DNA from: an uncultured Desulfobacteraceae bacterium
GTDB taxonomy: Bacteria > Desulfobacterota > Desulfobacteria > Desulfobacterales > UBA5852
Reading direction: 5' to 3'
Assembly: GCA_913060875.1 (NCBI GenBank)
Contig: CAJXSL010000020.1
Span: forward strand, 1 to 64,000
DNA: 64,000 nucleotides
Each line of letters begins with the position of its first letter. The first letter of the stretch is position 1. The position numbers were made by a program, and so were the translations under genes. Positions 1 through 64,000 of the stretch are shown here, one piece after another. The notes under the pieces are model-generated. The model was not told the DNA's origin. It saw only the letters and a list, made by a program, of their open reading frames with translations, and made no database searches.

Positions 1-2
1 TC

Positions 3-1055
3 TGCGCCGCCGGCATCGATCTGCCCCGCCTGATCAAGGAAATCCACGCCCGTATCCAGGACGAGGAGGGCCACCCCATGCCAAGCCAACTCATGCGCCT
101 CATGCTCAAGAACCGCAAGCTCTTCCACGGCCTGCTGCGTTCGGCCCGCAGGGTCCAGAAGCCGCTTATCGGTGATGGTTATGTGCGCCATTTGCCTTTC
201 ATTTTTGCCAAGGATCACGATTTCCGGGCCCTGCCGGCGATTGCTGAAACCCCTTTCCGGGACCGCTGGCAAACCATGCGGCCCGAGGTGCCCCATCCAC
301 GCTATAAGGTCGCCCTGTTCTCCGGCTGCGTCCAGGACTTTGTCTATCCCGGACAACTGGAAGCCGGCGTGCACGTGCTGTCCCGGCTGCCCGTGGCCCT
401 GGACTTTCCCATGCAGCAGACCTGCTGCGGGCTGCCGCTCCAGATGATGGGCGAAAAGGAGGCCGCCCGCATGGTGGCCATCCAGAACATCGAGGCCTTT
501 GAGCAGCGGGATTGCGATTATATCGTGACCCTCTGCGCATCATGTGCTTCGCACCTTAAAAATGCCTTCCCGGAAATCCTCAAGGACGATCCGGCCATGG
601 CGGAACGGGCCAGACGGTTTGCCGCCAAGGTGATCACCTTCAGCCAATTTGTCCAGAACGTTATGGATATCGACCCGTCCCTGTTCAATGGGAACGGCCG
701 TCCCATCACCTATCATGCGCCCTGCCATCTTTGCCGGGGTCTGGGTGAACACCAGGCCCCCCAGGCCCTGATTCGCAAAGCGGGATTTGCGTATCGGCCG
801 GCCCAGGAAGAGGAGACCTGCTGCGGATTCGGTGGGACTTATTCCGGCAAATTCCCGCAAATTTCAGCGCAGATTCTGGCCCGCAAACTGGACGATATTA
901 AAACCACCGGGGCCGATCTGCTGGTCACCGAATGCCCCGGCTGTGTGATGCAGTTGCGCGGCGGGGTGGTGAAACGGGGCGATCGGATCGAGGTGCTTCA
1001 TATCGCCGAGGCGCTGGTGGGCAATCTTGTGGGCAAGGTTGATGATAAGCCTTGA
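3..1055 (+). CDS. Lactate-oxidation Fe-S protein, LUD/CCG type (5' truncated)
   Basis: The reading frame is open from the first base of the window, so the gene starts upstream and only its C-terminal part is visible. The first residues (CAAGIDLPRLI) look like the end of a CxxxC-type 4Fe-4S motif. Two CCG (heterodisulfide-reductase-like) domains follow: the first around CVQDF...QQTCCGLP and the second around YHAPCHLCRG...EETCCGFGG...ECPGC. Such domains bind 4Fe-4S clusters and pass electrons from lactate or glycolate dehydrogenases towards quinone or other carriers. The layout fits the fused LutB/LutA-like large subunit (often named LdhH) of sulfate reducers, but the diagnostic N-terminal LUD domain lies outside the window. 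A FAD dehydrogenase and a second Fe-S subunit follow on the same strand 45 nt later, supporting a lactate-utilisation operon. A GlcF-type protein is the alternative. Confidence 0.75.
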   Translation, partial: CAAGIDLPRLIKEIHARIQDEEGHPMPSQLMRLMLKNRKLFHGLLRSARRVQKPLIGDGYVRHLPFIFAKDHDFRALPAIAETPFRDRWQTMRPEVPHPRYKVALFSGCVQDFVYPGQLEAGVHVLSRLPVALDFPMQQTCCGLPLQMMGEKEAARMVAIQNIEAFEQRDCDYIVTLCASCASHLKNAFPEILKDDPAMAERARRFAAKVITFSQFVQNVMDIDPSLFNGNGRPITYHAPCHLCRGLGEHQAPQALIRKAGFAYRPAQEEETCCGFGGTYSGKFPQISAQILARKLDDIKTTGADLLVTECPGCVMQLRGGVVKRGDRIEVLHIAEALVGNLVGKVDDKP

Positions 1056-1100
1056 GATACTAAATGGAACTATTGTTTTGTCCAAAGAGAGGAGTACGTA

Positions 1101-2483
1101 ATGAAGGTCGCAGATATGATCCAGGAACTCAGGCAGGAACTTGGCCCGGAGGCCGTCAAAACGGAAAAGGAGGACCTGGCGTCCTACGCTTTTGATGCCA
1201 CCCCGGACATGCCGGTGGCCTATCCCGACGTGGTCGTTTTTCCGGAATGCAGCGCGCATGTCGAGGCCATCGTGGCCATTGCCAACCGCTATCAGGTTCC
1301 CGTCTATACGCGTGGTTCCGGCACCAATCTGAGCGGCGGAACCATTCCCCTGAAAAACGGCATCGTGATGGTCATGCTGAAGATGAACAAAATTTTGGAA
1401 ATCGACACCGAAAACCTGACCGCTACCTGTGAACCGGGGGTGATCATTGCCGACTTGAATGCGGCGGTGGGCGAATACGGCCTGATGTACCCGCCTGATC
1501 CGGGATCAGTGGATACGGCCACCATGGGCGGCAGTGTGGCTGAATGCTCCGGCGGCCTGCGGGGGCTCAAATATGGGGTCACCAAACATTACATCATGGG
1601 GCTCGATGTCATTTTAGCCAATGGGAAGAAGATGAGCTGTGGCGGCAAAACCGTTAAAAATGTCTCCGGTTATGACATGGTCAAACTGTTCGTGGGCGCC
1701 GAAGGCACCCTGGGTGTCGTCACCCGGATCATCTGCAAGCTCATTCCCACGCCTGAGGCGCGCAAGACGGCCACGGCCACCTTTCCATCCATTGACGGTG
1801 CCGCCAAGGCCGTGGCCGGGATCATCAAGAGCAAGGTCATTCCGGCCACGCTTGAAATCATGGACAAAGTCACCATTCAAACAGTTGAAAACTATCTCCA
1901 TCTTGGCCTGCCCACCGAATCTGAAGCCATTTTGGTCATAGAAGTGGATGGTTTGCCGGAAGTCGTGGAGAAGGAAGCCGAGGCTGTGGTGAAGGTTTGC
2001 GAGGCCAACGGCGGCGATGTGATTATCGCGGCCGATGACAAGGAACGCGATGGCCTTCTGGCGGCCCGGCGTGCGGCCCTGCCCGCCCTGGCGCAGCTCA
2101 GTCCCACCACGGTGCTTGAGGATGCCACGGTTCCACGCAACAAAGTCCCGGAGATGATCCATGCCATCCGCACCATTGCCGATAAATATGGTCTCACCGT
2201 CGGCACCTTCGGGCATGCGGGTGACGGCAACCTTCATCCCACCATTGTGACGGATGAAACCAATACCGAGGAAATGTCCCGGGTGCACAAAGCGGTAGAC
2301 GCTATTTTCGAAGCGGCGGTCAGTATGGGCGGAACCCTCTCGGGTGAACACGGCATCGGTATTGCCAAACAAAAATATTTGACCCAGGAATTCGGTGAAG
2401 CCGGGGTTGAGGCGCTTAAGGCCGTGAAACGGGCGCTCGATCCGAACAATATGTTGAATCCCGGAAAAATCGTGACGATTTGA
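1101..2483 (+). CDS. FAD-linked D-lactate/glycolate dehydrogenase subunit (GlcD type)
   Basis: This 460-residue flavoprotein belongs to the FAD-binding type 4 / vanillyl-alcohol-oxidase superfamily. The pyrophosphate-binding loop RGSGTNLSGG is at residues 71-80, a second FAD segment (MGGSVAECSGG) at about 142-152, and EGTLGVVT at about 201-208. The C-terminal catalytic cap carries GHAGDGNLHP (371-380) and GEHGIG (415-420). It should oxidise D-lactate (or glycolate) to pyruvate (or glyoxylate) and pass electrons to the Fe-S subunit encoded 9 nt downstream. ATG at 1101 is preceded by a clear AGAGAGGAG ribosome-binding site. Sequence alone does not separate D-lactate from glycolate as substrate. 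The neighbouring LutB/A-like gene and the sulfate-reducer-like gene content favour lactate. Confidence 0.88.
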   Translation: MKVADMIQELRQELGPEAVKTEKEDLASYAFDATPDMPVAYPDVVVFPECSAHVEAIVAIANRYQVPVYTRGSGTNLSGGTIPLKNGIVMVMLKMNKILEIDTENLTATCEPGVIIADLNAAVGEYGLMYPPDPGSVDTATMGGSVAECSGGLRGLKYGVTKHYIMGLDVILANGKKMSCGGKTVKNVSGYDMVKLFVGAEGTLGVVTRIICKLIPTPEARKTATATFPSIDGAAKAVAGIIKSKVIPATLEIMDKVTIQTVENYLHLGLPTESEAILVIEVDGLPEVVEKEAEAVVKVCEANGGDVIIAADDKERDGLLAARRAALPALAQLSPTTVLEDATVPRNKVPEMIHAIRTIADKYGLTVGTFGHAGDGNLHPTIVTDETNTEEMSRVHKAVDAIFEAAVSMGGTLSGEHGIGIAKQKYLTQEFGEAGVEALKAVKRALDPNNMLNPGKIVTI

Positions 2484-2492
2484 GAGGTGGCC

Positions 2493-3824
2493 ATGTCCGA
2501 GCAAACACTTAGGAAAGAGTTGGAAGCTGAAATCGCCAAATGCATGAAGTGCGGCAACTGCCAGGCGGTTTGCCCCATCTATAAGGAAGATATGGCGGAG
2601 TGGAGCGTGGCCCGGGGGAAGATCAAGCTGGCGCGGGATCTCCTTACAGGAAAATTGGAATATACGGACCGCATGGAGGCGATTTTCAGCCTTTGCCTGA
2701 CCTGCCAGGCCTGTGCGGAAAATTGCCCCTGCGGCGTGCGGCCGGACAAGATCATTCTGGCAACCCGCGCTATCATGGTGGCGAAAAAGGGACTGCCGGC
2801 CATCAAAAAGGCCGCCTTTAATTTTCTCGAGCACCCGGGCTCGTTCCGGTGGGGTATGCGGATGGGCAGCAAGCTCCAGGGGTTCGGTCTGAGAAAGGTA
2901 AACGATAGCGGACTCGTAAAGCCGCGGTTTCCCATCGGCCTGGATATGCGACGGGTCGTACGGCCCCTGGCCGCCAAATCGCTTCTGTCCCAGGTGCCGG
3001 AGGTGACCACCGTCGATAAGCCCAGGGGACGGGTGGTGTTTTTTACCGGCTGCATGCTGAATTATATCTATACGGATGCCGGCCAAGCGGTTATCGATGT
3101 ACTGGTCGCCAACAACATCGAGGTGGTGACACCGAAGGCACAGCACTGCTGCGGCATCCCGGTGATCATGAATGGTGACATGGAAACCGCCCGGAAGATT
3201 GCTCGATACAATATCGATGTGCTTTCCGGATACGAATGCGACGCGGTCATCACCCATTGCGGTACCGGCATCGATGCCTGGGTCCATCATTATCCGGAAT
3301 TGCTGGCCGAAGATGCCGCTTATGCCGAACAGGCCAGGGTCTTGTCTGCCAAGGCGTATGACCTGAGTCAGTATCTCGTGGATGTGGCCGGATTCCGGCC
3401 TCCCCAAAAAGCTGTGGATACGACCGTCACCTATCACGACCCCTGCCACATGGTCCGCGGTGTCGGGGTCAGCGCCCAGCCCCGGGAAATCATCCGGAGC
3501 ATCCCCGGTGTCGTATTCCAGGAGATGAAAAAACCGGACCGCTGCTGCGGCAGTGCCGGTTCCTTCAGCCTGACCCACTATAACTTATCCAGTAAGATAA
3601 GGGATCGGAAAATCAAGGATATTTTATCGGTAAGCCCGGATATGGTGCTGACGAGTTGCGGGGCTTGCCGTATGCAAATCGAGGAAGGCCTCTACCAGGC
3701 CGGGTGCAACGCCCCGGTTCAGCACGTGGCCGAACTTCTGGCCGGGGCCTATGCAAAGGAGAAAACGTTGTCCGGTGAAGAGGCTTCCCGCCTGGAGGAT
3801 ATGCCTGAAATGGCTGCTGGTTAG
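2493..3824 (+). CDS. Lactate/glycolate dehydrogenase Fe-S subunit (GlcF type)
   Basis: This protein of about 443 residues has two N-terminal 4Fe-4S motifs, CMKCGNCQAVCP (17-28) and CLTCQACAENCP (about 68-79). Two CCG domains follow: FFTGCMLNY...QHCCGIP and YHDPCHMVRG...DRCCGSAGS...SCGACRMQ. It is the electron-transfer partner of the FAD subunit immediately upstream. ATG at 2493 is chosen over an in-frame GTG at 2487 because GAGAGG at 2482-2487 is correctly spaced only for the ATG. The same operon has an additional CCG protein upstream, so this organism carries two related Fe-S arms, possibly for the two lactate isomers. The gene ends shortly before a strong hairpin terminator. Confidence 0.87.
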   Translation: MSEQTLRKELEAEIAKCMKCGNCQAVCPIYKEDMAEWSVARGKIKLARDLLTGKLEYTDRMEAIFSLCLTCQACAENCPCGVRPDKIILATRAIMVAKKGLPAIKKAAFNFLEHPGSFRWGMRMGSKLQGFGLRKVNDSGLVKPRFPIGLDMRRVVRPLAAKSLLSQVPEVTTVDKPRGRVVFFTGCMLNYIYTDAGQAVIDVLVANNIEVVTPKAQHCCGIPVIMNGDMETARKIARYNIDVLSGYECDAVITHCGTGIDAWVHHYPELLAEDAAYAEQARVLSAKAYDLSQYLVDVAGFRPPQKAVDTTVTYHDPCHMVRGVGVSAQPREIIRSIPGVVFQEMKKPDRCCGSAGSFSLTHYNLSSKIRDRKIKDILSVSPDMVLTSCGACRMQIEEGLYQAGCNAPVQHVAELLAGAYAKEKTLSGEEASRLEDMPEMAAG

Positions 3825-3888
3825 ATCCCCTTAAGGCGAATGTGAAAGTTTTATCGCGTAAGTTGCGTCATAAAGAGATTAACTAAAC

Positions 3889-3934
3889 AAAAGGGGGATC
3901 ATCCACAATTCCGTGGACAATCCCCCTTTTATCC
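3889..3934. terminator. Bidirectional intrinsic terminator
   Basis: A perfect 11-bp inverted repeat pairs AAAAGGGGGAT (3889-3899) with ATCCCCCTTTT (3920-3930). An inner TCCAC/GTGGA stem lies at 3902-3906 and 3913-3917. T tracts flank it in both directions, and it sits between the lactate operon (+) and the convergent dodecin gene (-). Confidence 0.85.
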
Positions 3935-3954
3935 TGTCATATTTTTCCGGTAAT

Positions 3955-4161
3955 TCATTCCAGTTTAAAGGAAACTTTCAATTTGGTGCGATAGCCGACG
4001 ATTCGGTTGTCTTCCAACCGCATATCCAGACTGACGACTTCGGCCACACGCATATCACGAATGGTGCGATCGACGGTCGATACGGCATTTTTAGCCGCAT
4101 CTTCCCAGGAATTTTCCGAAAATCCCACGACTTCGACGAATTTATAAACACTGTTATCCAT
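3955..4161 (-). CDS. Dodecin family flavin-binding protein
   Basis: This 68-residue protein has the typical dodecin length and pattern: an N-terminal VYKFVEVVG strand, the helix SWEDAAKNAVSTVDRTIRDM, and C-terminal beta strands ending in YRTKLKVSFKLE. Dodecins form hollow dodecamers that bind FMN or riboflavin pairs and are thought to buffer free flavin. I chose the second ATG of the frame (4161) because AAGGAG lies 6 nt before it, while it abuts the first ATG directly. The gene converges on the lactate operon, with the shared terminator at its 3' end. Confidence 0.88.
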   Translation of the reverse strand: MDNSVYKFVEVVGFSENSWEDAAKNAVSTVDRTIRDMRVAEVVSLDMRLEDNRIVGYRTKLKVSFKLE

Positions 4162-4360
4162 GACCATCTCCTTTCCAGGTTGAAGTGATTGATGAGACGA
4201 AAGACAGCAGCCAGTTGATTTGTTAACGCCGTCGTTTTAGACCCGACACGATGGGTTTACGCTTCGCGGAATTTGCGGTTTAAAATCGATCATATGCCGG
4301 GTTCGAAACCTAAGCCTTTGTAACCAAAAAGGAACACGAACGGTTGCCCCGGATGCCTTC

Positions 4361-5107
4361 TCAACCGGAAGGGAATTTGCCTGCAAATGCCTGGTAAATA
4401 ATGTTGACCGCCCATTCCGGTTGGTGCAGAAAGTCACAGTTGAGGACGATATCAAATTCATACGGAGATGCATCTTTTTTGCCGAAGGCCTTTTTGAAAA
4501 AACGCCGTTGTTCCTTGTCGGCTTCCTCCAACTCTTTCTGGGCTGTTTTTTCCGATACGCCGAGGATGTCGGCCACGCGTTTGATGCGATATTCCTTTGA
4601 ACTGATACAGCGCACGGATAGAACCCGGTCCCGCGGAAGAATAAGATGCGTGCCCCGACCCACAAAAATGGTGGGTTCCGATTCTGCTAGACCTACGACG
4701 GCCCCAAGAAGTTTGCGCATGTAATCACTCATGATAAAGGATTTTTCACCAAAGAGCAGGGCGGCGAACTCCGTCATTTTGCCTGGATGGCGCTCGTCGA
4801 AAAACGCGACGGTTTTTTCTCCCAAATTTGCATCTGTGGCAATTTGTTCGAGGATGATGCGGTCCACAACACGGTGGTCGGTTTTTTGCGCGAGCATTTC
4901 CGCGATTTCCAATGCGCCGACGCCGATCTTGCGTGAGAAGCAAATGGCCGGCGGCAACGTTTTTGGCGCTGGGAGATTGCTCTGACGACGCTGCTCTTCT
5001 TTCTTTTCCCACTGACGCACGTAATGCTGCGCTCTCTGGGCGGCATCAGGTTTTTTTTGGGCATGAATGCCGGGAAGGTAGTGGCTGCCCGCAACAGGCT
5101 TTGTCAT
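4361..5107 (-). CDS. Cytidylate kinase-like family protein
   Basis: This 248-residue protein belongs to the cytidylate-kinase-like family (Pfam Cytidylate_kin2 type). After a basic, Q-rich N-terminal tail of about 50 residues comes the SRKIGVGALEIAEMLAQ segment that replaces the P-loop, then HRVVDRIILEQIA, a GRGTHLILP strand and RIKRVADILGVSEKTAQKEL. The usual family core is closer to SRQxGSGGxxIA; here the loop reads IGVGALEI without a Lys-Ser/Thr pair, so nucleotide binding may be altered. The true substrate of this subfamily is not established. The start is supported by GGAGG 5 nt before the ATG. It probably forms its own unit, with a 253-nt AT-richer gap behind it. Confidence 0.72.
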   Translation of the reverse strand: MTKPVAGSHYLPGIHAQKKPDAAQRAQHYVRQWEKKEEQRRQSNLPAPKTLPPAICFSRKIGVGALEIAEMLAQKTDHRVVDRIILEQIATDANLGEKTVAFFDERHPGKMTEFAALLFGEKSFIMSDYMRKLLGAVVGLAESEPTIFVGRGTHLILPRDRVLSVRCISSKEYRIKRVADILGVSEKTAQKELEEADKEQRRFFKKAFGKKDASPYEFDIVLNCDFLHQPEWAVNIIYQAFAGKFPSG

Positions 5108-5444
5108 GACGTACCTCCATAATGGGTTAAAAATGGCAGACTCGAATTACCTAAAACTCTGATTGGCAAATGCTCTGTTACGCTTGACATTCTATTACTG
5201 CAGGAAATATGCCGACTTTGTAATAAAAAAATACATGTAAAAACAGGGGGATAAAAAGTAGGGAGGGGTAGTTTGCCGTTTTACTGCTTTGTATTAGAAG
5301 AATTGCTAAAGATGCTTTACCGAAATTGCGAAAAAAGACTTTGGCGCCCAGGGGGTAAACAATTAACCATAGGGCCTTGCCCACCTTAGCATATGGGAAG
5401 AAGCATGAAGAAGCGAGCGTCATGCTTAATCCGCATAAAATGAT
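5108..5444. other. AT-rich intergenic region
   Basis: About 340 bases between the cytidylate-kinase-like gene and the ArsA-like ATPase, clearly richer in A+T than the neighbouring genes. An 81-codon open frame at 5178-5423 (-) has no ribosome-binding site, and its hydrophobic, aromatic-rich translation looks like translated spacer. I see no convincing RNA or terminator here. It probably holds the promoter of the kinase-like gene. Confidence 0.4.
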
Positions 5445-6329
5445 TTATAGATCAGGATGCTTATGTAGGTAGCGTTTAAGGGATGCATGGCTGGTTAAGG
5501 ATATATCGCTCATAGGAAAACGTCTGATCGGATAGGATTCAAGTTCCTTGTTTAAATGATCCTCCGAGTCATCGACGCTGCATTTGTTGAGAATCAGATA
5601 TGAGACGGCCATATCGATCTGGTTCAGTTTTGCACAAATGCGGACTGCTTCGGATTGGGAAAGGGCCTCATTGTTGACAACGAGATTGATCGAGGTGGTG
5701 GCCGCGCTGAAACGGGCCGCCTGTTTGTCGTTCGCTTCGATAAGGCTTTGCAGGCGATGCTTGACCTTGTCTTGTTCGATCTCTATCGATTTCCACTTGA
5801 TTTTTGAAATGATGGCTTTGCGTTCATAAATTTTGGTTCTGAGATTCAACAGTTCCTGCAACCATACACGCGTGATGACCGGCAGTGAAAAAAACTGCAA
5901 GGTCAGTGCCGTGGGCGGCATGTCGAAAATGACGTCGGTCATCCCCGCCGCCCGGGTAAGGGTATCCTCGAAAGCCAGCAGCAGCGCATATCCCTCCAGT
6001 CCCGGAGAAAACTTGAGGACATTGAAATGCTGCTGGATATTGAAGGCACTTTGATAGGCGTACTCTTTTTTCAGAAGATCGATACTTTGTTTCAGATAAG
6101 ATTGTACCCATCGATCCACATCGATTTCCTGTATGGACAGGTTCTCACTGATCTGTTTCGGTTTCGATGAGAAGGTCATGCTGAAAATGTCGCGCTGGTT
6201 ATGCGCCGGATCCAGGGATACCAGAAGGGTGCGACGGCCAATTTCAGCGCGTCGAATGGCTGTCAAAGCGGATGTGGTAGATTTACCGACGCCGCCCTTG
6301 CCAATAAAAAAATGAAGCATCGGTTGCAT
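5445..6329 (-). CDS. ArsA/Get3-type P-loop ATPase
   Basis: This protein of about 294 residues has the deviant Walker A of the ArsA/Get3/MinD class, GKGGVGKST, at residues 10-18. A switch-I-like LVSLDPAHNQRDIF (DPAH is the ArsA hallmark) and a Walker-B-like TDVIFDMPPTALTL follow. The cysteines that bind arsenite in ArsA are not evident, and no arsB, arsC or arsR gene is nearby, so arsenite export is unlikely. A role in membrane-protein handling (Get3-like) or in an unknown ATP-driven process with its neighbours is more plausible. I set the start at 6329 (AAGGAAATC before the ATG), not at the longer frame opening at 6404 that would run into the upstream gene. It lies 10 nt after a 92-residue gene and is the last gene of the cassette. 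Confidence 0.8.
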   Translation of the reverse strand: MQPMLHFFIGKGGVGKSTTSALTAIRRAEIGRRTLLVSLDPAHNQRDIFSMTFSSKPKQISENLSIQEIDVDRWVQSYLKQSIDLLKKEYAYQSAFNIQQHFNVLKFSPGLEGYALLLAFEDTLTRAAGMTDVIFDMPPTALTLQFFSLPVITRVWLQELLNLRTKIYERKAIISKIKWKSIEIEQDKVKHRLQSLIEANDKQAARFSAATTSINLVVNNEALSQSEAVRICAKLNQIDMAVSYLILNKCSVDDSEDHLNKELESYPIRRFPMSDISLTSHASLKRYLHKHPDL

Positions 6330-6339
6330 GATTTCCTTT

Positions 6340-6618
6340 TCAGTCAATCGAGAGAACCGAGAATAGATCGCCCAATGGATCATGGGCCGTGGTGATCCGG
6401 TCAAGCATAATCGAAAGGTCTTTGGTCATGAGGGGCAGCAACTCCATGCTGACGTGTATCGGGGGCGAAGGGATACCCATGAAGGCCCCCAGGACAAGGA
6501 TGCCAAAAATATTGTCGAGTTCTTCAATTTCGTACTCGATGGTTTCGACCGCCTTGGACCGCATGACCGTGTCAGCGCTTTGCCATAAAGATCGTACCCA
6601 ATTTTTAAGGGCTTTCAT
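6340..6618 (-). CDS. Small protein of unknown function in ArsA-ATPase cassette
   Basis: A 92-residue protein that I cannot assign to a family. An amphipathic, charged N-terminal half (basic, then an acidic EYEIEELD patch) precedes one hydrophobic segment, FGILVLGAFMGIP, followed by a proline-rich turn and a Leu/Met-rich helix. The start at 6618 lies 2 nt past the stop codon of the upstream membrane-protein gene, and the stop lies 10 nt before the ATPase start. This tight spacing suggests translational coupling and a functional link to both. It may be a peripheral or single-pass adaptor, which is inference from context only. Confidence 0.65.
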   Translation of the reverse strand: MKALKNWVRSLWQSADTVMRSKAVETIEYEIEELDNIFGILVLGAFMGIPSPPIHVSMELLPLMTKDLSIMLDRITTAHDPLGDLFSVLSID

Positions 6619-6620
6619 GA

Positions 6621-7127
6621 CTACACACCCTCTCCGTCCTGTTTTTCTATGGAGGACCCGCGGATCAACCGTAAAACGGGTCGTGGTTGGCTTTCTCCGG
6701 CAACGCGAAAAAGCCGGCGATCGAGGTCCAGGCGTTTCGAAGACGGGAAACTGCAATAAACGGCATAGAGTGCCATCAAAAAGGCGCCCGAGCGATAGAA
6801 AGGCGCTACGGCCAGGATATCCGCTATCATTGCCGCCACCAAAGCGGTCAAGCCGGTTATGATCAGGTTGCGCTCAAAAATGATGAATGCGCTTGCGTCA
6901 ACCCGGTTCTTTCTTCGCGAGACATGGGCAAACAGGGTGCGATAGACAATCGGTCCGGCCAGGGCGATGACGGCTGTTAGGATAAAAAGGAACGGCCCCC
7001 ACTCGTGAGAAACTTTCGCCGGCTGGGCCGCGATCACGCCGCAATGGCGCAAAACGCGGCCAATTGCCCAGAGCCCGGTGATGAAAACGAGGGAACGGAC
7101 ATAAACGTTTCTTAACTTGCGTTCCAT
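6621..7127 (-). CDS. Four-helix integral membrane protein, unknown function
   Basis: A 168-residue protein with about four predicted membrane segments (roughly residues 11-28, 44-64, 84-106 and 110-126). It has a basic N-terminus and a charged cytoplasmic-looking tail of about 40 residues. I recognise no catalytic motif or family signature. Its ATG lies inside the 3' end of the upstream GlgA-like gene (16-nt overlap), and its stop is 2 nt from the next gene, so it is embedded in a coupled cassette with a soluble ArsA/Get3-type ATPase. A membrane partner of that ATPase is a reasonable working hypothesis, but nothing in the sequence proves it. Confidence 0.7.
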   Translation of the reverse strand: MERKLRNVYVRSLVFITGLWAIGRVLRHCGVIAAQPAKVSHEWGPFLFILTAVIALAGPIVYRTLFAHVSRRKNRVDASAFIIFERNLIITGLTALVAAMIADILAVAPFYRSGAFLMALYAVYCSFPSSKRLDLDRRLFRVAGESQPRPVLRLIRGSSIEKQDGEGV

Positions 7128-7735
7128 TGGAACCTTTCATCTGACCGGCCAAAAATTCCGGGAATTCCTGTGAGAGAAAATGAACCAGAGGTTTGGCCAA
7201 AAGCCAGCACACCATTTCGGTTTTTACCCTTGGGCGGCTTCTGTGAGGATCGTGGAGGTGGCTTGCGGGCCTGTTTGGTAGGAGGTGGATCCTGTCCGGG
7301 CAAAGCCGATGGACGCATGGCGCGCAGGTCGAGGACACATCCCTGCCGCTGCTTGCGGCGCCACTCCCGTTTAAAATCAGGCGAAATTATGCTGCTCTGC
7401 TGACGCCCAAGGTTTTCCCAAAGCAGGGGATTGGTTGTTGTTATGAAAGACGAGGCAAAAATACCGCTCACCAAAAAATCAACGGGATTTTCACCTCTGC
7501 TTTCCTCATAATTAGAGGGCAGGCGGCGGAAATAAAGGTGATCACGATAATCCGGCAACGCCAAATGGGTATCCACCCCACAGGTGAATAATTGCCGGAC
7601 TATCGCTGAGGCGACATCGGCCAGATCCGTGGCCTTGGCGATGGGATAGGCGCCGTTGGGTCCCATGGTTTCCAGTAAAGCGGCAATTTCAGGGGTCACC
7701 ACCAGTACTTTGGGATGGTTCCTATGGGCTGCCAT
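7112..7735 (-). CDS. Protein with GlgA (starch synthase)-like N-terminus, truncated and degenerate
   Basis: The first 70 or so of about 207 residues resemble the GT5 N-terminal domain of bacterial glycogen synthase: a KVLVVTPEIA strand, then LADVASAIVRQL and HLALPDYRDHLYF. The ADP-glucose-binding KxGGLADV motif is KATDLADV here, so both glycines are lost. The remaining 400 or so residues of a real GlgA are absent, replaced by a Pro/Lys/Arg-rich tail without recognisable domains. Catalysis is therefore very unlikely. Either it is a repurposed sugar-binding fold or a decaying gene whose reading frame is still held by coupling to the next gene (16-nt overlap). The ATG at 7735 has GGGAGA upstream. 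A lone CBM48 glycogen-binding protein is encoded just upstream, which fits a glycogen-related origin. Confidence 0.6.
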   Translation of the reverse strand: MAAHRNHPKVLVVTPEIAALLETMGPNGAYPIAKATDLADVASAIVRQLFTCGVDTHLALPDYRDHLYFRRLPSNYEESRGENPVDFLVSGIFASSFITTTNPLLWENLGRQQSSIISPDFKREWRRKQRQGCVLDLRAMRPSALPGQDPPPTKQARKPPPRSSQKPPKGKNRNGVLAFGQTSGSFSLTGIPGIFGRSDERFQWNAS

Positions 7736-7805
7736 TGTTTTTTCTCCCAAACCGAAGGCTAACGATCGATTTCACAAGGTTGGTAACTTTACGACGGGGA
7801 GTCGG

Positions 7806-7844
7806 CGGCACACGGTGGATTGTCATTGGTTCCACCGTGTGCCG
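7806..7844. repeat. 14-bp perfect inverted repeat (hairpin)
   Basis: CGGCACACGGTGGA (7806-7819) is exactly complementary to TCCACCGTGTGCCG (7831-7844), with an 11-nt loop. It lies between the CBM48 gene and the GlgA-like gene, and no T tract follows on either strand. It is more likely an mRNA-stability or processing hairpin, or a REP-like element, than a classical terminator. Confidence 0.6.
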
Positions 7845-7858
7845 GTTTGGCGGCAATT

Positions 7859-8155
7859 CTATCGTGTGGCGACATGCAATACACTGTTGCGCGTTCCGAA
7901 AGCGTTTTGCAGGCTTTGGTCATTTTGGGGATCTTCCCGCCATTGGCCGTCGACCAGGAATTTGTACTCATAGGCGCCCGGCGGCAGCATGATGTTGCGT
8001 TGCCAGGCGCCGGTTGAGGTCTTCTGCATGGGGTGCTTGCGCGGATTCCAGTTGTTGAACGTGCCGACCAGCGCGACTTCGTGGGCCTCGACCGAATCCA
8101 GGGTAAAGCCCACTTTGCGTCGTTTTTTGGGCCGAGTTTTTTTTACCTTTGACAT
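7859..8155 (-). CDS. Stand-alone CBM48 (AMPK-type glycogen-binding) protein
   Basis: This 98-residue protein is essentially a single CBM48 / isoamylase early-set domain after a basic tail of about 15 residues. Family features are LVGTFNNWNPRKHPM, the LPPGAYEYKFLVDGQW core with its conserved aromatic residues, and DPQNDQSLQNAFGTRNSVL. Such domains bind glycogen or starch and are normally attached to branching enzymes or AMPK-beta; single-domain versions occur next to stress and glycogen genes. The start has a good AAGGAG 7 nt upstream. It is first in the cassette that continues with the GlgA-like protein, although the 123-nt gap contains a strong hairpin. It may act as a glycogen-targeting adaptor. 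Confidence 0.82.
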   Translation of the reverse strand: MSKVKKTRPKKRRKVGFTLDSVEAHEVALVGTFNNWNPRKHPMQKTSTGAWQRNIMLPPGAYEYKFLVDGQWREDPQNDQSLQNAFGTRNSVLHVATR

Positions 8156-8203
8156 GATGTTTCTCCTTGAAAATGCGGCCTGATCGTTTGTGATGGCCGT
8201 TGA

Positions 8204-9943
8204 TTATAAAGGCGCTGGTGCCGGTTCATCGGCCATTGGTTCGGCCGTAAAAAATTTGATGACGCCCTCCACCGTGATCCAGACGGCGATGACCAGGATG
8301 CAGAAGTTGATGATCTGCAGGAGGAGATTATGGGCCGATACGAATTTGAACTGATTCATGGCCACCGCCCAGATGGTCATCACCGACATAAAAACGGCCG
8401 GAATACCGGCCACCATCCATTTCAGACCCCCTTGGCTTTTGAGGTAGAGGGTGATGATGATCAGGGCCAATGCGGCCAGGGTCTGGTTGACGGCGCCGAA
8501 CAGCGGCCAAAGTGTCAGGGCGCCTTTGCCGCTGGCACCGGTGGCAAACGCCAGGATCAACGCGCTGCCGACAGCGATGAAGGTGCCGGTGTAACGTCCG
8601 CCCAGAATCGGCATTTTCAAACCATTGCCCAGTTCACCGATCACATAACGCTGAATCCGGGTGGCCGTGTCCAGCGTGGTCCCGGCAAAAGAGGCCACGA
8701 AGACCGCCATGATGGCCAGGGTAAAGGTTTTGGGAATCCCCACCGCCATGATCATGTTGGCGGCACCATCCACAAAGGCACTGATTTTGGACCCCAGCCC
8801 GGCAGCGGCAGACCAGGAGGCATAGTGGGTGGTCCAGGCGGCAACACCGGTGAGGGTGGTGCCTCCCTTGGGGGTATAGCCCATGCCGATACCGGCCGCG
8901 ACGGCGATAATTACAAGAGTGGCCAGGGCTGCTTCCATCAGCATGGATCCATAGCCCACAAACAGGGCGTCGTCTTCATTGCGGACCTGTTTGGCCGAAG
9001 TGCCGGAAGACACCAGAGCATGAAAGCCGGATATGGCGCCGCAGGCAATGGTGATAAACAGAAAGGGCCACATGGGCGGCGCTTTGGCCGGTGTTGTTTG
9101 AACGGCCGGGGCGACGATGTGCAGGTTGCCGCCGAAGCTGGCGAACAACACCCCCAGAACGAGCAATACCATGGCGATGACCAGTTGGTGCGAATTGATG
9201 AAATCCCGGGGCTGCAGCAGTGTGGTCACCGGCAGTACCGACGCAAAAAAGGCATACGCGAGCAGGATGATGGTCCATACGCCTGTCGGGGGGATGCCGG
9301 CAACCGACGGCATGCTGAAGGGCAGGTAAGGCCCCAGGAAAACGCAAACATACATGGCCAGGACCGCGTAGATCGACCAGGTGATCACGTTGGCGCCCTT
9401 GCGATAGATCAGATAGCCGAGTCCGATGGCGATGGGGACTTCCACCCATACCGCCAGTACCGATTGGGGATACATGGCGAAAATGACGGCAATGACAAGG
9501 CCAAAGATGGCGATGACAATCCACAATTCCAAAAATACGATCAGGAAAAAAAGATATTTCGTGCGGTTGTTGACATATTTGGCGGTGAAATCCGAAATGG
9601 ATTTGCCCTGGTTGCGCATGGAAATAATCAACGCGCCGAAATCATGCACGGCTCCCATGATGATGCTGCCCAGAAAGACCCACAGCAGGGCCGGCACCCA
9701 TCCCCAGATAATCGCGATGGCCGGACCGACAATGGGCCCGGTGCCGGCGATCGAGGTGAAGTGATGACCGAAGATGATTTCCTTTTTGGTGGGGACGTAA
9801 TCGATTCCATCTTCGAATTCAACCGAGGGCGTTCGGGCTTCCCGGGTCAAGGCGAAGATCCGGCGTCCGATAAATCGGCCGTAAAGCTGATACATGGCAA
9901 TATAGCCGATAAAAGCCACAACCATAATCAATAAAACGTCCAT
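8204..9943 (-). CDS. cstA: CstA family carbon-starvation / peptide-pyruvate transporter
   Basis: This 579-residue polytopic membrane protein starts with the family signature GYIAMYQLYGRFIGRRIFAL. It then has DYVPTKKEIIFGHHFTSIAGTGPIVGPAIAIIWGW, spread over residues 48-83, and HDFGALIISMRNQGKSI. CstA/BtsT proteins import pyruvate or peptides under carbon starvation. At 579 residues it is shorter than E. coli CstA (about 700) and matches the compact form common in anaerobes. GAGGAGG precedes the ATG. It lies downstream of an array of stress-protein genes on the same strand, in a plausible carbon-limitation block with an acetyl-CoA synthetase. A long open frame on the opposite strand is only a shadow of this gene. 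Confidence 0.92.
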   Translation of the reverse strand: MDVLLIMVVAFIGYIAMYQLYGRFIGRRIFALTREARTPSVEFEDGIDYVPTKKEIIFGHHFTSIAGTGPIVGPAIAIIWGWVPALLWVFLGSIIMGAVHDFGALIISMRNQGKSISDFTAKYVNNRTKYLFFLIVFLELWIVIAIFGLVIAVIFAMYPQSVLAVWVEVPIAIGLGYLIYRKGANVITWSIYAVLAMYVCVFLGPYLPFSMPSVAGIPPTGVWTIILLAYAFFASVLPVTTLLQPRDFINSHQLVIAMVLLVLGVLFASFGGNLHIVAPAVQTTPAKAPPMWPFLFITIACGAISGFHALVSSGTSAKQVRNEDDALFVGYGSMLMEAALATLVIIAVAAGIGMGYTPKGGTTLTGVAAWTTHYASWSAAAGLGSKISAFVDGAANMIMAVGIPKTFTLAIMAVFVASFAGTTLDTATRIQRYVIGELGNGLKMPILGGRYTGTFIAVGSALILAFATGASGKGALTLWPLFGAVNQTLAALALIIITLYLKSQGGLKWMVAGIPAVFMSVMTIWAVAMNQFKFVSAHNLLLQIINFCILVIAVWITVEGVIKFFTAEPMADEPAPAPL

Positions 9944-10014
9944 GACTGCCTCCTCATGTTAGTTTATAGAGGACCACGTCAAGGCGCTCGAGACGGTGCC
10001 ATACGTCTGCTATC

Positions 10015-10461
10015 TCAGGTGTCCCGGCGGGCCCGGATAATCAGCAGGGCACGATCGATGCGGTTCAGAACCCCGGAAGCGACGCTTCCGTAGAAAAGTC
10101 GCGACAGACCGCCCCGGCCGTGACTGCACATGGCCACCAGATCCACGTTTTCACGTTGGGCCGTATCCAGTATTTCTTTGACCACCGGGCCCATGACCGC
10201 CCGGTGTCGCGCTTCGATGCCCTTGGCCTGGAATTCGCACTGCAGGCTTTTCACATATTGTTCGGCCTCTTCCAGAGAGCCTTCGATTTCTTTCTGGAAA
10301 TAGTTGTATTGCAGGTCGTCGTACCCGAATACCTGGGGGGCGCTGACCACCGACAGGAAAACGACCGATGAATTGTTGTCATGGGCCAGTTTTTCCACAT
10401 GCGGAAGAATTCTCTCCGCCCGTTTGGAGCGGTCCAGCGGTACCAGAATTTTATGGAACAT
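10015..10461 (-). CDS. Universal stress protein, single UspA domain
   Basis: This 148-residue single-domain Usp has the N-terminal strand ILVPLDRSKRAERILPHV with the conserved Asp, and the C-terminal nucleotide loop SHGRGGLSRLFYGSVASGV followed by ALLIIRA. The first glycine of the G-x2-G-x9-G(S/T) ATP motif is Cys here, while the other positions are kept, so ATP binding is likely but not certain. A GGAGG-type site precedes the start. It is the gene nearest cstA in a series of Usp genes on this strand, which suggests joint deployment under energy or carbon stress. Confidence 0.88.
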   Translation of the reverse strand: MFHKILVPLDRSKRAERILPHVEKLAHDNNSSVVFLSVVSAPQVFGYDDLQYNYFQKEIEGSLEEAEQYVKSLQCEFQAKGIEARHRAVMGPVVKEILDTAQRENVDLVAMCSHGRGGLSRLFYGSVASGVLNRIDRALLIIRARRDT

Positions 10462-10585
10462 GTGATCTGTCCTCCTTCGCTATTGGATTTTGATGAACAG
10501 TTGGTTGCATTTGGAAACGATCGTGAAGCCGTTGCGAAGGCGTCATTCCCTTTTTTTGATGCTGATCGCAGTCATCAATGGAACG

Positions 10586-11536
10586 TCACACCACGATCCA
10601 GACGGCCCGATTGCGGACGGTATTGACGATGTTGTGACCTACCCGTCCCATGATGAAGTCTTCGGCCCGGGAAAGACCGCGGCGGCCCATGATCAGTGTC
10701 CCGATGTCGTTTTCGCGCGCGTACTGAATCATGGCCATGGCCCGGCTTTCGACGCCTGAAATGACTTCGGTCCGAATCCGGTCCTGTTTGTAGCCGGCGT
10801 GCTCCAACCGCTGGACGGCTTCTTTAAAGATCGGTTCGATGGATTCCGTGGCTTCGGCGATCAGGGCATCGATCCGCTCTTCCTCGATCTGGGCCATCAA
10901 TGGGGTCGGAACCGGAGACATACCGCGCCAGGTGCGGACGGCATGCATCAGGAAAATCTGTCGTTCATTAAAGCCGTTGCGGGTGGACACCACGTGGTCC
11001 ACGGCACGCATGGCGCCTTCGGATGTATCCAACCCCACCAATAGCTTGTTCGGTCCGGGATTGCCGCCCACCACCCACAAGGTGACGTGGCGCAGCTGGC
11101 AGATCAGTTTGTTGGCCACGCTGCCGAGGACGAGCCCTTTGATGGAATGGTAACCTTTGCGGCCGATCACGACGGCACTGTATCCAGCATGGGATTCTTT
11201 AATGATATCCCGCGCAATGCCGACCTTGCGAGGTTCGGCCTTGATGGTGATGCGTTCCCGGGCGATGCCGGCTTCTTCCATGATATCGCAGGACTTCTCC
11301 ATCAGTTCATCAGCCGCCTTGCGCTGTTCGTTTTGCCAGGCCCGTATCGCCGCCATGCGCTGGCGCCCGGCCGGATTGATGCCCATGTCGTAAAAGGCTT
11401 CGTCGACATTGATGCGGACATGGAAGAGGGTGATGCGGGCGCCGCATCCAGATAACATCCGTGCCGCATAACGGGCCGTGTCGAAGGCCTGTTTCGATCC
11501 GTCGACGGCCACCAATACTTTCTTTTTCTCGTTCAT
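10586..11536 (-). CDS. Tandem-domain universal stress protein
   Basis: A 316-residue protein with two UspA domains, roughly residues 4-150 and 160-315. Domain 1 has the full ATP-type loop GRKGYHSIKGLVLGS. Domain 2 has GRRGLSRAEDFIMGR, where the closing Ser/Thr is replaced by Arg, so the two halves have probably diverged in nucleotide binding. Domain 1 begins KVLVAVDGSKQAFDTARYAA. An AGGAG site precedes ATG at 11536. It lies between a single-domain Usp gene and a PilZ gene on the same strand, in the 8-16 kb stress block. Confidence 0.88.
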   Translation of the reverse strand: MNEKKKVLVAVDGSKQAFDTARYAARMLSGCGARITLFHVRINVDEAFYDMGINPAGRQRMAAIRAWQNEQRKAADELMEKSCDIMEEAGIARERITIKAEPRKVGIARDIIKESHAGYSAVVIGRKGYHSIKGLVLGSVANKLICQLRHVTLWVVGGNPGPNKLLVGLDTSEGAMRAVDHVVSTRNGFNERQIFLMHAVRTWRGMSPVPTPLMAQIEEERIDALIAEATESIEPIFKEAVQRLEHAGYKQDRIRTEVISGVESRAMAMIQYARENDIGTLIMGRRGLSRAEDFIMGRVGHNIVNTVRNRAVWIVV

Positions 11537-11617
11537 TGTCTCTCCTTTATAAGCCGGTTGAGCACATGCGTCTTGTGTCTGATTACGGCCGTTATGGTTG
11601 GGGCCTGGGCAGCCCGG

Positions 11618-11917
11618 TCAAAAGTTCACGCCGACGGTAAAAGCGGGGCGGGGTGATTTGGGTTCCGCATGGCACCAACAAACGACAGCATCGATTTTGC
11701 TTCCGCTCAGGCTGTCGGCAAACGGCTTTTGACCGTTTCCGGCGCGGATCCATATGCGGTCCCCCCGGTCCATGGCCACCGGCGAAGTGAATTGCATGCC
11801 GCGAACACTGTAGTTGCCGATCTCTCCTTCGTAGCGCGTTTTGAGAGTACGGGGGCCAAATTCGATGGCATATGTTTGGTAGCGCCGCAGGGTTAGACGT
11901 CGGGTTTTAGGGGGCAT
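11618..11917 (-). CDS. PilZ-domain protein (putative c-di-GMP receptor)
   Basis: This 99-residue protein is close to the size of one PilZ domain. An arginine-rich start (RRLTLRRYQ), an NYSVRGMQF segment matching the second PilZ motif (D/N-x-S-x-x-G), and a C-terminal TVGVNF strand support the assignment. The RxxxR element is met only loosely by RRLTLRR. Such proteins bind cyclic di-GMP and change the behaviour of partner proteins. The second Met (11917) is chosen because GGAGG lies just before it and inside the first candidate. It sits between Usp genes, and a c-di-GMP riboswitch elsewhere in the window shows that this messenger is used by the cell. Confidence 0.6.
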   Translation of the reverse strand: MPPKTRRLTLRRYQTYAIEFGPRTLKTRYEGEIGNYSVRGMQFTSPVAMDRGDRIWIRAGNGQKPFADSLSGSKIDAVVCWCHAEPKSPRPAFTVGVNF

Positions 11918-11956
11918 TTTTTCCTCCATGGCACCAGGGCCTCTGGGCTGGCAGGT

Positions 11957-12433
11957 TTACGTTATGGACTTAGGCTTGTGGCTGTCGCGCAACGTTACAA
12001 GCGGCACCGGGCATTTGGACAGCATGCGTGCCGCAGTCGAACCGAACAGCATGCCGCTGAACTGACCCCGGCCGCGTGTGCCCATGACGAGCAAATCGAT
12101 TGCCATTTCCTTGATGGCCGCCACAAGGGCTTCATAGGGCACGCCGGTGCGAACCTGGCAGCTGATCGGTTTGCCCGTGGCGTTCCATTCGGCAACAAGG
12201 TCCAGCAGGGCTGCACGCCGTTCTTCCCGCCGTTCCTCGAGCTGTTCCTGCAGGGAAATGAAGTTGGTGGCGTCCGCCACCCTTCGGATCGCGTCGATAT
12301 CCCGCTGGTTGATGATATTGATGAGGTAAACCTTGGCATCGAGTTTCTCGGCCAGTTGCAGCGCATAATGGACAAGGTCGCGGCTGATGCCGGAAAAATC
12401 CACCGCCACCATCATCTTCTTGATGTCATTCAT
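11957..12433 (-). CDS. Universal stress protein, single UspA domain
   Basis: This protein of about 158 residues starts KKMMVAVDFSGISRDLVHYAL and carries the complete ATP-binding loop GTRGRGQFSGMLFGS. The hydrophobic PVPLVTL strand typical of ATP-binding Usp proteins follows. I set the start at 12433, where AAGGAGAATTGAGC precedes the ATG; a longer frame opening at 12490 has no such site. It lies between the CBS-ACT gene and the PilZ gene, on the same strand as the acetyl-CoA synthetase, and is likely co-transcribed with it. Confidence 0.88.
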   Translation of the reverse strand: MNDIKKMMVAVDFSGISRDLVHYALQLAEKLDAKVYLINIINQRDIDAIRRVADATNFISLQEQLEERREERRAALLDLVAEWNATGKPISCQVRTGVPYEALVAAIKEMAIDLLVMGTRGRGQFSGMLFGSTAARMLSKCPVPLVTLRDSHKPKSIT

Positions 12434-12502
12434 GCTCAATTCTCCTTGCTTGATAAGGGATTTGCGTACCCGCTTTTCATCGGAAACCATCGCCGTATGA
12501 CA

Positions 12503-13186
12503 TCAATGACTGAAAATCTTACGTTGGTTTTCCCGATGATCCACCATATACAGGAGGCGAGCGTTGGCCTGCATTGCTTCCAACAAGACATCCATATGTT
12601 CCCGCTCCACCTGGTAGGCCCGGATATAAACCCGGCGGAATCCCTGGGGCGCACGGTCGTAGGATGACAGGATGCTGGCCATGCGGCCACCGTATTGGCG
12701 GATGATATCGACCAACGCCTTGATGGATCCGGGCCGGTCTTCCACTTCTAAAGCCAGATGCAGGCCCCGGCGTTTGACACCGGTCAGGGACATCAGGGCC
12801 TTGAAAAGATCGGCCTGGGTTATGATACCCACCATGCGTCCCTGATCATCCATAACGGGGGCGCCGGATATATGGTGACTGTGGAGCACTTCGGCGGCTT
12901 CTTCGACGGTAAAAGTATCCAGCACGGTCACGGGATTGCGGCTCATGATGTCGCGAACCTTGATCCGGGTAAGCAGGTGCAGCAGTTCGTGGACTTCCAG
13001 AAGCGTGGCATCCGAGGCCGAGGCGCGTTTAAGGTCCCGGTCCGTCAGGACGCCCACAAGCGCATCCTGGTCGAAGACCGGGAGGGTCTTGATTTGATTG
13101 TCCTTCATGAGCTGCAAAGCATCCGTCATCGATGCCTGGGCTTCGGTACTGATAACGGTAGGATTCATCCAGTTGCGTACAAGCAT
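12503..13186 (-). CDS. CBS-pair plus ACT-domain protein (AcuB-like)
   Basis: In this 227-residue protein, two CBS motifs occupy about residues 1-65 (starting VRNWMNPTVIS) and 75-135 (VRDIMSRNPVTVL...GIITQADLFKAL). An ACT-like domain follows from about residue 142 (LHLALEVEDRPGSIKALVDII). This is the AcuB arrangement: CBS pairs usually bind adenine nucleotides and ACT domains bind small ligands. AcuB is linked to acetoin/acetate metabolism in Bacillus. Here the gene follows an ADP-forming acetyl-CoA synthetase and a lone receiver gene with short gaps, so an energy- or acetate-sensing role is reasonable. That role is inferred. Confidence 0.85.
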   Translation of the reverse strand: MLVRNWMNPTVISTEAQASMTDALQLMKDNQIKTLPVFDQDALVGVLTDRDLKRASASDATLLEVHELLHLLTRIKVRDIMSRNPVTVLDTFTVEEAAEVLHSHHISGAPVMDDQGRMVGIITQADLFKALMSLTGVKRRGLHLALEVEDRPGSIKALVDIIRQYGGRMASILSSYDRAPQGFRRVYIRAYQVEREHMDVLLEAMQANARLLYMVDHRENQRKIFSH

Positions 13187-13201
13187 GGCTTGTCTCCTTG
13201 A

Positions 13202-13621
13202 TTAAGATGGACGTTTGGGTGGATCCTCCAGCAATCGGGCGATGGCATGTTCGATCGTCTGGGAGTTGAATGGTTTGTCGATAAAGATATCCACGCCGAT
13301 GTCGGCCGCTTTGGCATAGAGTTGGCGGGATCCGAAGGCCGTGATCAGGATCATGGGAAGATGGGGGGCGATATGTTTCGCTTCCTGGAGCAGATCCAGT
13401 CCGTCCCCGTCCGGGAGCTGAAAATCACAAATCAGGATATCGATGCCGCCTTGGTGGAGTGCTGCCAGTCCCTGTTGCGCCGATGCGGCCGTGGTCACGC
13501 GGCAACCCTCGCAGCTCAGGCAGATGGACATGGCGTCCCTGATCCAGGCGTCATCGTCTACAAGCAGAATATGCTTGCTTTTCAACGGTGTGCCATTCTC
13601 GATTTTCTTTTCATGCGTCAC
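13202..13621 (-). CDS. Single-domain response regulator (receiver only)
   Basis: This 139-residue protein consists of one CheY-like receiver domain. The acidic pair DDD is at about 22-24, the phospho-acceptor Asp in ILICDFQLPDGDG at about 60, Thr in ILITAFG at about 88, and the Lys of FIDKPF at about 110. There is no output domain. The frame starts with GTG at 13621, preceded by AAGGGAACC; no internal Met gives a complete domain. It lies 12 nt downstream of the acetyl-CoA synthetase gene, clearly in its operon. It may take phosphate from the PAS kinase encoded at 18-19.5 kb. Confidence 0.86.
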   Translation of the reverse strand: MTHEKKIENGTPLKSKHILLVDDDAWIRDAMSICLSCEGCRVTTAASAQQGLAALHQGGIDILICDFQLPDGDGLDLLQEAKHIAPHLPMILITAFGSRQLYAKAADIGVDIFIDKPFNSQTIEHAIARLLEDPPKRPS

Positions 13622-13633
13622 AGCCGGTTCCCT

Positions 13634-16381
13634 TCATACAGTCACGTGTGTCCGTTGGTGCCGTGCCCCTGGTTCTGGCGTCGGCAGGCCGTTTGTCGGC
13701 ATTTCCGCCGTGATGGCGGGGATATCGATGGCCAGCTCGATCGCGCCCATCTCCCTGTTGTTGGTCTGTCGAAAACCCGCCTTGCGGCCCAGCCGCAGCA
13801 TCTGGGTATTGTCCGAAAGCACATAGCCCACCAATTTTTCGATTTTCAGTGTGCGTGCGGCCGCGATCAATTGGCGCAACAGCGCCGCACCGATGCCATG
13901 GCCGTGCAGCGCGTCGGCCACCATGATGGAGAATTCGGCCCGTGTCAGGTTGGCTTCACGAATCAAACGGGCGGCACCGAGCATTTCTTCTCCCGATGAT
14001 GACTGGGTAACCGCCACCAGGGCCATGTCGCGGTCGTAGTCAATTTGGGTAAACCGGGCGAGCATTTCCTTGGAAATACGCTTGAGGGGACTGAAAAAGC
14101 GGAAATAGATGCTTTCCCGGGAGAGTTTGCCGAACAGGTCGGCAAACAAACCGGCATCTTCCGGTTTGATGGGGCGAATCAGAATATGCAAACCGCTGCG
14201 AGTGACGGTCCCTGTCTCCAAATGATGCGGGTAGGGACTGATCACGAGGTGGTCATGTGCGGTTTCATGGGTTTGTTCCAGCCGAATACGGGCATCCACC
14301 GCCCGCAGGCGTGATCCGACAACCATGACCGGATTGATGTCGAGTTCGGCAATTTCGGGGAAATCGGTGACGAGGAGACCGATCCGAATCAGGGCTTCCT
14401 CGAGGTGCTCCATGGATACCGGCGATAGACCGCGGTACCCTTTCAGCAGTGCCGCAACGCGGGTGGCCTCGATCATCTGACGGGCCAGGGCACGGTTCAA
14501 GGGCGGCAAACTGATCACGCGATCCCGCAGGATCTCGGTGAGAACCCCGCCCGCGCCGAATATCACCACCGGGCCGAAAACAGGATCGCGGTGGCTGCCC
14601 AGAATAAGCTCGCAGCCGGCTTCCGGCAGCATGGCCTGGACGGATACGCCGGTGAAGCGGGCACCGGTCTTTTTCGCATTGGCCGTCAGGTCGTCAAAAG
14701 CCCGGGCAAGGGCTTGTGCGTTGGCGATGGACAGCCGTATGCCGTCAGCTTCGGTTTTATGAAGGATGTCCGGCGAAGCGATTTTCAGTACCACCGGGTA
14801 ACCGATCTGCTCGGCCAGATGAATGGCTTCGCCCCGGGTCCGGGCCAGTTTGACCGGGTTGACCGGGATGCCATAAGCGGCCAGGAGGGGCTTGGTGTCC
14901 AGTTCGCCCATTTCGTGGCAGTCTTCCTTCAGCATCCGGTCGATCCAGTCACGGGCACGCTTGCGATCCACCGTGAGATCGGCTGAAAACCGCCCGGGTA
15001 TTTCCTGCAGCATGTTATGGCGGGTTCGATGACGGTAAAGGTGCCAAAATGCGCGCACGGCCCTTTCCGGAGTGTCATAGGTGGGATACCCTTGGGTGTT
15101 GAACTGAAAAACGGCCTGGGCCACGGAGTTGCCCCCCATCCATACGGCGAATATCGGAAACTTGGGTTTTTGTTTAAGATAGGTGATCAGGGCGTTGGCC
15201 ACAGCACCGGAATTGCTCAATGCCTGGGGGATAAAGATGATGATCAAGCCGTCGATGCCGGGATCCGCCGCACAGATCTCGACGGCTTGCCGCCAGCGCT
15301 CCGGCGACGCATCGCCGATAATATCGATGGGATTGCCGCGGCTCCAGAAGGCTGGCAGGATGGCATCGAGGCGATCCATGGTTTCCTGGGAAAGGGCGGC
15401 CGGGACCAGATCCAGGCGCTCCATGGCATCCATGGCCATGACCCCGGGGCCGCCGCCATTGGTGATGATCGCCAGACGAGGTCCGGCGGGCAGGGGTTGT
15501 TTGGCAATCAGTTCGGTGCAGTCGAAAAGCTCTTCAATGGTGTCCACCTGGGTGATGCCGGCCCGTGCGAAAGCGGCCCGGTAAACATCGTCGGCGCCGG
15601 CCATGGCGCCGGTGTGGGAAAAGGCTGCCGCGGCCCCGGCCCGGGAACGGCCCGCTTTCAGCGCAATGATCGGCTTGATGCGGGAAACCGCACGGGCCGC
15701 ACTCATGAATTTGCGGGCCTGGGTGATGTTCTCGATATAAAGGACAATGGCGCGCACTTCCCTGTCGCCGCAGCAATGATTGAGTAAATCGCCGAAATCC
15801 ACGTCCAGCATCGAGCCGATACTGATAAAATGCCGGAATCCGATTTGCTCGCGGCTGGCGCGGTCAAGGATGGCCAGACACATGGCCCCGCTTTGGGAAA
15901 TAAAGGCGATGTTGCCGGCAGGCGGCATACGGTCCAGAAAGCTGGTGTTCAGGTTGGCCGCCGTGGAAATGACGCCTACGCAGTTGGGTCCGATCAGGCG
16001 GACAGCGCCCCGACGGGCGGCTGCCAGAATGGCTTGCTCCCGTTGGGCGCCGGCCGGACCGGTCTCCTTGCCGCCGGCGGAAAGGACGATGGCATTGCCG
16101 ATCCCGGATTGGGCGCAGTCCTCGATGACGCCTGGCACGGCATCGATGGGGGTGGCGACCACCGCCAGATCGATGGCCTTGCCAATGGCGGTGAGTTTTG
16201 GGAAAGCCGGTAGGCCGTTGATTTTATCTCGGACGGCATTGACGGGATAAATCGGCCCCGTGAAGCCACTGGAAATAAGATTGCGAATGACGGCGTAGCC
16301 GACACGGCCCGGCGTATCACTGGCCCCCACGATCGCAACCGATTGCGGCGCAAAAAATTTTTCCAAGGATGGCATCGTCAT
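13634..16381 (-). CDS. ADP-forming acetyl-CoA synthetase fused to GNAT acetyltransferase
   Basis: This 915-residue protein has a CoA-binding domain (about 5-130, with VAIVGASDTPGRVGY), a succinyl-CoA-ligase-like domain (about 150-460), an ATP-grasp beta part (about 490-710) and a C-terminal GNAT domain (about 735-895). His256 in GAAAAFSHTGAMAG matches the phosphohistidine of ADP-forming acetyl-CoA synthetases. That residue is lost in the purely regulatory Pat/YfiQ homologues, so this enzyme may both convert acetyl-CoA + ADP + Pi to acetate + ATP and acetylate proteins. The start at 16381 follows AAAGGAAATATC; a longer frame to 16447 would overlap the sigma-54 promoter. It is first in a run leading to receiver, CBS-ACT, Usp and PilZ genes. 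Confidence 0.88.
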   Translation of the reverse strand: MTMPSLEKFFAPQSVAIVGASDTPGRVGYAVIRNLISSGFTGPIYPVNAVRDKINGLPAFPKLTAIGKAIDLAVVATPIDAVPGVIEDCAQSGIGNAIVLSAGGKETGPAGAQREQAILAAARRGAVRLIGPNCVGVISTAANLNTSFLDRMPPAGNIAFISQSGAMCLAILDRASREQIGFRHFISIGSMLDVDFGDLLNHCCGDREVRAIVLYIENITQARKFMSAARAVSRIKPIIALKAGRSRAGAAAAFSHTGAMAGADDVYRAAFARAGITQVDTIEELFDCTELIAKQPLPAGPRLAIITNGGGPGVMAMDAMERLDLVPAALSQETMDRLDAILPAFWSRGNPIDIIGDASPERWRQAVEICAADPGIDGLIIIFIPQALSNSGAVANALITYLKQKPKFPIFAVWMGGNSVAQAVFQFNTQGYPTYDTPERAVRAFWHLYRHRTRHNMLQEIPGRFSADLTVDRKRARDWIDRMLKEDCHEMGELDTKPLLAAYGIPVNPVKLARTRGEAIHLAEQIGYPVVLKIASPDILHKTEADGIRLSIANAQALARAFDDLTANAKKTGARFTGVSVQAMLPEAGCELILGSHRDPVFGPVVIFGAGGVLTEILRDRVISLPPLNRALARQMIEATRVAALLKGYRGLSPVSMEHLEEALIRIGLLVTDFPEIAELDINPVMVVGSRLRAVDARIRLEQTHETAHDHLVISPYPHHLETGTVTRSGLHILIRPIKPEDAGLFADLFGKLSRESIYFRFFSPLKRISKEMLARFTQIDYDRDMALVAVTQSSSGEEMLGAARLIREANLTRAEFSIMVADALHGHGIGAALLRQLIAAARTLKIEKLVGYVLSDNTQMLRLGRKAGFRQTNNREMGAIELAIDIPAITAEMPTNGLPTPEPGARHQRTHVTV

Positions 16382-16453
16382 GATATTTCCTTTCAGGGCG
16401 AAAGCGGCCGCTAGGGGTTCCCGGTTGCGTTTCGGAGCGGCACCCATTCATTG

Positions 16454-16469
16454 AGCAGAAAACATGCCA
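16454..16469 (-). promoter_or_regulatory. Sigma-54 (-24/-12) promoter of the acetyl-CoA synthetase operon
   Basis: The minus strand reads TGGCATGTTTTCTGCT from 16469 to 16454. GG and GC are separated by exactly 10 nt, as sigma-54 requires, and the match to TGGCACG-N4-TTGCA is good. Transcription would start near 16443, giving a leader of about 60 nt before the ATG at 16381. The gene directly upstream encodes a sigma-54-dependent activator. Confidence 0.72.
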
Positions 16470-16598
16470 CTCCTTTTGGAATAATTAAAATTACAACAAT
16501 ATCATAATGTTAAGTGTAAAAATGAGGCGGGCGTGGAGGCGTTGATACAAAGGTTTTCGCAAAAATGCGAATTGGATAATGGAAGGTTTTCGAAACCG

Positions 16599-17987
16599 CT
16601 ATGACGATAATTTGCGGTGGCGATAACGGAAGGTATGATGATTGAGCCCCAACAGACGTGCGGCCTGGCTTTCATTGGAACGGCTGAGCTTGAGGGCTTC
16701 ATGGATGAAATGCCGTTCAATCTGCTCCATTGTCTGGGGAAGATCCAGCCCTGTGGGCGGCAGATCGGGCAACCGCTGAAGCCAGGACGCCGGGTCTTGG
16801 GTGTTTTCGAGCCGGCCTTCAAGACCCAGATCGTGGGACGTGAGCTTTTCGTTGCGGCTGGTCAGGGTGGCCCGTTCGATCAGGTTTTTCAGCTCCCGCA
16901 CATTGCCGGTCCACCGGTGGGCGCACAGGGCCTGCTCCGCCTCCGCTGAAAGGCCATTGAAGCGGGTGTCGAACTTGGTGTTGAAGTGGTTCAGGTAGTA
17001 TTTGGCCAGCGGCAGGATGTCTTCCGGCCTTTCGTTGAGGGACGGCACCTGAATTTTAATGACGCCCAGGCGGAAATAAAGATCTTCCCGAAAGCGTTCC
17101 GTTTGCATCATCGCGGTCAAATCCCGGTTGGTCGCCGAAACCAGACGCACGGCCACACGGGTGGGCCTGGTTTCACCGACGCGGTAAAACTCGCCCGATT
17201 CCAGGAACCGCAGCAGTTTGGCCTGGGCATCAGGAGAGAGATCACCAATCTCATCGAGAAACAGGGTGCCGTTATGGGCGCTTTCCACCAAACCGGTTTT
17301 GCCGGCTTCCCGTGCACCGCTGAAGGCACCGCCCCGGTAACCGAAGAGTTCGCTTTCCACCAGTTCCTTGGGAATGGCGGCACAGTTGACCGCCACGAAG
17401 GGGCCCCTGAAAACCGGGCTGTGGAAATGAATGGCGCTGGCCAGAAGTTCTTTGCCGGTGCCGGTTTCGCCTTCGATCAGGACCGGCGTGTCGGCACTGC
17501 GGGACACCCGTTGGATAAGGTCCATGACATTCTGTATGGCGTTGCTTTCTCCGATGAAGAGGGGCATGTTTTCCCTGAGGTTCTGGGCTTGCAGGGCCTG
17601 TACCTCCTTGCGCAACCGGATGGTTTCCAACGCATTGTCGATGGTCAGTTCAAGCTGGTCCATTTTCAGGGGTTTGACAACGTAGTCGTGCGCCCCGAGC
17701 TTCATGGAGCGGATCACCCCGTCGACGTCTTCATAGGCGCTGATCATGACCACCAGGACATGCGGATTGGTTTTTTTGATGCGGGCCAGCGCGTCGATGC
17801 CGTTCATGCCCGGCAATCCGATATCCATCAGGACAAGATCGGGTGACGTTTCTTCCAAGGCGGCCAGGGCGTCTTCGGCATTGGCAAATTCGGATATCTG
17901 GTAGGCGCTGCCCAATGCCAGGGAAATGCCTTCACGAATGGTGGGCTCGTCGTCAACGATGAAAAGATGGAAGCGGAGCGAGGTCAT
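16599..17987 (-). CDS. NtrC-family sigma-54-dependent response regulator
   Basis: This 462-residue protein has a receiver domain (about 1-125; DD at 12-13, phospho-acceptor Asp55, Lys105), an AAA+ sigma-54 activation domain (about 143-375) and a Fis-type helix-turn-helix at the C-terminus (about 420-462). Walker A is GETGTGKE (173-180), Walker B is TLFLDEIGD, and the arginine-finger region is FREDLYFRL. The sigma-54 contact loop reads GAFSGA (220-225) instead of GAFTGA, a conservative Thr-to-Ser change. The start overlaps the kinase stop by 4 nt (ATGA), giving a translationally coupled two-component pair. The nearest sigma-54 promoter lies about 130 nt beyond its stop, in front of the acetyl-CoA synthetase gene, a likely target. 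Confidence 0.93.
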   Translation of the reverse strand: MTSLRFHLFIVDDEPTIREGISLALGSAYQISEFANAEDALAALEETSPDLVLMDIGLPGMNGIDALARIKKTNPHVLVVMISAYEDVDGVIRSMKLGAHDYVVKPLKMDQLELTIDNALETIRLRKEVQALQAQNLRENMPLFIGESNAIQNVMDLIQRVSRSADTPVLIEGETGTGKELLASAIHFHSPVFRGPFVAVNCAAIPKELVESELFGYRGGAFSGAREAGKTGLVESAHNGTLFLDEIGDLSPDAQAKLLRFLESGEFYRVGETRPTRVAVRLVSATNRDLTAMMQTERFREDLYFRLGVIKIQVPSLNERPEDILPLAKYYLNHFNTKFDTRFNGLSAEAEQALCAHRWTGNVRELKNLIERATLTSRNEKLTSHDLGLEGRLENTQDPASWLQRLPDLPPTGLDLPQTMEQIERHFIHEALKLSRSNESQAARLLGLNHHTFRYRHRKLSS

Positions 17988-19453
17988 GAGGTTTGGTCTC
18001 CAATGGGCAATTCAATGGTAAACGCGGCACCGTCCCACTTGCCGTCGCCAACCGACAGGGTACCCCCATGGTCTTCAACGATGCGCTGGCTGATGCTCAG
18101 CCCGATACCGCTGCTGCCGTGTTTGGTGGTGTAGAACGGGTCGAAGATCTTGTGCCGGAGCTCCCGGGGAATGCCAGGACCGGAATCTTCCACGCAAATG
18201 CGCACCCCGGTTCCGTGTAGCCGGGTCTGGATGCCGATCCGGGCCGGCGGCGGATGGCCTTCGAGAATTTCAGCCGCATTCGTCATCAAGTTCAGCAAGA
18301 CCTGCTCCATGAGTTGGGTGTCCAGACGGCAGGGGGGCAGATCATGGTGCAGGTCCGTTTCCAGGCGGATGCCTTTTTTACGCAGGATCGTGGCCGTCAG
18401 ATCGATGGCTTCCTTCACCGGGCGGTTGATATCGGCCAATTCGAGGCAGGGCTCGCAGGGCCGGGCAAAATCGTAGACTCGGCGGATAACCGTTTCAATC
18501 TTCGTGGACGCCGATTTGAGCTGTTCGAGAATGCGGCGGATTTGGTCGGAAGGCTCGGGGTGATGGAGCAGTTTTTCGAGTGTATTGATGTAGATGTTGA
18601 TCCCGGAGAGGGGGTTGCGGATTTCGTGGGCGATACCGGCCGCCACTCTTCCCAGGGAAGACATCTTGTCCTCGGTGCGCAGCATCTGCTCCATTTCCCG
18701 GGCCGGGGTGATATCCATCAAGTTGATCAGAAGGGCGTCCCGGTTGCGGTAGTCGATCGGGGTGGCGCGGCAGTAGACATATTTTAATGCGGAGGGCTGA
18801 CCAGGGCGCTTCATGAAACGGCACACCATTTCGGCCTTAGGCTGTCGTCCGGATTGCAGGGACTGGAAAAACGCCTTGAATTTGACGCGATCGTCGGGGT
18901 GGACATACGGCAGGTCCAGAAAAGAGATTTCGTCGTCCATTTCCCCCATCAGTTTGTGCAGTTCCGGATTCCGATAGACCACCCGGTCGTCCTGGACGAT
19001 GCATATGCCCACCAGGGCATTCTCGACGATGTCGTTGAGGCGTTTTTCACTTTTGGACAAGGCATTGGTGGCCAGCAGGCGCTCGGCGATTTTGCCGATG
19101 CGCGAGGCAATGGCATCCAGCAGGTTTCGCTTGGTGCGGGGGAAGGGGCCCTCATCCAGCGGTGGGCGTTCTTCCAGATAGCAGACGGTCAAATCTCCCT
19201 GGATTTCCCCTTTTATTTTGATGGGCGACGACAGGCACCATTCGGTGGGTCTGAAATTGGCGGTTTGGTGGCGTTGTTCCATTAGCCGCAACCGCGCGCA
19301 GGAAATGGCCGGATATTTCATGGCGGCCGGAAGGAGTTGGACTACGCCTGCCAAAATGCCCTCAAGATCGATGCCCGGCGTTTCAACCAGTTGGGACAAA
19401 TCCAGCATGCAGCGCAGTTCTTTTTCGCGGAGACTGAGTTCCAGATCGTTCAT
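17984..19453 (-). CDS. Soluble PAS sensor histidine kinase
   Basis: A 489-residue kinase without obvious membrane segments, so it should sense a cytoplasmic signal. A GAF-like or unassigned N-terminal region (about 1-130) precedes a PAS domain (about 132-255). HisKA follows with the phospho-acceptor in GIAHEIRNPLSG (His276). The HATPase domain has its N box (NLMTNAAEIL), G1 box (EDSGPGIP) and G2 box (GSSGIGLSIS). I set the start at 19453; the frame opens earlier but without a ribosome-binding site. The 4-nt overlap with the NtrC-type regulator makes that protein its cognate partner. Confidence 0.9.
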   Translation of the reverse strand: MNDLELSLREKELRCMLDLSQLVETPGIDLEGILAGVVQLLPAAMKYPAISCARLRLMEQRHQTANFRPTEWCLSSPIKIKGEIQGDLTVCYLEERPPLDEGPFPRTKRNLLDAIASRIGKIAERLLATNALSKSEKRLNDIVENALVGICIVQDDRVVYRNPELHKLMGEMDDEISFLDLPYVHPDDRVKFKAFFQSLQSGRQPKAEMVCRFMKRPGQPSALKYVYCRATPIDYRNRDALLINLMDITPAREMEQMLRTEDKMSSLGRVAAGIAHEIRNPLSGINIYINTLEKLLHHPEPSDQIRRILEQLKSASTKIETVIRRVYDFARPCEPCLELADINRPVKEAIDLTATILRKKGIRLETDLHHDLPPCRLDTQLMEQVLLNLMTNAAEILEGHPPPARIGIQTRLHGTGVRICVEDSGPGIPRELRHKIFDPFYTTKHGSSGIGLSISQRIVEDHGGTLSVGDGKWDGAAFTIELPIGDQTS

Positions 19454-19520
19454 GGTATGCCGTCCTGGTGGTCGTAAGGAAGTGGTTCCTAAACCATGGG
19501 CGCTTGGCCCGCATAATACC

Positions 19521-19550
19521 ATTGTATATCAGGCGAATTCCATCTTGCAA
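19521..19550 (-). promoter_or_regulatory. Putative sigma-70 promoter of the kinase/regulator pair
   Basis: On the minus strand TTGCAA (19550-19545) is followed after 18 nt by TACAAT (19526-19521), which matches the -10 consensus at five of six positions. It lies about 70 nt before the kinase ATG. Confidence 0.4.
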
Positions 19551-19594
19551 ATACAAATGAGTTTTTGCTCATTATGGACGACCTGTTGGGGGTG

Positions 19595-20731
19595 TCAGGT
19601 TGGCGGCAGTCGGCGGCGGGAAGGTTTGGCCGTATGACCAATGCCCCGGGCAATGACCAGTTCCCGGCCGAGTTCGCAGCCGTCTTCATAGACAACCGGA
19701 TCCTGGCGGACGCCGCCCCGCTGGATGGTCCGGGTGTGGGGGTGGCGATGGTGCAAATAGCGGCTCAGTTGGGGGTCGCCGGCTTTGACCAGGGCCAGGG
19801 TTTGCGGTGCCGTGCCGGACGCGAGGGCCTTCTCCAGCTTGCTGCGGAAGCCCTCGATGATGCCCACGGCGAAATCGGATTGTTGGGATCGTTTCAAGCG
19901 GCGTCCTTGGCTGTAAACGGTCCATTGACGATCTGTAAAGCGCCGGATGAAATCGAAAACATAGGCGGCATGGGCCACATTGGCGTGCGTACCGGCGATT
20001 TCCAGAACCCGGCCGGATTTGCCTTTTTCCAGGACGAAGGCGGATACCCAGATGCACTGGACGAAGTAATAGTCCTGCAGGAGATTGGCCAGAAAATAGG
20101 CTTCGCGGAAATGCCGCAGGGCCGGTGATCCTAAAAAACGGCTGACGAAATCGCGCTTTTTGAGTTGCAAAGCGTCCAGGTGGTGCCGGGTCATGAGATC
20201 GTGGGCCTTGAGCATGGCCGCCTCGGCTTCATGCAAATTGGCGCTTTGGGCCAGGGACAGAAGCTTCCGGATGCGCCGGCGGGCGCCATTGCGGTCGGTC
20301 TCGTGGGATTGGATCCGCTCGTGGAGGGACCGGCGGGAGGCGGATGCGGCGGGATCGGCGCGCAATATGAGGCAAGCCTTTTGAAAAGCCGGTCCGTGGG
20401 GCGGCTGCCCGACCGACCCCAAAAGTGTGTCGGCCAGTTGATGGGCTGTTTCGTGCCGCAGAACCTCCCGGACCTCGTCCCAGGGGTGATTTTCAACCAG
20501 GTGGCGGCTTAGGCTGATTTCCCGCCGTTCCGGGGACCATTGGCCCAGGCGTGAGCATGTATCGGCCAAGCGAAAAGAGGGTTTGGGCAGACGGTGGCGC
20601 AGATCTTCTTCGAGGTATTGGCAGGCCAGGTCCCATTCATGGGCCAGCCCCATCAGGATGCGGCGCTCCCGCAGGTTGTCCTTTGGGGGTGTTGGGGGCG
20701 CGGGCATTCCGGTCAGGTTCAATTGCTTCAT
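19595..20731 (-). CDS. SprT-like metalloprotease domain fused to DUF2786
   Basis: This 378-residue protein has an N-terminal SprT-like zinc-peptidase region (about 25-140) containing VLRHETAHQLAD, i.e. the HExxH motif, and a histidine-rich PHGPAFQKAC that may supply the third ligand. From about residue 150 it continues with a DUF2786-like segment (RIRKLLSLAQSANLHEAEAAML) and a helical C-terminal domain ending in a basic tail. The combination suggests a protein acting on DNA-bound or phage-related substrates, but its function is unknown. It overlaps the preceding lipoprotein esterase gene by 4 nt (ATGA), making it the last gene of the ybbA-ybbP-tesA-like operon. Confidence 0.78.
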   Translation of the reverse strand: MKQLNLTGMPAPPTPPKDNLRERRILMGLAHEWDLACQYLEEDLRHRLPKPSFRLADTCSRLGQWSPERREISLSRHLVENHPWDEVREVLRHETAHQLADTLLGSVGQPPHGPAFQKACLILRADPAASASRRSLHERIQSHETDRNGARRRIRKLLSLAQSANLHEAEAAMLKAHDLMTRHHLDALQLKKRDFVSRFLGSPALRHFREAYFLANLLQDYYFVQCIWVSAFVLEKGKSGRVLEIAGTHANVAHAAYVFDFIRRFTDRQWTVYSQGRRLKRSQQSDFAVGIIEGFRSKLEKALASGTAPQTLALVKAGDPQLSRYLHHRHPHTRTIQRGGVRQDPVVYEDGCELGRELVIARGIGHTAKPSRRRLPPT

Positions 20732-21429
20732 TGCGCCGGAGTTCCTTCGGTACGTTGTTGATGGCGGTCGATGGCCTGAGTAATATAGGGATAGATGTGA
20801 TCGACGATGATGCGATACCCCTTGGGGGTGGGATGAATGCCGTCGGCCTGGTTGAACTCCGGCCGACCGGCGACGCCCTCCAGGAAAAAGGGGATCAGGA
20901 CGACCCCTGAGTCCTGGGCGATATCCGTATAAATAGCGCGAAACCTTTCGGTAAAAGCCGGACCGAGGTTGCGCACCATTTGCATACCCGCCAGAACCAC
21001 AACGATTTCCCGAGCCTCGAGTTCGGCCACAATCGTCGCGATGTTGCCGCGCGTCAGCGCGGGGTCGACGCCGCGCAGGCCGTCGTTGGCGCCCGTTTCC
21101 AGGATAACGAGATTCGGGTCCAGGGTCAGCATCCAGTCCAGGCGCGACAGGGCCCCGCTGCTGGTCTCGCCGCTGACGCCGGCATTGATCACCTGATAGG
21201 CGAACCCGTCATCCCGAAGCCTGGCCGCCAGCAATGCCGGGTAGGCTTCCGCCTCGTCGACGCCGTAGCCGGCGGTGAGGCTGTCCCCCATGCAGACAAT
21301 GGTGCCGTCGACCGCCGGGGGGGCCACCGGGGCGGGGGCGGTGGTCGCCTGGGGCGGACTGTCACAGCCTGCCAACGCGATGCCCATGATCAGCAGCAGG
21401 CCCAAAACCGGGATGGTTTTGATCTTCAT
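20728..21429 (-). CDS. SGNH/GDSL esterase lipoprotein (TesA-like arylesterase)
   Basis: This 233-residue protein has a lipoprotein signal peptide ending in the lipobox LAGC (Cys at about 21) and a Pro/Ala-rich linker. The SGNH hydrolase core follows: block I GDSLTAGYG, block III GANDGLRG and block V DGIHPTPKGY. It should be a lipid-anchored esterase, thioesterase or lysophospholipase facing the periplasm. The start at 21429 has AAGGAAT upstream and is the only one giving a signal peptide. In E. coli tesA lies next to ybbA-ybbP; here all are on one strand in the order ybbA, ybbP, tesA, which supports the family call. Confidence 0.88.
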   Translation of the reverse strand: MKIKTIPVLGLLLIMGIALAGCDSPPQATTAPAPVAPPAVDGTIVCMGDSLTAGYGVDEAEAYPALLAARLRDDGFAYQVINAGVSGETSSGALSRLDWMLTLDPNLVILETGANDGLRGVDPALTRGNIATIVAELEAREIVVVLAGMQMVRNLGPAFTERFRAIYTDIAQDSGVVLIPFFLEGVAGRPEFNQADGIHPTPKGYRIIVDHIYPYITQAIDRHQQRTEGTPAQ

Positions 21430-21470
21430 GCCGTATTCCTTTACGTGACCCTCATGGTCTCCGGGAGAAC

Positions 21471-23975
21471 CTACTCGGCGGCGTGGGTTCTCAAAAACTG
21501 AGCGGGTTTGCGGCGCATGATCGCCCGGGAGGCACTCAACCCCACGGCCATGACGACAGCGATGCCGGCCATCAGGCCGGACAGGGAGGCCGCCGGATAG
21601 GTCTTGTAGGCGATGTCGAAATAGCGCGTGCAGACCACCCAACTGATCAAATGCGCCAGCAGGAGCCCCCCGACGGCGCTGCTGGCACCCAACAGGGCAT
21701 TCTCCAATGAAAAGACGTAAAGCACAAATCGCCGCCGTGCGCCAAGGATTTTAAAGTAGACGGCCTCGCGGATACGGGCCGACCGGGTGGCAATGATGGA
21801 ACTGGCCACCAGCAGGATGCCGGCCGCCATGCTGAACAGGGTAAAAAACCGGATGGCCTGGGAAAAGCGCCCCAGAGCGTCGGCCACCTGGCGGATGGTC
21901 CGGCTGGCGTCCAGGACGGTCACGTTGGGCAGAGCCTGGACGACCTGGTTCTGGAGGGCGGCAATCGCCTCCGGCGCCACTCGCAGCGCCGTGAAAATCG
22001 TCTGGGGGGCTTGCCGGAGTGTGGCTTCCGGAAAGACGAAATAAAAAAAAGGCTGCATGCTTTCCCGTGTGCGGGTGCGTATACTGACGACCCGGGCATC
22101 CAGGGGAACCCCCTGGATTTTGAAGCGCAGACGGTCGCCCAGGCGGATGTTGCCGATTTCGGCGATGCGGTCCAGGACGGAAACCTGGAAATTGCCGCCG
22201 CCGGCCTGAAACAAGGTTTTACCCGCTATGATTTTTTCGTTCTCGAGCAGGTGGTGGCGGTAGGTCAGGTTGAAGGGGCGGGCCAGATTGTCGCTTTTAC
22301 GCTGACGTTCCCTGGCCGGGTCGACGGCATTGCCGTTGATAGCCATAAGTTTGGCGCGTACGACGGGGTAGAATTGCGAGGTGCGGCCGACGGTTTGGGT
22401 AAAGCGATCGGTCTGGCCGCGCTGGATATCCAGAAAGAAGACATTGGGGGTGTCCTCGGGGTAGGCGTCCACAAAGGTGGCATTCAGGTTTTTCTCGGTG
22501 AGGAAAATAGCGAAAATCAATGTCAGCGACGCCATCAGGGTGACCAGGATGGGCTGGGTGGCGTTGCGGGGCCGGAAAAGACCACGGATGGCCTGGCGCA
22601 GGACCAGATGTCGGGTCGGCAGCCGCCGCAGTCCTTTGAGATAGAGCCAGGCCGCAGCCCATACGATGCCCACAAGCCCCAGGATACCGGCGATGAAGTA
22701 GGCGCCCGTGCGCAGATCGTCCAGGTGCCACAAGACAAGTCCCACAAAAAACAGGGTGGTCACCAGGACGACGCCCCCTTCGCCGAGCCGGACGCGCCGA
22801 TGCCCCTCCTCATGCCGAAAAAGGGCCGAAGGCTTGAGGTGGCGCAGGCCCAGCAAAGGACGGGCGGCAAAGAGGGCCACGGCCAGCAAGCCGACCAAGA
22901 GGCTTTCGCCAACAGCAGGCCAGACGATTCGAAAGGAGGGGGTCACCGGAACGAGGTCGCTAAGAAGACGGCCCAGCCCCTCCTGAAGGGCCAGCCCGGC
23001 CAGAACGCCGCATAGGGTGCCGACCATGCTCAGCAGCAAGACAAGGCCCATGTAGAGGTGCATGACGAAGGCGTTGGGGGCGCCCAGCGCCTTCATGGCG
23101 GCCATGGTTTTGATGCGCGTTCGCAGGAGGGCGGTCAGCACGCTCTGAATACCGATGCCCGCCAGCAGAAGGGTGAAAATGCTGACCAGCTTGAGGAAGA
23201 AGAGCAGGTTGTCGAAAATACGCTTCAGGCGTGAATCGGCGCTGCGAAAAGTATCCACCCGCTCCTGGGCAAGATCGGCGGTCGATAGCAGGTCTTTCTG
23301 GACAGTCTCCGGCGTGAGGCCTTCCGGAAGGCGCAGCAGGGCTTTGTAGCGCACACGGCTGCCCTGGGTAATCAGCCCCAGTTTCCCGCGGTCGCGGGCG
23401 TTGACGAATATCCGTGGCCCCAGGGTAAAGACGGTCACGGGTCGATCGGGTTCGGAAATCACCACATCCCGAATCATCATGGCGACATCCCCCAGATAGA
23501 TCCGGCTGCCCACCGATAGCCCCAGACGATCGAGCAGGGCCTGTTCGACCAGAACGTTTCCCGGCGTCAGCATTTCGGTGAAGGGCAGTCCTGAGGCGGT
23601 TGCGACTTGACCGTAGAAGGGGTAGCCTGGTTCGACCACTTTGACGGCCGACAGAAGGGATGCCGAGGCGTCCATTGTCCGGACCACGGTGTAGAATTCC
23701 CATACGCGGGCCGTGGCGACATCGGGGCGTTCGGCATAGCGGGCGAGCTTGGCCTCCATGGCGGGCAAAAAGGGAAAACTCGAACGGGCGATGACATCGG
23801 CGGCGTGCAGCTGCCGTGCATCGCGCAGCATGGCCTGCTGAACATTGGCCTGAAAACCGCCCAGCGCGGTAAGGCCCACCACCGACAGCACGATGCACAG
23901 GAAGAGGACGGCGGTTTGCTGGCGGTTCTGGCGAACTTCGCGCAAGATCATGCGGATCAGGAGGCCGAGATGCAT
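21471..23975 (-). CDS. FtsX-like ABC transporter permease (YbbP family)
   Basis: This 834-residue permease has an N-terminal transmembrane helix (about 18-38), a large extracytoplasmic domain, a central FtsX domain near residue 260-390, further helices around 400-470, a second periplasmic domain and a C-terminal FtsX domain (about 700-820). This duplicated layout is that of the YbbP/MacB-like predicted permeases, which usually act in lipid or lipoprotein handling and not in solute uptake. It starts 2 nt after the stop of the ATPase gene and is followed by the TesA-like esterase, as in the conserved ybbA-ybbP/tesA neighbourhood. The substrate is unknown. Confidence 0.88.
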   Translation of the reverse strand: MHLGLLIRMILREVRQNRQQTAVLFLCIVLSVVGLTALGGFQANVQQAMLRDARQLHAADVIARSSFPFLPAMEAKLARYAERPDVATARVWEFYTVVRTMDASASLLSAVKVVEPGYPFYGQVATASGLPFTEMLTPGNVLVEQALLDRLGLSVGSRIYLGDVAMMIRDVVISEPDRPVTVFTLGPRIFVNARDRGKLGLITQGSRVRYKALLRLPEGLTPETVQKDLLSTADLAQERVDTFRSADSRLKRIFDNLLFFLKLVSIFTLLLAGIGIQSVLTALLRTRIKTMAAMKALGAPNAFVMHLYMGLVLLLSMVGTLCGVLAGLALQEGLGRLLSDLVPVTPSFRIVWPAVGESLLVGLLAVALFAARPLLGLRHLKPSALFRHEEGHRRVRLGEGGVVLVTTLFFVGLVLWHLDDLRTGAYFIAGILGLVGIVWAAAWLYLKGLRRLPTRHLVLRQAIRGLFRPRNATQPILVTLMASLTLIFAIFLTEKNLNATFVDAYPEDTPNVFFLDIQRGQTDRFTQTVGRTSQFYPVVRAKLMAINGNAVDPARERQRKSDNLARPFNLTYRHHLLENEKIIAGKTLFQAGGGNFQVSVLDRIAEIGNIRLGDRLRFKIQGVPLDARVVSIRTRTRESMQPFFYFVFPEATLRQAPQTIFTALRVAPEAIAALQNQVVQALPNVTVLDASRTIRQVADALGRFSQAIRFFTLFSMAAGILLVASSIIATRSARIREAVYFKILGARRRFVLYVFSLENALLGASSAVGGLLLAHLISWVVCTRYFDIAYKTYPAASLSGLMAGIAVVMAVGLSASRAIMRRKPAQFLRTHAAE

Positions 23976-23977
23976 GT

Positions 23978-24649
23978 TCAGGCCTCCGATCCCGCGATCC
24001 GTCCGTCGGTCAGGTGAAAGCGGGTGTCCGCCCGCTTGGCAATATCGGGGTTGTGGGTCACCATCAAGAGCGTGGTATGCAATTCGTGCTGGAATTCGAG
24101 CATCAGTTCAAGGATGGCCTGACCGCTGCGGGAATCCAGATTGCCGGTCGGCTCGTCGGCAAAGATGATGGCGGGCCGGTTGATCAGGGCCCGGCAGATG
24201 GCGACGCGCTGCTGCTCGCCACCGGAGAGCTGATGGGGCATGTTGGTCTGGCGATGACCGAGACCCACGCGTTCCAACAAATACCGGGCCTGGTCGGCCG
24301 GATCCGGCGTGCGGGCCAGTTCCGCTGGAAACATGACGTTTTCCAGGGCGGAAAGGGAAGGCACCAGATGGAAAGATTGAAAGATGAAGCCAAAGGTACG
24401 GTTGCGCAGCGGCGCCAGATCGTCTTCGCTCAAATGCGTGATGTCCTGCTGCTGGATGCGGACGGTGCCGCTGTCGGGGCGGTCGAGCCCTGACAGGATG
24501 CTCAACAGGGTCGATTTGCCGCTGCCGCTGGTCCCCTGAATCACGGCAAATTCTCCTGGGGCGATCGCGAAGGATACATCCTTCAGAACCTGAATGCGGC
24601 GGTCGTCGATGGTGTAGGATTTATGCAGATCCAATGCTTCAATCGTCAA
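23978..24649 (-). CDS. ybbA: ABC transporter ATP-binding protein (YbbA/LolD type)
   Basis: This protein of about 223 residues has all ABC signatures: Walker [10 protein letters not shown], the Q loop ([14 protein letters not shown]), signature LSGGEQQR, Walker [14 protein letters not shown] and the H-loop histidine in MVTHNPD. The [11 protein letters not shown] and DEPTGNLD segments are typical of the LolD/MacB/YbbA branch that partners FtsX-like permeases. The best start is TTG at 24649, with GGGGAG 7 nt upstream; an upstream TTG at 24679 has no such site. It is first in the operon with the permease and esterase. Confidence 0.88.
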
Positions 24650-24894
24650 ATTTCTTCTCCCCGGAGCAGGCCTGGACAACCTCGGACTTCAGTTACGCCG
24701 GTCCATCGTGGATTGGCTATGCGCGAAATGCCGCCGGCCTCACCGATCCGAAAGCGGCGTGGCCGACCGTAGGAAAATTAAGAACATCTGGCGGAAAGTC
24801 AAAGACACAATCGATTGCCCTGATCGAGTGATATTACTTACCCGAACGTCCCGCCCCTGTTCGGACGGTAGCGGGTGCGGCAGGTGTGATTTTT

Positions 24895-26232
24895 TCAGGC
24901 CGACGGGATCTTCTTGAACGCGCTATCCGGGAAAAAGCAGTAGGGGCACTCTTCCGGGGGAGCTTCGCCGTAATGGACATATCCGCACATGCGGCAACGC
25001 CAGACATCCGACTCCGTTTCGGGGTCCACATCAGGAAAGTCGCGCTTGCTGTGGATCGCTAAATCCTCAAGGGGGGGCATGACCGGCTGATAGCTGCTCA
25101 AGGCATGTCCGGCCAGGATAATCCGCTGGACCTCGCTGGTGCCCTCGTAGATGCGGAAGAGACGGGTGTCGCGCAGCAGTTTTTCGACCGGGAAAAAACG
25201 GGTGTAGCCATACCCGCCCAGCACCTGCAAGGCCTGATCCACCACTTCGAAGGCCGCTTCGGTGGCGTAAAGTTTGGAGATGGAGGCATTGACCGTGGGA
25301 TCGATGCCATTGTCGGCTTCCCAGGCGGCTTTCCAGATCAGGAGCCGGGACGTCTCGACCTTCTGGTACATTTCCGCAATTTTGAATTGAATGGCCTGGA
25401 AATTGACGATTTTGCTGCCGAAGGCCCGTCGTTTCTTGGCGTAATCGATGGCAAACTCCATGGCGGAGCGGGCCGCACCCACCGCGAAAGCGCCGATGGA
25501 TGGCCGCGTGCGGGCGAAGGTGCGCATGGCCAGAACAAAGCCTTCCCCCGGCGCTGCGATCATGTTCTCCTTGGGCACGCGGACGTCTTTGAACCGGATG
25601 GCCGTGGTATTGGAATTGCGCTGGCCGAGTTTGGGAATATGGCGCCCCGCCGTTACCCCGTCCCAGTCCGTTTCGACAATGAAAGCACAAATGCCCTGAT
25701 GCGCCGCTTTGGGGTCCACGGTGGCAAAAACCGATACGTAGTCGGCGATGCCGCCGTTGGTGATCCAGAATTTGGTGCCGTTCAGGATGTAGGCGTCGCC
25801 ATCCTCCCGGGCCTGACAGCGCAGGCGGGAGACATCGGAGCCCATGGTCGGTTCGGAGGTGGCAAAGGCAAAGAACTTGCGGTCCGCGGTGATGGTGGTC
25901 AGGTATTTCTGCTTGGCCGTTTCGTTGTCGCAGAGAATCAGGGGCTCCATGCCCAGCGAATTGTCGAAGATGCTGGTGGCGAGCCCCGGACAGACGGCGG
26001 CGAGTTCTTCCGTGGCGATCACGCCTTCCAGTGCGCCGTAGCCCATGCCCCCGTATGCCTCGGGGATATCGCCGTTGATCAGTCCGGCATCGTAGGCTTT
26101 GTGGAGAATGTGCAGGGGGGTATCGTCCGCCTGGTCATATTCCCAGGCCACCGGCAACAATTCTTGCAGGGCGAATTCGCGGGCTTTTTTCTGGATCGCA
26201 ATCTGATCGGGGCTTAAGGTAAAGTTCAGCAT
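24895..26232 (-). CDS. Acyl-CoA dehydrogenase with C-terminal rubredoxin-type domain
   Basis: In this 445-residue protein, residues 1 to about 385 form a complete acyl-CoA dehydrogenase, including FAFATSEPTMGSDVS, KFWITNGG, FGSKIVNFQAIQFKIAEM and the C-terminal RIYEGTSEVQRIILA that normally carries the catalytic Glu. After a linker of about 30 residues comes WRCRMCGYVHYGEAPPEECPYC, a rubrerythrin-style rubredoxin knuckle (two CxxC pairs). An internal iron centre suggests electrons leave the FAD directly through the rubredoxin domain, not only through ETF. The start at 26232 has AGGGAGGTCC upstream. It stands apart from other beta-oxidation genes in the window, so the substrate is unknown. Confidence 0.9.
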   Translation of the reverse strand: MLNFTLSPDQIAIQKKAREFALQELLPVAWEYDQADDTPLHILHKAYDAGLINGDIPEAYGGMGYGALEGVIATEELAAVCPGLATSIFDNSLGMEPLILCDNETAKQKYLTTITADRKFFAFATSEPTMGSDVSRLRCQAREDGDAYILNGTKFWITNGGIADYVSVFATVDPKAAHQGICAFIVETDWDGVTAGRHIPKLGQRNSNTTAIRFKDVRVPKENMIAAPGEGFVLAMRTFARTRPSIGAFAVGAARSAMEFAIDYAKKRRAFGSKIVNFQAIQFKIAEMYQKVETSRLLIWKAAWEADNGIDPTVNASISKLYATEAAFEVVDQALQVLGGYGYTRFFPVEKLLRDTRLFRIYEGTSEVQRIILAGHALSSYQPVMPPLEDLAIHSKRDFPDVDPETESDVWRCRMCGYVHYGEAPPEECPYCFFPDSAFKKIPSA

Positions 26233-26313
26233 TGAAGGACCTCCCTATGGGCTTGGGGGACGATACGGTGTCTTTCCCTCTTCGAACCTAAAGGTGTGAC
26301 AAGTCTTGCGGCG

Positions 26314-26706
26314 TTAGTGTTCCTCGAGAGCCGCAATCAGCCGTCGATATAGCGAGGCGAGTTCTTCCCGGGGTTCGGTGGTCTGAGGCTGTGCCGTCGG
26401 TACGATGCCGTAGCGTTGACAAAGAAGCCGGGCCTGATGCCAGGTCGGCAGCCAGACGAGCTTGTCCTGAAGCGCCTGTCGTGTTCCGAAGATGTCCAAA
26501 AAGCGGGGAAGGCTGAGAATGAAGTAGACGTGGTTGGGAAAGGGGGAAGCCGGCTTGATCAGATGCTGGTGATCCCACACAAAGCAACCGACATGGGGGT
26601 TCCAGGGCAGGCCGCTGGTTTTCAGCCGTTGCGCCAGTTGGCAGAGCTCGTCGTTAAACGGTATGGGCGCAAGATCGATGGCCGGATCGAATACAATGGG
26701 TTGCAT
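26314..26706 (-). CDS. Conserved protein of unknown function
   Basis: A 130-residue soluble protein. I recognise no named family, although the aromatic-rich middle (HVGCFVWDHQHLI, PFPNHVYFILSL, LVWLPTWHQARLL) looks like a conserved fold and not a chance frame. ATG at 26706 is preceded by GGGAGG at a somewhat long distance; earlier in-frame Met codons at 26733 and 26859 are less well supported. It lies upstream of the acyl-CoA dehydrogenase gene on the same strand and is divergent from the Mrp antiporter operon. No catalytic or metal motif stands out. Confidence 0.6.
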   Translation of the reverse strand: MQPIVFDPAIDLAPIPFNDELCQLAQRLKTSGLPWNPHVGCFVWDHQHLIKPASPFPNHVYFILSLPRFLDIFGTRQALQDKLVWLPTWHQARLLCQRYGIVPTAQPQTTEPREELASLYRRLIAALEEH

Positions 26707-26905
26707 GGTACCTGTCACCTCCCGATTCTTCATGCCATATCCAGACGGCCCAGGCAAGGGGGGAGTTGTAACGTCCCCGCATGGATTACGGATTGGCAGA
26801 GGGCAATGCCACAAAGGGGCAACCTGCAACCTCACGGGCTGGTAAAACCGCTCTTCCATTGCGGCGCGTGCGTTTGCCGCAGGAGGACCGCCGCCCTGTT
26901 CAAGA

Positions 26906-26934
26906 TTGACATTCGACCGACGAGGTTTAATAAT
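26906..26934 (+). promoter_or_regulatory. Sigma-70 promoter of the mrp operon
   Basis: A perfect -35 TTGACA (26906-26911), a 17-nt spacer and AATAAT (26929-26934, five of six matches) form the best sigma-70 promoter seen in the window. The start site would be near 26941, leaving an untranslated leader of about 145 nt before mrpA, in which I see no recognised riboswitch. Confidence 0.65.
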
Positions 26935-27084
26935 ATTCGGTGAGATTGCGTCGATAGCCTACGCGGCGTATCTTCGTATCGCGGTCATTTCTTGGCTCAA
27001 GCGGTGGTTGCCTGCGGCTGCAACCCCATGTCCACAAGCCTTTCGGCCATTTACAATGCACGTAAAATTCGGTTGAGGATTGAA

Positions 27085-29349
27085 ATGATGGCGATTTCTA
27101 CCCACAACCATAGGTCTAACCCCTGGCCCGGCCGCCTGTCAGCGCTGCTGCCGTTGGGTCTTCTGGTGGGGTTGGTTTTTCAGGCGCCCCGCATTCAGTC
27201 CGGACGCCCCCTGGCGTTGGCTTTCGAGTGGGTGCCAGGTCTTAACGTTCATTTTGCCTTGCTTTTGGATGGGGTGGGGCTTTTATTCGCCCTGATCATT
27301 ACCGCGATCGGTCTGCTGGTGACAATCTACGCCGATGCCTACATGGTGGGGCACCCCCAACGCAATCGTTTTTTTCTCTACCTGCACGCATTCCTTTTGT
27401 CCATGCTGGGGCTCGTTCTGAGCAACGATCTGATTTTGCTTTTCGTATTCTGGGAGCTGACCAGCCTGTTCTCCTTTCTCCTCATTGGATTTGAACACGC
27501 CTCCGCCCAGGCCCGGAACAGTGCCCGCCAGGCCCTGCTGGTGACCGGTTGCGGGGGGCTTCTCCTGCTGGTGGGCTTTTTAATGGTCGGTCAGGTGACC
27601 GGAACCTATGCGCTGTCCGAACTCCCCGGTCATGCGGCGCAACTCCATCGTCATTCGCTCTATCTATCCATTTTGATGTGTATGCTGGCCGGCGCTTTTA
27701 CCAAGTCGGCCCAGTTTCCTTTTCATTTCTGGCTGCCCAACGCCATGGCGGCGCCCACGCCCATCAGCGCTTTTCTTCACTCGGCCACCATGGTGAAGGC
27801 CGGTATCTATCTTCTGGCCAGGCTCCACCCGGTATTGGGGGGGACGCCGGTATGGATGACGACGCTGGTCCTCCTGGGCGCGTTTACGGCCCTGTGGGGT
27901 GCCGCCGTCTCCATAGCCCGGACCGAATTGAAAAGCATTCTGGCCCAGACCACCATCATGGCGTTGGGGATCATGACCATGTTTCTCGGCGGGCGTTCGG
28001 CACCGGCCCTGACGGCCGCCATGACGTTCCTGCTGGTCCATTCCCTCTATAAATCCGCTCTTTTCATGGTGGCGGGCGCCATCGACCACCAGACCGGCAC
28101 CCGTGAAATCGAGAAGATTGGCGGTCTGGCCCGGTTCATGCCGTTCACGGCGGCCGCGACCCTCTTTGCGACGTTATCCATGGCCGGTTTTCCTCTTTTT
28201 ATCGGGTTCATCGGCAAGGAGATCATGTACAAGGGCGCGTTGACTGAGGACGTTTTCCCCGGTCTGGCCGCCGGCGCAACGTTGGTTTCCAACGCCCTGA
28301 TGACGGCGGTGGCGGCCACGCTGGTCTTACGGCCTTTCTGGGGCCAGCCCCGTAAAGTCCACCCTTCCGGTGAAGCCCCCTGGCAGATGTGGATCGGCCC
28401 CTTGCTGATCGGCGGGACCTGTCTGGGATTCGGTCTGATTCCGGACTGGGTCGGCCACTGGCTGGTGGAACCTGCGGTGCGCGCGATTCACGTCACCCCT
28501 GTCGATGTCGAACTCAAGTTGTTTTACGGTTTCAACACGCCCCTGCTTCTCAGCATGATCACGATCCTGATGGGGGGAAGCTTTTACGTGTTTCGCCGGT
28601 GGCTGCGCCGACGTTTGTCGCAGCTTTTGCCCGCTCTGCCCATCACGACGGAAGGCCTTTACGAAGGGCTCGTAGCCGCCGTGATATCTTTCGCCAAATG
28701 GCAGACACGCCGGTTGCAAAACGGGTCTCTTTTCCAGTACCTGGTCGTCATCATCGGTGCCACCGTCGTCAGTGTGGGCTGGGTTTTCCTGGGATCGGCG
28801 CCCCTCAGCGCCCTTTGGAATCCCCCGGAATTTCCTGGTTGGCTGGGGCTGTTGCTCATCGCCATGCTCATGGCCATCGGGATTGTCGTTCAGGCGCGGT
28901 CCCGCGTCCTGGCCATCTGCGGGTTGGGTGTCATCGGAGCCGGAGCGGCGATCCTGTTTTTGGTTTTCGGCGCCCCGGATGTGGGGTTGACCCAGATTCT
29001 GGTGGAGACGTTGACGCTGATCATCGTCGCCATCGTTCTCCTGCGTCTGCCGCCCATCGAACCGCAGCCGGATGCCAACCGGTTACAGCACACCTTGCGC
29101 TTGACGCTGTCCATTGGCAGCGGTGTACTGGTGAGCGCCTTTTTGATCGCGGTCACCCAGCATGACGTGGATCGTACGATCACCACCTTTTACGAACAGG
29201 CCAGTTACATCCAGGCCCATGGGCGCAACATCGTCAATGTCATCCTGGTGGATTTTCGAAGCCTGGACACGCTCGGGGAAATAACGGTGGTGGCCGTCTC
29301 GGCCCTGGCGGCCCGGGCATTGATCCGAAAGAAACGGTCGGCACCATGA
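27085..29349 (+). CDS. mrpA: Na+/H+ antiporter subunit MrpA
   Basis: The protein has about 754 residues. The first 500 or so form the NuoL-like proton-channel part: FVFWELTSLFSFLLIGF, the TKSAQFPFHFWLPNAMAAPTPISAFLHSATMVKAG signature (spread over positions about 205-240) and LVHSLYKSALFMVAGAIDH. The C-terminal 200 residues carry MbhD/MbhE-like helices (FGAPDVGLTQILVETLTL). It is the largest subunit of the multi-subunit secondary Na+/H+ antiporter. I place the start at 27085, with GAGG 6 nt upstream; a longer frame from 26992 lacks a site. The mrpB start overlaps its stop by 4 nt. Confidence 0.92.
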   Translation: MMAISTHNHRSNPWPGRLSALLPLGLLVGLVFQAPRIQSGRPLALAFEWVPGLNVHFALLLDGVGLLFALIITAIGLLVTIYADAYMVGHPQRNRFFLYLHAFLLSMLGLVLSNDLILLFVFWELTSLFSFLLIGFEHASAQARNSARQALLVTGCGGLLLLVGFLMVGQVTGTYALSELPGHAAQLHRHSLYLSILMCMLAGAFTKSAQFPFHFWLPNAMAAPTPISAFLHSATMVKAGIYLLARLHPVLGGTPVWMTTLVLLGAFTALWGAAVSIARTELKSILAQTTIMALGIMTMFLGGRSAPALTAAMTFLLVHSLYKSALFMVAGAIDHQTGTREIEKIGGLARFMPFTAAATLFATLSMAGFPLFIGFIGKEIMYKGALTEDVFPGLAAGATLVSNALMTAVAATLVLRPFWGQPRKVHPSGEAPWQMWIGPLLIGGTCLGFGLIPDWVGHWLVEPAVRAIHVTPVDVELKLFYGFNTPLLLSMITILMGGSFYVFRRWLRRRLSQLLPALPITTEGLYEGLVAAVISFAKWQTRRLQNGSLFQYLVVIIGATVVSVGWVFLGSAPLSALWNPPEFPGWLGLLLIAMLMAIGIVVQARSRVLAICGLGVIGAGAAILFLVFGAPDVGLTQILVETLTLIIVAIVLLRLPPIEPQPDANRLQHTLRLTLSIGSGVLVSAFLIAVTQHDVDRTITTFYEQASYIQAHGRNIVNVILVDFRSLDTLGEITVVAVSALAARALIRKKRSAP

Positions 29350-29744
29350 GATCCGTAATCCTGAAAACGGCCACCCGCCTGGTGAGTGCCCTGGTCATGG
29401 TGCTTGCCGTTTATCTTCTGTGGCGGGGTCATCATGCCCCCGGCGGCGGTTTTATCGCCGCCCTGGTGGCGGCCACAGGATTTGCGCTGGTAGCCCTCAG
29501 CGAGGGGCCAGCGGCGGTTCGTCAGGGGCTTCGCCTCCGACCGTCGCACATGATGGGGGCCGGTTTGGGCTTGGCCCTCGGTTCCGGCGTTATCGGCATG
29601 CTGGCCCAGCGGCCGTTTTTAACCGGTGTCTGGTGGCCGCCCTCCGGGGTTGTCGTGGGCACCCCCCTTCTTTTCGATACCGGCGTCTTCATGGTCGTGC
29701 TGGGGGCCATCCTGTCCGTTCTGCTGGCGCTGGAGGAGACGTAA
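29346..29744 (+). CDS. mrpB: Na+/H+ antiporter subunit MrpB
   Basis: A 132-residue membrane protein with four predicted helices. The MrpB signature GHHAPGGGFIAALVAATGFAL is at about residues 28-48, and the C-terminal segment LLFDTGVFMVVLGAILSVLLAL is also typical. It is an essential accessory subunit of the Mrp complex. The start overlaps the mrpA stop (ATGA), and mrpC begins 1 nt after its stop, showing a tightly coupled operon. Confidence 0.93.
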   Translation: MRSVILKTATRLVSALVMVLAVYLLWRGHHAPGGGFIAALVAATGFALVALSEGPAAVRQGLRLRPSHMMGAGLGLALGSGVIGMLAQRPFLTGVWWPPSGVVVGTPLLFDTGVFMVVLGAILSVLLALEET

Positions 29745-29745
29745 A

Positions 29746-30144
29746 ATGGAGACGGTGCTGGCAATTGTATGCGGATGCCTGGTTGCCGGCGGCATTTATC
29801 TGCTGCTGAGCCAAAACCTGGTGCGCATGCTCTTCGGCCTGATCATGTTGAGCAACGCCGTCAACCTGGCCATTTTTGTAGCCGGCGGCCTGACCCACAC
29901 GCAACCGGCCCTGATCGCTGCTGGTGACAGTGTCCCGGGGGCGTCCATGGCCAATGCCTTGCCCCAGGCCCTGGTTCTCACAGCCATCGTGATCGGATTT
30001 GCACTGCTGGTTTTCATGTTCGTGCTCTTCTATCGCAGCTACGAGGTGTTGGGTACGACCGATACCCGCCGGATGCCCGAGGATGGACCGGCCCGCGCGT
30101 ATCCGTCCCAAAACACCACCACCCGGCAGGAAATGGGGCCATGA
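29746..30144 (+). CDS. mrpC: Na+/H+ antiporter subunit MrpC (NuoK-like)
   Basis: A 132-residue protein with three helices in the NuoK/MnhC fold: GIYLLLSQNLVRMLFGLIMLSNAVNLAIF, then LPQALVLTAIVIGFALLVFMFVLFYRSYE. The conserved LPQALVLTAIVI segment identifies MrpC. A hydrophilic tail of about 35 residues is a little longer than usual. ATG at 29746 follows the mrpB stop by 1 nt. The 3' end overlaps mrpD by 4 nt. Confidence 0.92.
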   Translation: METVLAIVCGCLVAGGIYLLLSQNLVRMLFGLIMLSNAVNLAIFVAGGLTHTQPALIAAGDSVPGASMANALPQALVLTAIVIGFALLVFMFVLFYRSYEVLGTTDTRRMPEDGPARAYPSQNTTTRQEMGP

Positions 30145-31637
30145 CCAATCTTTTAATCTATCCCATTCTCCTGCCCTTTGCCACGGCGGTCGGCAGCCTG
30201 CTGCTCTGGCGCAGGCCGGCCTTGCAGCAGACGCTTTCCCTGATCGGCTCCGCCGGTCATCTGGCGGCCTGCCTTTTTCTGCTGGCCGCCGTTGTGCAAG
30301 ACGGTATACAGGTCCTTGCCGTCGGCAATTGGCCTGCGCCTTACGGTATTTCGCTGGTGGCGGACCACCTGAGCGTCCTGATGCTGATGGTGACGGGAAT
30401 TCTGGGCACCGCGACGGCGCTGTATGCGCGCGGAGAGATGGCGATCTCCCTGCGTTCCCAGGGCTTCCACGCTCTTTTCCAGGTTCTGATCGGTGGGATC
30501 AGCGGCGCTTTTTTGACCGGCGATCTGTTCAACCTGTATGTCTGGTTCGAAGTGATCCTGATGGCCTCTTTCGGGCTCATCATTTGGGGTCAGGGCCGTG
30601 CCCAGTTTGTCGGAGCCGTACGTTACGTGGTCATCAATCTCCTGGCGACCCTTCTATTCCTATTAGGCCTGGCTCTGCTCTACGGCCTGACGGGCACCCT
30701 CAATATGGCCCATCTGCACCAGCAGATCATGACGCAGGAATCCCACGGGCTGGTCACGGCCGTGGCGTTTATGTTCATGGCGGCGTTTGGCATCAAGGCC
30801 GGCATGTTTCCGCTGTTCTTCTGGCTGCCGGCATCCTATCACACGCCGCCGATTGCCATATCGGCCCTTTTCGCCGGCATGCTTACCAAAGTCGGCGTCT
30901 ACGCCCTCATCCGCACCTTCAGCCTCGTATTTTTACACGATACGGCCACCACCCACGCCGTGCTTTTAGTGGCTGCGGGCTTGACGATGGTAACGGGTGT
31001 ACTGGGGGCGGCCGCCCAGAACGAATTCCGCCGCATTCTCTCTTTCCATATCATCAGCCAGGTGGGCTATATGCTCCTTGGCCTGGCATTGTGGACGCCT
31101 TTGGCGCTCGCCGGTGCCGTGTTCTACCTGGTGCATCACATGATCGTAAAAGCCAATCTCTTTCTGGTCAGCGGACTGAGCCGGGATTGCAGCGGCACCC
31201 TGGAATTGCCCGCGATGGGTGGATTGTACGGTGCAAAGCCCTTTTTGGCGGTTCTCTTTTTCATCCCGGCCTTTTCCCTGGCCGGATTTCCGCCCCTGTC
31301 CGGTTTCTGGGCCAAGTTGCTGGTGATTCAATCCAGTCTCGAGGCCGAACACTATACCGTGGCCGCGGTCGCCGTGCTGGTGGGCCTGATGACCGTCTAT
31401 TCCATGGTGAAGATCTGGATTGAGGCCTTCTGGAAGCCGTCGCCGGATTTCGGACCGGACCAGCGGGCCATCGTGCCTTCCGCCTGGAAGATCGCACCGG
31501 TCTGTGCCCTGGCGCTGATTACCCTGTGCATCGGCATCGGCGCGGAACCCGTTTATCAACTGGCCGACACCGCGGCCCGGGAGCTCATGGCGCCGCAGGT
31601 TTATGTCCGGGCGGTTCTGGGAGGCGCCGGCCCATGA
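30141..31637 (+). CDS. mrpD: Na+/H+ antiporter subunit MrpD (NuoN/M-like)
   Basis: This 498-residue polytopic protein of the proton-translocating NuoL/M/N family has GAFLTGDLFNLYVWFEVILMASFGL, the channel segment AFGIKAGMFPLFFWLPASYHTPPIAISALFAGMLTKVGVYAL (about residues 215-257) and LSFHIISQVGYMLLGLAL. The Glu in YVWFE and the Lys of the FGIKAG/FAGMLTK helices are the usual conserved charged residues. It is the second antiporter-like subunit of the Mrp complex. It overlaps mrpC and mrpE by 4 nt at each end. Confidence 0.93.
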   Translation: MTNLLIYPILLPFATAVGSLLLWRRPALQQTLSLIGSAGHLAACLFLLAAVVQDGIQVLAVGNWPAPYGISLVADHLSVLMLMVTGILGTATALYARGEMAISLRSQGFHALFQVLIGGISGAFLTGDLFNLYVWFEVILMASFGLIIWGQGRAQFVGAVRYVVINLLATLLFLLGLALLYGLTGTLNMAHLHQQIMTQESHGLVTAVAFMFMAAFGIKAGMFPLFFWLPASYHTPPIAISALFAGMLTKVGVYALIRTFSLVFLHDTATTHAVLLVAAGLTMVTGVLGAAAQNEFRRILSFHIISQVGYMLLGLALWTPLALAGAVFYLVHHMIVKANLFLVSGLSRDCSGTLELPAMGGLYGAKPFLAVLFFIPAFSLAGFPPLSGFWAKLLVIQSSLEAEHYTVAAVAVLVGLMTVYSMVKIWIEAFWKPSPDFGPDQRAIVPSAWKIAPVCALALITLCIGIGAEPVYQLADTAARELMAPQVYVRAVLGGAGP

Positions 31638-32107
31638 ACCTCTTTCTGATCAACATCCTTTTGGCCGTGGGTTTCATGATCGCGTTGGAGTCTTTTACCC
31701 TGGCAACCCTTTTCACGGGCATGGTTGTGGGGTACATGGCCTTGTGGCTCACCCGCCCCCTTTATGGAGACGACCGTTACTTTCAACGGTTTGCCACGAT
31801 CGTTCGACTGGTTATTTTTTTCATCAAGGCCCTGGTGATTTCCAATCTGCGTGTGCTGCGGGCTGTTCTGGCACCCAGCCAGATCAGCCGACCAGGCATC
31901 ATCCGGCTCCCCCTGGATGCCCGGACGGATATGGAGATCATGCTGGTGGCCAATCTGATATCCCTGACGCCGGGGACCCTGAGTATCGACGTATCCGAAG
32001 ATCGCCGCAATCTTTACGTGCACGTCATGTTTCTGGAGGATGTGGATGACGCCCGCCGGGAACTCAAAGAGGGGTTGGAGCGTCGGGTATTGGAGGTGCT
32101 GCGATGA
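31634..32107 (+). CDS. mrpE: Na+/H+ antiporter subunit MrpE
   Basis: A 157-residue protein with two or three N-terminal helices, then VIFFIKALVISNLRVLRAVL and the conserved soluble part VANLISLTPGTLSIDVSEDRRNLYVH typical of MrpE/MnhE. ATG at 31634 overlaps the mrpD stop by 4 nt; the frame extends upstream inside mrpD but only as a shadow. The mrpF start overlaps its stop. Confidence 0.92.
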   Translation: MNLFLINILLAVGFMIALESFTLATLFTGMVVGYMALWLTRPLYGDDRYFQRFATIVRLVIFFIKALVISNLRVLRAVLAPSQISRPGIIRLPLDARTDMEIMLVANLISLTPGTLSIDVSEDRRNLYVHVMFLEDVDDARRELKEGLERRVLEVLR

Positions 32108-32418
32108 CGCTGACCGGTTCCGTGGTGCTACAGGGGGCGGCGCTGATCGGCCTGTCCATCCTGGCTCTGAGTATGACGGTGGCGGTTTACGGCATCATTC
32201 GCGGACCCCGCCGGGCGGACCGTATCGTCGCGCTGGACCTGCTGTCCATACTGGTGGTGGCCCTCGTGGTGCTGTACGCGATTTATTCCCAGGACGCGGT
32301 TTATCTGGATGTGGCCATAGCCTATGCCCTGGTCGCTTTTCTGGGAACGGTGGCTTTGGCCCGTTTTTTGGAGCGGTCGGCCTCCCAGTGCCGACGGGAA
32401 GGAGAGGACGATGATTGA
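32104..32418 (+). CDS. mrpF: Na+/H+ antiporter subunit MrpF
   Basis: A 104-residue protein with three helices and the MrpF signature YGIIRGPRRADRIVALDLLSILVVALVVLYA, followed by DVAIAYALVAFLGTVALARFLE. The acidic C-terminus overlaps the start of mrpG by 8 nt. The family is a small integral subunit needed for Mrp complex stability. Confidence 0.92.
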   Translation: MTLTGSVVLQGAALIGLSILALSMTVAVYGIIRGPRRADRIVALDLLSILVVALVVLYAIYSQDAVYLDVAIAYALVAFLGTVALARFLERSASQCRREGEDDD

Positions 32419-32758
32419 GTGGCTTGCAGCGGTTCTCCTATTGCTGGGATGCCTGTTTTGTCTGCTGGCGGCCGTGGGTCTCGTGCGCTTGCCGGATACG
32501 TTGACGCGTATGCATGCCGCCACCAAAGCCGGTACCTTGGGCGCCGGCCTGATCCTCGGCGCCGTGGCCGTCCTGTTTGGCGATATCGGTACGGTCCTCA
32601 GAACCTTTCTGGTCCTGATTTTTCTGTTCATGACCGTGCCGGTGGGCGCCCATCTCATCGGCAGGGCCGCCTATTGCTCGGGCATACGGTTGTCGTCCCG
32701 GACATGGGTGGACCACCTGCGTGAGGATTTGGAAGGCAAAGACAAAAGCGAAAGGTGA
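32411..32758 (+). CDS. mrpG: Na+/H+ antiporter subunit MrpG
   Basis: A 115-residue protein with three helices and the MrpG core GLVRLPDTLTRMHAATKAGTLGAGLILGAV, then FLVLIFLFMTVPVGAHLIGRAAY. It completes mrpABCDEFG. I place the start at ATG 32411, inside the 3' end of mrpF, with GGAGAGGAC upstream. The gene is followed by two tandem-Usp genes on the same strand, which may be read through. Confidence 0.92.
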   Translation: MIEWLAAVLLLLGCLFCLLAAVGLVRLPDTLTRMHAATKAGTLGAGLILGAVAVLFGDIGTVLRTFLVLIFLFMTVPVGAHLIGRAAYCSGIRLSSRTWVDHLREDLEGKDKSER

Positions 32759-32790
32759 AGATCAACCATCAGAACAAGTGAGGATCCATC

Positions 32791-33723
32791 ATGGAGAAAA
32801 AACTCCTCGTTGCTGTAGACGATTCCCTGCAGGCCATGAAAGCCATCGACTACGTGGCGCTTATGGCCCGTGTTCTTGCGCCCGTCCGTTTTGTCCTCTT
32901 TCATGTCCAACCGGCGTTGTCCCAATATCTGACGGATGAGGCCCGGCGTAAAGAAAAGGCGCGACGGGTGTTGAAGGAGATATTGGCGGCGAATGACGCC
33001 AAAGGCCGAGAGGTGCTGGACAGTGCTCTCCAGCGGATGGCGCGCAAAGGCGTGGACCCCAAGCGGATTGAAACCGTCACCGCGCCCATGGACGTTGGCG
33101 TGGCGAACGATATTCTCGCGGTTGGCAATGCGAAGCCCTATGATGCCATCATTGTCGCCCGCCGGGGGGCCTCTTCGATTCAAAAATGGTTCATGGGCAG
33201 TGTCACCGCCAATCTTGTCGAGCACACGACCCTCGTTCCGATTTGGGTGGTGGACGGAACGGTTTCTTCCGCGAATATCCTGTTAGCCGCAGACGGCAGC
33301 GCCTCAGCGTTGCGGGCGTTGGATCATGTCGCGTTCATGCTATCCGGCCACCCGACCCCGGACCTCCAGATTCTGCATATCCGGCCGCGGCTTCAGGACT
33401 ACTGCGAAATTGAAATGACCAACGAAGCGGCGCGGGATGCCGAAACGGTTTTGATCAGCGATGATCAGCATTGCATGACCGGCTTTCGCGAACAGGCCAT
33501 GACCGTGCTGGAAAAAAACGATTTTCCCATGGAACGTCTGAACTGGGAAACCCTTGACGGGAAGCTGGCGGTTGCCCATGCCATCCTGAATCATATAGAC
33601 CGGAATGACTACGGTACGGTGGTGATGGGTCGGCGCGGGAGAAGTAAAAGCAAGTTTACGGGCAGTGTGTCCCGCCGCCTGTTGCACAAAGCCGAAAACA
33701 CTGCGCTGTGGGTGGTGCCATAA
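32791..33723 (+). CDS. Tandem-domain universal stress protein
   Basis: This 310-residue protein has two UspA domains (about 1-150 and 158-310). Domain 1 begins KLLVAVDDSLQAMKAIDYVA and has ARRGASSIQKWFMGS; domain 2 begins ILLAADGSASALRALDHVA and has the shortened loop GRRGRSKSKFTGS. It is closely similar in plan to the tandem Usp at 10.6-11.5 kb. It starts 32 nt after mrpG with a GAGGATCC-type site, so co-expression with the antiporter is likely. That would tie a stress signal to ion homeostasis. Confidence 0.87.
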   Translation: MEKKLLVAVDDSLQAMKAIDYVALMARVLAPVRFVLFHVQPALSQYLTDEARRKEKARRVLKEILAANDAKGREVLDSALQRMARKGVDPKRIETVTAPMDVGVANDILAVGNAKPYDAIIVARRGASSIQKWFMGSVTANLVEHTTLVPIWVVDGTVSSANILLAADGSASALRALDHVAFMLSGHPTPDLQILHIRPRLQDYCEIEMTNEAARDAETVLISDDQHCMTGFREQAMTVLEKNDFPMERLNWETLDGKLAVAHAILNHIDRNDYGTVVMGRRGRSKSKFTGSVSRRLLHKAENTALWVVP

Positions 33724-33764
33724 CGAGAGACAAACGATCGCCTCTGAAGAAAGTGAGTCTTACG

Positions 33765-34184
33765 ATGATCACCGGGTTTTTAAAAAAATTTGAACATGCG
33801 ATTATCATTGCCTTGATTGTCATGATGATTGTGGTGGTTCTGATATCCACCGTTGAATTGGCCTATATTATTGTTTTGGACATCATTAAACCCCCGATCT
33901 TTTGGCTGGAAATCGAGGATTTGCTTGATATTTTCGGCTTTTTCCTTCTGATTCTTATCGGGGTTGAACTGTTGGAGACGATCAAGGCCTATCTGGCCCA
34001 GAAGGTGGTGCACTCGGAAATTGTCTTGGAGGTGGCCCTGATTGCCATTACCCGGAAAGTGATTATTCTCGACGTCAAGGAATACTCCGGCCTGGCGATT
34101 GTCGGCATCGCCGCCCTTATCATTTCCATTGCCGTCGCCTACCATTTTCTCAAACAGCCCCGCAAGCGCCTCATAAATGAATAG
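33765..34184 (+). CDS. PsiE-like (phosphate-starvation-inducible family) membrane protein
   Basis: A 139-residue protein with four hydrophobic helices: about 10-38, 50-72 (containing the acidic LEIEDLLDIFGFFLLILIGVELLE stretch), 85-105 and 112-130. The acidic residues inside the second segment and the VVHSEIVLEVALIAITRKVI pattern match the PsiE/DUF-type family, whose biochemical role is unknown. I place the start at 33765; a longer frame overlaps the Usp stop without a better ribosome-binding site. It sits between two tandem-Usp genes behind the mrp operon. Confidence 0.7.
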   Translation: MITGFLKKFEHAIIIALIVMMIVVVLISTVELAYIIVLDIIKPPIFWLEIEDLLDIFGFFLLILIGVELLETIKAYLAQKVVHSEIVLEVALIAITRKVIILDVKEYSGLAIVGIAALIISIAVAYHFLKQPRKRLINE

Positions 34185-34274
34185 TCAGGCCAAGGCGGTG
34201 CCATCATTATCTCGTGTTCATCCAGAGATGCCATTTATGGAGGGACACTATCGAACGGCAGGAGGGAAGGAACC

Positions 34275-35234
34275 ATGACAGGGACAACCCAGCAGGACAT
34301 CTTCAGAAACGTTCTCTTCGTCTATTCAAAGGATTGTCTGAACACGCTGCGGTCTGCCGCCCGCATGACCCAGGGCGGTCTGGCACGCCTGTCCATTATC
34401 GATGTTGCCGCCGGTCTCGAAGAATACAGGGGGTTTTTACCCCCGGACATATCAGAGCAGGATCTTATCGATCTGATATCCGCTGAAAGGCAGCAGGCCA
34501 TTGAAGAGCATCTGAACTCTTCGGGCATCGCCCTGAGCGGGATGGATGTCCGCGTTCGCTTCGGGACCGCCGCCATCGAAATTATCCGTGATGTCATGGC
34601 GTTCGATCATGATCTTGTTATCAAGAGGGCGGTCGGAAGTTCAGGTTTGACCGCACGCCTGTTTGGCAGTACCGCCTTGAAGCTGATACGCAAATGCCCA
34701 TGTGCCGTTTGGATTGCCCATCCTGACGCACCGGTGACCCCCCGGCGCGTATTGGCCGCCATCGATCCCATGGAGACGTCCGACCGTTCCGATAAACTCA
34801 ATCGGAGGATTCTCAAGACGGCATCCCGCATGGCGCAAATGGGCGGCGGCCGGCTCGATGTCCTGCATGGATGGCATTTGCCCGGCGAAAGCAGGCTGAC
34901 ATTCGGGCGCACCAAGATCTCCGAGGACAAACTCCACCGGATGCGGGATATGGCCGAAAGGGTTCACCGCCAAAAGGCGACCGATTTGATGGAACGGATG
35001 CAAACGGATCTGTCATCGGCAAACCTGCACGTGGTCCACGGGAAACCCACCGAAACCGTGCTTGCGTTTGCCGAAAGGGAACAATCCGATTTGATTGTCA
35101 TGGGAACCGCCGATCAATCGGCGCTGGCCGGGGCGTTGCTGGGCAGTACGGCGGAGACCATCGTCGAAAAGAGTCAGACATCCGTTCTGGCGATCAAACC
35201 GGAAGGGTTCCTATCCCCCATCAGACCCCGATGA
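34275..35234 (+). CDS. Tandem-domain universal stress protein
   Basis: A 319-residue protein with two diverged UspA domains. Domain 1 (about 8-155) starts RNVLFVYSKDCLNTL, lacking the usual Asp, and its loop region KRAVGSSGLTARLFGST is atypical. Domain 2 (about 160-315) starts RRVLAAIDPMET and ends MGTADQSALAGALLGSTAETIVEKSQTSVLAI, a good Usp C-terminus. Domain 1 probably does not bind ATP. A GGAGGGAAGGAACC site precedes the ATG. The gene ends the mrp-Usp-PsiE run and converges on a decarboxylase gene. Confidence 0.83.
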   Translation: MTGTTQQDIFRNVLFVYSKDCLNTLRSAARMTQGGLARLSIIDVAAGLEEYRGFLPPDISEQDLIDLISAERQQAIEEHLNSSGIALSGMDVRVRFGTAAIEIIRDVMAFDHDLVIKRAVGSSGLTARLFGSTALKLIRKCPCAVWIAHPDAPVTPRRVLAAIDPMETSDRSDKLNRRILKTASRMAQMGGGRLDVLHGWHLPGESRLTFGRTKISEDKLHRMRDMAERVHRQKATDLMERMQTDLSSANLHVVHGKPTETVLAFAEREQSDLIVMGTADQSALAGALLGSTAETIVEKSQTSVLAIKPEGFLSPIRPR

Positions 35235-35414
35235 ACGGGCAGGGTCGAACCAGAGAGGGCTTATCCATTGTTGGATCGAGCCGTTGCGGTACCGCATGAC
35301 CGAAGGCAGCGAATGATTCGTTAGGGATTGAAGAGGGTCTGGTCAGAATTAATCAACCGTTTCATGGCTGCGGCCCCCGGTCCGAGAGAAGGTATGAACG
35401 CCCCTGGCATCGGT

Positions 35415-37079
35415 TCAGGCCGACGCCATGGCCGTGTAGATGGCGGCCTGCTCGTCCAGAATATCGCGAACAACCTTCCGGCTGGTCATGGGGTTCATGA
35501 TAACGGCCCGCAGCACGACGCGTCCTTCTTCCTCCCCCGGGGCGGGCGGCAGTGTGGTCCGCGAGACGAAACTGCGGCCGGCTTCGCGCTGTTCCCGTTG
35601 CAATTGAATATTGATACGGTTGATTTCCCGGCAGGTGCGCCGCCGCACAGACGGGTCGGGGCTGTGCAGCCGTTTTTGCAGGGCCGGCGGGCAGAGGCGA
35701 TAGGTGAGGATGTTCAACTGCGGGGGGGTCGTCAGTTCAAAAAGATCGCGCTGACGAATTTCCCGGGCGAATTCCCGCGCGGTTTCGATGCCGTGGTCGA
35801 TCAATACGGCATAGCCGCCGGAGCCCATGATATCCAGGGCGCTGCCCAGAATGAGGGAGCTTGCCGATCGCGAGCCCTCTATGGACTTGATACCCAAATC
35901 CACCGAGCCGGGCCGGTTGACATAGGCGGCATGATAGGCCACCGCATCCATTGCCAGGGGATCGCGAAAATAGACCATGCCGCACCCCATGGGCATATAG
36001 AACTGTTTATGGCCGTCGATGGTCACCGAATCGGCTCGTTCGATGCCCGTCAGCAGCCCGCCATATTTTTCCGACATCAAAGTCGGTCCCCCCCAAGCCG
36101 CATCCACATGGAAGTGGATGTTTTCGCCAGCGCAAACCCGGGCGATTTCATCGAGCGGGTCGACATGGCCTGTTTCGGTGGTCCCGGCCACGCCGACGAC
36201 CGCTATGATGGCGGTTTGGCTTGCCGGTCCGGAGCAGTCCCTGATGGCTTGGGTCAGGTGTCGGATCTGCATCCCGCCATTAACGTCCGTGTCGATGGGG
36301 ATGATCTGGCGGTTGCCGATGCCCAGCACGCCGCCGGCTTTACGCAGGGAATAGTGGGCCATGCCGGATACCAGTACCACGGCACGCTTGACGCCATAAG
36401 CTGCCATGGCGGTGCTGATGCCTTCTTTTTCGACACCCTCGAACCCCTCGGTCGGTTGGAACCGGCGGTTGCGTGCGACCCAGAGGGCGGTCAGGTTGGC
36501 AAGGGTGCCATCGCCCACAAAACTCCCCAACGTACTTTCCGGGTGCTGGATGTGGGCCGCATAAAAAGCCGCGCTGCGCTGAAAAATCCGGCGATGCAGC
36601 TTGGCCAGCACCTGGCGCTCGTAGATGGAGGCCACCTTGGACGTTTCCAGCTTGACGAGGTTCTGGTTCAAGGCGGCGGCAATGGTCTGCAGGTGCACCA
36701 TGAAAAAGGGCAGGGCCGATGTCATATGGCCCACGAAATAGGGCGAGGCCACATTGACGGCATACGGGGCGATATCTTCGATGATTCCCTGGATCACGTC
36801 GGCCAGTTTGCGGCGGGGATGAATTTCGATGCGGCTTTCCATGAACCGCCGGGATAACGCCTCCAGGCTGACAGCTTCCGTGATGCCGACATGCTCTTTC
36901 AGGAAATCCTGCAAGCCAAACAGGATTTGCTCCATATATTTGACCAGCGTCGCCTTGACCGCGTCATTTTCCGGCTGAAGGAATACCCGCTGCAGGCTCT
37001 CCCAATCGGCCACCAGATCCGGATGGCCCGGTTTCGACGGGTGGCGGGGAGGGGATTGTGACGGTTGCTGCTTCTGCAT
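35415..37079 (-). CDS. PLP-dependent amino-acid decarboxylase, group II (PanP/GadB-like)
   Basis: This protein of about 554 residues is a fold-type I PLP enzyme of the glutamate/aspartate decarboxylase group. IHFHVDAAWGGPTLMSEKYGG holds the cofactor-pairing Asp, and SVTIDGHKQFYMPMGCGMVYF holds the Schiff-base Lys in DGHKQ. DGTLANLTALWVARN earlier contributes to PLP-phosphate binding. Length and motif spacing resemble the predicted PLP-dependent aspartate 1-decarboxylase PanP, which makes beta-alanine for pantothenate. Glutamate or tyrosine decarboxylase cannot be excluded. The frame opens at 37169, but the start with a GAGGA site upstream is 37079. It faces the NUDIX gene divergently. Confidence 0.78.
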   Translation of the reverse strand: MQKQQPSQSPPRHPSKPGHPDLVADWESLQRVFLQPENDAVKATLVKYMEQILFGLQDFLKEHVGITEAVSLEALSRRFMESRIEIHPRRKLADVIQGIIEDIAPYAVNVASPYFVGHMTSALPFFMVHLQTIAAALNQNLVKLETSKVASIYERQVLAKLHRRIFQRSAAFYAAHIQHPESTLGSFVGDGTLANLTALWVARNRRFQPTEGFEGVEKEGISTAMAAYGVKRAVVLVSGMAHYSLRKAGGVLGIGNRQIIPIDTDVNGGMQIRHLTQAIRDCSGPASQTAIIAVVGVAGTTETGHVDPLDEIARVCAGENIHFHVDAAWGGPTLMSEKYGGLLTGIERADSVTIDGHKQFYMPMGCGMVYFRDPLAMDAVAYHAAYVNRPGSVDLGIKSIEGSRSASSLILGSALDIMGSGGYAVLIDHGIETAREFAREIRQRDLFELTTPPQLNILTYRLCPPALQKRLHSPDPSVRRRTCREINRINIQLQREQREAGRSFVSRTTLPPAPGEEEGRVVLRAVIMNPMTSRKVVRDILDEQAAIYTAMASA

Positions 37080-37312
37080 GGGCCGATTGTCCTCATGTAT
37101 GGTCCGCATCGATGCGGATGTAAAATGTTGGTGGTATTTTTCAGTTATTCCAATCCTTGTCAAGGACATCGCGCCCGGGTTGGACCGCCGGGGCGTCCGG
37201 GCCGATTTCCCATTGGCAGGGTGCCTGTGCCAATAGCTTGTCGGAGCCTTTGGCAGGTGGTAAATAAAACCGCACGGGCGATGGAGGCGGTGACCTACAA
37301 TGGGAGTTCACT

Positions 37313-37789
37313 ATGCCGGATGAAGAACAATTTTCAGGGGCTTATCCGCACGCACCGCGTGTGGCGGTCGGGGCCGTGGTTTTCAAAGATGAGCAGGTTT
37401 TGCTGGTGCGGCGCGGTAAAGCGCCTTCCCGGGAGCAGTGGGCGATTCCCGGCGGAAGCGTCATCCTGGGGGAAACCCTGCATCAGGCCGCGGAGCGGGA
37501 GATTTTGGAGGAGACCGGCATTCACATCGTTGCCGGTGAGCCCGCCTATGTGTTCGACGTAGTGGATCGTGACAGCCGGGGACGCGTGCGCTTCCACTAT
37601 GTGATCATTGATTTGAATGCGACATACGCCAAAGGTGAACTGCGCCCGGGCGACGACGCCCTCGAGGCCCGCTGGGTCGCGGCTTCGGAGTTGGAGGGGC
37701 TCGACGTCAGTCCGCCCACCCGCCGGTTGTTATGCCGGCACTATTATTTCGGCTGCGATGAGGGAACGGATGCCGTCGGACCGGGATAA
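37313..37789 (+). CDS. NUDIX hydrolase
   Basis: A 158-residue protein with a complete Nudix box, GGSVILGETLHQAAEREILEETGI (Gx5Ex7REUxEExGU) at about residues 47-70, preceded by VGAVVFKDEQVLLVRRGKAPSREQWAIPGG. It resembles ADP-ribose or ADP-sugar pyrophosphatases of the MutT/ADPR class that hydrolyse nucleotide diphosphate-X compounds. The true substrate is not predictable. It overlaps the start of a methyltransferase gene by 20 nt, so the two are co-expressed. Confidence 0.88.
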   Translation: MPDEEQFSGAYPHAPRVAVGAVVFKDEQVLLVRRGKAPSREQWAIPGGSVILGETLHQAAEREILEETGIHIVAGEPAYVFDVVDRDSRGRVRFHYVIIDLNATYAKGELRPGDDALEARWVAASELEGLDVSPPTRRLLCRHYYFGCDEGTDAVGPG

Positions 37790-38327
37790 ATGGAACCGCA
37801 AGTATCGGGAGCAGCAATTTTCCGCGACGCCTTCCCGGATCGTGCGGGAATTCTGGCATCTCGCGCCGGCCGGCCGGGCTCTGGATATCGCTTGCGGCAA
37901 CGGCCGCAATGCCTGTTTCCTGGCGGCATGCGGATTCCAAGTGGATGCGGTGGATATCTCCGAGGAGGGCCTCAAACGTTTTATCTGCCGATCGTCGTCC
38001 ATCAACCGCATCTGCCAGAGCCTGGACACGTTTCGCATTTTACCGGGGCGCTATCAGTTGATCGTCAACACCCGCTTCCTGCTGCGGCACCTGTTTTCCG
38101 CTATTCAAGATGGCCTGTCCCCCGGCGGCGTCCTGATCTTTGAATCCTATCTGCAAGAGACAGATCCCGCCGCAGGGAGAAAATTCGGGCGCGACCATCT
38201 CCTGCGGGACAATGAGTTGGGCCGGGCCTTCCCGGCGCTAAAGACAGTAGCCAGCCGTGAAGGCGCCAGTCGGCACAAAGATGCACCGACCCGGAAAGCC
38301 TCTCTCGTCGCTATTCGCCCCGCTTGA
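37770..38327 (+). CDS. SAM-dependent class I methyltransferase (TehB-like)
   Basis: A 185-residue protein with the class I SAM fold: RDKWNRKYREQQFSATPSRIVREF, motif I RALDIACGNGRNACFLA (about 36-52), acidic motif II VDAVDISEEGL, YQLIVNTRFLLRHL (motif IV) and GGVLIFESYLQE. This resembles small TehB-like methyltransferases. Expected active-site acidic residues in motif IV are weak here, so the substrate is open. ATG at 37770 has GAGGG upstream and lies within the 3' end of the NUDIX gene; the frame continues upstream only as a shadow of that gene. Confidence 0.78.
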   Translation: MPSDRDKWNRKYREQQFSATPSRIVREFWHLAPAGRALDIACGNGRNACFLAACGFQVDAVDISEEGLKRFICRSSSINRICQSLDTFRILPGRYQLIVNTRFLLRHLFSAIQDGLSPGGVLIFESYLQETDPAAGRKFGRDHLLRDNELGRAFPALKTVASREGASRHKDAPTRKASLVAIRPA

Positions 38328-38374
38328 TCAACGTTGATTCAGGCACGCCCACCGGCAGGGATCGAAGATACCCT

Positions 38375-39379
38375 TTAGCCGATTTTTTCCGGCGGTTCGC
38401 CAGCACCGTAGGCCTTCAGCAGGCCCATGGCTTCCGCCTGGATTTCCCGGCGCAGGGTGTCGGGCGCCAGGACTTCCGCCTGGGCGCCCCACTGCAAAAT
38501 CCAATGCTTGATTTCCTCCGTACCGGCCACCTCGGCCTCGAAAAGTACGGCGCCATTCTTCAAACGGGTCAGTTTTTGGGTGGGGTGCCAGGTCTTTTCA
38601 TGGATATAGCCGGCCACTTGGGATGAAAAGCGTATCGTCACCTGTACGTTCTCCCCGCGAAAAACACCGAAGCTGGCCTCCATGAAGCCGTCCACAACCC
38701 CCTCGTCGGGGCGGCGGAAGGTTTGGCTCAGGGTGTCGAGGGTGCGGATCCGGTCGACGGCAAATACCCGCACATCCTCACGAAGGTAGCAATACGCGAC
38801 CAGGTAGAAGGCCCCATCGAAAAACCACAGGCGATAAGGCGCGATCCGGCGCTGGCTGCGCTGCTTGCGGCTCATGGTGTAATAGTCGATGCGCAGGACC
38901 GTCCGGTCGATGATGGCCTGATTGATGCTGTCCAGCGTTTCCCGAAAGGCGCCATACTGTTTATGGGGTTGGGTGCGTACTTTGACGGTGTGACGGAAGG
39001 TTTCCAGGTAGCGATTGGTTTCCGGCGGCAGGGTCGCTTTGACTTTCTGGAAAAGCGATTCCAGCGATTCGTGGAACACCGTGTTTTCGAGGACTTTCAG
39101 CCAGTCGCGGCTGAAATAGAGCGCCATCAACTCCGTGATGCTGAAGGGAATCGGAACGGATTGACGGGCACTTTCGATCAGATACCATCGGGAGGGCCCT
39201 TCCGCTTGATCGCTGTACAAGGGAAAACCGGCGCTTTGCAGGGCTTCCAGATCACGATAGACCGTGCGTCGGTGGCATCCCAGGACTTCGACCAGCTGGG
39301 GGATGGTTTTTCCCGTACGGGATGCCAACAAGCTTTGTATAATGGTCCACTGGCGGGCTAACTGGTCGCCCCGTGCCAT
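38375..39379 (-). CDS. YafY-type transcriptional regulator (HTH-11 + WYL domain)
   Basis: This 334-residue protein has an N-terminal winged-helix HTH (about 8-62; TIPQLVEVLGCHRRTVYRDLEAL is the recognition region). A WYL domain follows (about 140-230; RIDYYTMSRKQRSQRRIAPYRLWFFDGAFYLVAYC with the W/Y/L-type positions) and then a WCX extension (VTIRFSSQVAGYIHEKTWHPTQKL). WYL regulators bind nucleic-acid or nucleotide-like ligands and often control stress or defence genes. An excellent AAGGAGG site precedes ATG at 39379; the longer frame to 39610 runs through the promoter region. It is divergent from two small unknown genes, across a perfect 7-7-7 inverted repeat. Confidence 0.9.
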   Translation of the reverse strand: MARGDQLARQWTIIQSLLASRTGKTIPQLVEVLGCHRRTVYRDLEALQSAGFPLYSDQAEGPSRWYLIESARQSVPIPFSITELMALYFSRDWLKVLENTVFHESLESLFQKVKATLPPETNRYLETFRHTVKVRTQPHKQYGAFRETLDSINQAIIDRTVLRIDYYTMSRKQRSQRRIAPYRLWFFDGAFYLVAYCYLREDVRVFAVDRIRTLDTLSQTFRRPDEGVVDGFMEASFGVFRGENVQVTIRFSSQVAGYIHEKTWHPTQKLTRLKNGAVLFEAEVAGTEEIKHWILQWGAQAEVLAPDTLRREIQAEAMGLLKAYGAGEPPEKIG

Positions 39380-39440
39380 GGGCACCTCCTTTTTCGGTGG
39401 CGAGGGATGGCATGCGATCGATCGTCGAAAAAAATACGAA

Positions 39441-39473
39441 ATAATATCAGACGTGTGACCGGATCTGTCACAC
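39441..39473. promoter_or_regulatory. Candidate WYL-regulator operator overlapping its promoter
   Basis: GTGTGAC (39453-39459) and GTCACAC (39467-39473) form a perfect inverted repeat around a 7-nt spacer, between the WYL regulator and the divergent small genes. On the minus strand an extended -10, TGATATTAT (-10 hexamer at 39446-39441), lies next to it, so the repeat covers the -35/spacer region. Autoregulation and control of the divergent pair are plausible. Confidence 0.5.
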
Positions 39474-39559
39474 CCCCATGTTAGGAAGGGGGCTAAATGC
39501 GGCACCCGACCGTTTCCCTTATTGGAATTTGGCAACAATTTCAATCCCAAGGAGGCATC

Positions 39560-39730
39560 ATGGAACGACAGATCAGTTATCCCGATTACAAGGAAGCCTT
39601 TGAATACCATGGCAGCACCACCGTCGAAGTCACCCGCCAGCGCGGTGGACGGGTCATCTGGAAGGATTGGCTGCTTTTCGATTCGGTGGAGGAAGCCAGC
39701 ACGTTTTACAACGAGGTGTGTTATGCCTGA
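39560..39730 (+). CDS. Small protein of unknown function
   Basis: A 56-residue soluble protein rich in Tyr, Glu and Trp, with a predicted beta-hairpin (STTVEVTRQRGGRVIWKDWLLF) followed by a helix (DSVEEASTFYNEV). I do not recognise the family. ATG at 39560 has a strong AAGGAGG site 6 nt upstream, which makes this a real gene. The start of the next gene overlaps its stop by 8 nt. It is divergent from a WYL regulator and is probably controlled by it. Confidence 0.6.
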   Translation: MERQISYPDYKEAFEYHGSTTVEVTRQRGGRVIWKDWLLFDSVEEASTFYNEVCYA

Positions 39731-40094
39731 GAAACTCGGTGGGCAGGGGCATCATTCCCCGGAGGCAGCCGGCGACGGGCATCAAATGACTGCATTCGGT
39801 TGTTTTGGGAAACCACCCTTGCTCATTCGGATGCTTGCCAAGGTTCTGGCACAGGTTGAACACCGCGGCGCGCACGTGCATGCCCAGCCCCTTCAGGCAG
39901 CGCCGTTTCGTCATGACGCCCGCTGTTTAATGGCCCGTCTGTCACAGGAAACCGCCGCTGGCGGGCCCCTGGTGCTTTCCGCCGATGTCCTTCAGGGGCA
40001 AGTGAGCGGATTTTTCATCTATCGGGAGGGGCGCCGTATCCGAATGAATGTATACAGCCGCAGAAAGGCATTGCCAAGGTTGCCGCCAGCCTGA
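39723..40094 (+). CDS. Protein of unknown function, coupled to upstream small gene
   Basis: A 123-residue protein. A Gly/His-rich N-terminal 20 residues are followed by a helix (PPLLIRMLAKVLAQVEHRGAHVHAQPLQ) and a beta-rich C-terminus (GGPLVLSADVLQGQVSGFFIYREGRRIRMNVY). I cannot assign it to a family. The ATG at 39723 lies inside the last codons of the 56-residue gene, so it is likely translated by coupling. A GC-rich inverted repeat spans its stop codon. Confidence 0.5.
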   Translation: MPEKLGGQGHHSPEAAGDGHQMTAFGCFGKPPLLIRMLAKVLAQVEHRGAHVHAQPLQAAPFRHDARCLMARLSQETAAGGPLVLSADVLQGQVSGFFIYREGRRIRMNVYSRRKALPRLPPA

Positions 40095-40105
40095 CGGCAA
40101 TGCCT
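40066..40105 (+). repeat. Inverted repeat at gene end
   Basis: AGGCATTGCC (40066-40075) is repeated in reverse complement as GGCAATGCCT (40096-40105), with a shorter GCCG/CGGC inside. It spans the stop codon at 40092-40094. No T tract follows, so a rho-independent terminator is not clear. Confidence 0.45.
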
Positions 40106-40313
40106 TGCGTCCATCCTGTTCGCCAATAAACGCACGGTTGCCAAAAAGGGCCGGGGTGATTAAGATACATCCTGTTGGACCTTTTCTTACGTTCTTCCGG
40201 ACCCCCATCATTTTATTCTGCCCGGCCCGGCGTGTGCTTCCGGTGCGGTACCGAAACACTAATGCGGGCCGATGTACCATGGACCCAATGACCGCAGGAA
40301 GGATATTGACGCC

Positions 40314-40784
40314 ATGCTCGATGAAAAATTGCTGGAGTACATCAATATCGCCATTGCAAGGGAAGAGGACGCTTCTCGCTTCTATACGGAACTGGCTGGG
40401 AAAGTGGCCGATCCGTCGGCCCGTGAGACGCTTGCCTGGATCAGCGAAGAGGAAAAGAAGCACAAGGCGTTTCTGGAAAAATTCCGTGCCGAAGGGGTGG
40501 GGCCCGATGCCATGCGCCTGTCGGATGTGGTCTACTACAAGATTGCCGAGCACCTGGAAGAGCCGGAGGTGGAAGAAGACATGAGCCGGTCCGAAGTCTT
40601 CCTGATCGCTTCCCACAGGGAACTCCGCTCTTATCAGTTCTATTCGGAATTGGCCATGCTCTACGATGAGGGCAGCCGTGTTCATGACATGCTTTACAAA
40701 ATCGCCAATGAAGAACTGAAGCATAAAGAGAAAATGGAATATCTTTATGCCAACACCACTTTTCCCCAGACGGATGGCGGTTGA
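40314..40784 (+). CDS. Ferritin-like diiron protein (rubrerythrin-related)
   Basis: A 156-residue four-helix protein with two helical pairs bearing the diiron pattern: AREEDASRFYTEL and WISEEEKKHKAFLEKF in the first half, SHRELRSYQFYSEL and IANEELKHKEKMEYL in the second (E...ExxH-type). It lacks the rubredoxin tail of full rubrerythrins. Such proteins reduce peroxide or handle iron in anaerobes. The start at 40314 has AGGAAGGAT about 10 nt upstream. It is followed after 86 nt by phosphoglucomutase, probably unrelated in function. Confidence 0.85.
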   Translation: MLDEKLLEYINIAIAREEDASRFYTELAGKVADPSARETLAWISEEEKKHKAFLEKFRAEGVGPDAMRLSDVVYYKIAEHLEEPEVEEDMSRSEVFLIASHRELRSYQFYSELAMLYDEGSRVHDMLYKIANEELKHKEKMEYLYANTTFPQTDGG

Positions 40785-40870
40785 TCTTCACCACGAAGAC
40801 CATGGAGAGAATGCGGACGGCGATTTGCTTTAACGCATTTATCCATTAAAAAGAGGGAGGCCAAACGGTT

Positions 40871-42529
40871 ATGGGGACGCATGCACTGGCCGGAAAACCG
40901 GCGCCCCGGGAACTGCTGGTGGACGTGCCGATGTTGATCAGCCGGTACTACAGTGATATTCCCGACACGTCCATCGGTTCGCAGCGGGTGGGTTTTGGGA
41001 CTTCCGGTCATCGGGGATCATCCCTGAAAGGCAGCTTTAACGAAGCGCACATTCTGGCTGTAACCCAGGCGATCTGCGACTACCGGCAGCGCGAGGGGAT
41101 CGATGGGCCCCTTTTCCTCGGCAAGGATACCCATGCCCTTTCGAGGCCGAGCATGCAGACCGCATTGGAGGTTCTGGCCGGCAACGGGGTGACGACCGTC
41201 ACGTGCCGGCAAAGCGCCTATACCCCCACGCCGGTCATTTCCCACGCTATCCTGGTCCACAACAAGGGGCGCCGTGATGGCTTGGCGGATGGTATTGTCA
41301 TCACGCCCTCCCACAACCCCCCGGAAGACGGTGGCTTCAAATACAACCCGCCGCATGGGGGACCCGCGGACAGCGCCGTAACGCAATGGATCGAATCACG
41401 GGCCAATGCCCTCATGGCAGCCGGCAACCGTGACGTCAAACGCGTTGCCTGCCGTGAAGGCGGCCGCATGCCCTGTGTGCGCGAGGCCGACCTCATGGGA
41501 GCCTATATCGATGATCTGGAGCAGGTGGTGGATCTTACGGCGATCCGGGATGCCCGGATCCATATCGGGGTCGATCCGATGGGCGGGGCGGCCGTAGACT
41601 ACTGGCCGGTCATCGCCGAACGCAACGGACTGGACCTGGATGTCGTCAATGGCGCTGTAGAAGGCGATTTCCGGTTCATGACCGTCGATAAGGACGGCCG
41701 CATCCGCATGGACTGTTCCTCACCATTTGCCATGGCCCGTCTCATCCAATTGCGCACCCGCTACGATATCGCCTTTGGCAATGATCCGGATGTCGATCGG
41801 CACGGCATCGTTACACCGGTGGCAGGCCTGATGAATCCCAACCATTATCTGGCGGTTGCCATTCAGTATCTCATTGGGCATCGTCGGGACTGGCCTTCCT
41901 CCGGCAGCATCGGGAAGACATTGGTGAGCTCCGGGATCATCGATCGTCTGGCGCAGGATATAAACCGCACGCTTTGGGAGGTGCCGGTCGGGTTCAAATG
42001 GTTTGTCGACGGCCTATTGAACAGCCGTTGCCTATTCGGGGGCGAGGAGAGTGCCGGAGCCAGTTTCCTGCGCCGGGACGGCACGGTATGGACCACGGAC
42101 AAGGATGGCATCATCATGAACTTGCTGGCCGCTGAAATCATGGCGGTGACCGGAGATGATCCCGGAGAACGCTATGCGGCATTGACCCGGACCTTCGGCA
42201 TCCCCCATTATGAGCGCCTGGACGCTCCGGCTACGGCGGAACAGAAGCGCTGCCTGGCCGCCCTGCATCCGGATCAGGTCGTGGCCGACACACTCGGCGG
42301 GGAATCGATTTTAGCAAAACTGACCCGGGCGCCCGGGAATGATGCTGCCATAGGCGGACTCAAGGTGGTGACGGCCAACGGGTGGTTTGCGGCACGCCCT
42401 TCCGGGACGGAAGACATTTACAAAATATACGCGGAAAGCTTTCAGGGACCGGATCATCTTCATCAGATCCAGTCGGATGCCCGCCAGATCGTTGACGATG
42501 CGTTTAAAGCTGCCGGCGCCGGCGGGTAA
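40871..42529 (+). CDS. pgm: Alpha-D-glucose phosphoglucomutase
   Basis: A 552-residue alpha-D-phosphohexomutase. VGFGTSGHRGSSLKGSFNEAH opens domain 1, the phosphoserine loop is GIVITPSHNPPEDGGFKYNPPHGG (Ser of TPSHNP), the metal-binding loop is AFGNDPDVDRHGIV, the sugar-recognition segment is GGEESAGASFLRRDG, and the phosphate-binding loop RPSGTEDIYKIYAESF is near the C-terminus. It interconverts glucose-1-P and glucose-6-P for glycogen, nucleotide-sugar or osmolyte synthesis. GAGGGAGG precedes the ATG. The length and the SGHRG start match the bacterial Pgm (TIGR01132-like) group. Confidence 0.93.
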   Translation: MGTHALAGKPAPRELLVDVPMLISRYYSDIPDTSIGSQRVGFGTSGHRGSSLKGSFNEAHILAVTQAICDYRQREGIDGPLFLGKDTHALSRPSMQTALEVLAGNGVTTVTCRQSAYTPTPVISHAILVHNKGRRDGLADGIVITPSHNPPEDGGFKYNPPHGGPADSAVTQWIESRANALMAAGNRDVKRVACREGGRMPCVREADLMGAYIDDLEQVVDLTAIRDARIHIGVDPMGGAAVDYWPVIAERNGLDLDVVNGAVEGDFRFMTVDKDGRIRMDCSSPFAMARLIQLRTRYDIAFGNDPDVDRHGIVTPVAGLMNPNHYLAVAIQYLIGHRRDWPSSGSIGKTLVSSGIIDRLAQDINRTLWEVPVGFKWFVDGLLNSRCLFGGEESAGASFLRRDGTVWTTDKDGIIMNLLAAEIMAVTGDDPGERYAALTRTFGIPHYERLDAPATAEQKRCLAALHPDQVVADTLGGESILAKLTRAPGNDAAIGGLKVVTANGWFAARPSGTEDIYKIYAESFQGPDHLHQIQSDARQIVDDAFKAAGAGG

Positions 42530-42572
42530 GGGGATCCCTGGTGGTAAGACCACTGTCAAACGGGACGGTCTT

Positions 42573-43136
42573 ATGCGGAAAAATACGCTATTTTCGGTGG
42601 GGCTGGGCGGTGTTCTTTGCCTTGTAATGATGGTGGGATGCGCCAGGTCTATGGCTTTACCCGACTACGGACCGTTGCGTTCGGAAGTCGAGCAGCTTTA
42701 TCTAAACTACCATGAACTGAAGATCATTCACAGCAAGCTGCATGCTGCCGCACGAAAGCATATCGAAGCGCGTGGTGAACAGTTGGCGGAGATCCAGAGC
42801 GCGGCGCGTTTCATCGACCAGGCCAATCTTATCGCTTATTACCAGTGGGAACTGCTGTCCATTATCGAATACATTCGCGTGGAGCGCCGCTCGGACTATT
42901 TTACCCTTCGGGTCAAGGACATTGACGACGCACGTCAGAAATCGCGAGATTTGATCATGGCGGTCAAAGTTTACGATGCTTTCATCCGCGATCCAGAGGC
43001 CCTGACCCTTATTGCAAAGGGGATCGGTTATATCGAGCAGCATATCGCCGTTTATGACGCATTGCAGGCGCTGATGGCGCCGGAGGCCAACCCTCCGGCG
43101 GCGGCGCCTGCCGGGGGATGGTCGGAAACGCTCTGA
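42573..43136 (+). CDS. Lipoprotein of unknown function
   Basis: A 187-residue protein with a lipoprotein signal peptide (MRKNTLFSVGLGGVLCLVMM, then VGCARS; lipobox Cys at about 23). A helical, charged body of about 150 residues with coiled-coil character and a Pro/Ala-rich tail follows. No enzymatic motif is evident; it could be an envelope structural or chaperone-like protein. The ribosome-binding site is weak (CGGGACGG), but the signal peptide fixes the start at 42573. It begins 43 nt downstream of pgm. Confidence 0.65.
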   Translation: MRKNTLFSVGLGGVLCLVMMVGCARSMALPDYGPLRSEVEQLYLNYHELKIIHSKLHAAARKHIEARGEQLAEIQSAARFIDQANLIAYYQWELLSIIEYIRVERRSDYFTLRVKDIDDARQKSRDLIMAVKVYDAFIRDPEALTLIAKGIGYIEQHIAVYDALQALMAPEANPPAAAPAGGWSETL

Positions 43137-43319
43137 TCGGGTTGGCGGCGGCAGGGAAAAGGGATTCCGCGGTTTTTGCGAACGGCATGATTTCGTCTTG
43201 ACGGGTCATCGCGACTCATATAAAAGCGGCAAAAACCCAATGGATGGATTTCGCCATCTCCCTTGGGGATCCGGTTTCAAAACGAAAAATAGGCACGGTG
43301 GTGCCATGAGGTTTTTGCT

Positions 43320-43541
43320 ATGAAAAAGAAAGACAGGAATCGGTCGATAAGCGACCGCCAGCACGACGAGCGCGAATTGCGTCAGGAATTGCGCGCCATG
43401 GGCTATCGATTGACGGGGCAGGAAGCCTACGAGGATCTTCGCGCTTTGTTAAAAGAAGAGTTGAACCGACAATGGTTCCAGAGTGCCAGTCGTGGTAACG
43501 TTATCCGTCGCCGTCGAAAAACACCCGCCAACAGCCACTAA
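43320..43541 (+). CDS. Small basic protein of unknown function
   Basis: A 73-residue, very basic, probably helical protein (RQHDERELRQELRAMGYRLTGQEAYEDLRALLKEELNRQW) with a terminal RRRRK cluster. It resembles a small nucleic-acid-associated protein in composition, but I recognise no family. GAGG lies about 8 nt before the ATG. It is isolated between a lipoprotein gene and a convergent AMMECR1 gene. Confidence 0.5.
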   Translation: MKKKDRNRSISDRQHDERELRQELRAMGYRLTGQEAYEDLRALLKEELNRQWFQSASRGNVIRRRRKTPANSH

Positions 43542-43604
43542 AATCCTCCTAACCATCCCCGTTATGAGCTCGAAACAACCGTTTAAATGGTTCCCGCCGT
43601 GGGA

Positions 43605-44210
43605 TCAGTTCCCATCTTCCTCAAAGTACTGGACCTGATACGTCTCAACGTCGAGATGACTTTCCCGCCAGGCTTGGGCCGGTAGACCGGCCTTTAAGCA
43701 CAGGTGGGAAAGAAAATCCTGGCAGCGGGGAAGTTGCTTCCATACTTGGGGCAGAAAGGTGGCACTGGCGGCGCCTTTCCGCAGAATAACGCCGTCGATG
43801 CCAGGGCGCAGCCGGTCGATAAGCTCGTCGCCGTCGCCATAGGTCAGGGGCTCGGGAGGTGTCAGGACACTGACCTCGATGACGATTTGATCCAGTTCCT
43901 GCGCTTCCAACGGCGGAAATCGCGGATCATGGAAAGCGGCGTTGACGGCATTGCGGCGGACGTTTTCTTTTAGCGTGTCGGATGACGTCAGGGTCCCGAT
44001 GCAACCCCGCAGGTGGCCTTTTTTTTTCAGCGTAACAAAGGTGCCGCTCGGGCGGGCAAAAATGGGGGCCTGAAGTGCGGTTTCCACGCTATGGCGCTCA
44101 TCGTCCGGCAAGGGGTGCTTCAACTGATCGGCAATGATGGTTCGGGCCAGGCGAACCAGGCATCGCCCCTCATCGGGTGATAAGGGGGCGGCGGTGTTTT
44201 CAGTGGTCAT
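43605..44210 (-). CDS. AMMECR1-domain protein (AmmeMemoRadiSam protein A)
   Basis: This 201-residue protein carries the AMMECR1 fold, with the invariant GHLRGCIGTL at about residues 65-74, AFHDPRFPPLEAQELDQIVIEVSVLTPPEPL and GIDGVILRKGAASATFLPQVW. It is component A of the widespread AmmeMemoRadiSam set. The Memo and radical-SAM partners are not adjacent here. Its biochemical role is unknown. It lies downstream of a divergent polysaccharide deacetylase gene on the same strand, after a gap of 234 nt. Confidence 0.9.
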   Translation of the reverse strand: MTTENTAAPLSPDEGRCLVRLARTIIADQLKHPLPDDERHSVETALQAPIFARPSGTFVTLKKKGHLRGCIGTLTSSDTLKENVRRNAVNAAFHDPRFPPLEAQELDQIVIEVSVLTPPEPLTYGDGDELIDRLRPGIDGVILRKGAASATFLPQVWKQLPRCQDFLSHLCLKAGLPAQAWRESHLDVETYQVQYFEEDGN

Positions 44211-44444
44211 GATTCTTCCTTTTGGTTGGGTAGCGGGGCATTACGGGCAATGACCCGAGCGGTTCGTCATGGCATGTCTGCCTGGGTTGGCCAAGTGGCG
44301 TCTTCAATGGCAGGGATGCCATAATCTATAACGGTTTATGGCTTTCTTGTCGACACCCGATATTACGGGGAGTGGAGGGATTGGGCCATCGGCAGGGGGT
44401 GAATGTCTACAGCCGGCCATGGTCATGCGCCCAGTCTGAGGGCG

Positions 44445-45218
44445 TCAGGCGGATTTGGAAAGCAGGCGGGATACGGGGGTTAGGCATAGCGGTGTGTCCT
44501 GGACTTCGGACCAGAACAGCCGTAAGGCAGCTGCTGTCTCAGGGTAGGGATGCCCGATGGCGATGGCATGACCATATACCAGGGCCCGGTTCATGGCATT
44601 GTACAGGTTGTTGAGGATCGTCTGTGGGCAGCGCTTGTTGTCCAAAAATGTATCCCGGCGTCCGCTGGTCATGTGTAAACCACAGGCGGTGCGATAGGCC
44701 TTGGAGTGATGCGATGTCAGGCTGTCGATAAAAAACAGCCCCCGGCGTTTGATGGCCTGGAGGGCGTAGCTGATTTCTTCGCCATTGGAGGTGAAGCGTG
44801 ATCCCATATGATTGTTGACGCCCTTGGCAAACGGCACGGCCTTGATATTGGTGGCGAGGACCTTTTCGATATGAGGCGCGCTGTCCCCCACAAACAAGGC
44901 ACCGGGGCCGGGGTCCAAATGGCCGTCATAGGGTTCCATGGGTTGGTGCAAGAGGATTTCGTGACCCTGCGCATGAATGCGGCGGGCCAACTCTATCGAA
45001 TAGGGCAGGTGCGGCAGAATGGCAAACGTCAGGTTGGCATCGATATTCAGGAAGGATGCCGCGCGCCTGCGACTGTAACCGATATCATCAATAATGATGG
45101 CCATGCGGGCTTCACGGGGGTGTCGCCCCATGGCTTGGGCATTTGCAAAAGGGGACAGCCCCGCGGTGCTGGAAAGGGTCCAGAACAGCGATTTTAAAAG
45201 AAACGTTCGACGATCCAT
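44445..45218 (-). CDS. Divergent polysaccharide deacetylase family protein
   Basis: This protein of 257 residues (NodB-like fold, divergent polysaccharide deacetylase family, Pfam PF04748) starts with an N-terminal export signal (RRTFLLKSLFWTLSSTAGLSPFANA). The catalytic core follows: MAIIIDDIGYS (Asp pair), HEILLHQPMEP (His), GVNNHMGSRFT and GHAIAIGHPYPET. Members act on cell-wall or capsule polysaccharides in the periplasm. I place the start at 45218, since the signal peptide begins there. The longer frame to 45383 crosses a plausible promoter. The double-Arg start could suggest Tat export, but the FLK context is weak. Confidence 0.87.
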   Translation of the reverse strand: MDRRTFLLKSLFWTLSSTAGLSPFANAQAMGRHPREARMAIIIDDIGYSRRRAASFLNIDANLTFAILPHLPYSIELARRIHAQGHEILLHQPMEPYDGHLDPGPGALFVGDSAPHIEKVLATNIKAVPFAKGVNNHMGSRFTSNGEEISYALQAIKRRGLFFIDSLTSHHSKAYRTACGLHMTSGRRDTFLDNKRCPQTILNNLYNAMNRALVYGHAIAIGHPYPETAAALRLFWSEVQDTPLCLTPVSRLLSKSA

Positions 45219-45306
45219 GCCATTTCCCAGAAGAGATGCGCCCCGCTTGCGATAGCGTTTCTTTTTACCGTATGCGGCCTTCTTTAATAAGGAAGTTTTG
45301 ATCAGG

Positions 45307-45335
45307 CATATACAATTTATTGGGTTCCTCGTCAA
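45307..45335 (-). promoter_or_regulatory. Putative promoter of the deacetylase gene
   Basis: On the minus strand TTGACG (45335-45330), a 17-nt spacer and TATATG (45312-45307) resemble a sigma-70 promoter about 90 nt before the start codon at 45218. Confidence 0.4.
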
Positions 45336-45470
45336 GAAAAATACTATATATTGTGAATTGCCGGGGCATGAATGGTGTCGCATGTCCCTTGAATCTCAGA
45401 GGTTTCTCTGGTAGACGGACCAGAGATCGCGTTTTGTCTTTATCTTTTATTCCACCCGATAGGAGGTATT

Positions 45471-46505
45471 ATGCGCCGAGTCGCCGTAGTGGGCGCCACC
45501 GGCTATGCCGGAGCGGAACTGGTGCGGATTCTGATCGGACATCCGAATGTCACCCTTACGACGGTTACATCCCGTCAATTCGCCGGTCACTCTTTCGCGA
45601 CGATTTATCCCGCTTTGGCCGGTCTGACGGATCTGGTTTGTGAAGAATACGCAATTGAGCGTATCAAGACCGTGGCTGATATGGTTTTCTTGGCGTTGCC
45701 GCACCAGGTTCCCATGAATATCGTGCCCGAACTGCTGGATGCCGGTCTGCGTGTTATCGATCTGTCGGCCGATTTCAGGTTTACCGACGTGCATCGCTAC
45801 GAGGCGGCCTATCAACCGCACGCGGCACCGGAATTGCTGGCGCAGGCTGTTTATGGCCTCAGTGAAGTGCATGCCGATCTTATCCGGGACGCCCGGTTGA
45901 TTGGAAACCCTGGTTGCTATCCGACGAGTGTGCTGTTGCCTTTGATGCCGTTGATTCGGCAGGGTCTTGTGTCGCCGGCCCATTTGGTGGCCGACGCCAA
46001 ATCCGGTGTCAGCGGTGCCGGTCGGAGCCCGAGCCTCGCGACCCATTTTTGTGAGGTAACCGAATCTTTCAAAGCCTACAAAGTCGCAGCGCATCGCCAT
46101 AATCCCGAAATGGATGAGCTTTTGAGCCTGGCAGCGGGATATGACGTACACCTCACTTTCGTTCCCCATTTGCTGCCCATGAGCCGGGGCATGCTGACGA
46201 CATGCTATGCGCAGACGATGCCTTCCGTGGATGCCGAAAGCATCGCGGCATGTTTGGAAGACGCCTATGGCGCATGTCCTTTCGTAAGGCTCTGCCATGA
46301 CCGAATGCCTGATACACGTAATGTGCGGGGGACCAATTTCATCGATATCGGGTTCCAGTTGGACGAGGCCGGGGGAACATTGATTCTGATAGCGGCCATC
46401 GACAATTTGGTCAAAGGTGCGGCCGGTCAAGCTGTTCAAAACATGAATCTGATATTTGGTTTTGATGAAACGGCGGGGTTAGTGCCGGTTCCGTTTCCTC
46501 TTTGA
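45471..46505 (+). CDS. argC: N-acetyl-gamma-glutamyl-phosphate reductase
   Basis: A 344-residue enzyme of the arginine pathway that reduces N-acetylglutamyl phosphate to the semialdehyde with NADPH. The N-terminal dinucleotide fold has VAVVGATGYAGAELVRIL, the catalytic Cys lies in GNPGCYPTSVLLPL (about 147-160), and GVSGAGRSP and the HRHNPEM segment are typical of ArgC. GGAGG precedes the ATG. No other arg gene is adjacent. In this family of bacteria argC often stands near secA and an argJ gene, but argJ is not in this stretch. Confidence 0.93.
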   Translation: MRRVAVVGATGYAGAELVRILIGHPNVTLTTVTSRQFAGHSFATIYPALAGLTDLVCEEYAIERIKTVADMVFLALPHQVPMNIVPELLDAGLRVIDLSADFRFTDVHRYEAAYQPHAAPELLAQAVYGLSEVHADLIRDARLIGNPGCYPTSVLLPLMPLIRQGLVSPAHLVADAKSGVSGAGRSPSLATHFCEVTESFKAYKVAAHRHNPEMDELLSLAAGYDVHLTFVPHLLPMSRGMLTTCYAQTMPSVDAESIAACLEDAYGACPFVRLCHDRMPDTRNVRGTNFIDIGFQLDEAGGTLILIAAIDNLVKGAAGQAVQNMNLIFGFDETAGLVPVPFPL

Positions 46506-46539
46506 GGCCAGGAAAATAGCGGTGTAATGTTTTGAATTC

Positions 46540-46568
46540 TTGACAAAATTGCATTGATTAAATAGACA
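46540..46568 (+). promoter_or_regulatory. Putative sigma-70 promoter of folD
   Basis: A perfect -35 TTGACA (46540-46545) is followed after 17 nt by TAGACA (46563-46568), a poor -10. The region is AT-rich and lies about 80 nt before folD. Confidence 0.35.
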
Positions 46569-46646
46569 CTGAGGGCGTTAGCAGTCCACATTTACCCTGC
46601 GGGGTATTCACACATTCTATATTCAATTGGCGAAAGGAGAACAAAC

Positions 46647-47555
46647 ATGACAGCCAAGCTGATCAAGGGGACCGAGATCCGCGAGCAAATCCTCGAGGAA
46701 ATCACGGCCGAAGTCGCTGAAATTAAGGAAAAACATGGTGTTGTGCCCGGTTTGGTGACCATTCTGGTAGGAGAGAATCCAGCGTCCATCTCCTATGTTA
46801 CACTGAAAATAAAAACAGCCCATCGGGTCGGTTTCAAAGAAATTCAGGATACCCAACCGGTGGACATCTCCGAAGAAGATCTCTTGGCTTTGATCGACAA
46901 ATACAACAAAGACGATTCCATCAATGGCATTCTCGTCCAGTTGCCCCTTCCCAAGCATGTCGATGAGAAAAAGGTGCTCAATGCCATCGATCCTGACAAG
47001 GATGTGGACGGTTTCCACCCGGTCAACGTTGGGCGTCTGATGATCGGCGGCAAAGAAGTCAAATTTCCGCCCTGTACGCCGGCGGGTATTCAGGAAATGA
47101 TTGTACGGGCTGGGGTGGATACCAAAGGGGCGGAAGTTGTCGTGGTTGGCCGCTCCAACATTGTGGGAAAACCTATTGCCAACATGATGCTCCAGAAGGG
47201 CGAAGGGGCGAACTCCACCGTCACAATCGTGCATACCGGCACAAAAGATCTAAAGGCCCATTGCCAGCGTGCCGATATATTGATTGTCGCAGCGGGCGTA
47301 CCGGGCTTGGTCAAACCGGAGTGGATCAAACCGGGGGCATGCGTCATCGATGTGGGTGTGAATCGGGTTGGTGAAAAAATCAGCGAGAAAACCGGCAAGA
47401 AAATTGCCATTCTCCAAGGCGATGTGGATTTCGATGCCGCCAAGGAAATTGCCGGTTCGATTACCCCGGTACCGGGCGGAGTTGGTCCCATGACCATCAC
47501 CATGCTGATGAAAAACACATTAAAAAGCTTGAAATTTAAGCTGGGATTGATGTAG
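46647..47555 (+). CDS. folD: Bifunctional methylene-THF dehydrogenase / methenyl-THF cyclohydrolase
   Basis: A 302-residue FolD with the substrate-binding Tyr/Lys region SISYVTLKIKTAHRVGF, the GILVQLPLPKHV signature and DKDVDGFHPVNVGRL. The NADP-binding GRSNIVGKPIANMML and the C-terminal PVPGGVGPMTITMLMKNT also fit. It interconverts 5,10-methylene-THF and 10-formyl-THF, both for purine synthesis and, in many sulfate reducers, for the Wood-Ljungdahl C1 pathway. AAAGGAG lies 6 nt before the ATG. A hairpin directly follows the stop, and then a riboswitch for the next gene. Confidence 0.95.
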   Translation: MTAKLIKGTEIREQILEEITAEVAEIKEKHGVVPGLVTILVGENPASISYVTLKIKTAHRVGFKEIQDTQPVDISEEDLLALIDKYNKDDSINGILVQLPLPKHVDEKKVLNAIDPDKDVDGFHPVNVGRLMIGGKEVKFPPCTPAGIQEMIVRAGVDTKGAEVVVVGRSNIVGKPIANMMLQKGEGANSTVTIVHTGTKDLKAHCQRADILIVAAGVPGLVKPEWIKPGACVIDVGVNRVGEKISEKTGKKIAILQGDVDFDAAKEIAGSITPVPGGVGPMTITMLMKNTLKSLKFKLGLM

Positions 47556-47559
47556 TATT

Positions 47560-47603
47560 GTCATTATCGGAAATCCGCAATGGTTTCGGGGTCCGATAGT
47601 GAC
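47560..47603 (+). terminator. Hairpin after folD
   Basis: GTCATTATCGGA (47560-47571) pairs with TCCGATAGTGAC (47592-47603), 12 positions with one G-T wobble. It starts 4 nt after the folD stop codon. No T tract follows, so it may protect the folD mRNA end or separate it from the riboswitch transcript, and need not be a true terminator. Confidence 0.45.
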
Positions 47604-47723
47604 ATTGAAACGTTACCATTGAGGTATAACCACGAAAAGGCAAACCCGCTGAAAAACGGGGACGCACAGCCACGGGTCTAAAGCTGAGAGGCCAGGACAG
47701 CCGGGTCACCGAAGGTTTCAATG
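47603..47723 (+). ncRNA. Cyclic di-GMP-I riboswitch aptamer (GEMM-I)
   Basis: The conserved GEMM-I core is present: AAGGCAAACC (47637-47646), a stem with a GAAA tetraloop, GGGGACGCACAGCC (47658-47671), the receptor side GGGTCTAAAGC and the closing AGCCGGGTCACCGAAGG (47699-47715). CATTGAAAC (47603-47611) is exactly complementary to GTTTCAATG (47715-47723) and extends P1. At the position equivalent to G20 of the Vibrio Vc2 aptamer the base is G, which favours cyclic di-GMP over the cyclic AMP-GMP bound by Geobacter-type variants with A. It lies upstream of a terminator and an M23 peptidase gene. Confidence 0.9.
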
Positions 47724-47725
47724 AC

Positions 47726-47763
47726 AACGCCTTCGGGGTGCAAGCGCCGAGGGCGTTTTTTTT
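47726..47763 (+). terminator. Riboswitch-controlled intrinsic terminator
   Basis: AACGCCTTCGG (47726-47736) pairs with CCGAGGGCGTT (47747-47757), 11 bp with one wobble, followed by a run of eight T (47756-47763). The aptamer end CACCGAAGG (47707-47715) can pair instead with CCTTCGGGGTG (47730-47740), forming an antiterminator. The design predicts that ligand binding frees the terminator and switches the downstream gene off. Confidence 0.88.
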
Positions 47764-47990
47764 AACGCCACGTGACCTGAAAGATTCGATGACGACCGAT
47801 GGCGACGAGCGGTACCATTAGGCGTTCAAAGAGGCTGCCGTAGACATCTTGACAGCCGGGGCTGTAAATGGCATCATACTTAAATTATACAGAATACCCG
47901 AATGTGTCCGGTAGCCCGATAAACCTGAACAGGCCCGTCGATGCTGGCAGATCGACCGGGCAAATCGACTGAGAATGTGGCAGGGTGATC

Positions 47991-48917
47991 ATGCGAAACA
48001 GAATTACATTCATTCTCCTTAGTGGCAATGGGTCACGTATCCGCCAGTTTTCTTCGAGTAAACTGGCCCTGGCAGCAGGCGCTGTGCTCAGTATCGCCGT
48101 TTTGACAGGGATCGGATGGCTGGTTCAGGACTATTTGAGCCTGAAAAATACAGCCGCCCAAGTGGCCGTGCTCAATGACAAGGTGACATCCCGGGATGCT
48201 GAGATTGTCCACCAGAAGCGTCAGATTGAATGTTTTGCAAATGAAATCAATCAGCTTAAAATGAATCTGGTTGCGTTGGATTCGTTTGAAAAGAAGATTC
48301 GTGTGATTGCGAATCTCGAAAAAGCTGCGGAGGAGGACAACCTCTTCGGTGTCGGCGGTGCCACACCTGAGGACTTGGACACAGGCTTACTCTTGCGGCG
48401 CGACCAATCCGATCTGATTCGGTCGATGCATGACCAGATCGAACAACTCGAGGGGGCGTCGTTCAATCAGGAGCAGGATTTTTCATCGCTATTGGGGCAG
48501 TTGAAAGAAAAGAAGAACCTGCTGGCCTGCACGCCGTCTATCCGCCCGGCCAAGGGGTGGATTTCATCGGGGTTCGGTTACCGGATTTCACCGTTTACCG
48601 GACGAAGGGAACTCCACGCCGCCTTTGACATTGCCAACCGTGAAGGAAGTCCCATTATTGCCCCGGCCAATGGCGTCGTGACCTACGCCAAAAAGAAGGG
48701 GCTTTACGGCAATCTGCTGATTATTGATCACGGCTACGGTCTCGTTACGCGCTATGGCCACCTAAAAAGTTTTGAAGTCAAGCGAGGGGCAAAGGTCAAA
48801 AGAGGCGATGTTGTTGCCAAAATGGGCAATACAGGGCGCAGCACCGGTCCGCATGTCCATTACGAGGTCCGTTTGAACGGCGTGCCCGTGAGCCCTGAAA
48901 AATACATTCTCAACTAA
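47991..48917 (+). CDS. M23 family metallopeptidase (murein endopeptidase-like)
   Basis: The protein has about 308 residues. An N-terminal membrane anchor or uncleaved signal (LALAAGAVLSIAVLTGIGWLV, about residues 24-44) is followed by a coiled-coil region (about 50-170) and a C-terminal LytM/peptidase-M23 domain. In that domain HAAFDIANREGSPIIA gives the HxxxD zinc motif and TGPHVHYEVRL the HxH motif. It probably cleaves peptidoglycan cross-links or activates amidases in the periplasm. ATG at 47991 is preferred over a GTG at 47985. About 230 nt of leader carry the c-di-GMP riboswitch and terminator. secA follows. Confidence 0.9.
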   Translation: MRNRITFILLSGNGSRIRQFSSSKLALAAGAVLSIAVLTGIGWLVQDYLSLKNTAAQVAVLNDKVTSRDAEIVHQKRQIECFANEINQLKMNLVALDSFEKKIRVIANLEKAAEEDNLFGVGGATPEDLDTGLLLRRDQSDLIRSMHDQIEQLEGASFNQEQDFSSLLGQLKEKKNLLACTPSIRPAKGWISSGFGYRISPFTGRRELHAAFDIANREGSPIIAPANGVVTYAKKKGLYGNLLIIDHGYGLVTRYGHLKSFEVKRGAKVKRGDVVAKMGNTGRSTGPHVHYEVRLNGVPVSPEKYILN

Positions 48918-48950
48918 AAAAAATCGTCGTAACAACGGGGTATGGCTCAT

Positions 48951-49002
48951 GCCGGATGGGGACGTAGGACCACCGCGCAAGGGAATGCCCCGTCGGCTTT
49001 TT
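48951..49002 (+). terminator. Intrinsic terminator after the M23 gene
   Basis: GCCGGATGGGG (48951-48961) pairs with CCCCGTCGGC (48988-48997), with one bulged base and one wobble, across a 26-nt loop. Five T follow (48998-49002). Confidence 0.5.
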
Positions 49003-49294
49003 AGGGGCCCGCATCGGTCCGATGACATCGTGTCGGGACCGGGGATCCTCCGCGCATGGCGCCCATCGTCAGCCCTTTCCTTACCTATGGTCATTCTTAG
49101 CAGCAATGCCATCATACCGGCGTAAGTATTATGTTGCGGCACCCCGTCAAAAGCGCGATGGTTGGCTAAACATTTCATCCGTTGATTGCGGCACCTTAAA
49201 CACCGTTGAGCGAGTTGACATCGTCCGGGGGGCAGAGTAAGGGAGTCAGCAACGGCAATGGCTTCGCCTCAACAGAAAGGAAACGCGTACCCTC
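49003..49294 (+). other. secA leader region
   Basis: About 290 nt without a convincing gene. TTGACA occurs at about 49217-49222, but the -10 at the expected distance is poor. No known RNA family is recognised. The region probably holds the secA promoter and leader. Confidence 0.35.
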
Positions 49295-51826
49295 ATGGTG
49301 GGACAGTTTTTAACCAAAATATTCGGTAGTCAGAACGAACGGATTCTCAAAAAAATGAATCCTGTGGTGGACCGCATCAATCAGTTGGAAGGCGGTCTCA
49401 AATCTCTTGATGACGATGCCCTGCGGGCCATTACCGGTGATTTGAAAAAGCGCTTCGCCAATGAGGAACCGCTGGATGATCTTTTGCCCGAGGCTTTTGC
49501 GCTTGTTCGGGAAGCCTCGGCCAGAACGCTAAACATGCGGCATTTCGACTGTCAGTTGATCGGCGGTATGGTTTTGCATGACGGCAAGATATCGGAAATG
49601 AAAACCGGTGAGGGTAAAACCCTTGTGGCAACACTGCCGGCCTACCTGAACGCTCTCACCGGGCGAGGGGTTCACGTGATTACCGTGAATGACTACCTGG
49701 CGCGCCGCGATGCCGAATGGATGGGGCAAATATACCGGTTTTTAGGCCTTGAGGTCGGCTGCATCGTGCACGGTCTCGATGACGCCGAACGCCAGGCCGC
49801 CTACGGCGCTGACATCACTTACGGCACCAACAACGAGTTCGGGTTCGATTACCTGCGCGACAACATGAAGTTTCAGAAGGACGGGCTTGTTCAGCGGGAA
49901 CTCCATTTTGCCATTGTGGACGAAGTGGACAGCATTTTGGTTGACGAAGCGCGGACGCCGTTGATTATTTCCGGACCGGCTGAGAAATCGACCCAGCTTT
50001 ACTACCATGTGAATGGCGTCATACCGCAGATGAAAAAGGAGGCGGACTTCACGATCGACGAGAAGGCCCGCAGCGTCTCCCTTACCGAAGAAGGGGTGGC
50101 GCATGCCGAAAGGCTGTTGAAGGTCGAAAACCTTTATGACCCCAAAAACATTGATTTGCTCCACCATGTCCAACAGGCATTGAAAGCGCATACCCTGTTC
50201 AAGCGGGACGTCGATTATATCGTCAAAAATGGTGAAGTCATTATCGTGGACGAATTCACCGGGCGGCTGATGCCGGGCCGGCGCTATAGTGAGGGGCTGC
50301 ACCAGGCCCTGGAAGCCAAAGAAAATGTGCGGATCGAAAATGAAAACCAGACCCTGGCCTCGATCACTTTCCAGAACTATTTCCGGATGTATGACAAACT
50401 TGCGGGAATGACCGGTACGGCCGATACCGAGGCTGCGGAATTCAAAAAAACGTACGACCTGGACGTGGTCGTTATTCCCACCAACCAACCCATGGTCCGT
50501 AAAGATTTCTCGGATGTCATCTATAAAACCCGCAAAGAGAAATTCGAGGCGGCCCTGGAAGAGATCATGGAATGCCACGCCAATGGCCAGCCGGTTCTGG
50601 TGGGGACGATTTCCATCGACGTGTCCGAGAGTTTCAGTAAAAAACTAAAAAAACGGGGTGTTCCTCATACCGTATTGAATGCCAAGAATCACGAAAAAGA
50701 GGCTGAAATCATTTCCCAGGCCGGGCAGAAGGGGGGGGTCACCATATCCACCAATATGGCCGGCCGCGGTACCGATATTGTCCTGGGGGAAGGCGTTACC
50801 GATCTTGGGGGGTTGCACATCATCGGAACAGAGCGGCATGAAAGCCGCCGGATCGACAACCAGCTGCGAGGGCGCTCCGGACGTCAGGGAGACCCGGGGT
50901 CGAGTCGCTTTTACCTGGCCCTGGAGGATGACTTGCTGCGCATTTTCGGCGGTGAGCGCATCACCTCCATCATGAACAAACTCGGCATGGAAGAGGGGGA
51001 GCCCATCGAGAATGCGCTTATTACCCGGGCGATCGAAAATGCCCAATCCAAGGTCGAAGGGCATAACTTCGAAATTCGAAAGCAGTTGCTGGAATACGAT
51101 GACGTCATGAACCAGCAGCGCGAGGTGATTTACCAGCAGCGCCGCGAGATCCTTACCGGTGAAGACCTGAGAGCCACCATCGAGACCATTATCAGTGAAA
51201 TGGCCGGCAATCTGGCGGCGGAATATGCGGACGAGCGTTCGCATCCCGAGGAATGGGGCTGGGACGGCCTGGGCGAACGCATCACCAAACAGTTCAACTT
51301 CCGTTTCGACACCCCGGATGCCGATACCCAGGATGGGTTGAATGCCGATGGGCTGGCCCAGTACATCGAAGATGCCGCTATTGCCGCTTACCGGTTGCGC
51401 GAGGCTACCATCGGGGCGGACAACATGCGCGCCCTTGAACGGCATATCATGCTGATGACCGTGGACAGCCTTTGGAAGGACCATCTCCTGAGCATGGATC
51501 ATCTCAAGGAGGGCATCGGCCTGCGCGGCTATGCCCAGCAGAACCCTCTCATCGTTTACAAGAAAGAGGGGTTTGAGATGTTTCAGGATATGATCGAGCG
51601 CATCAAGGAAGAAACCGTTGGGATTCTTTTCCGGGTTCAATTGGCCGAATCGGAACCGGTGGAACAACTGCGTCGGCCAACTGAGCAGAAGATGGTGTTT
51701 TCAGGTGGCGGCGACAGCCCACCCCCTAAAAAACAGCCCGTGCGCAAGTCCGATAAAAAAGTCGGCCGCAATGCCCCCTGTCCCTGTGGCAGTGGAAAGA
51801 AATACAAACATTGCTGCGGCCGCTAG
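49295..51826 (+). CDS. secA: Preprotein translocase ATPase SecA
   Basis: An 843-residue SecA. NBD1 has [14 protein letters not shown] (Walker A region) and [23 protein letters not shown] (DEAD-type Walker B). The peptide-crosslinking domain and NBD2 follow ([41 protein letters not shown]). The C-terminal zinc tail is [15 protein letters not shown]. It powers Sec-dependent export across the inner membrane and binds SecB through the zinc tail. The length is normal. The order M23 peptidase - secA is common in Desulfobacterota. Confidence 0.97.
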
Positions 51827-52252
51827 CCCTGTGCGGTTCGATTCGGGAATAGCCCTAAAAAAGCGCCTAGCTCAAAGCGTCATGCTGAATGGGGAGAGAC
51901 TTAACGGCGACTATGAACCGATTCACCGATCCGGCCCCGGAGCAACCGGCGACAGTTTCATGATCGGTTAAACCGGCCTGGGCCGGCAGCTGCGCCGTGA
52001 GCTATCGAGACGTCGTCGGGAGCATCCCGGGCACCCGGTTGGGGTCATGCCGGAAAATGGTTGGCCGTCTTGCCGGACGGCCGCGGCGGTTTCGTTTCCC
52101 GGAGTTTCTCCCCGCGCTCTTTTTTCCTCCCATGCATATGGTTGCAGCCCTTTACAATTGCGGTTGATGATGCTTATCATTGAATCGTCTTAATCAATCC
52201 CTACCTGCGGGTAAACGATTCCGAACAGTCATTCTGGAGGTAATCACCATCA
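51827..52252 (+). other. Intergenic region between secA and clpS
   Basis: About 426 nt without a supported gene; the short frames on both strands have no ribosome-binding sites. A short GGCCGTC/GACGGCC hairpin lies at 52063-52082, without a T tract. The last 100 nt are AT-richer and probably carry the clpS promoter. Confidence 0.4.
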
Positions 52253-52567
52253 ATGAGTCAGCACCAATCCGATTCCGACATCGCGCTATTTCCCAAACGT
52301 GCTACCCAGGTGCGCGAGCCTGCCATGTACAGGGTGATGTTGCTCAATGATGATTACACCACCATGGAGTTTGTCGTGGAGATCCTTGTGAAGGTGTTCC
52401 ACAAGCATTACGATGAAGCGGCACGTATCATGCTCCATGTTCACAAAGAAGGCTCGGGGCTTTGCGGTATCTATACGTATGAGGTGGCCGAAAGCAAGGT
52501 TCACACCGTTCACAATCTGGCCCGTGAGAATGGGTTCCCGTTAAAATGCACCATGGAAAAGGAATAA
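52253..52567 (+). CDS. clpS: ClpS adaptor
   Basis: A 104-residue adaptor with a flexible N-terminus of about 20 residues, then the ClpS core MYRVMLLNDDYTTMEFVVEILVKVF and HKEGSGLCGIYTYEVAESKV. The NDD and the hydrophobic pocket residues recognise N-terminal Leu, Phe, Tyr and Trp. It delivers N-degron substrates to ClpAP. GGAGG lies about 12 nt before the ATG, slightly far. clpA starts 3 nt after its stop, and aat follows, forming a complete N-degron module. Confidence 0.95.
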   Translation: MSQHQSDSDIALFPKRATQVREPAMYRVMLLNDDYTTMEFVVEILVKVFHKHYDEAARIMLHVHKEGSGLCGIYTYEVAESKVHTVHNLARENGFPLKCTMEKE

Positions 52568-52570
52568 ACC

Positions 52571-54811
<2,241 letters not shown>

Positions 54812-54833
54812 TGCGATAAAATTGAGCAATGCG

Positions 54834-54862
54834 AAGGGGGGCATGGCTCGCAGCCCCCTTTT
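54834..54862 (+). terminator. Intrinsic terminator after clpA
   Basis: AAGGGGG (54834-54840) pairs with CCCCCTT (54854-54860), with an additional C-G pair around a bulged G, followed by TTTTGTTTG. It lies between clpA and aat. Some read-through would be needed if aat has no own promoter. Confidence 0.7.
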
Positions 54863-54898
54863 GTTTGGCCCCAACACCATGTCCGGTGCCGCCATTTT

Positions 54899-55630
54899 AT
54901 GCCCGTTTTCCGACTTTCCAGCAATCTCTCCTTCCCGCCGCCGCACCTGGCAATTAATGAAGGCCTTCTTGCGGTTGGCGGCGATCTGAGCATCGAACGT
55001 CTCGTGCTGGCGTATAGCCAGGGCATCTTTCCATGGTATGGAGAAGACGACCCGATTCTCTGGTGGTCGCCTGATCCCCGTTTGATCCTTTATCCGGAAG
55101 AATTGCACGTTTCCCATTCGCTGGAACGCCTGCTGCGTCGAAAAGCCTTTACCGTTACATTGGACAAGGCTTTTGGACGGGTCATTCACGGGTGTGCCGG
55201 AAAACGAGGTCCGGATCATCCGGGCACCTGGATTGTCCCGGAAATGATCGCGGCTTACGAACGATTGCATGCGGCCGGGTTGGCCCATTCGGTCGAAGCC
55301 TGGGACGGGGAAAAATTGGCTGGCGGTCTCTATGGGGTATCCCTGGGGGGCAGCTTCTTCGGTGAATCCATGTTCACCCGGGTCAGCAACGCCTCTAAAG
55401 TGGCGTTTGTCCATTTGGTGCAGGGATTGCACCAGGCCGGCTTCCAACTGATCGATTGTCAGGTTACCACCGCCCACCTGATGCAATTTGGCGCCCGGGA
55501 AGTCCCCCGTGTCCGTTTTCTGCGCGATCTGCAGCATGCCTTGAAACAGACCACGCGTCAGGGGGTGTGGCGGTTTACGCCCGGGGGAGGCATCGGCACG
55601 GCACCGAAAAGCACAGGGCAAGACGGCTGA
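54899..55630 (+). CDS. aat: Leucyl/phenylalanyl-tRNA--protein transferase
   Basis: A 243-residue Aat with FPPPHLAINEGLLAVGGDLS at the N-terminus, YSQGIFPWYGEDDPILWWSPDPR, then SVEAWDGEKLAGGLYGVSLGGSFFGESMFTRVSNASKVAF and QLIDCQVTTAHLMQFGA. It adds Leu or Phe from aminoacyl-tRNA to proteins with N-terminal Lys or Arg, making primary N-degrons read by ClpS. The location right behind clpS-clpA fits this function. It converges on trpF, with stops 30 nt apart. Confidence 0.95.
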   Translation: MPVFRLSSNLSFPPPHLAINEGLLAVGGDLSIERLVLAYSQGIFPWYGEDDPILWWSPDPRLILYPEELHVSHSLERLLRRKAFTVTLDKAFGRVIHGCAGKRGPDHPGTWIVPEMIAAYERLHAAGLAHSVEAWDGEKLAGGLYGVSLGGSFFGESMFTRVSNASKVAFVHLVQGLHQAGFQLIDCQVTTAHLMQFGAREVPRVRFLRDLQHALKQTTRQGVWRFTPGGGIGTAPKSTGQDG

Positions 55631-55659
55631 AACATCATGGCGCAGATGGCGGTGAGCGA

Positions 55660-56355
55660 TCAGAAGACGGTTTTTCCGTCCTTTTGGTCGCAAGCCGCCA
55701 CCGCACGGCAGAAAGCCTGAACTTTGCGGACATCTTTCCGTCCGGGGCTCACTTCCACACCCGAGCTGACATCCACTGCGTCAGGGCGGCCGGCAGCGAT
55801 GGCATCCCGGATGTTGCCCGGCGTCAATCCGCCTGCCAGCACTACCGGAAGCTCGGTGGGAACGCCGCGTGCCTCAGCCCAGTTCCAGTCAAGCGCATTG
55901 CCGCCCGGCAGCGGACCGCCGGCGCATTCCACCAGAAAAGCGGTCGGCCGGTAGTGTGCCGCCGCTTCCAGCCCCGGTTCGCCGTTGACAAAAAGGGCCT
56001 TGATAACGATCAGGCCATCTTCCGAAAGCCTTTCTACTAGAGCCGCGTCTTCCCGGCCATGTAATTGAACCGCCCGCAATCCTCCGATCGTCACTGTCTG
56101 CATAATCCGTTCATAAGGTTCATTGACGAAGACACCCACCGGGCAGACATGGGCCGGCAAGCGTCGGGTAATGGCTCGGATCTGATCATCAGCGAGGTGG
56201 CGGGGACTTCGGGGGTAGGATATAAAACCGATGGCATCGGCCCCAGCCGCGGCGCAGGCTTCGGCTTCCCGGGCCGCTGTCAGCCCGCAGATTTTTATCT
56301 GGGGCCGGGATACAGGGATATCCGGACTGGGGCGGGGGGGTGTTTTCAGCATCAC
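55660..56355 (-). CDS. trpF: Phosphoribosylanthranilate isomerase
   Basis: A 231-residue TIM-barrel enzyme: IKICGLTAAREAEACAAAGADAIGF (the CGLT catalytic Cys), VGVFVNEPYERIM, VQLHGREDA, PVVLAGGLTPGNI and DAVDVSSGVEVSPGRKD (catalytic Asp and phosphate site). It converts phosphoribosylanthranilate to CdRP. The first codon may be GTG at 56355 or ATG at 56352; GGGAGG lies 9 or 12 nt upstream. It is the last gene of trpEGDCF and lies 4 nt from trpC. Confidence 0.95.
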   Translation of the reverse strand: MMLKTPPRPSPDIPVSRPQIKICGLTAAREAEACAAAGADAIGFISYPRSPRHLADDQIRAITRRLPAHVCPVGVFVNEPYERIMQTVTIGGLRAVQLHGREDAALVERLSEDGLIVIKALFVNGEPGLEAAAHYRPTAFLVECAGGPLPGGNALDWNWAEARGVPTELPVVLAGGLTPGNIRDAIAAGRPDAVDVSSGVEVSPGRKDVRKVQAFCRAVAACDQKDGKTVF

Positions 56356-56359
56356 GGTA

Positions 56360-57163
56360 TCATACCTCCCCTATTGGGGGCTTGGGAAGCATGGACGCAA
56401 GCAATGCGGAAGGATTTTTCGCCCGCACCAGGCTTTCCCCGACCAGAAAGTTGAATATGCCGTGTTTCAGGTTGGCCTGCACATCCTCCCCGCCGGTAAT
56501 ACCGCTGGCGGCAACGGGAACTTGTCCTGGCGCCAGTCGTTGTGCCATGGTCATGGCCGTTTCGATATCCGTATCGAAAGTGGCCAGGTTACGGTTGTTG
56601 ATGCCGATCAGGTGGGCCCCGATTCCCTCAATCATCTCCAGGTCGGCAGCCGTATGAATTTCCACCAGTGCGTTCATGCCCAGAGAGCGGGTAAGATCCA
56701 GGAGCTCAGCGAGTTGCCCCGGGGACAGAATGCGGCAGATCAACAGCACGGCGTCGGCCCCCATGGCACGGGATTCGTACAATTGGTATTCACTGATGAG
56801 AAAGTCCTTACGCAGAACCGGCAGGTCCACAGCCGCGCGGGCTGCCATGAGATCCTCCGGACGGCCTTTGAAGAAGTCGCGGTCGGTCAAAACGGAGAGG
56901 GCCGCCGCGCCACCCGCGGCATAGGCGCGGGCGAGATCGGCAGGGTCCAGGTCGATGTGCAGAGGTCCTTTGGAGGGAGACGCCCGCTTGATCTCGGCGA
57001 TGATGTTGGCGCCACAAATTCCCGGTTGCTTAAGAGCATCGTAGAACGGCCGCTGATCGCTGCGGCGGGCCGCAGCCTCGCGCAATCGATGGAGGGGCAT
57101 CTTGCGGCGGGCCACTTCCATTTCTTCCTTTTTTCGCGATACGATTCGGGTCAGAATATCCAC
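56360..57163 (-). CDS. trpC: Indole-3-glycerol phosphate synthase
   Basis: A 267-residue TIM-barrel IGPS: ICGANIIAEIKRASPSKGPL (catalytic Lys), ALSVLTDRDFFKG, LPVLRKDFLISEYQLYESRAMGADAVLLI, ALVEIHTAADLE, GINNRNLATF and PVAASGITGGEDV. It makes indole-3-glycerol phosphate. AAAGGAGC-like sequence precedes the ATG. It is separate from trpF, unlike the fused E. coli TrpCF. Confidence 0.95.
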   Translation of the reverse strand: MDILTRIVSRKKEEMEVARRKMPLHRLREAAARRSDQRPFYDALKQPGICGANIIAEIKRASPSKGPLHIDLDPADLARAYAAGGAAALSVLTDRDFFKGRPEDLMAARAAVDLPVLRKDFLISEYQLYESRAMGADAVLLICRILSPGQLAELLDLTRSLGMNALVEIHTAADLEMIEGIGAHLIGINNRNLATFDTDIETAMTMAQRLAPGQVPVAASGITGGEDVQANLKHGIFNFLVGESLVRAKNPSALLASMLPKPPIGEV

Positions 57164-57219
57164 AGGAGCTCATTTCTCCGACACGGCAAGCCGCCATACC
57201 GGGGTTGCGGTTCGATGGA

Positions 57220-58239
57220 TCAGGACGCATGCTCCTGGGTGAAAGCCGCCAACTCGGCCAGCTTTTCCCGGGCGGCACCGCTGTCAATGGCCTGTTCAGA
57301 CAGTTGGACGCCCGATTTGAAACCATCGGCCTTACCGGCTGCGGTAAGGGCGGCGGCGGCATTCAAAAGGACGACATTCCGCCGGGGGCCGGGTTCGCCG
57401 TCCAGGATACGGCGTGTGATATCCGCATTGGTGGCCGGATCGCCTCCCATCATGTCCTGGGGATCGGCCAGCGTGTCGAAATATTCCTCTGGATTCAAGT
57501 TGAAAGTGCGCACCTGATCATCCTTCAGTTCGGACACCCGGGTGGGGGCGCAGACCGAGATTTCATCCAGACCGTCATGGCCATGCACCACATAGGCCTG
57601 GCGCGAGCCCAGGAGCCGCAAGGTATGGGCGAACATTTCGGTCAACTCCGAAGCATAGACGCCGATGATCTGGCAGTTGGCCCCGGCCGGATTGGTCAAA
57701 GGCCCCAGCATATTGAAAATGCTCCGCAGGCCGACTTCCTTGCGGGCCGTGGCGGCAAACCGCATGGCGCTGTGATAAAGGGGCGCAAAAAGAAAACCGA
57801 TGCCGATATCCTCCACGGCTTCTTCCACCAGTTCGGGGTCCACATCAAGCCTGACACCCAGGGCTTCCAAAACATCGGCGCTGCCGCATTTGCTGGAGAC
57901 GGACCGGTTGCCGTGTTTGGCGACGGTAACGCCGCAACCGGCAACCACAAAGGCCGTGGTGGTCGAAATGTTGAAGGTGCTGGCGCCGTCGCCGCCCGTG
58001 CCGCAGGTATCCACCACGGTGCCGGCGGACGAATGAATCCGATAGGCTTTGCGCCGCATGGCCCGGGCGGCCCCGGCCAATTCTTCATTGGTTTCCCCCT
58101 TGGTGGCCAGAGCCCCCATGAGTGCACCGATTTGCGCGTCGGTGAGGTTGCCCGAAAAAATCTCGGTCATAACGTCTGCCATTTGGGTCTCATCCAAATG
58201 TGTTCCGGTCACGATGCGTTTGAGATGATCTCGAAACAT
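57220..58239 (-). CDS. trpD: Anthranilate phosphoribosyltransferase
   Basis: A 339-residue class IV phosphoribosyltransferase: DTCGTGGDGASTFNISTTTAFV (PRPP loop, about 78-99), KHGNRSVSSKCGSADVLEALG, FLFAPLYHSAMRFAATARKEVGLRSIFNMLGPLTNP and VVHGHDGLDEISVCAPT. Stand-alone, not fused to TrpG. GGAGGGAATGTC precedes the ATG. The 20-nt gap to trpG and 56 nt to trpC show one operon. Confidence 0.95.
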   Translation of the reverse strand: MFRDHLKRIVTGTHLDETQMADVMTEIFSGNLTDAQIGALMGALATKGETNEELAGAARAMRRKAYRIHSSAGTVVDTCGTGGDGASTFNISTTTAFVVAGCGVTVAKHGNRSVSSKCGSADVLEALGVRLDVDPELVEEAVEDIGIGFLFAPLYHSAMRFAATARKEVGLRSIFNMLGPLTNPAGANCQIIGVYASELTEMFAHTLRLLGSRQAYVVHGHDGLDEISVCAPTRVSELKDDQVRTFNLNPEEYFDTLADPQDMMGGDPATNADITRRILDGEPGPRRNVVLLNAAAALTAAGKADGFKSGVQLSEQAIDSGAAREKLAELAAFTQEHAS

Positions 58240-58259
58240 GATGACATTCCCTCCTGATA

Positions 58260-58841
58260 TTAAGAGTGTGCAGCGGTGGTATTTTTTAAAAAATTCCGCA
58301 ATAATCGTTTACCGACCGTCGTCATGATGGACTCGGGGTGGAACTGGAGTCCCTCGGTAGGGTGCTCCCGGTGCCGTATCCCCATGATTTCGCCGTCCTC
58401 CGCCTCGGCGGTTATGGTGAAGCAATCCGGCAGGGTTTCCCTTTCCACGACAAGGGAGTGATACCGCATGGCCTTGAAGGGGTTTTTTATGCCGCGATAG
58501 ACAGACTGCCCGTCGCCCGTGACCGAGGATGTTTTGCCATGCATCAAATTGCGGGCGGTGACGATTTTTCCGCCGAAAGTGGCGGCGATGGCCTGATGTC
58601 CCAGGCAAATTCCCAGGATCGGTATGCGCCCTGAAAATGTGCGGATGGCCTCCATCGATATGCCGGCCGCCTGGGGATGGCCGGGGCCGGGTGAAATGAC
58701 CATGCCTTCCGGGGCCATTGCATCGATGCGCTCCACGGTCAAGGCGTTATTGCGGGCCACCTCTACCGTAGCACCCAGTTGCCGCAGATACTGCACCAGG
58801 TTATAGGTGAAGGAATCAAAATTATCGATCATGAGGATCAT
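58260..58841 (-). CDS. trpG: Anthranilate synthase component II (glutamine amidotransferase)
   Basis: A 193-residue class I glutamine amidotransferase with ILMIDNFDSFTYNLVQYL, GMVISPGPGHPQAAG, the catalytic Cys in IPILGICLGHQAIAATFGG (about 78-85) and the His-Glu pair in GLQFHPESIMT. It supplies ammonia to TrpE. The frame begins 1 nt after the trpE stop, so synthesis is coupled. It could also serve PabB, as in many bacteria with a shared subunit. Confidence 0.94.
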   Translation of the reverse strand: MILMIDNFDSFTYNLVQYLRQLGATVEVARNNALTVERIDAMAPEGMVISPGPGHPQAAGISMEAIRTFSGRIPILGICLGHQAIAATFGGKIVTARNLMHGKTSSVTGDGQSVYRGIKNPFKAMRYHSLVVERETLPDCFTITAEAEDGEIMGIRHREHPTEGLQFHPESIMTTVGKRLLRNFLKNTTAAHS

Positions 58842-58842
58842 G

Positions 58843-60342
58843 TCAAGCTCCTTTGAGGGGTCGGGGGGCGAGCATTTTCAGGGCACGCTCCATGGCCTTG
58901 GCTTTGTTGACGGTTTCCAGACGTTCGCTTTCCGGATCGGAATCGGCCACGATGCCGGCTCCGGCCCTGACCGTCAGGCGGTTGTCTTCGATGCAGGCGG
59001 TACGAATGGTAATGGCCATATCCATGTTGCCGCCGAAAGAAATATACCCCACGGCACCGCCATAGGGGCCCCGGGGCTCCTTTTCCAGATCGGCGATGAT
59101 CTCCATGGCACGGATTTTGGGCGCCCCGCTCAAGGTGCCGGCCGGAAACGTGGCCGCTAATAGATCGAAAGCATCATAGCCGGGTTGCAGATCACAGGTG
59201 ATGTTGGATACGAGGTGCATGACATGGGAATAGCGCTCGACCACCATGAGGTCCGTCACCTGGACGGTGCCGGTTTCCGCCACGCGGCCAAGATCGTTGC
59301 GCCCCAGGTCCACCAGCATCAGGTGTTCAGCTTTTTCCTTCTCATCCTCCAGCAGTTCGCTGGCCAGGTTGCGGTCCTCCCGGTCGTCGGTGCCACGGGG
59401 GCGGGTGCCGGCGATGGGGCGCAGGGTGGCGGATCCGTTTTCAAGGCGCACCATGGTCTCCGGGGATGAGCCCACCAGCGCCGTGCCATCCAGATTCAGG
59501 AAAAACAGGTAGGGGGAAGGATTGATATAGCGCTGGGCGCGGTAAAGCGACCAGATGTCGGGAGGAGAATCACAAACAAAGGGTTGGGATATGACGGCCT
59601 GGATGATGTCGCCGGCACGGATGTGCTCCTTGACTTGGCGGACGGCGTTTTTGAAGTCGCCCTCCGGGTGAAGCGCCTGAAGCGGACGGGCTTCGCCATC
59701 GGCGGAAACATCAGGAACCTGGGCCAGGGGCTCTGCCAGCCGCTTCAACTGGTGCTTCAGACGTTCCCTGGCGTCATCATAGGCCATATCGGGTGCGCGG
59801 CCGTTCGAAACGAAGGACAGGACGACCAGGGTCAGCGTGTGGCTGACATTGTCGAAAATCAGAAGTTCATCGGGAATCACAAAATGGGCCAGGGCATTAT
59901 CCGCCGGCCATTGATGAGGAATGGCTTCCAGGAAACTGACGGCTTCATAGGTGATATAACCAACCATCCCACCCCAGAAACGTGGAAGCTCTGGAATATC
60001 CGCCGGTCGATAATCGGCCATGATGGACCGCAATACAGCCAGGGGGGCGCCTTCATGCGGTATACGATTTTCGGACCCGTTGACCGATACCGCCACGTCG
60101 TCCCTGAAAATTCGAATATGGCTATGGGCTGATGTCCCCATAAAGCTAAAACGTCCCCAACGCTCGCCGCCCTCGACACTTTCGAACAGGAACAAATCGG
60201 CATCCTGCCGGTAGTATTTCCCCAGAATGGAAACCGGGGTTTCGGTGTCCGCCAGAATTTCCGAACAGACCGGGATGACATTGGCGGTATCACAGGCCGC
60301 ACAAAAGCTGTCACGGGTTGGAAAGTTTCGCAATTGCATCAT
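58843..60342 (-). CDS. trpE: Anthranilate synthase component I
   Basis: A 499-residue chorismate-utilising enzyme. The N-terminal domain has YRQDADLFLFESVEGGERWGRFSF with the LLES-like Trp feedback element (LFES here). The C-terminal catalytic region has PSPYLFFLNLDGTALVGSSPETMVRLENG, RPIAGTRPRG, DLGRNDLGRVAETGTV and TFPAGTLSGAPKIRAMEII. GGAGG lies 5 nt before the first ATG (60342). It is first in trpEGDCF and sits behind a leader with an attenuator. Feedback by Trp is likely from the conserved site. Confidence 0.95.
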   Translation of the reverse strand: MMQLRNFPTRDSFCAACDTANVIPVCSEILADTETPVSILGKYYRQDADLFLFESVEGGERWGRFSFMGTSAHSHIRIFRDDVAVSVNGSENRIPHEGAPLAVLRSIMADYRPADIPELPRFWGGMVGYITYEAVSFLEAIPHQWPADNALAHFVIPDELLIFDNVSHTLTLVVLSFVSNGRAPDMAYDDARERLKHQLKRLAEPLAQVPDVSADGEARPLQALHPEGDFKNAVRQVKEHIRAGDIIQAVISQPFVCDSPPDIWSLYRAQRYINPSPYLFFLNLDGTALVGSSPETMVRLENGSATLRPIAGTRPRGTDDREDRNLASELLEDEKEKAEHLMLVDLGRNDLGRVAETGTVQVTDLMVVERYSHVMHLVSNITCDLQPGYDAFDLLAATFPAGTLSGAPKIRAMEIIADLEKEPRGPYGGAVGYISFGGNMDMAITIRTACIEDNRLTVRAGAGIVADSDPESERLETVNKAKAMERALKMLAPRPLKGA

Positions 60343-60422
60343 TCGGACCTCCAGGGAAAAAGTGTCGCCGCTGTTTGTTGGGTCGTTGGGCGCATTGTTT
60401 TTTTTGAGCCATGCTTAGAATT

Positions 60423-60453
60423 AAAAAGGCCGTGGTTTTTATGACCACGGCCT
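60423..60453 (-). terminator. trp attenuator: second (trpE-proximal) terminator
   Basis: On the minus strand AGGCCGTGGT (60453-60444) pairs perfectly with ACCACGGCCT (60436-60427), loop CATAAAA, followed by TTTTT. It lies about 80 nt upstream of trpE and directly behind a first terminator whose arms share the CCGTGG/CCACGG sequences, so arms of the two hairpins can exchange partners. Confidence 0.85.
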
Positions 60454-60455
60454 CA

Positions 60456-60492
60456 AAAACAAAACCGTGGGCCTTTAGGCTGCCCACGGTTT
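60456..60492 (-). terminator. trp attenuator: first terminator
   Basis: On the minus strand AAACCGTGGGC (60492-60482) pairs perfectly over 11 bp with GCCCACGGTTT (60472-60462), followed by TGTTTTT. Upstream CCGGTT, just after the leader stop codon, can pair with the AACCG of its 5' arm to form an antiterminator. Confidence 0.88.
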
Positions 60493-60540
60493 GCGCTAAT
60501 CGTATGTTGTTGAAAGGGGGGTGCGTTAACCGGCGGCGCC

Positions 60541-60600
60541 TCAGGTCAGGTGCCACCACCACCATTGTTTCAGTTCGAGATGTCCTTGAAAACGCATCAT
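60541..60600 (-). CDS. trpL: trp operon leader peptide with four consecutive Trp codons
   Basis: A 19-residue frame on the minus strand starts ATGATG at 60600 behind TTGGGGAAA and ends QWWWWHLT, then TGA at 60541. Four TGG codons in a row make ribosome stalling very sensitive to charged tRNA-Trp. The Trp-codon sequence GGTGGC can pair with GCCGCC just after the stop (segment 1:2), and the following CCGGTT with AACCG of the first terminator (2:3), the usual attenuator logic. It is too short for automatic gene calling. Confidence 0.88.
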   Translation of the reverse strand: MMRFQGHLELKQWWWWHLT

Positions 60601-60740
60601 TTTCCCCAATATTTTCTGCACCATCAAATTTCTCGCAAATTGACACGGTTCACCGGGCTTGTCAAGGAGGTTTTTAAATCCTGACCGCCTGTAAGGAAAT
60701 GACACGACGATAATCCTCAGTTGGACAATTAATTGTCAAC
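60601..60740 (-). promoter_or_regulatory. trp promoter region
   Basis: The minus strand holds TTGACAATTAATTG at 60739-60726, identical in its first 12 bases to the -35 region of the E. coli trp promoter as I remember it, followed after 18 nt by GATTAT (60715-60710). GACAATTAATTGTC is also a perfect palindrome. A second TTGACA lies at 60665-60660 with a poor -10. Which one is used cannot be told from sequence. Confidence 0.45.
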
Positions 60741-60743
60741 CGT

Positions 60744-63098
60744 CTACTGGCCTGTGAATTCAAAACTCATCCTGGTTTGAAAATCCTCCACCCGCTTGAA
60801 AATTTCCTTCAGCATGGTCTGCTCGATGCGCGACAGTTTTTTGGGATTGATGTAGTTGTCGGGTTTGCCGTTCTCTTCAATGATGGCCGTAATCTGGCGC
60901 ACGAAGCGCAACTGCATCAGGAAGCTGTAGGATCGGGTGATGTCCGTGTAGTCTTTGCCGGATATATGCCCCCTTTCATGCAACTGATAGAGCCGATCAA
61001 CGGTGTTGGTCTCCTCAATGCCATTTTTAAGGGCATGGATGCGTGCAAAATCCACCACGGGCAGCATGGCTTGTTTGATGTCGAAGGAATGGCGGTGTTC
61101 GCCTTTGGATTCCACCACAAAATTGCGGAAAAAACCGAGGGGGGGTTTGAAGTGAAGGGCGTTTTCGGTCAAGTGGCGGAAAAAGCCGGACCAGCCGCGG
61201 AGAGAATCAAACAAATGCCGACGCAGTTGATCGATCAGGCCGAAATCGCCGTAGCCGCCCCGGAAATCAAAGAATATGCTGGAATGCAGTAGATCTTCGG
61301 CCTCGGCCGTGTGGATCCATTCTGAAAATTTGTCCCGCCAAGCCCCCAGGGGCTGACACCAGTTGGGATTCATGGCCATAACCCCCCCCTCACAGAAGGC
61401 ATAGCCGGTTTCATCGAGCCATGTACAGACGGTTTCACCCAAACCCAGAAAATAGTTTTTGACGGCCGGAAGGCGCTTTTCGGATACATCCTGAAAGACG
61501 ATGGCATTGTCCTGGTCGGTTTTAAGCGTTTGTTCGCGCCGTCCTTCACTTCCCATGATCATGAAAACAAAGGGTACCGGGGGAGGGCCGTTTTGTTCGA
61601 GGGCAATTTCGATCAGGCGATGGAGAATGGCATCGGAAACCGTTGCAATCAGACGGGTGACGTTCTCCGCTTTGGCGCCGCTGCCGATCAGGCTCTGGAC
61701 CAGACCGGGGATGCGGGCCTGTTGTGCCTTGAGTTCTTCACGGGATACGGCCGAAGCGATTTCGCGAACGATAAAGAGAGGGGACTGGCCTTGGGCGGCC
61801 AGTAGATCGCGGCTGGTAATGGTGCCAATCACTTTGCCGGTGCTGTCCTGCACGGCAAGGTGCTTGAGTTTTTTCTGCATCATCTCCAGCATGGCTTCAA
61901 ACACCGACAGCTGCTCCGCAATCATACTCAGGGGGGATGACATAATCGTCGAAATGGGAATGCCGGTTTCCAGCCCCTGGGCAATGACCCGGTTGCGCAG
62001 ATCGGTGTCCGTAACAATTCCGATGTGTTTGCCTTCGTCATTTTGAATGAAAATGGAGCTGCATTTCCGTCGACTCATCAGGGTGGCGGCCTGCTGAACG
62101 GGTACACTCTGGTTGCAGGAGAGGATGTCGCGGTTCATCAGACGTGCTACGGATACATTGAAGATGTGGACGGTTTCGTCTTTGGGCAAAATACGACGGG
62201 CGAATATCTCGGCATAGGATCGGTCCAGCATGCGCTTTCCGAAGGTGTCCGTGAAATAATCCGAAAAGGCTGGACAGCGCTGGCACAATTTCATGAAATG
62301 ATGGTCGGGCAGGGCATAGAGATAAGCCTCTTCCTCCACTCGGAGGGTACGGATGGAAATCCCTTTGTTCAGCAGCATGGAGATGCCGCCGTATGTATCG
62401 CCTTCGCCCAGATAACCCTTGAGGCTTTTCTCGCCGGCCTGCTCGAAATAAAGCTCGGCCGCACCGCTTTGGATAATGTAAAGGTAGTCGATGCGCGATT
62501 GTCCCTGGACAAACAATACCGTTCCCGCTTTGTGGTGAATCAGGGCCAGGGCATGAATCATCTCCTCAAGATCTTTATCGGGAAGAAATGAGAAGGGAAC
62601 CGTCCGACCGAGAAAGTCGCGGGCCTGTCCGGTGACCAGGATGGCGGCATAGGATTCGTCACGCTTGCGCTGGTCGAAAGCATCGGTAAAGAATTCCCGG
62701 AAGGCAGGGTATTTTTCGCAGATGGTCAAAAACTGCTCAGCCGGTATGGCGTATAGCAGGGCATCATCTTCCACTTTGGCCGTCCGCACGGCGACACCGG
62801 CATTCATGAGAATCGAAATGCCACCAAAAACCTCTCCGCCAACCAGGCGGGCGCCGAGGGCTTTTTCACCGTCCTGTTCATAGTACAACTCGATAGCCCC
62901 TTTGCGGATATAGAAAATCTGGCCAATCTGCGTTTTGGCCTGTTCAGCCACCAGTTGGCCGCGCGGTGACCGAATCTCCGTGGTCCATTCGGCAAGTTCC
63001 TCGATCGCTTCTTCCGGCAGGAGCCGAAATGGCATGGCCCGGGAATAGATTCGCGATGTTTCCTTGAACAGGGCACTGCGGGCTGGTTTTTTGGTCAT
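60744..63098 (-). CDS. Double cNMP-binding, CBS and DUF294 nucleotidyltransferase-like protein
   Basis: This 784-residue protein has two cyclic-nucleotide-binding-type domains (about 20-135 and 165-285), each with an IxxGxxxLYxxQ-like core (IRKGAIELYYEQDGEKALGARLVGGEVFGGISIL and IQSGAAELYFEQAGEKSLKGYLGEGDTYGGISML). A CBS pair (about 330-445) follows, then a DUF294 nucleotidyltransferase core (FMIMGSEGRREQTLKTDQDNAIVF, GS...D-x-D, about 525-548) and DUF294_C. The family is thought to be a signal-transducing relative of GlnD-type transferases. Two cNMP domains in place of the usual one is unusual. It lies directly upstream of trp and next to a DEDDh exonuclease, a frequent pairing. Confidence 0.88.
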   Translation of the reverse strand: MTKKPARSALFKETSRIYSRAMPFRLLPEEAIEELAEWTTEIRSPRGQLVAEQAKTQIGQIFYIRKGAIELYYEQDGEKALGARLVGGEVFGGISILMNAGVAVRTAKVEDDALLYAIPAEQFLTICEKYPAFREFFTDAFDQRKRDESYAAILVTGQARDFLGRTVPFSFLPDKDLEEMIHALALIHHKAGTVLFVQGQSRIDYLYIIQSGAAELYFEQAGEKSLKGYLGEGDTYGGISMLLNKGISIRTLRVEEEAYLYALPDHHFMKLCQRCPAFSDYFTDTFGKRMLDRSYAEIFARRILPKDETVHIFNVSVARLMNRDILSCNQSVPVQQAATLMSRRKCSSIFIQNDEGKHIGIVTDTDLRNRVIAQGLETGIPISTIMSSPLSMIAEQLSVFEAMLEMMQKKLKHLAVQDSTGKVIGTITSRDLLAAQGQSPLFIVREIASAVSREELKAQQARIPGLVQSLIGSGAKAENVTRLIATVSDAILHRLIEIALEQNGPPPVPFVFMIMGSEGRREQTLKTDQDNAIVFQDVSEKRLPAVKNYFLGLGETVCTWLDETGYAFCEGGVMAMNPNWCQPLGAWRDKFSEWIHTAEAEDLLHSSIFFDFRGGYGDFGLIDQLRRHLFDSLRGWSGFFRHLTENALHFKPPLGFFRNFVVESKGEHRHSFDIKQAMLPVVDFARIHALKNGIEETNTVDRLYQLHERGHISGKDYTDITRSYSFLMQLRFVRQITAIIEENGKPDNYINPKKLSRIEQTMLKEIFKRVEDFQTRMSFEFTGQ

Positions 63099-63184
63099 GC
63101 CGGCACTCCGTTGGTTGTTTGTCTATTGGCAAGGTTATCCATGTATTTTTTCGGACGCGGACAAGCTCTGGCGCAAAGGCGGCC

Positions 63185-64000
63185 CTAATAGCGAAGGCGG
63201 GCGAGATAGGTTTTCTCTGAAGCTTCCCGGGCTTGCTGCAGGGTGTGAATGCCTTTTTTGGCCAGTAACGGCACCAGTTTGAGAAACATGTTGGCGGTGG
63301 CCAGGGCATCGCCCATGGCGGTATGCCGTCCGGACACATGAATGCCAAGCCTTTCGGCAATGGTCATGAGATTGTGGTTTTCCTGCGCCGGATGCACAAT
63401 GGAAGACAGCAGCAGGGTGTCCAGGACAGGATTGATAAAGCGAATGCCCGTCTCCGCCTCTTTGATCTGGAGCATGCGCATGTCAAAGGCGGCGTTGTGC
63501 GCCACCAGGATCGTGTCTTCCGCAAATTGATGAAAGCGGGGCAGCACCTCGGCAATGACCGGTTGGTGTTTAAGACTTTTTTCCTGAATGCCGTGGATTT
63601 GAATCGACTCCCAGCGCAAGGGGCGCTGGGGGTTGACGAGTTGGTCGAAACGATCGTCGGCCATCAGGTGATTATTGACAATGCGCACGGCCCCGATGGA
63701 GATAATTTCGTCGCCGCCCCGGGGATCGAGACCTGTGGTTTCGGTGTCGAATACCGTATAGGTCAATTCGGTAAGCAAGCGGTTGTCCACGGCAGGGTCC
63801 TGCCCGGGCTGATTGAAAAGGTCGAAATCATAGAACTCCGGGCGGCTGTCCGGAATAATGGTGGGTTGCCGGGTCAGGGCGGCGCTGTCCGGGGGCAGGG
63901 CCGGTAGGATGAGCCGCAGGCCGGACCATCCTTGAGAAGTGTCGCTGTACGGACAAAGTTCAGCGTCATGAAACCGGATAATTTCTCCCAATGTCAGTGG
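63185..64000 (-). CDS. DEDDh 3'-5' exonuclease (DnaQ/PolC-like), 5' truncated
   Basis: The frame remains open to the window edge, so the gene begins outside; about 270 C-terminal residues are seen. The exonuclease domain carries ExoI VFDTETTGLDP, ExoII VAHNAAFDMRML and ExoIII HTAMGDALATA, i.e. the DEDDh catalytic set with the His. An upstream region (IIRFHDAELCPYS, RPEFYDFDLFNQPG) is typical of longer exonucleases that have an N-terminal sensory or membrane part. It likely trims DNA or RNA 3' ends. It is transcribed towards the DUF294 protein gene, 86 nt apart. Confidence 0.9.
   Translation of the reverse strand, partial: PLTLGEIIRFHDAELCPYSDTSQGWSGLRLILPALPPDSAALTRQPTIIPDSRPEFYDFDLFNQPGQDPAVDNRLLTELTYTVFDTETTGLDPRGGDEIISIGAVRIVNNHLMADDRFDQLVNPQRPLRWESIQIHGIQEKSLKHQPVIAEVLPRFHQFAEDTILVAHNAAFDMRMLQIKEAETGIRFINPVLDTLLLSSIVHPAQENHNLMTIAERLGIHVSGRHTAMGDALATANMFLKLVPLLAKKGIHTLQQAREASEKTYLARLRY

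What the first reader, a model, noticed from the sequence alone, without database searches (positions are those of the whole stretch)
5445..8155. Compact cassette: lone CBM48, GlgA-like remnant, four-helix membrane protein, 92-residue protein and ArsA/Get3-type ATPase
Four of the five genes are joined by overlap or gaps of 2-10 nt, so they are made together, yet no arsenic, tail-anchor or glycogen pathway gene is nearby. The ATPase lacks the expected metalloid context. A soluble P-loop ATPase coupled to a membrane protein, a tiny adaptor and glycogen-type domains is not a system I recognise. It is the best candidate here for something undescribed, perhaps an energy- or storage-sensing membrane machine.
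Basis: partly seen in the sequence, partly recalled or inferred. Interest (0 to 1): 0.62.

Follow-up and report, generated by a model that had tools for sequence, protein, structure and literature searches.

The report
CstA transporter with attached ATPase module
The five genes are the tail of a nutrient-uptake operon: a carbon-starvation (pyruvate-type) transporter with a small linker protein, a four-helix membrane protein and an ATP-splitting enzyme, a known but untested pairing in a new arrangement, while the glycogen-type genes are local extras.

Summary
CstA (PF02554, 8204-9943) lies 48 nt upstream on the same strand. The conserved unit is CstA - four-helix protein (TM168) - 92-residue protein (p92) - ArsA-type ATPase. 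In 55 public loci found through p92, ArsA follows p92 in 55 of 55. CstA precedes it in 51 of the 52 loci with room. In 192 genomes of the class, 28 of 29 with p92 also carry CstA. The lone CBM48 and GlgA-like genes are not part of it: in the sister species the slot holds CBM48-PFK-FBPase, and most relatives have nothing there.

Castillo & Saier (2010, PMC2963123) already described CstA-CstX-ArsA operons and proposed that ArsA energises CstA; p92 is a CstX homologue. New here: TM168, replacing archaeal CstY (42 loci TM168, 10 CstY, none both); block inheritance, shown by the genome's second, separately related four-gene copy; and CstX-like proteins beside FeoB and ABC genes. Best reading: CstX docks a single-domain ArsA-type ATPase on a pyruvate-type CstA carrier and powers or gates it. 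Identity is strong; coupling and substrate are inferred. New variant of a known, experimentally untested kind.

The parts
   Evidence: PF02554 3.4e-132; 30% identity over 582 alignment columns with E. coli CstA; upstream of p92 in 51 of 52 loci with room
7859..8155 (-). Lone AMPK-type CBM48 (98 aa); insert between cstA and TM168, not conserved with the core
   Evidence: PF16561 1.5e-16; in this slot only in the window and its sister species among the loci read
7112..7750 (-). GlgA N-domain fragment (212 aa) with an internal deletion and no catalytic C-terminal domain; insert
   Evidence: similar CBM48 + short GlgA pairs at three other loci
6621..7127 (-). TM168: four-helix membrane subunit specific to this architecture; takes the place of CstY
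   Evidence: A2/A5 alignments; AF2 pLDDT 87.5, pTM 0.76, four long helices; present in 42 of 55 loci, never with CstY
6340..6618 (-). cstX homologue (p92, 92 aa): helical hairpin around a VLGxFxGxPSPP turn; proposed coupler
   Evidence: NF041419 29.4 bits, below cut-off 80; 56 of 56 members hit NF041419; A1/A4; AF2 two-helix hairpin, pLDDT 75.8, pTM 0.37
5445..6329 (-). arsA-type single-domain ATPase (294 aa from ATG 6329; TTG 6404 possible)
   Evidence: TIGR00345 148.6 bits and PF02374 7.2e-44; Walker A GKGGVGKS, SLDPA switch I, variant switch II DMPPTALT, no CxxC

Best explanation
This is the accessory half of a CstA-type uptake operon. CstA is a secondary, proton-coupled importer of pyruvate or a similar small carbon source. 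CstX (p92), a short helical hairpin at the membrane, joins CstA to a homodimer of the single-domain ArsA-type ATPase; TM168 is a four-helix membrane subunit that stabilises or orients the complex, taking the place CstY has in the archaeal form. ATP hydrolysis then either drives CstA (as ArsA turns ArsB into a pump) or gates it according to cell energy. SHOWN here: gene identities, conserved order, linkage, intact ATPase motifs, inheritance as a block, stand-alone CstAs in relatives. INFERRED: physical complex, coupling to ATP, substrate, direction. The CBM48 and GlgA-like genes are lineage inserts, perhaps co-expressed because imported pyruvate feeds gluconeogenesis and glycogen. My estimates: identity about 0.95, ATP acting on CstA (driving or gating) about 0.6 with driving alone about 0.4, pyruvate as substrate about 0.6.
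For: Order CstA-TM168-CstX-ArsA in 42 of 55 loci (TM168 seen; CstA out of reach in a few) and CstA-CstX-ArsA-CstY in 10 of 55, none with both; TM168 also in Acidobacteriota, Calditrichota and Melioribacteraceae records. Class survey of 192 genomes: CstA in 66, p92 in 29, both in 28 (Fisher p 2.2e-14), 28 same-contig pairs 214-1745 nt apart. Own genome: exactly two CstA genes, both with the full module; each copy's four proteins have nearest relatives in different, mutually consistent sets. Twelve CstA loci of the class without p92 show no TM168, p92, ArsA or YbdD-like gene nearby, so the carrier can stand alone. TM168-type CstAs form one clade, sister to stand-alone CstAs. ATPase: Walker A 56 of 56, SxD switch I 56 of 56. 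Pyruvate: the second copy sits behind LytTR and 5TMR-LYT kinase genes, the type (BtsSR) that senses pyruvate in E. coli (PMC10653868, abstract start in the search listing); D. vulgaris CstA mutants have a pyruvate-specific phenotype (PMC10102598, passage); E. coli CstA needs a small partner, YbdD, and is proton-driven (PMC5847655 and PMC7730263, passages).
Against: No experiment ties ATP hydrolysis to CstA in any system I found. E. coli CstA is energised by the proton gradient without an ArsA, so an ATPase is not needed for transport as such. CstX-like proteins also occur without CstA in view, so CstX need not be CstA-specific. LytS and LytTR hits lie together upstream of CstA in only 3 of the 40 public loci with 2.6 kb visible, and E. 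coli CstA (701 aa) is a distant relative. In L063 TM168-CstX-ArsA have no CstA in 4.5 kb upstream, though the genome has one on another contig. The distance correlations have no housekeeping-gene control.
Confidence: 0.6

Rival explanations
1. The ATPase is a Get3-like targeting factor or chaperone that inserts or assembles CstA, TM168 or CstX in the membrane; ATP is used in biogenesis, not in transport.
For: The family spans Get3 (TIGR00345 above cut-off); best PDB matches include archaeal Get3-like proteins 3ug6 and 3zq6; dedicated small membrane partners in the operon.
Against: CxxC absent in 56 of 56; the switch II PTGH of the structures aligned reads PTA[LV] in 41 of 43 TM168-type and PTGL in 10 of 10 CstY-type ATPases. 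p92 is not tail-anchored by sequence: its hydrophobic stretch is mid-protein and reaches the 1.6 threshold in only 12 of 56 members. Stand-alone CstAs occur without it. The segment matching a Met-rich stretch of M. jannaschii Get3 has 0-1 Met against 4, but similar mean hydropathy, so that test is inconclusive.
Confidence: 0.15
2. The ATPase-CstX pair is a nucleotide-dependent sensor or brake: it reports energy state or closes CstA under energy excess, without driving transport. (This is the gating half of the best explanation, set apart here as a rival to driving.)
For: CstA works on the proton gradient alone in E. coli; many relatives use CstA alone; carbon-starvation setting; universal stress protein genes beside the operon.
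Against: Intact catalytic motifs in 56 of 56 and consistent pairing fit an engine at least as well; nothing here separates gating from driving.
Confidence: 0.2
3. One reading: CBM48, GlgA-like, TM, p92 and ATPase form one glycogen- or energy-storage sensing machine.
For: CBM48 also sits in this slot in the sister species, there followed by PFK and FBPase; L037 has a CBM48 gene about 1.2 kb downstream of ArsA.
Against: CBM48 between CstA and TM168 in only 1 of 55 public loci, the sister species; the GlgA ORF is internally deleted; the module is complete without either in the genome's second copy.
Confidence: 0.04
4. A metalloid (arsenite/antimonite) pump.
For: ArsA family membership (PF02374 7.2e-44).
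Against: Fails the ArsA equivalog cut-off (78 of 650 bits); single domain; CstA as partner; PMC2963123 reports no mixing of ars and cst operons in its set (passage).
Confidence: 0.02

Closest known systems
CstA-CstX-ArsA(-CstY) operons, Castillo & Saier 2010 (PMC2963123)
   Same: CstA permease, ~90-aa CstX and single-domain ~300-aa ArsA homologue in one operon; proposed ArsA energising of CstA with CstX as linker
   Different: Adds the four-helix TM168 between CstA and CstX and lacks CstY; CstA is a different subfamily from the CstY-type, sister to stand-alone CstAs; their Table 1, clusters 14-18, lists no delta-proteobacterial member
cory-CC-star protein, NCBIfam NF041419
   Same: All 56 p92 relatives match it (best 3e-8)
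   Different: 29.4 bits against a cut-off of 80 for the window; p92 ends in ...SID, no C-terminal Cys-Cys (that the name means a Cys-Cys end is my reading)
E. coli CstA-YbdD and BtsT (pyruvate/H+ symport)
   Same: CstA family; small partner protein needed for uptake
   Different: No ATPase in the operon; YbdD (PF04328) shows no detectable similarity to p92
ArsA-ArsB arsenite pump
   Same: A soluble ArsA ATPase serving a secondary carrier that also works alone (mechanism recalled)
   Different: Two-domain ArsA; different carrier; no CstX
Get3/TRC40
   Same: ATPase family and nucleotide motifs
   Different: No CxxC; altered switch II; linked to a transporter operon

Membership tests
CstA-CstX-ArsA operon (PMC2963123) | CstA permease in the operon | tested here: met
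   PF02554 442.4 bits, 48 nt upstream of CBM48 on the same strand
CstA-CstX-ArsA operon (PMC2963123) | CstX of about 90 aa beside ArsA | tested here: met
   p92 is homologous (A1 profile 7e-23) to the 95-aa gene between CstA and ArsA in a Staphylothermus MAG, L078, whose CstA-CstX-ArsA-CstY operon fits their description of cluster 14
CstA-CstX-ArsA operon (PMC2963123) | CstX has one transmembrane segment | tested here: inconclusive
   Max 19-residue KD mean 1.53 in the window, at least 1.6 in 12 of 56; AF2 hairpin of low pTM
CstA-CstX-ArsA operon (PMC2963123) | Single-domain ArsA of about 300-340 aa | tested here: met
   294 aa, one domain
CstA-CstX-ArsA operon (PMC2963123) | CstY (stated there for five archaea only, not required) | tested here: not met
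   No CstY profile hit in any of the 42 TM168-type public loci or in copy 2
CstA-CstX-ArsA operon (PMC2963123) | ArsA energises CstA | not testable with these tools
   Needs transport assays; a proposal in that paper too
cory-CC-star equivalog NF041419 | Curated cut-off of 80 bits | tested here: not met
   29.4 bits
ArsA arsenical pump ATPase TIGR04291 | Curated cut-off of 650 bits, two-domain protein | tested here: not met
   78 bits, 294 aa
TRC40/GET3/ArsA family TIGR00345 | Curated cut-off of 135 bits | tested here: met
   148.6 bits
Get3 tail-anchor targeting factor | Zn-binding CxxC at the dimer interface | tested here: not met
   0 of 56 ATPases; some Get3s also lack it (PMC10248533 passage)
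Get3 tail-anchor targeting factor | Binds tail-anchored clients | not testable with these tools
   Needs binding assays
CstA family PF02554 | Gathering score of 27 bits | tested here: met
   442.4 bits
YbdD/YjiX small partner PF04328 | Profile similarity of p92 | tested here: not met
   No Pfam hit; hhalign probability 0.4 with 6 columns against YbdD

The most novel reading that the evidence does not exclude
CstX/cory proteins are general couplers between membrane permeases and P-loop NTPases: with ArsA-type ATPases they turn the pyruvate carrier CstA into an ATP-driven or ATP-gated importer, with TM168 and CstY as interchangeable membrane adaptors, and relatives serve FeoB GTPases and ABC importers.
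Probability: 0.25. Interest if true: 0.75.

Novelty: new variant of a known kind. Interest (0 to 1): 0.45.

Why it matters
ArsA-ArsB is the textbook case of a soluble ATPase serving a secondary carrier. If the CstA operons work the same way for a central metabolite, bacteria and archaea have a second, widespread ATP-assisted importer class, predicted in 2010 and, as far as my searches show, untested since. The TM168 form lies next to a sister clade of stand-alone CstAs, which gives a clean comparison, and the genome's two copies invite a direct genetic test.

Tried and rejected
TM168 as a detached C-terminal part of long CstA: hhalign against E. coli CstA gave probability 0.3 over 26 columns; rejected. 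p92 as YbdD: rejected. Anti-phage defence: only a P-loop-level hit for the ATPase (PADLOC 1e-4) and none for the other three proteins given. Known fold for TM168: no Foldseek match below E 1.9 and no VIA Z above 6.9; absence of a match is not proof of a new fold. Promoters and terminators: counts at the level of shuffles, so no transcript limits can be given. A hairpin at 7806-7844 is not repeated elsewhere in the window. Paper searches: 'cory-CC-star' 0 papers; at least 4 of CBM48/ArsA/ATPase/glycogen/Get3 0; carbon starvation protein + ArsA 2; CstA + 'ArsA family ATPase' 0; CstX + CstA + ATPase 1, the 2010 paper; some searches gave background. That TM168 is undescribed and that the 2010 proposal is untested rest on these searches alone.
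Full report
What is there. Searches confirm the five minus-strand ORFs between 8155 and 5445. From the likely starts, GlgA-like and TM168 overlap by 16 nt, TM168 and p92 are 2 nt apart, p92 and ArsA (ATG 6329) 10 nt apart, and CBM48 is 108 nt from the GlgA-like ORF. Pfam and NCBIfam give AMPK-type CBM48, a weak GlgA N-domain match, no confident match for TM168, a sub-threshold NF041419 'cory-CC-star' match for p92, and TRC40/GET3/ArsA for the ATPase.

The conserved unit. ORFs around p92 homologues in relatives showed CstA-TM168-p92-ArsA again and again. In all 55, ArsA follows p92 on the same strand. CstA was found in 51. Of the other four, L040, L041 and L066 end at the contig edge; L063 has 4.5 kb upstream without CstA, but its genome has CstA on another contig. 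TM168 is present in 42 of 55; L041 and L066 are cut before it, L064 lacks it, and the other ten carry CstY downstream of ArsA instead. No locus has both. Records of Desulfobacterota, Acidobacteriota, Calditrichota and Melioribacteraceae carry TM168; Desulfurococcales, KSB3, Limnochordaceae, Syntrophaceae and others carry CstY.

Linkage in whole genomes. In 192 genomes drawn from the class, CstA occurs in 66 and p92 in 29. I counted the overlap from the two lists: 28 have both (Fisher p 2.2e-14); the exception, G160, has p92 268 bases from a contig start. Twenty-eight same-contig pairs in 27 genomes lie 214-1745 nt apart; G108 has them on different contigs. A phylum draw of 395 genomes gave p92 in 22. 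Its 23 loci split into 6 of TM168 type, 10 with CstY, 2 CstA-CstX-ArsA with no CstY in view, and 5 with neither CstA nor ArsA in view.

History. Twelve CstA loci of the class that lack p92 (twelve chosen of the 38 such genomes) have no TM168, p92, ArsA or YbdD-like gene within the 6-8 kb read. In a 61-row tree the TM168-type CstAs (39 rows plus L064) form one clade (SH-aLRT 97), sister to ten stand-alone CstAs, while the eight CstY-type CstAs form another (100); the tree is a quick one and warns of long branches. The genome has exactly two CstA genes, both with the module. Copy 2 (contig C1, L008) resembles Desulfotignum-type records most closely in TM168, p92 and ArsA, and in CstA L069 and the same set, while the window copy resembles another set, so the four genes travel together. 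Distances correlate (r 0.49-0.77, 0 of 999 permutations as high), without a housekeeping control.

The inserts. In the sister species the CstA-TM168 interval holds CBM48, PFK (PF00365) and FBPase (PF01950); in copy 2 it holds nothing. Of the 55 public loci only the sister species has CBM48 there. The GlgA-like ORF matches full GlgAs in two separated pieces, hence an internal deletion, and intact GlgAs exist at C3 and C1. CBM48 with a short GlgA-like gene recurs in G003:C69 (378 aa), G026:C8 (180 aa) and G005:C4 (293 aa), so the pair may be a small glycogen-associated unit of its own, but it is not part of the ATPase system.

The proteins. The ATPases keep Walker A and the switch I aspartate in 56 of 56, lack CxxC in 56 of 56, and carry PTA[LV] (41 of 43 TM168 type; two not matched by the pattern) or PTGL (10 of 10 CstY type) in switch II, where the Get3 and ArsA structures aligned have PTGH. 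p92 has a conserved core E..IF..LVLG.F.G.PSPP and is modelled as a helical hairpin of modest confidence. TM168 is modelled with confidence as a four-helix protein without a convincing PDB match.

What is known. Castillo & Saier 2010 (PMC2963123; abstract, passages, section 3.2 and Table 1 read) report 26 CstA-ArsA operons, 24 with CstX, some archaeal ones with CstY, and propose that ArsA energises CstA, possibly through CstX. The Staphylothermus MAG locus L078 fits their description of cluster 14, and G187 (L165: CstA-CstX-CstX-ArsA-ArsA) fits their paired-ArsA cluster 15. Of 29 loci read from a second phylum scan (61 of 395 genomes matched), 15 show CstA with CstX-like and ArsA genes, 2 ArsA without CstA in view, 2 CstA without ArsA in view, 1 FeoB and 9 none of these. 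No delta-proteobacterial protein stands in their clusters 14-18 and TM168 is not mentioned in what I read. E. coli CstA imports pyruvate, needs YbdD and runs on the proton gradient (PMC5847655, PMC7730263, passages).

Mechanism. The parallel with ArsA-ArsB, a carrier that works alone in some organisms and with a soluble ATPase in others (recalled), makes ATP driving or gating of CstA the most likely use of this ATPase, with CstX as the contact. A Get3-like assembly role is the main rival outside that reading. The substrate is most likely pyruvate: the family function, the D. vulgaris phenotype (PMC10102598 passage), the LytS/LytTR pair before copy 2, and FAD/Fe-S genes of lactate/glycolate-oxidase type at 78-3824 in the window (the lactate label is my reading) all point that way, but none is proof; LytS and LytTR hits occur together upstream in only 3 of 40 public loci with room.

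Beyond CstA. CstX-like proteins also occur where no CstA is in view: directly downstream of FeoB (TIGR00437 above cut-off for L160; Pfam FeoB domains for both) in G337 and G508, after an ABC ATPase gene in L171 and L173, and as orphans. This goes against the 2010 statement that CstX never occurs without CstA, if these count as CstX, and is the basis of the novel case.

Noticed in passing
L160:5240-9141 and L163:54-2469 (G337, G508): A CstX-like 98-101 aa protein lies directly downstream of FeoB, in L160 followed by ABC metal-transporter genes: a CstX relative with a GTPase-type transporter and no CstA in view.
   Followed up: partly
L171:433-1794, L173:415-1794: CstX-like protein starts 6 nt after an ABC ATPase gene of an apparent importer.
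   Followed up: no
L008:2511-8733 (G000:C1): Second four-gene module in the same genome, preceded by LytTR regulator and 5TMR-LYT kinase genes.
   Followed up: yes
window 7112-8155; L152, L153, L154: CBM48 with a short GlgA-like protein without a full catalytic part recurs at four loci; L152 has a PPDK-family gene (PF01326) about 1.1 kb away.
   Followed up: partly
L165:4199-8682 (G187): Doubled form CstA-CstX-CstX-ArsA-ArsA, common in the second phylum scan.
   Followed up: partly
window 7806-7844: Perfect 14-bp inverted repeat with 11 nt between its arms, between CBM48 and the GlgA-like ORF.
   Followed up: partly
L063:3104-5250: TM168-CstX-ArsA without CstA beside a divergent MFS transporter gene.
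   Followed up: partly
L010:2462-2710: CstA-like fragment (82 aa) just before a full CstA; it resembles the N-terminus of stand-alone CstAs.
   Followed up: no
G537, G484, G467, G502, G220, G416: Several CstX-like matches are marked with one in-frame TGA or TAG; the profile may only run past the stop.
   Followed up: no
window 78-3824 and 13634-16447: FAD/Fe-S oxidase genes of lactate or glycolate type, and an acyl-CoA ligase with a GNAT domain, flank the operon.
   Followed up: partly

Follow-up and report, generated by a model that had tools for sequence, protein, structure and literature searches.

Among the closest described systems, the class I c-di-GMP riboswitch Cd1 of Clostridioides difficile has been predicted to be a kinetic OFF switch (PMC9262584). 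The C. difficile prophage antitoxin riboswitches also belong to class I and have an additional promoter downstream (review PMC11477304). The pilM riboswitch of Geobacter metallireducens has the GEMM-I fold and controls transcription as an ON switch with cGAMP as its ligand (PMC9262584), and c-di-GMP riboswitches precede PEP-CTERM genes in Methylophaga GP59 (PMC12530212).

The stretch of 64,000 nucleotides analyzed here (hereafter, the window) belongs to contig C20; the genome measures 5.88 Mb, and its named relatives are MAGs of Desulfobacterales. Like Cd1, the window element comprises a GEMM-I aptamer, a separate terminator formed by arms T and H, and a predicted antiterminator in which the aptamer 3' strand (A) pairs with T. 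However, Cd1 controls flagellar genes in a Firmicute, whereas the window element adjoins an M23 peptidase gene between folD and secA and has a second promoter 3' of the terminator. The prophage systems share this downstream promoter, although their RNA is an antitoxin and the window RNA is a peptidase mRNA. The window copy resembles pilM in its fold and in its predicted transcriptional control but differs from it in having G20 and a terminator placed after the aptamer. In class and target type, the Methylophaga riboswitches match many other GEMM-I copies of this genome; the window copy, in contrast, has the canonical G21-C46 pair with an OFF layout.

We consider it likely that the element is a canonical c-di-GMP-I riboswitch acting as a transcriptional OFF switch before a conserved M23 gene, where ligand binding, switching, and the direction of switching are inferred. 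The assignment to a known kind of switch with a new target, the M23 peptidase, is well supported. A search of the openly accessible literature found no c-di-GMP riboswitch before an M23 peptidase. The element would provide a concrete link from c-di-GMP to a peptidoglycan peptidase in Desulfobacterales, kept over nine families.

Locus, aptamer, and terminator

The genes and the aptamer, all on the forward strand, are as follows.

46647 to 47555, + strand: folD, the neighbour 5' of the riboswitch, with the same synteny in relatives
47628 to 47717, + strand: c-di-GMP-I (GEMM-I) aptamer with an extended P1 (AACC/GGTT), from Rfam matches
47991 to 48917, + strand: M23 peptidase (PF01551, E 2e-33), with an alternative GTG start at 47985
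49295 to 51826, + strand: secA, the neighbour 3' of M23, with the same synteny in relatives

The original prediction of an M23 peptidase adjoining secA was thereby confirmed for both genes. By inspection, the M23 protein has an N-terminal membrane anchor and a coiled coil, and the PF01551 metal ligands HxxxD and HxH are present as HAAFD and HVH. As secA is set off from M23 by its own gap of 378 nt, switch control is supported for M23 and not for secA. Within this gap, at 48918-49010, an extended GC-rich inverted repeat with TTTTT behind it is a possible terminator that would separate both transcripts. In the window copy, the start of M23 is immediately preceded by a strong hairpin, GCCCGTCGAT...ATCGACCGGGC, at 47938-47968. 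The PilZ protein formerly placed in the window was absent from it; the genome has 17 PilZ matches, none of them on contig C20.

In the Rfam search of the 64 kb window, the sole RNA above gathering was the RF03167 (c-di-GMP-I-GGC) match at 47630-47714 on the + strand, with 66.6 bits and an E-value of 1.5e-13 in cmscan (gathering threshold of 59 bits). Its parent family, RF01051, matched 47629-47713 with 72.0 bits against a gathering threshold of 35 bits, which bore out the full GEMM-I core that had been predicted. An isrK match (E 3.3, 12.9 bits) was dismissed as chance. G20, A47, and C92 have been named as c-di-GMP contacts (PMC9049102, PMC11218506). With position numbers taken from a hand alignment to Vc2, the likely ligand-contact bases in the window are G20 at 47639, A47 at 47666, and C92 at 47709. 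The RF03167 consensus has G where the window has A47 (GGGACGCACAGCC); therefore, the window copy was filed under canonical c-di-GMP-I. Its ligand is almost certainly c-di-GMP.

The predicted expression platform consists of two further features.

47709 to 47715, + strand: switching strand A (CCGAAGG), the 3' strand of P1, which holds contact base C92; identical in six family members
47726 to 47763, + strand: intrinsic terminator, whose 5' arm T (CGCCTTCGGG, 47728-47737) can also pair with strand A as an antiterminator

The terminator stem-loop AACGCCTTCGGGGTGCAAGCGCCGAGGGCGTT (47726-47757), with a tract of eight T at 47756-47763, has a folding energy of -22.5 kcal/mol. The expected strong terminator was found, although not 3 nt after the aptamer: 10 nt separate its start from position 47715. 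Arm T (CGCCUUCGGG) pairs with arm H and with strand A, and CACCGAAGG (47707-47715) forms seven contiguous Watson-Crick pairs (CCGAAGG/CCTTCGG) with CCTTCGGGGTG. A 7-nt match was reached in 217 of 20000 shuffled arms (about 1%; range 0.7-1.8%). Since shuffling yields such a match in only 1-2% of cases for any one genome, the weight of the argument lies in its conservation. Neither A nor T differs among the six genomes of the window's family, whereas the A-T linker, the terminator loop, and H vary, the last mostly through changes keeping G-U pairs. The proposed complementarity between the aptamer 3' segment and the terminator 5' arm was therefore upheld, and the OFF architecture was supported by the separate T and H terminator after the aptamer, the A/T complementarity, and the Cd1-like layout. 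The U-tract is poor in three genomes (G003, G004, and G005). A conserved hairpin upstream was considered and rejected, as the leader folds differ from species to species.

In ligand-free folding with T emerged but not H, the probability of A:T pairing was 0.66-1.00 in the six genomes; once H had emerged, the probability of T:H pairing was 0.90-1.00. The equilibrium favoured the terminator (-20 to -24 kcal/mol) over the antiterminator (-10 to -12 kcal/mol) in all six, and the element could accordingly be a constitutive terminator. With a terminator roughly twice as stable as the antiterminator, OFF switching must be kinetic. In the proposed mechanism, bound c-di-GMP would hold strand A in P1, so that T would pair with H and RNA polymerase would terminate at about 47763. 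With the ligand absent, A, together with contact base C92, would pair with T as T emerges, which would delay the terminator and permit read-through into M23. By analogy, the A/T strand logic is the same as that of the Cd1 OFF switch (PMC9262584).

Three other explanations bear on the ligand, the terminator, and the direction of switching. It is very unlikely that the ligand is 3',3'-cGAMP or that the element is a c-di-GMP-I-GGC variant with an altered ligand. That explanation draws on the best cmscan E-value, which went to RF03167, the 'GGC' variant model, and on Geobacter, a desulfobacterial relative that uses GEMM-Ib for cGAMP (PMC8835794). However, the name 'GGC' appears to refer to the G at position 47, as read off the Rfam consensus, and the window has A there. 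The G20A change linked to cGAMP (PMC6274999), which characterizes GEMM-Ib, is likewise absent, with G at 47639, and the RF01051 score is high. Moreover, Hypr cGAMP synthases are marked by Ser in the GGDEF domain (PMC6456294); from 23 GGDEF-domain matches in the genome, about 15 were readable by regex, and all of these have Asp (GH..GD) and none the Hypr Ser. A plain folD terminator that matches the aptamer by chance is similarly hard to credit. The shuffling frequency is not negligible for one genome, but the match is perfect in six genomes although the linker and terminator loop diverge, and the pair of GEMM-I and terminator recurs before M23 in nine families. We give slightly less credence still to an ON switch in which the ligand prevents the terminator. 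Elsewhere in this genome, many GEMM-I copies use the aptamer's own P3/P1 3' strand as the terminator 5' arm, an ON-like layout that is the design of pilM (PMC9262584); in the window, however, the whole terminator lies 3' of the aptamer, and it is H, not T, that A duplicates.

Promoters upstream and downstream of the terminator

Promoters were recognised as consensus matches, and two candidates flank the aptamer and terminator.

47529 to 47558, + strand: candidate weak upstream promoter TTGAAA-18-TAGTAT in the 3' end of folD, with 9 of 12 consensus matches
47849 to 47877, + strand: internal promoter TTGACA-17-(TG)CATCAT, 3' of the terminator, conserved in five of five genus members

The upstream TTGAAA is present in all five genus members but is also coding sequence, and 14 of 200 shuffles score equally well. 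The internal promoter, a candidate riboswitch-independent start for M23, has an exact TTGACA and a TG-extended -10 (sigma70-like) at -141 to -145 in each of the five. Thus, the upstream promoter is weak in the window's family, and the downstream one bypasses the switch, which would govern only transcripts starting upstream. The original prediction that high c-di-GMP stops expression of M23 consequently gave way to a weaker effect: in this genome, c-di-GMP should lower and modulate M23 transcription rather than abolish it.

It is quite possible, though not the reading we prefer, that the riboswitch is physiologically minor here, with M23 driven by the 47849-47877 promoter and the element mainly cutting folD read-through. 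Besides the conserved internal promoter itself, 19 of 24 loci from outside the window's family have a TTGACA no more than 250 nt from M23, where 7% would be expected; two of these 24 loci were later shown to carry GEMM-I. The C. difficile prophage antitoxin RNAs offer a precedent, with a stronger promoter downstream of the riboswitch (PMC11477304). On the other hand, the window's family has conserved the aptamer core together with strands A and T, whereas a useless element would decay, and ten relatives do not have any downstream TTGACA.

Conservation before M23 across Desulfobacterales

The order-wide survey comprised 291 genomes, from which 80 upstream stretches were fetched, and used a covariance model; families carry anonymous labels (f1, f8, etc.). 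GEMM-I was found 5' of M23 in 29 of the 121 order-wide M23 loci, belonging to nine of 41 families, and these 29 include four weak or truncated matches (L172, L177, L182, and L189). All M23 loci had the element in f1 (6/6), f8 (7/7), f29 (6/6), and f57 (4/4), and the gene order folD-GEMM-M23-secA was observed in most of the loci that extended far enough to show it. As a result, M23 as the riboswitch target was supported beyond this genome. A regex result that confined GEMM-I before M23 to the window's family was overturned by Rfam and the covariance model.

Outside the window's family (f1), an exact TTGACA lies 40-71 nt 5' of the aptamer in all 22 intact copies. A second TTGACA between the terminator and M23 is present in 12 of them and absent from the other ten, in which M23 is thus probably switch-dependent. 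In the f8 and f71 relatives, the sole TTGACA found is upstream of the aptamer, and control of M23 there is probably complete.

Strand A does not pair with T in most other families, so the window-type antiterminator is not conserved order-wide. In most of these families, T instead matches P2 (5' strand and GAAA loop), with individual shuffle p mostly 0.002-0.03, and the T-P2 pairing is predicted in most folds. A permutation test of the partner swap between lineages was not significant (p 0.1-0.6), which leaves T-P2 rewiring as a hypothesis only. Tentatively, and with more doubt than confidence, GEMM-I may have controlled a single M23 peptidase beside secA in Desulfobacterales since early on, passed down by vertical descent, and its platform may have been rewired from T-P2 to T-A, the window's family having lost the T-P2 match, with the aptamer, target, and OFF logic unchanged. 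If the antiterminator swap is real, the orthologues would form a natural series for platform change with the target kept.

A GTDB contig scan for the A plus T pattern resulted in 49 matches, 17 of which were checked with Rfam. Among these 17, GEMM-I overlaps the pattern in five family relatives and five Synergistales loci, one Nitrospirae GEMM-I match is borderline (35.5 bits), and most of the remaining matches look like unrelated inverted repeats. In the Synergistales loci (L088, L093, L110, L112, and L116), GEMM-I aptamers occur in tandem, and the first of them has the CCGAAGG/CCTTCGG OFF layout. The gene 3' of these tandem aptamers is conserved, encodes about 310 aa with a CTLWGAAGEK motif, and is C45/Ntn-hydrolase-like by eye.

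Other GEMM-I copies in the genome

The sequence search of the genome returned 18-19 GEMM-I elements. In most of them, the 21-46 pair is flipped from G-C to C-G, and the window copy and L001 keep G-C with a terminator after the aptamer. The flipped pair (GCCAAACC...GGGACGGAAAGCC) defines a large subgroup, L002-L019 and L125-L140, in which both sides have changed together.

About half of the GEMM-I copies precede proteins with PEP-CTERM-like tails. On contigs C1, C4, C8, C13, and C25 of G000, GEMM-I lies 5' of secreted PEP-CTERM-like (VPEPSTIVLMGLGLVGLAG) genes (L004, L005, L007, L010, L011, L013, L015, L017, and L019). Contig C25 carries a head-to-tail GEMM-I array, and in several copies on these five contigs, the terminator is ON-like and overlaps the 3' strand of the aptamer. 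From these layouts, the same signal may raise surface proteins (ON) and lower a wall peptidase (OFF) in one genome.

The second canonical GEMM-I (L001 at G000:C1:764589, L119, L121, and L124) was considered as the same A/T switch and rejected, as it has no clean A/T complementarity. It lies 5' of a short conserved gene (MEMYVVQEKKE...); upstream of it are a murJ-like gene in G003 and G004 and an FtsB-like reading frame in G000.
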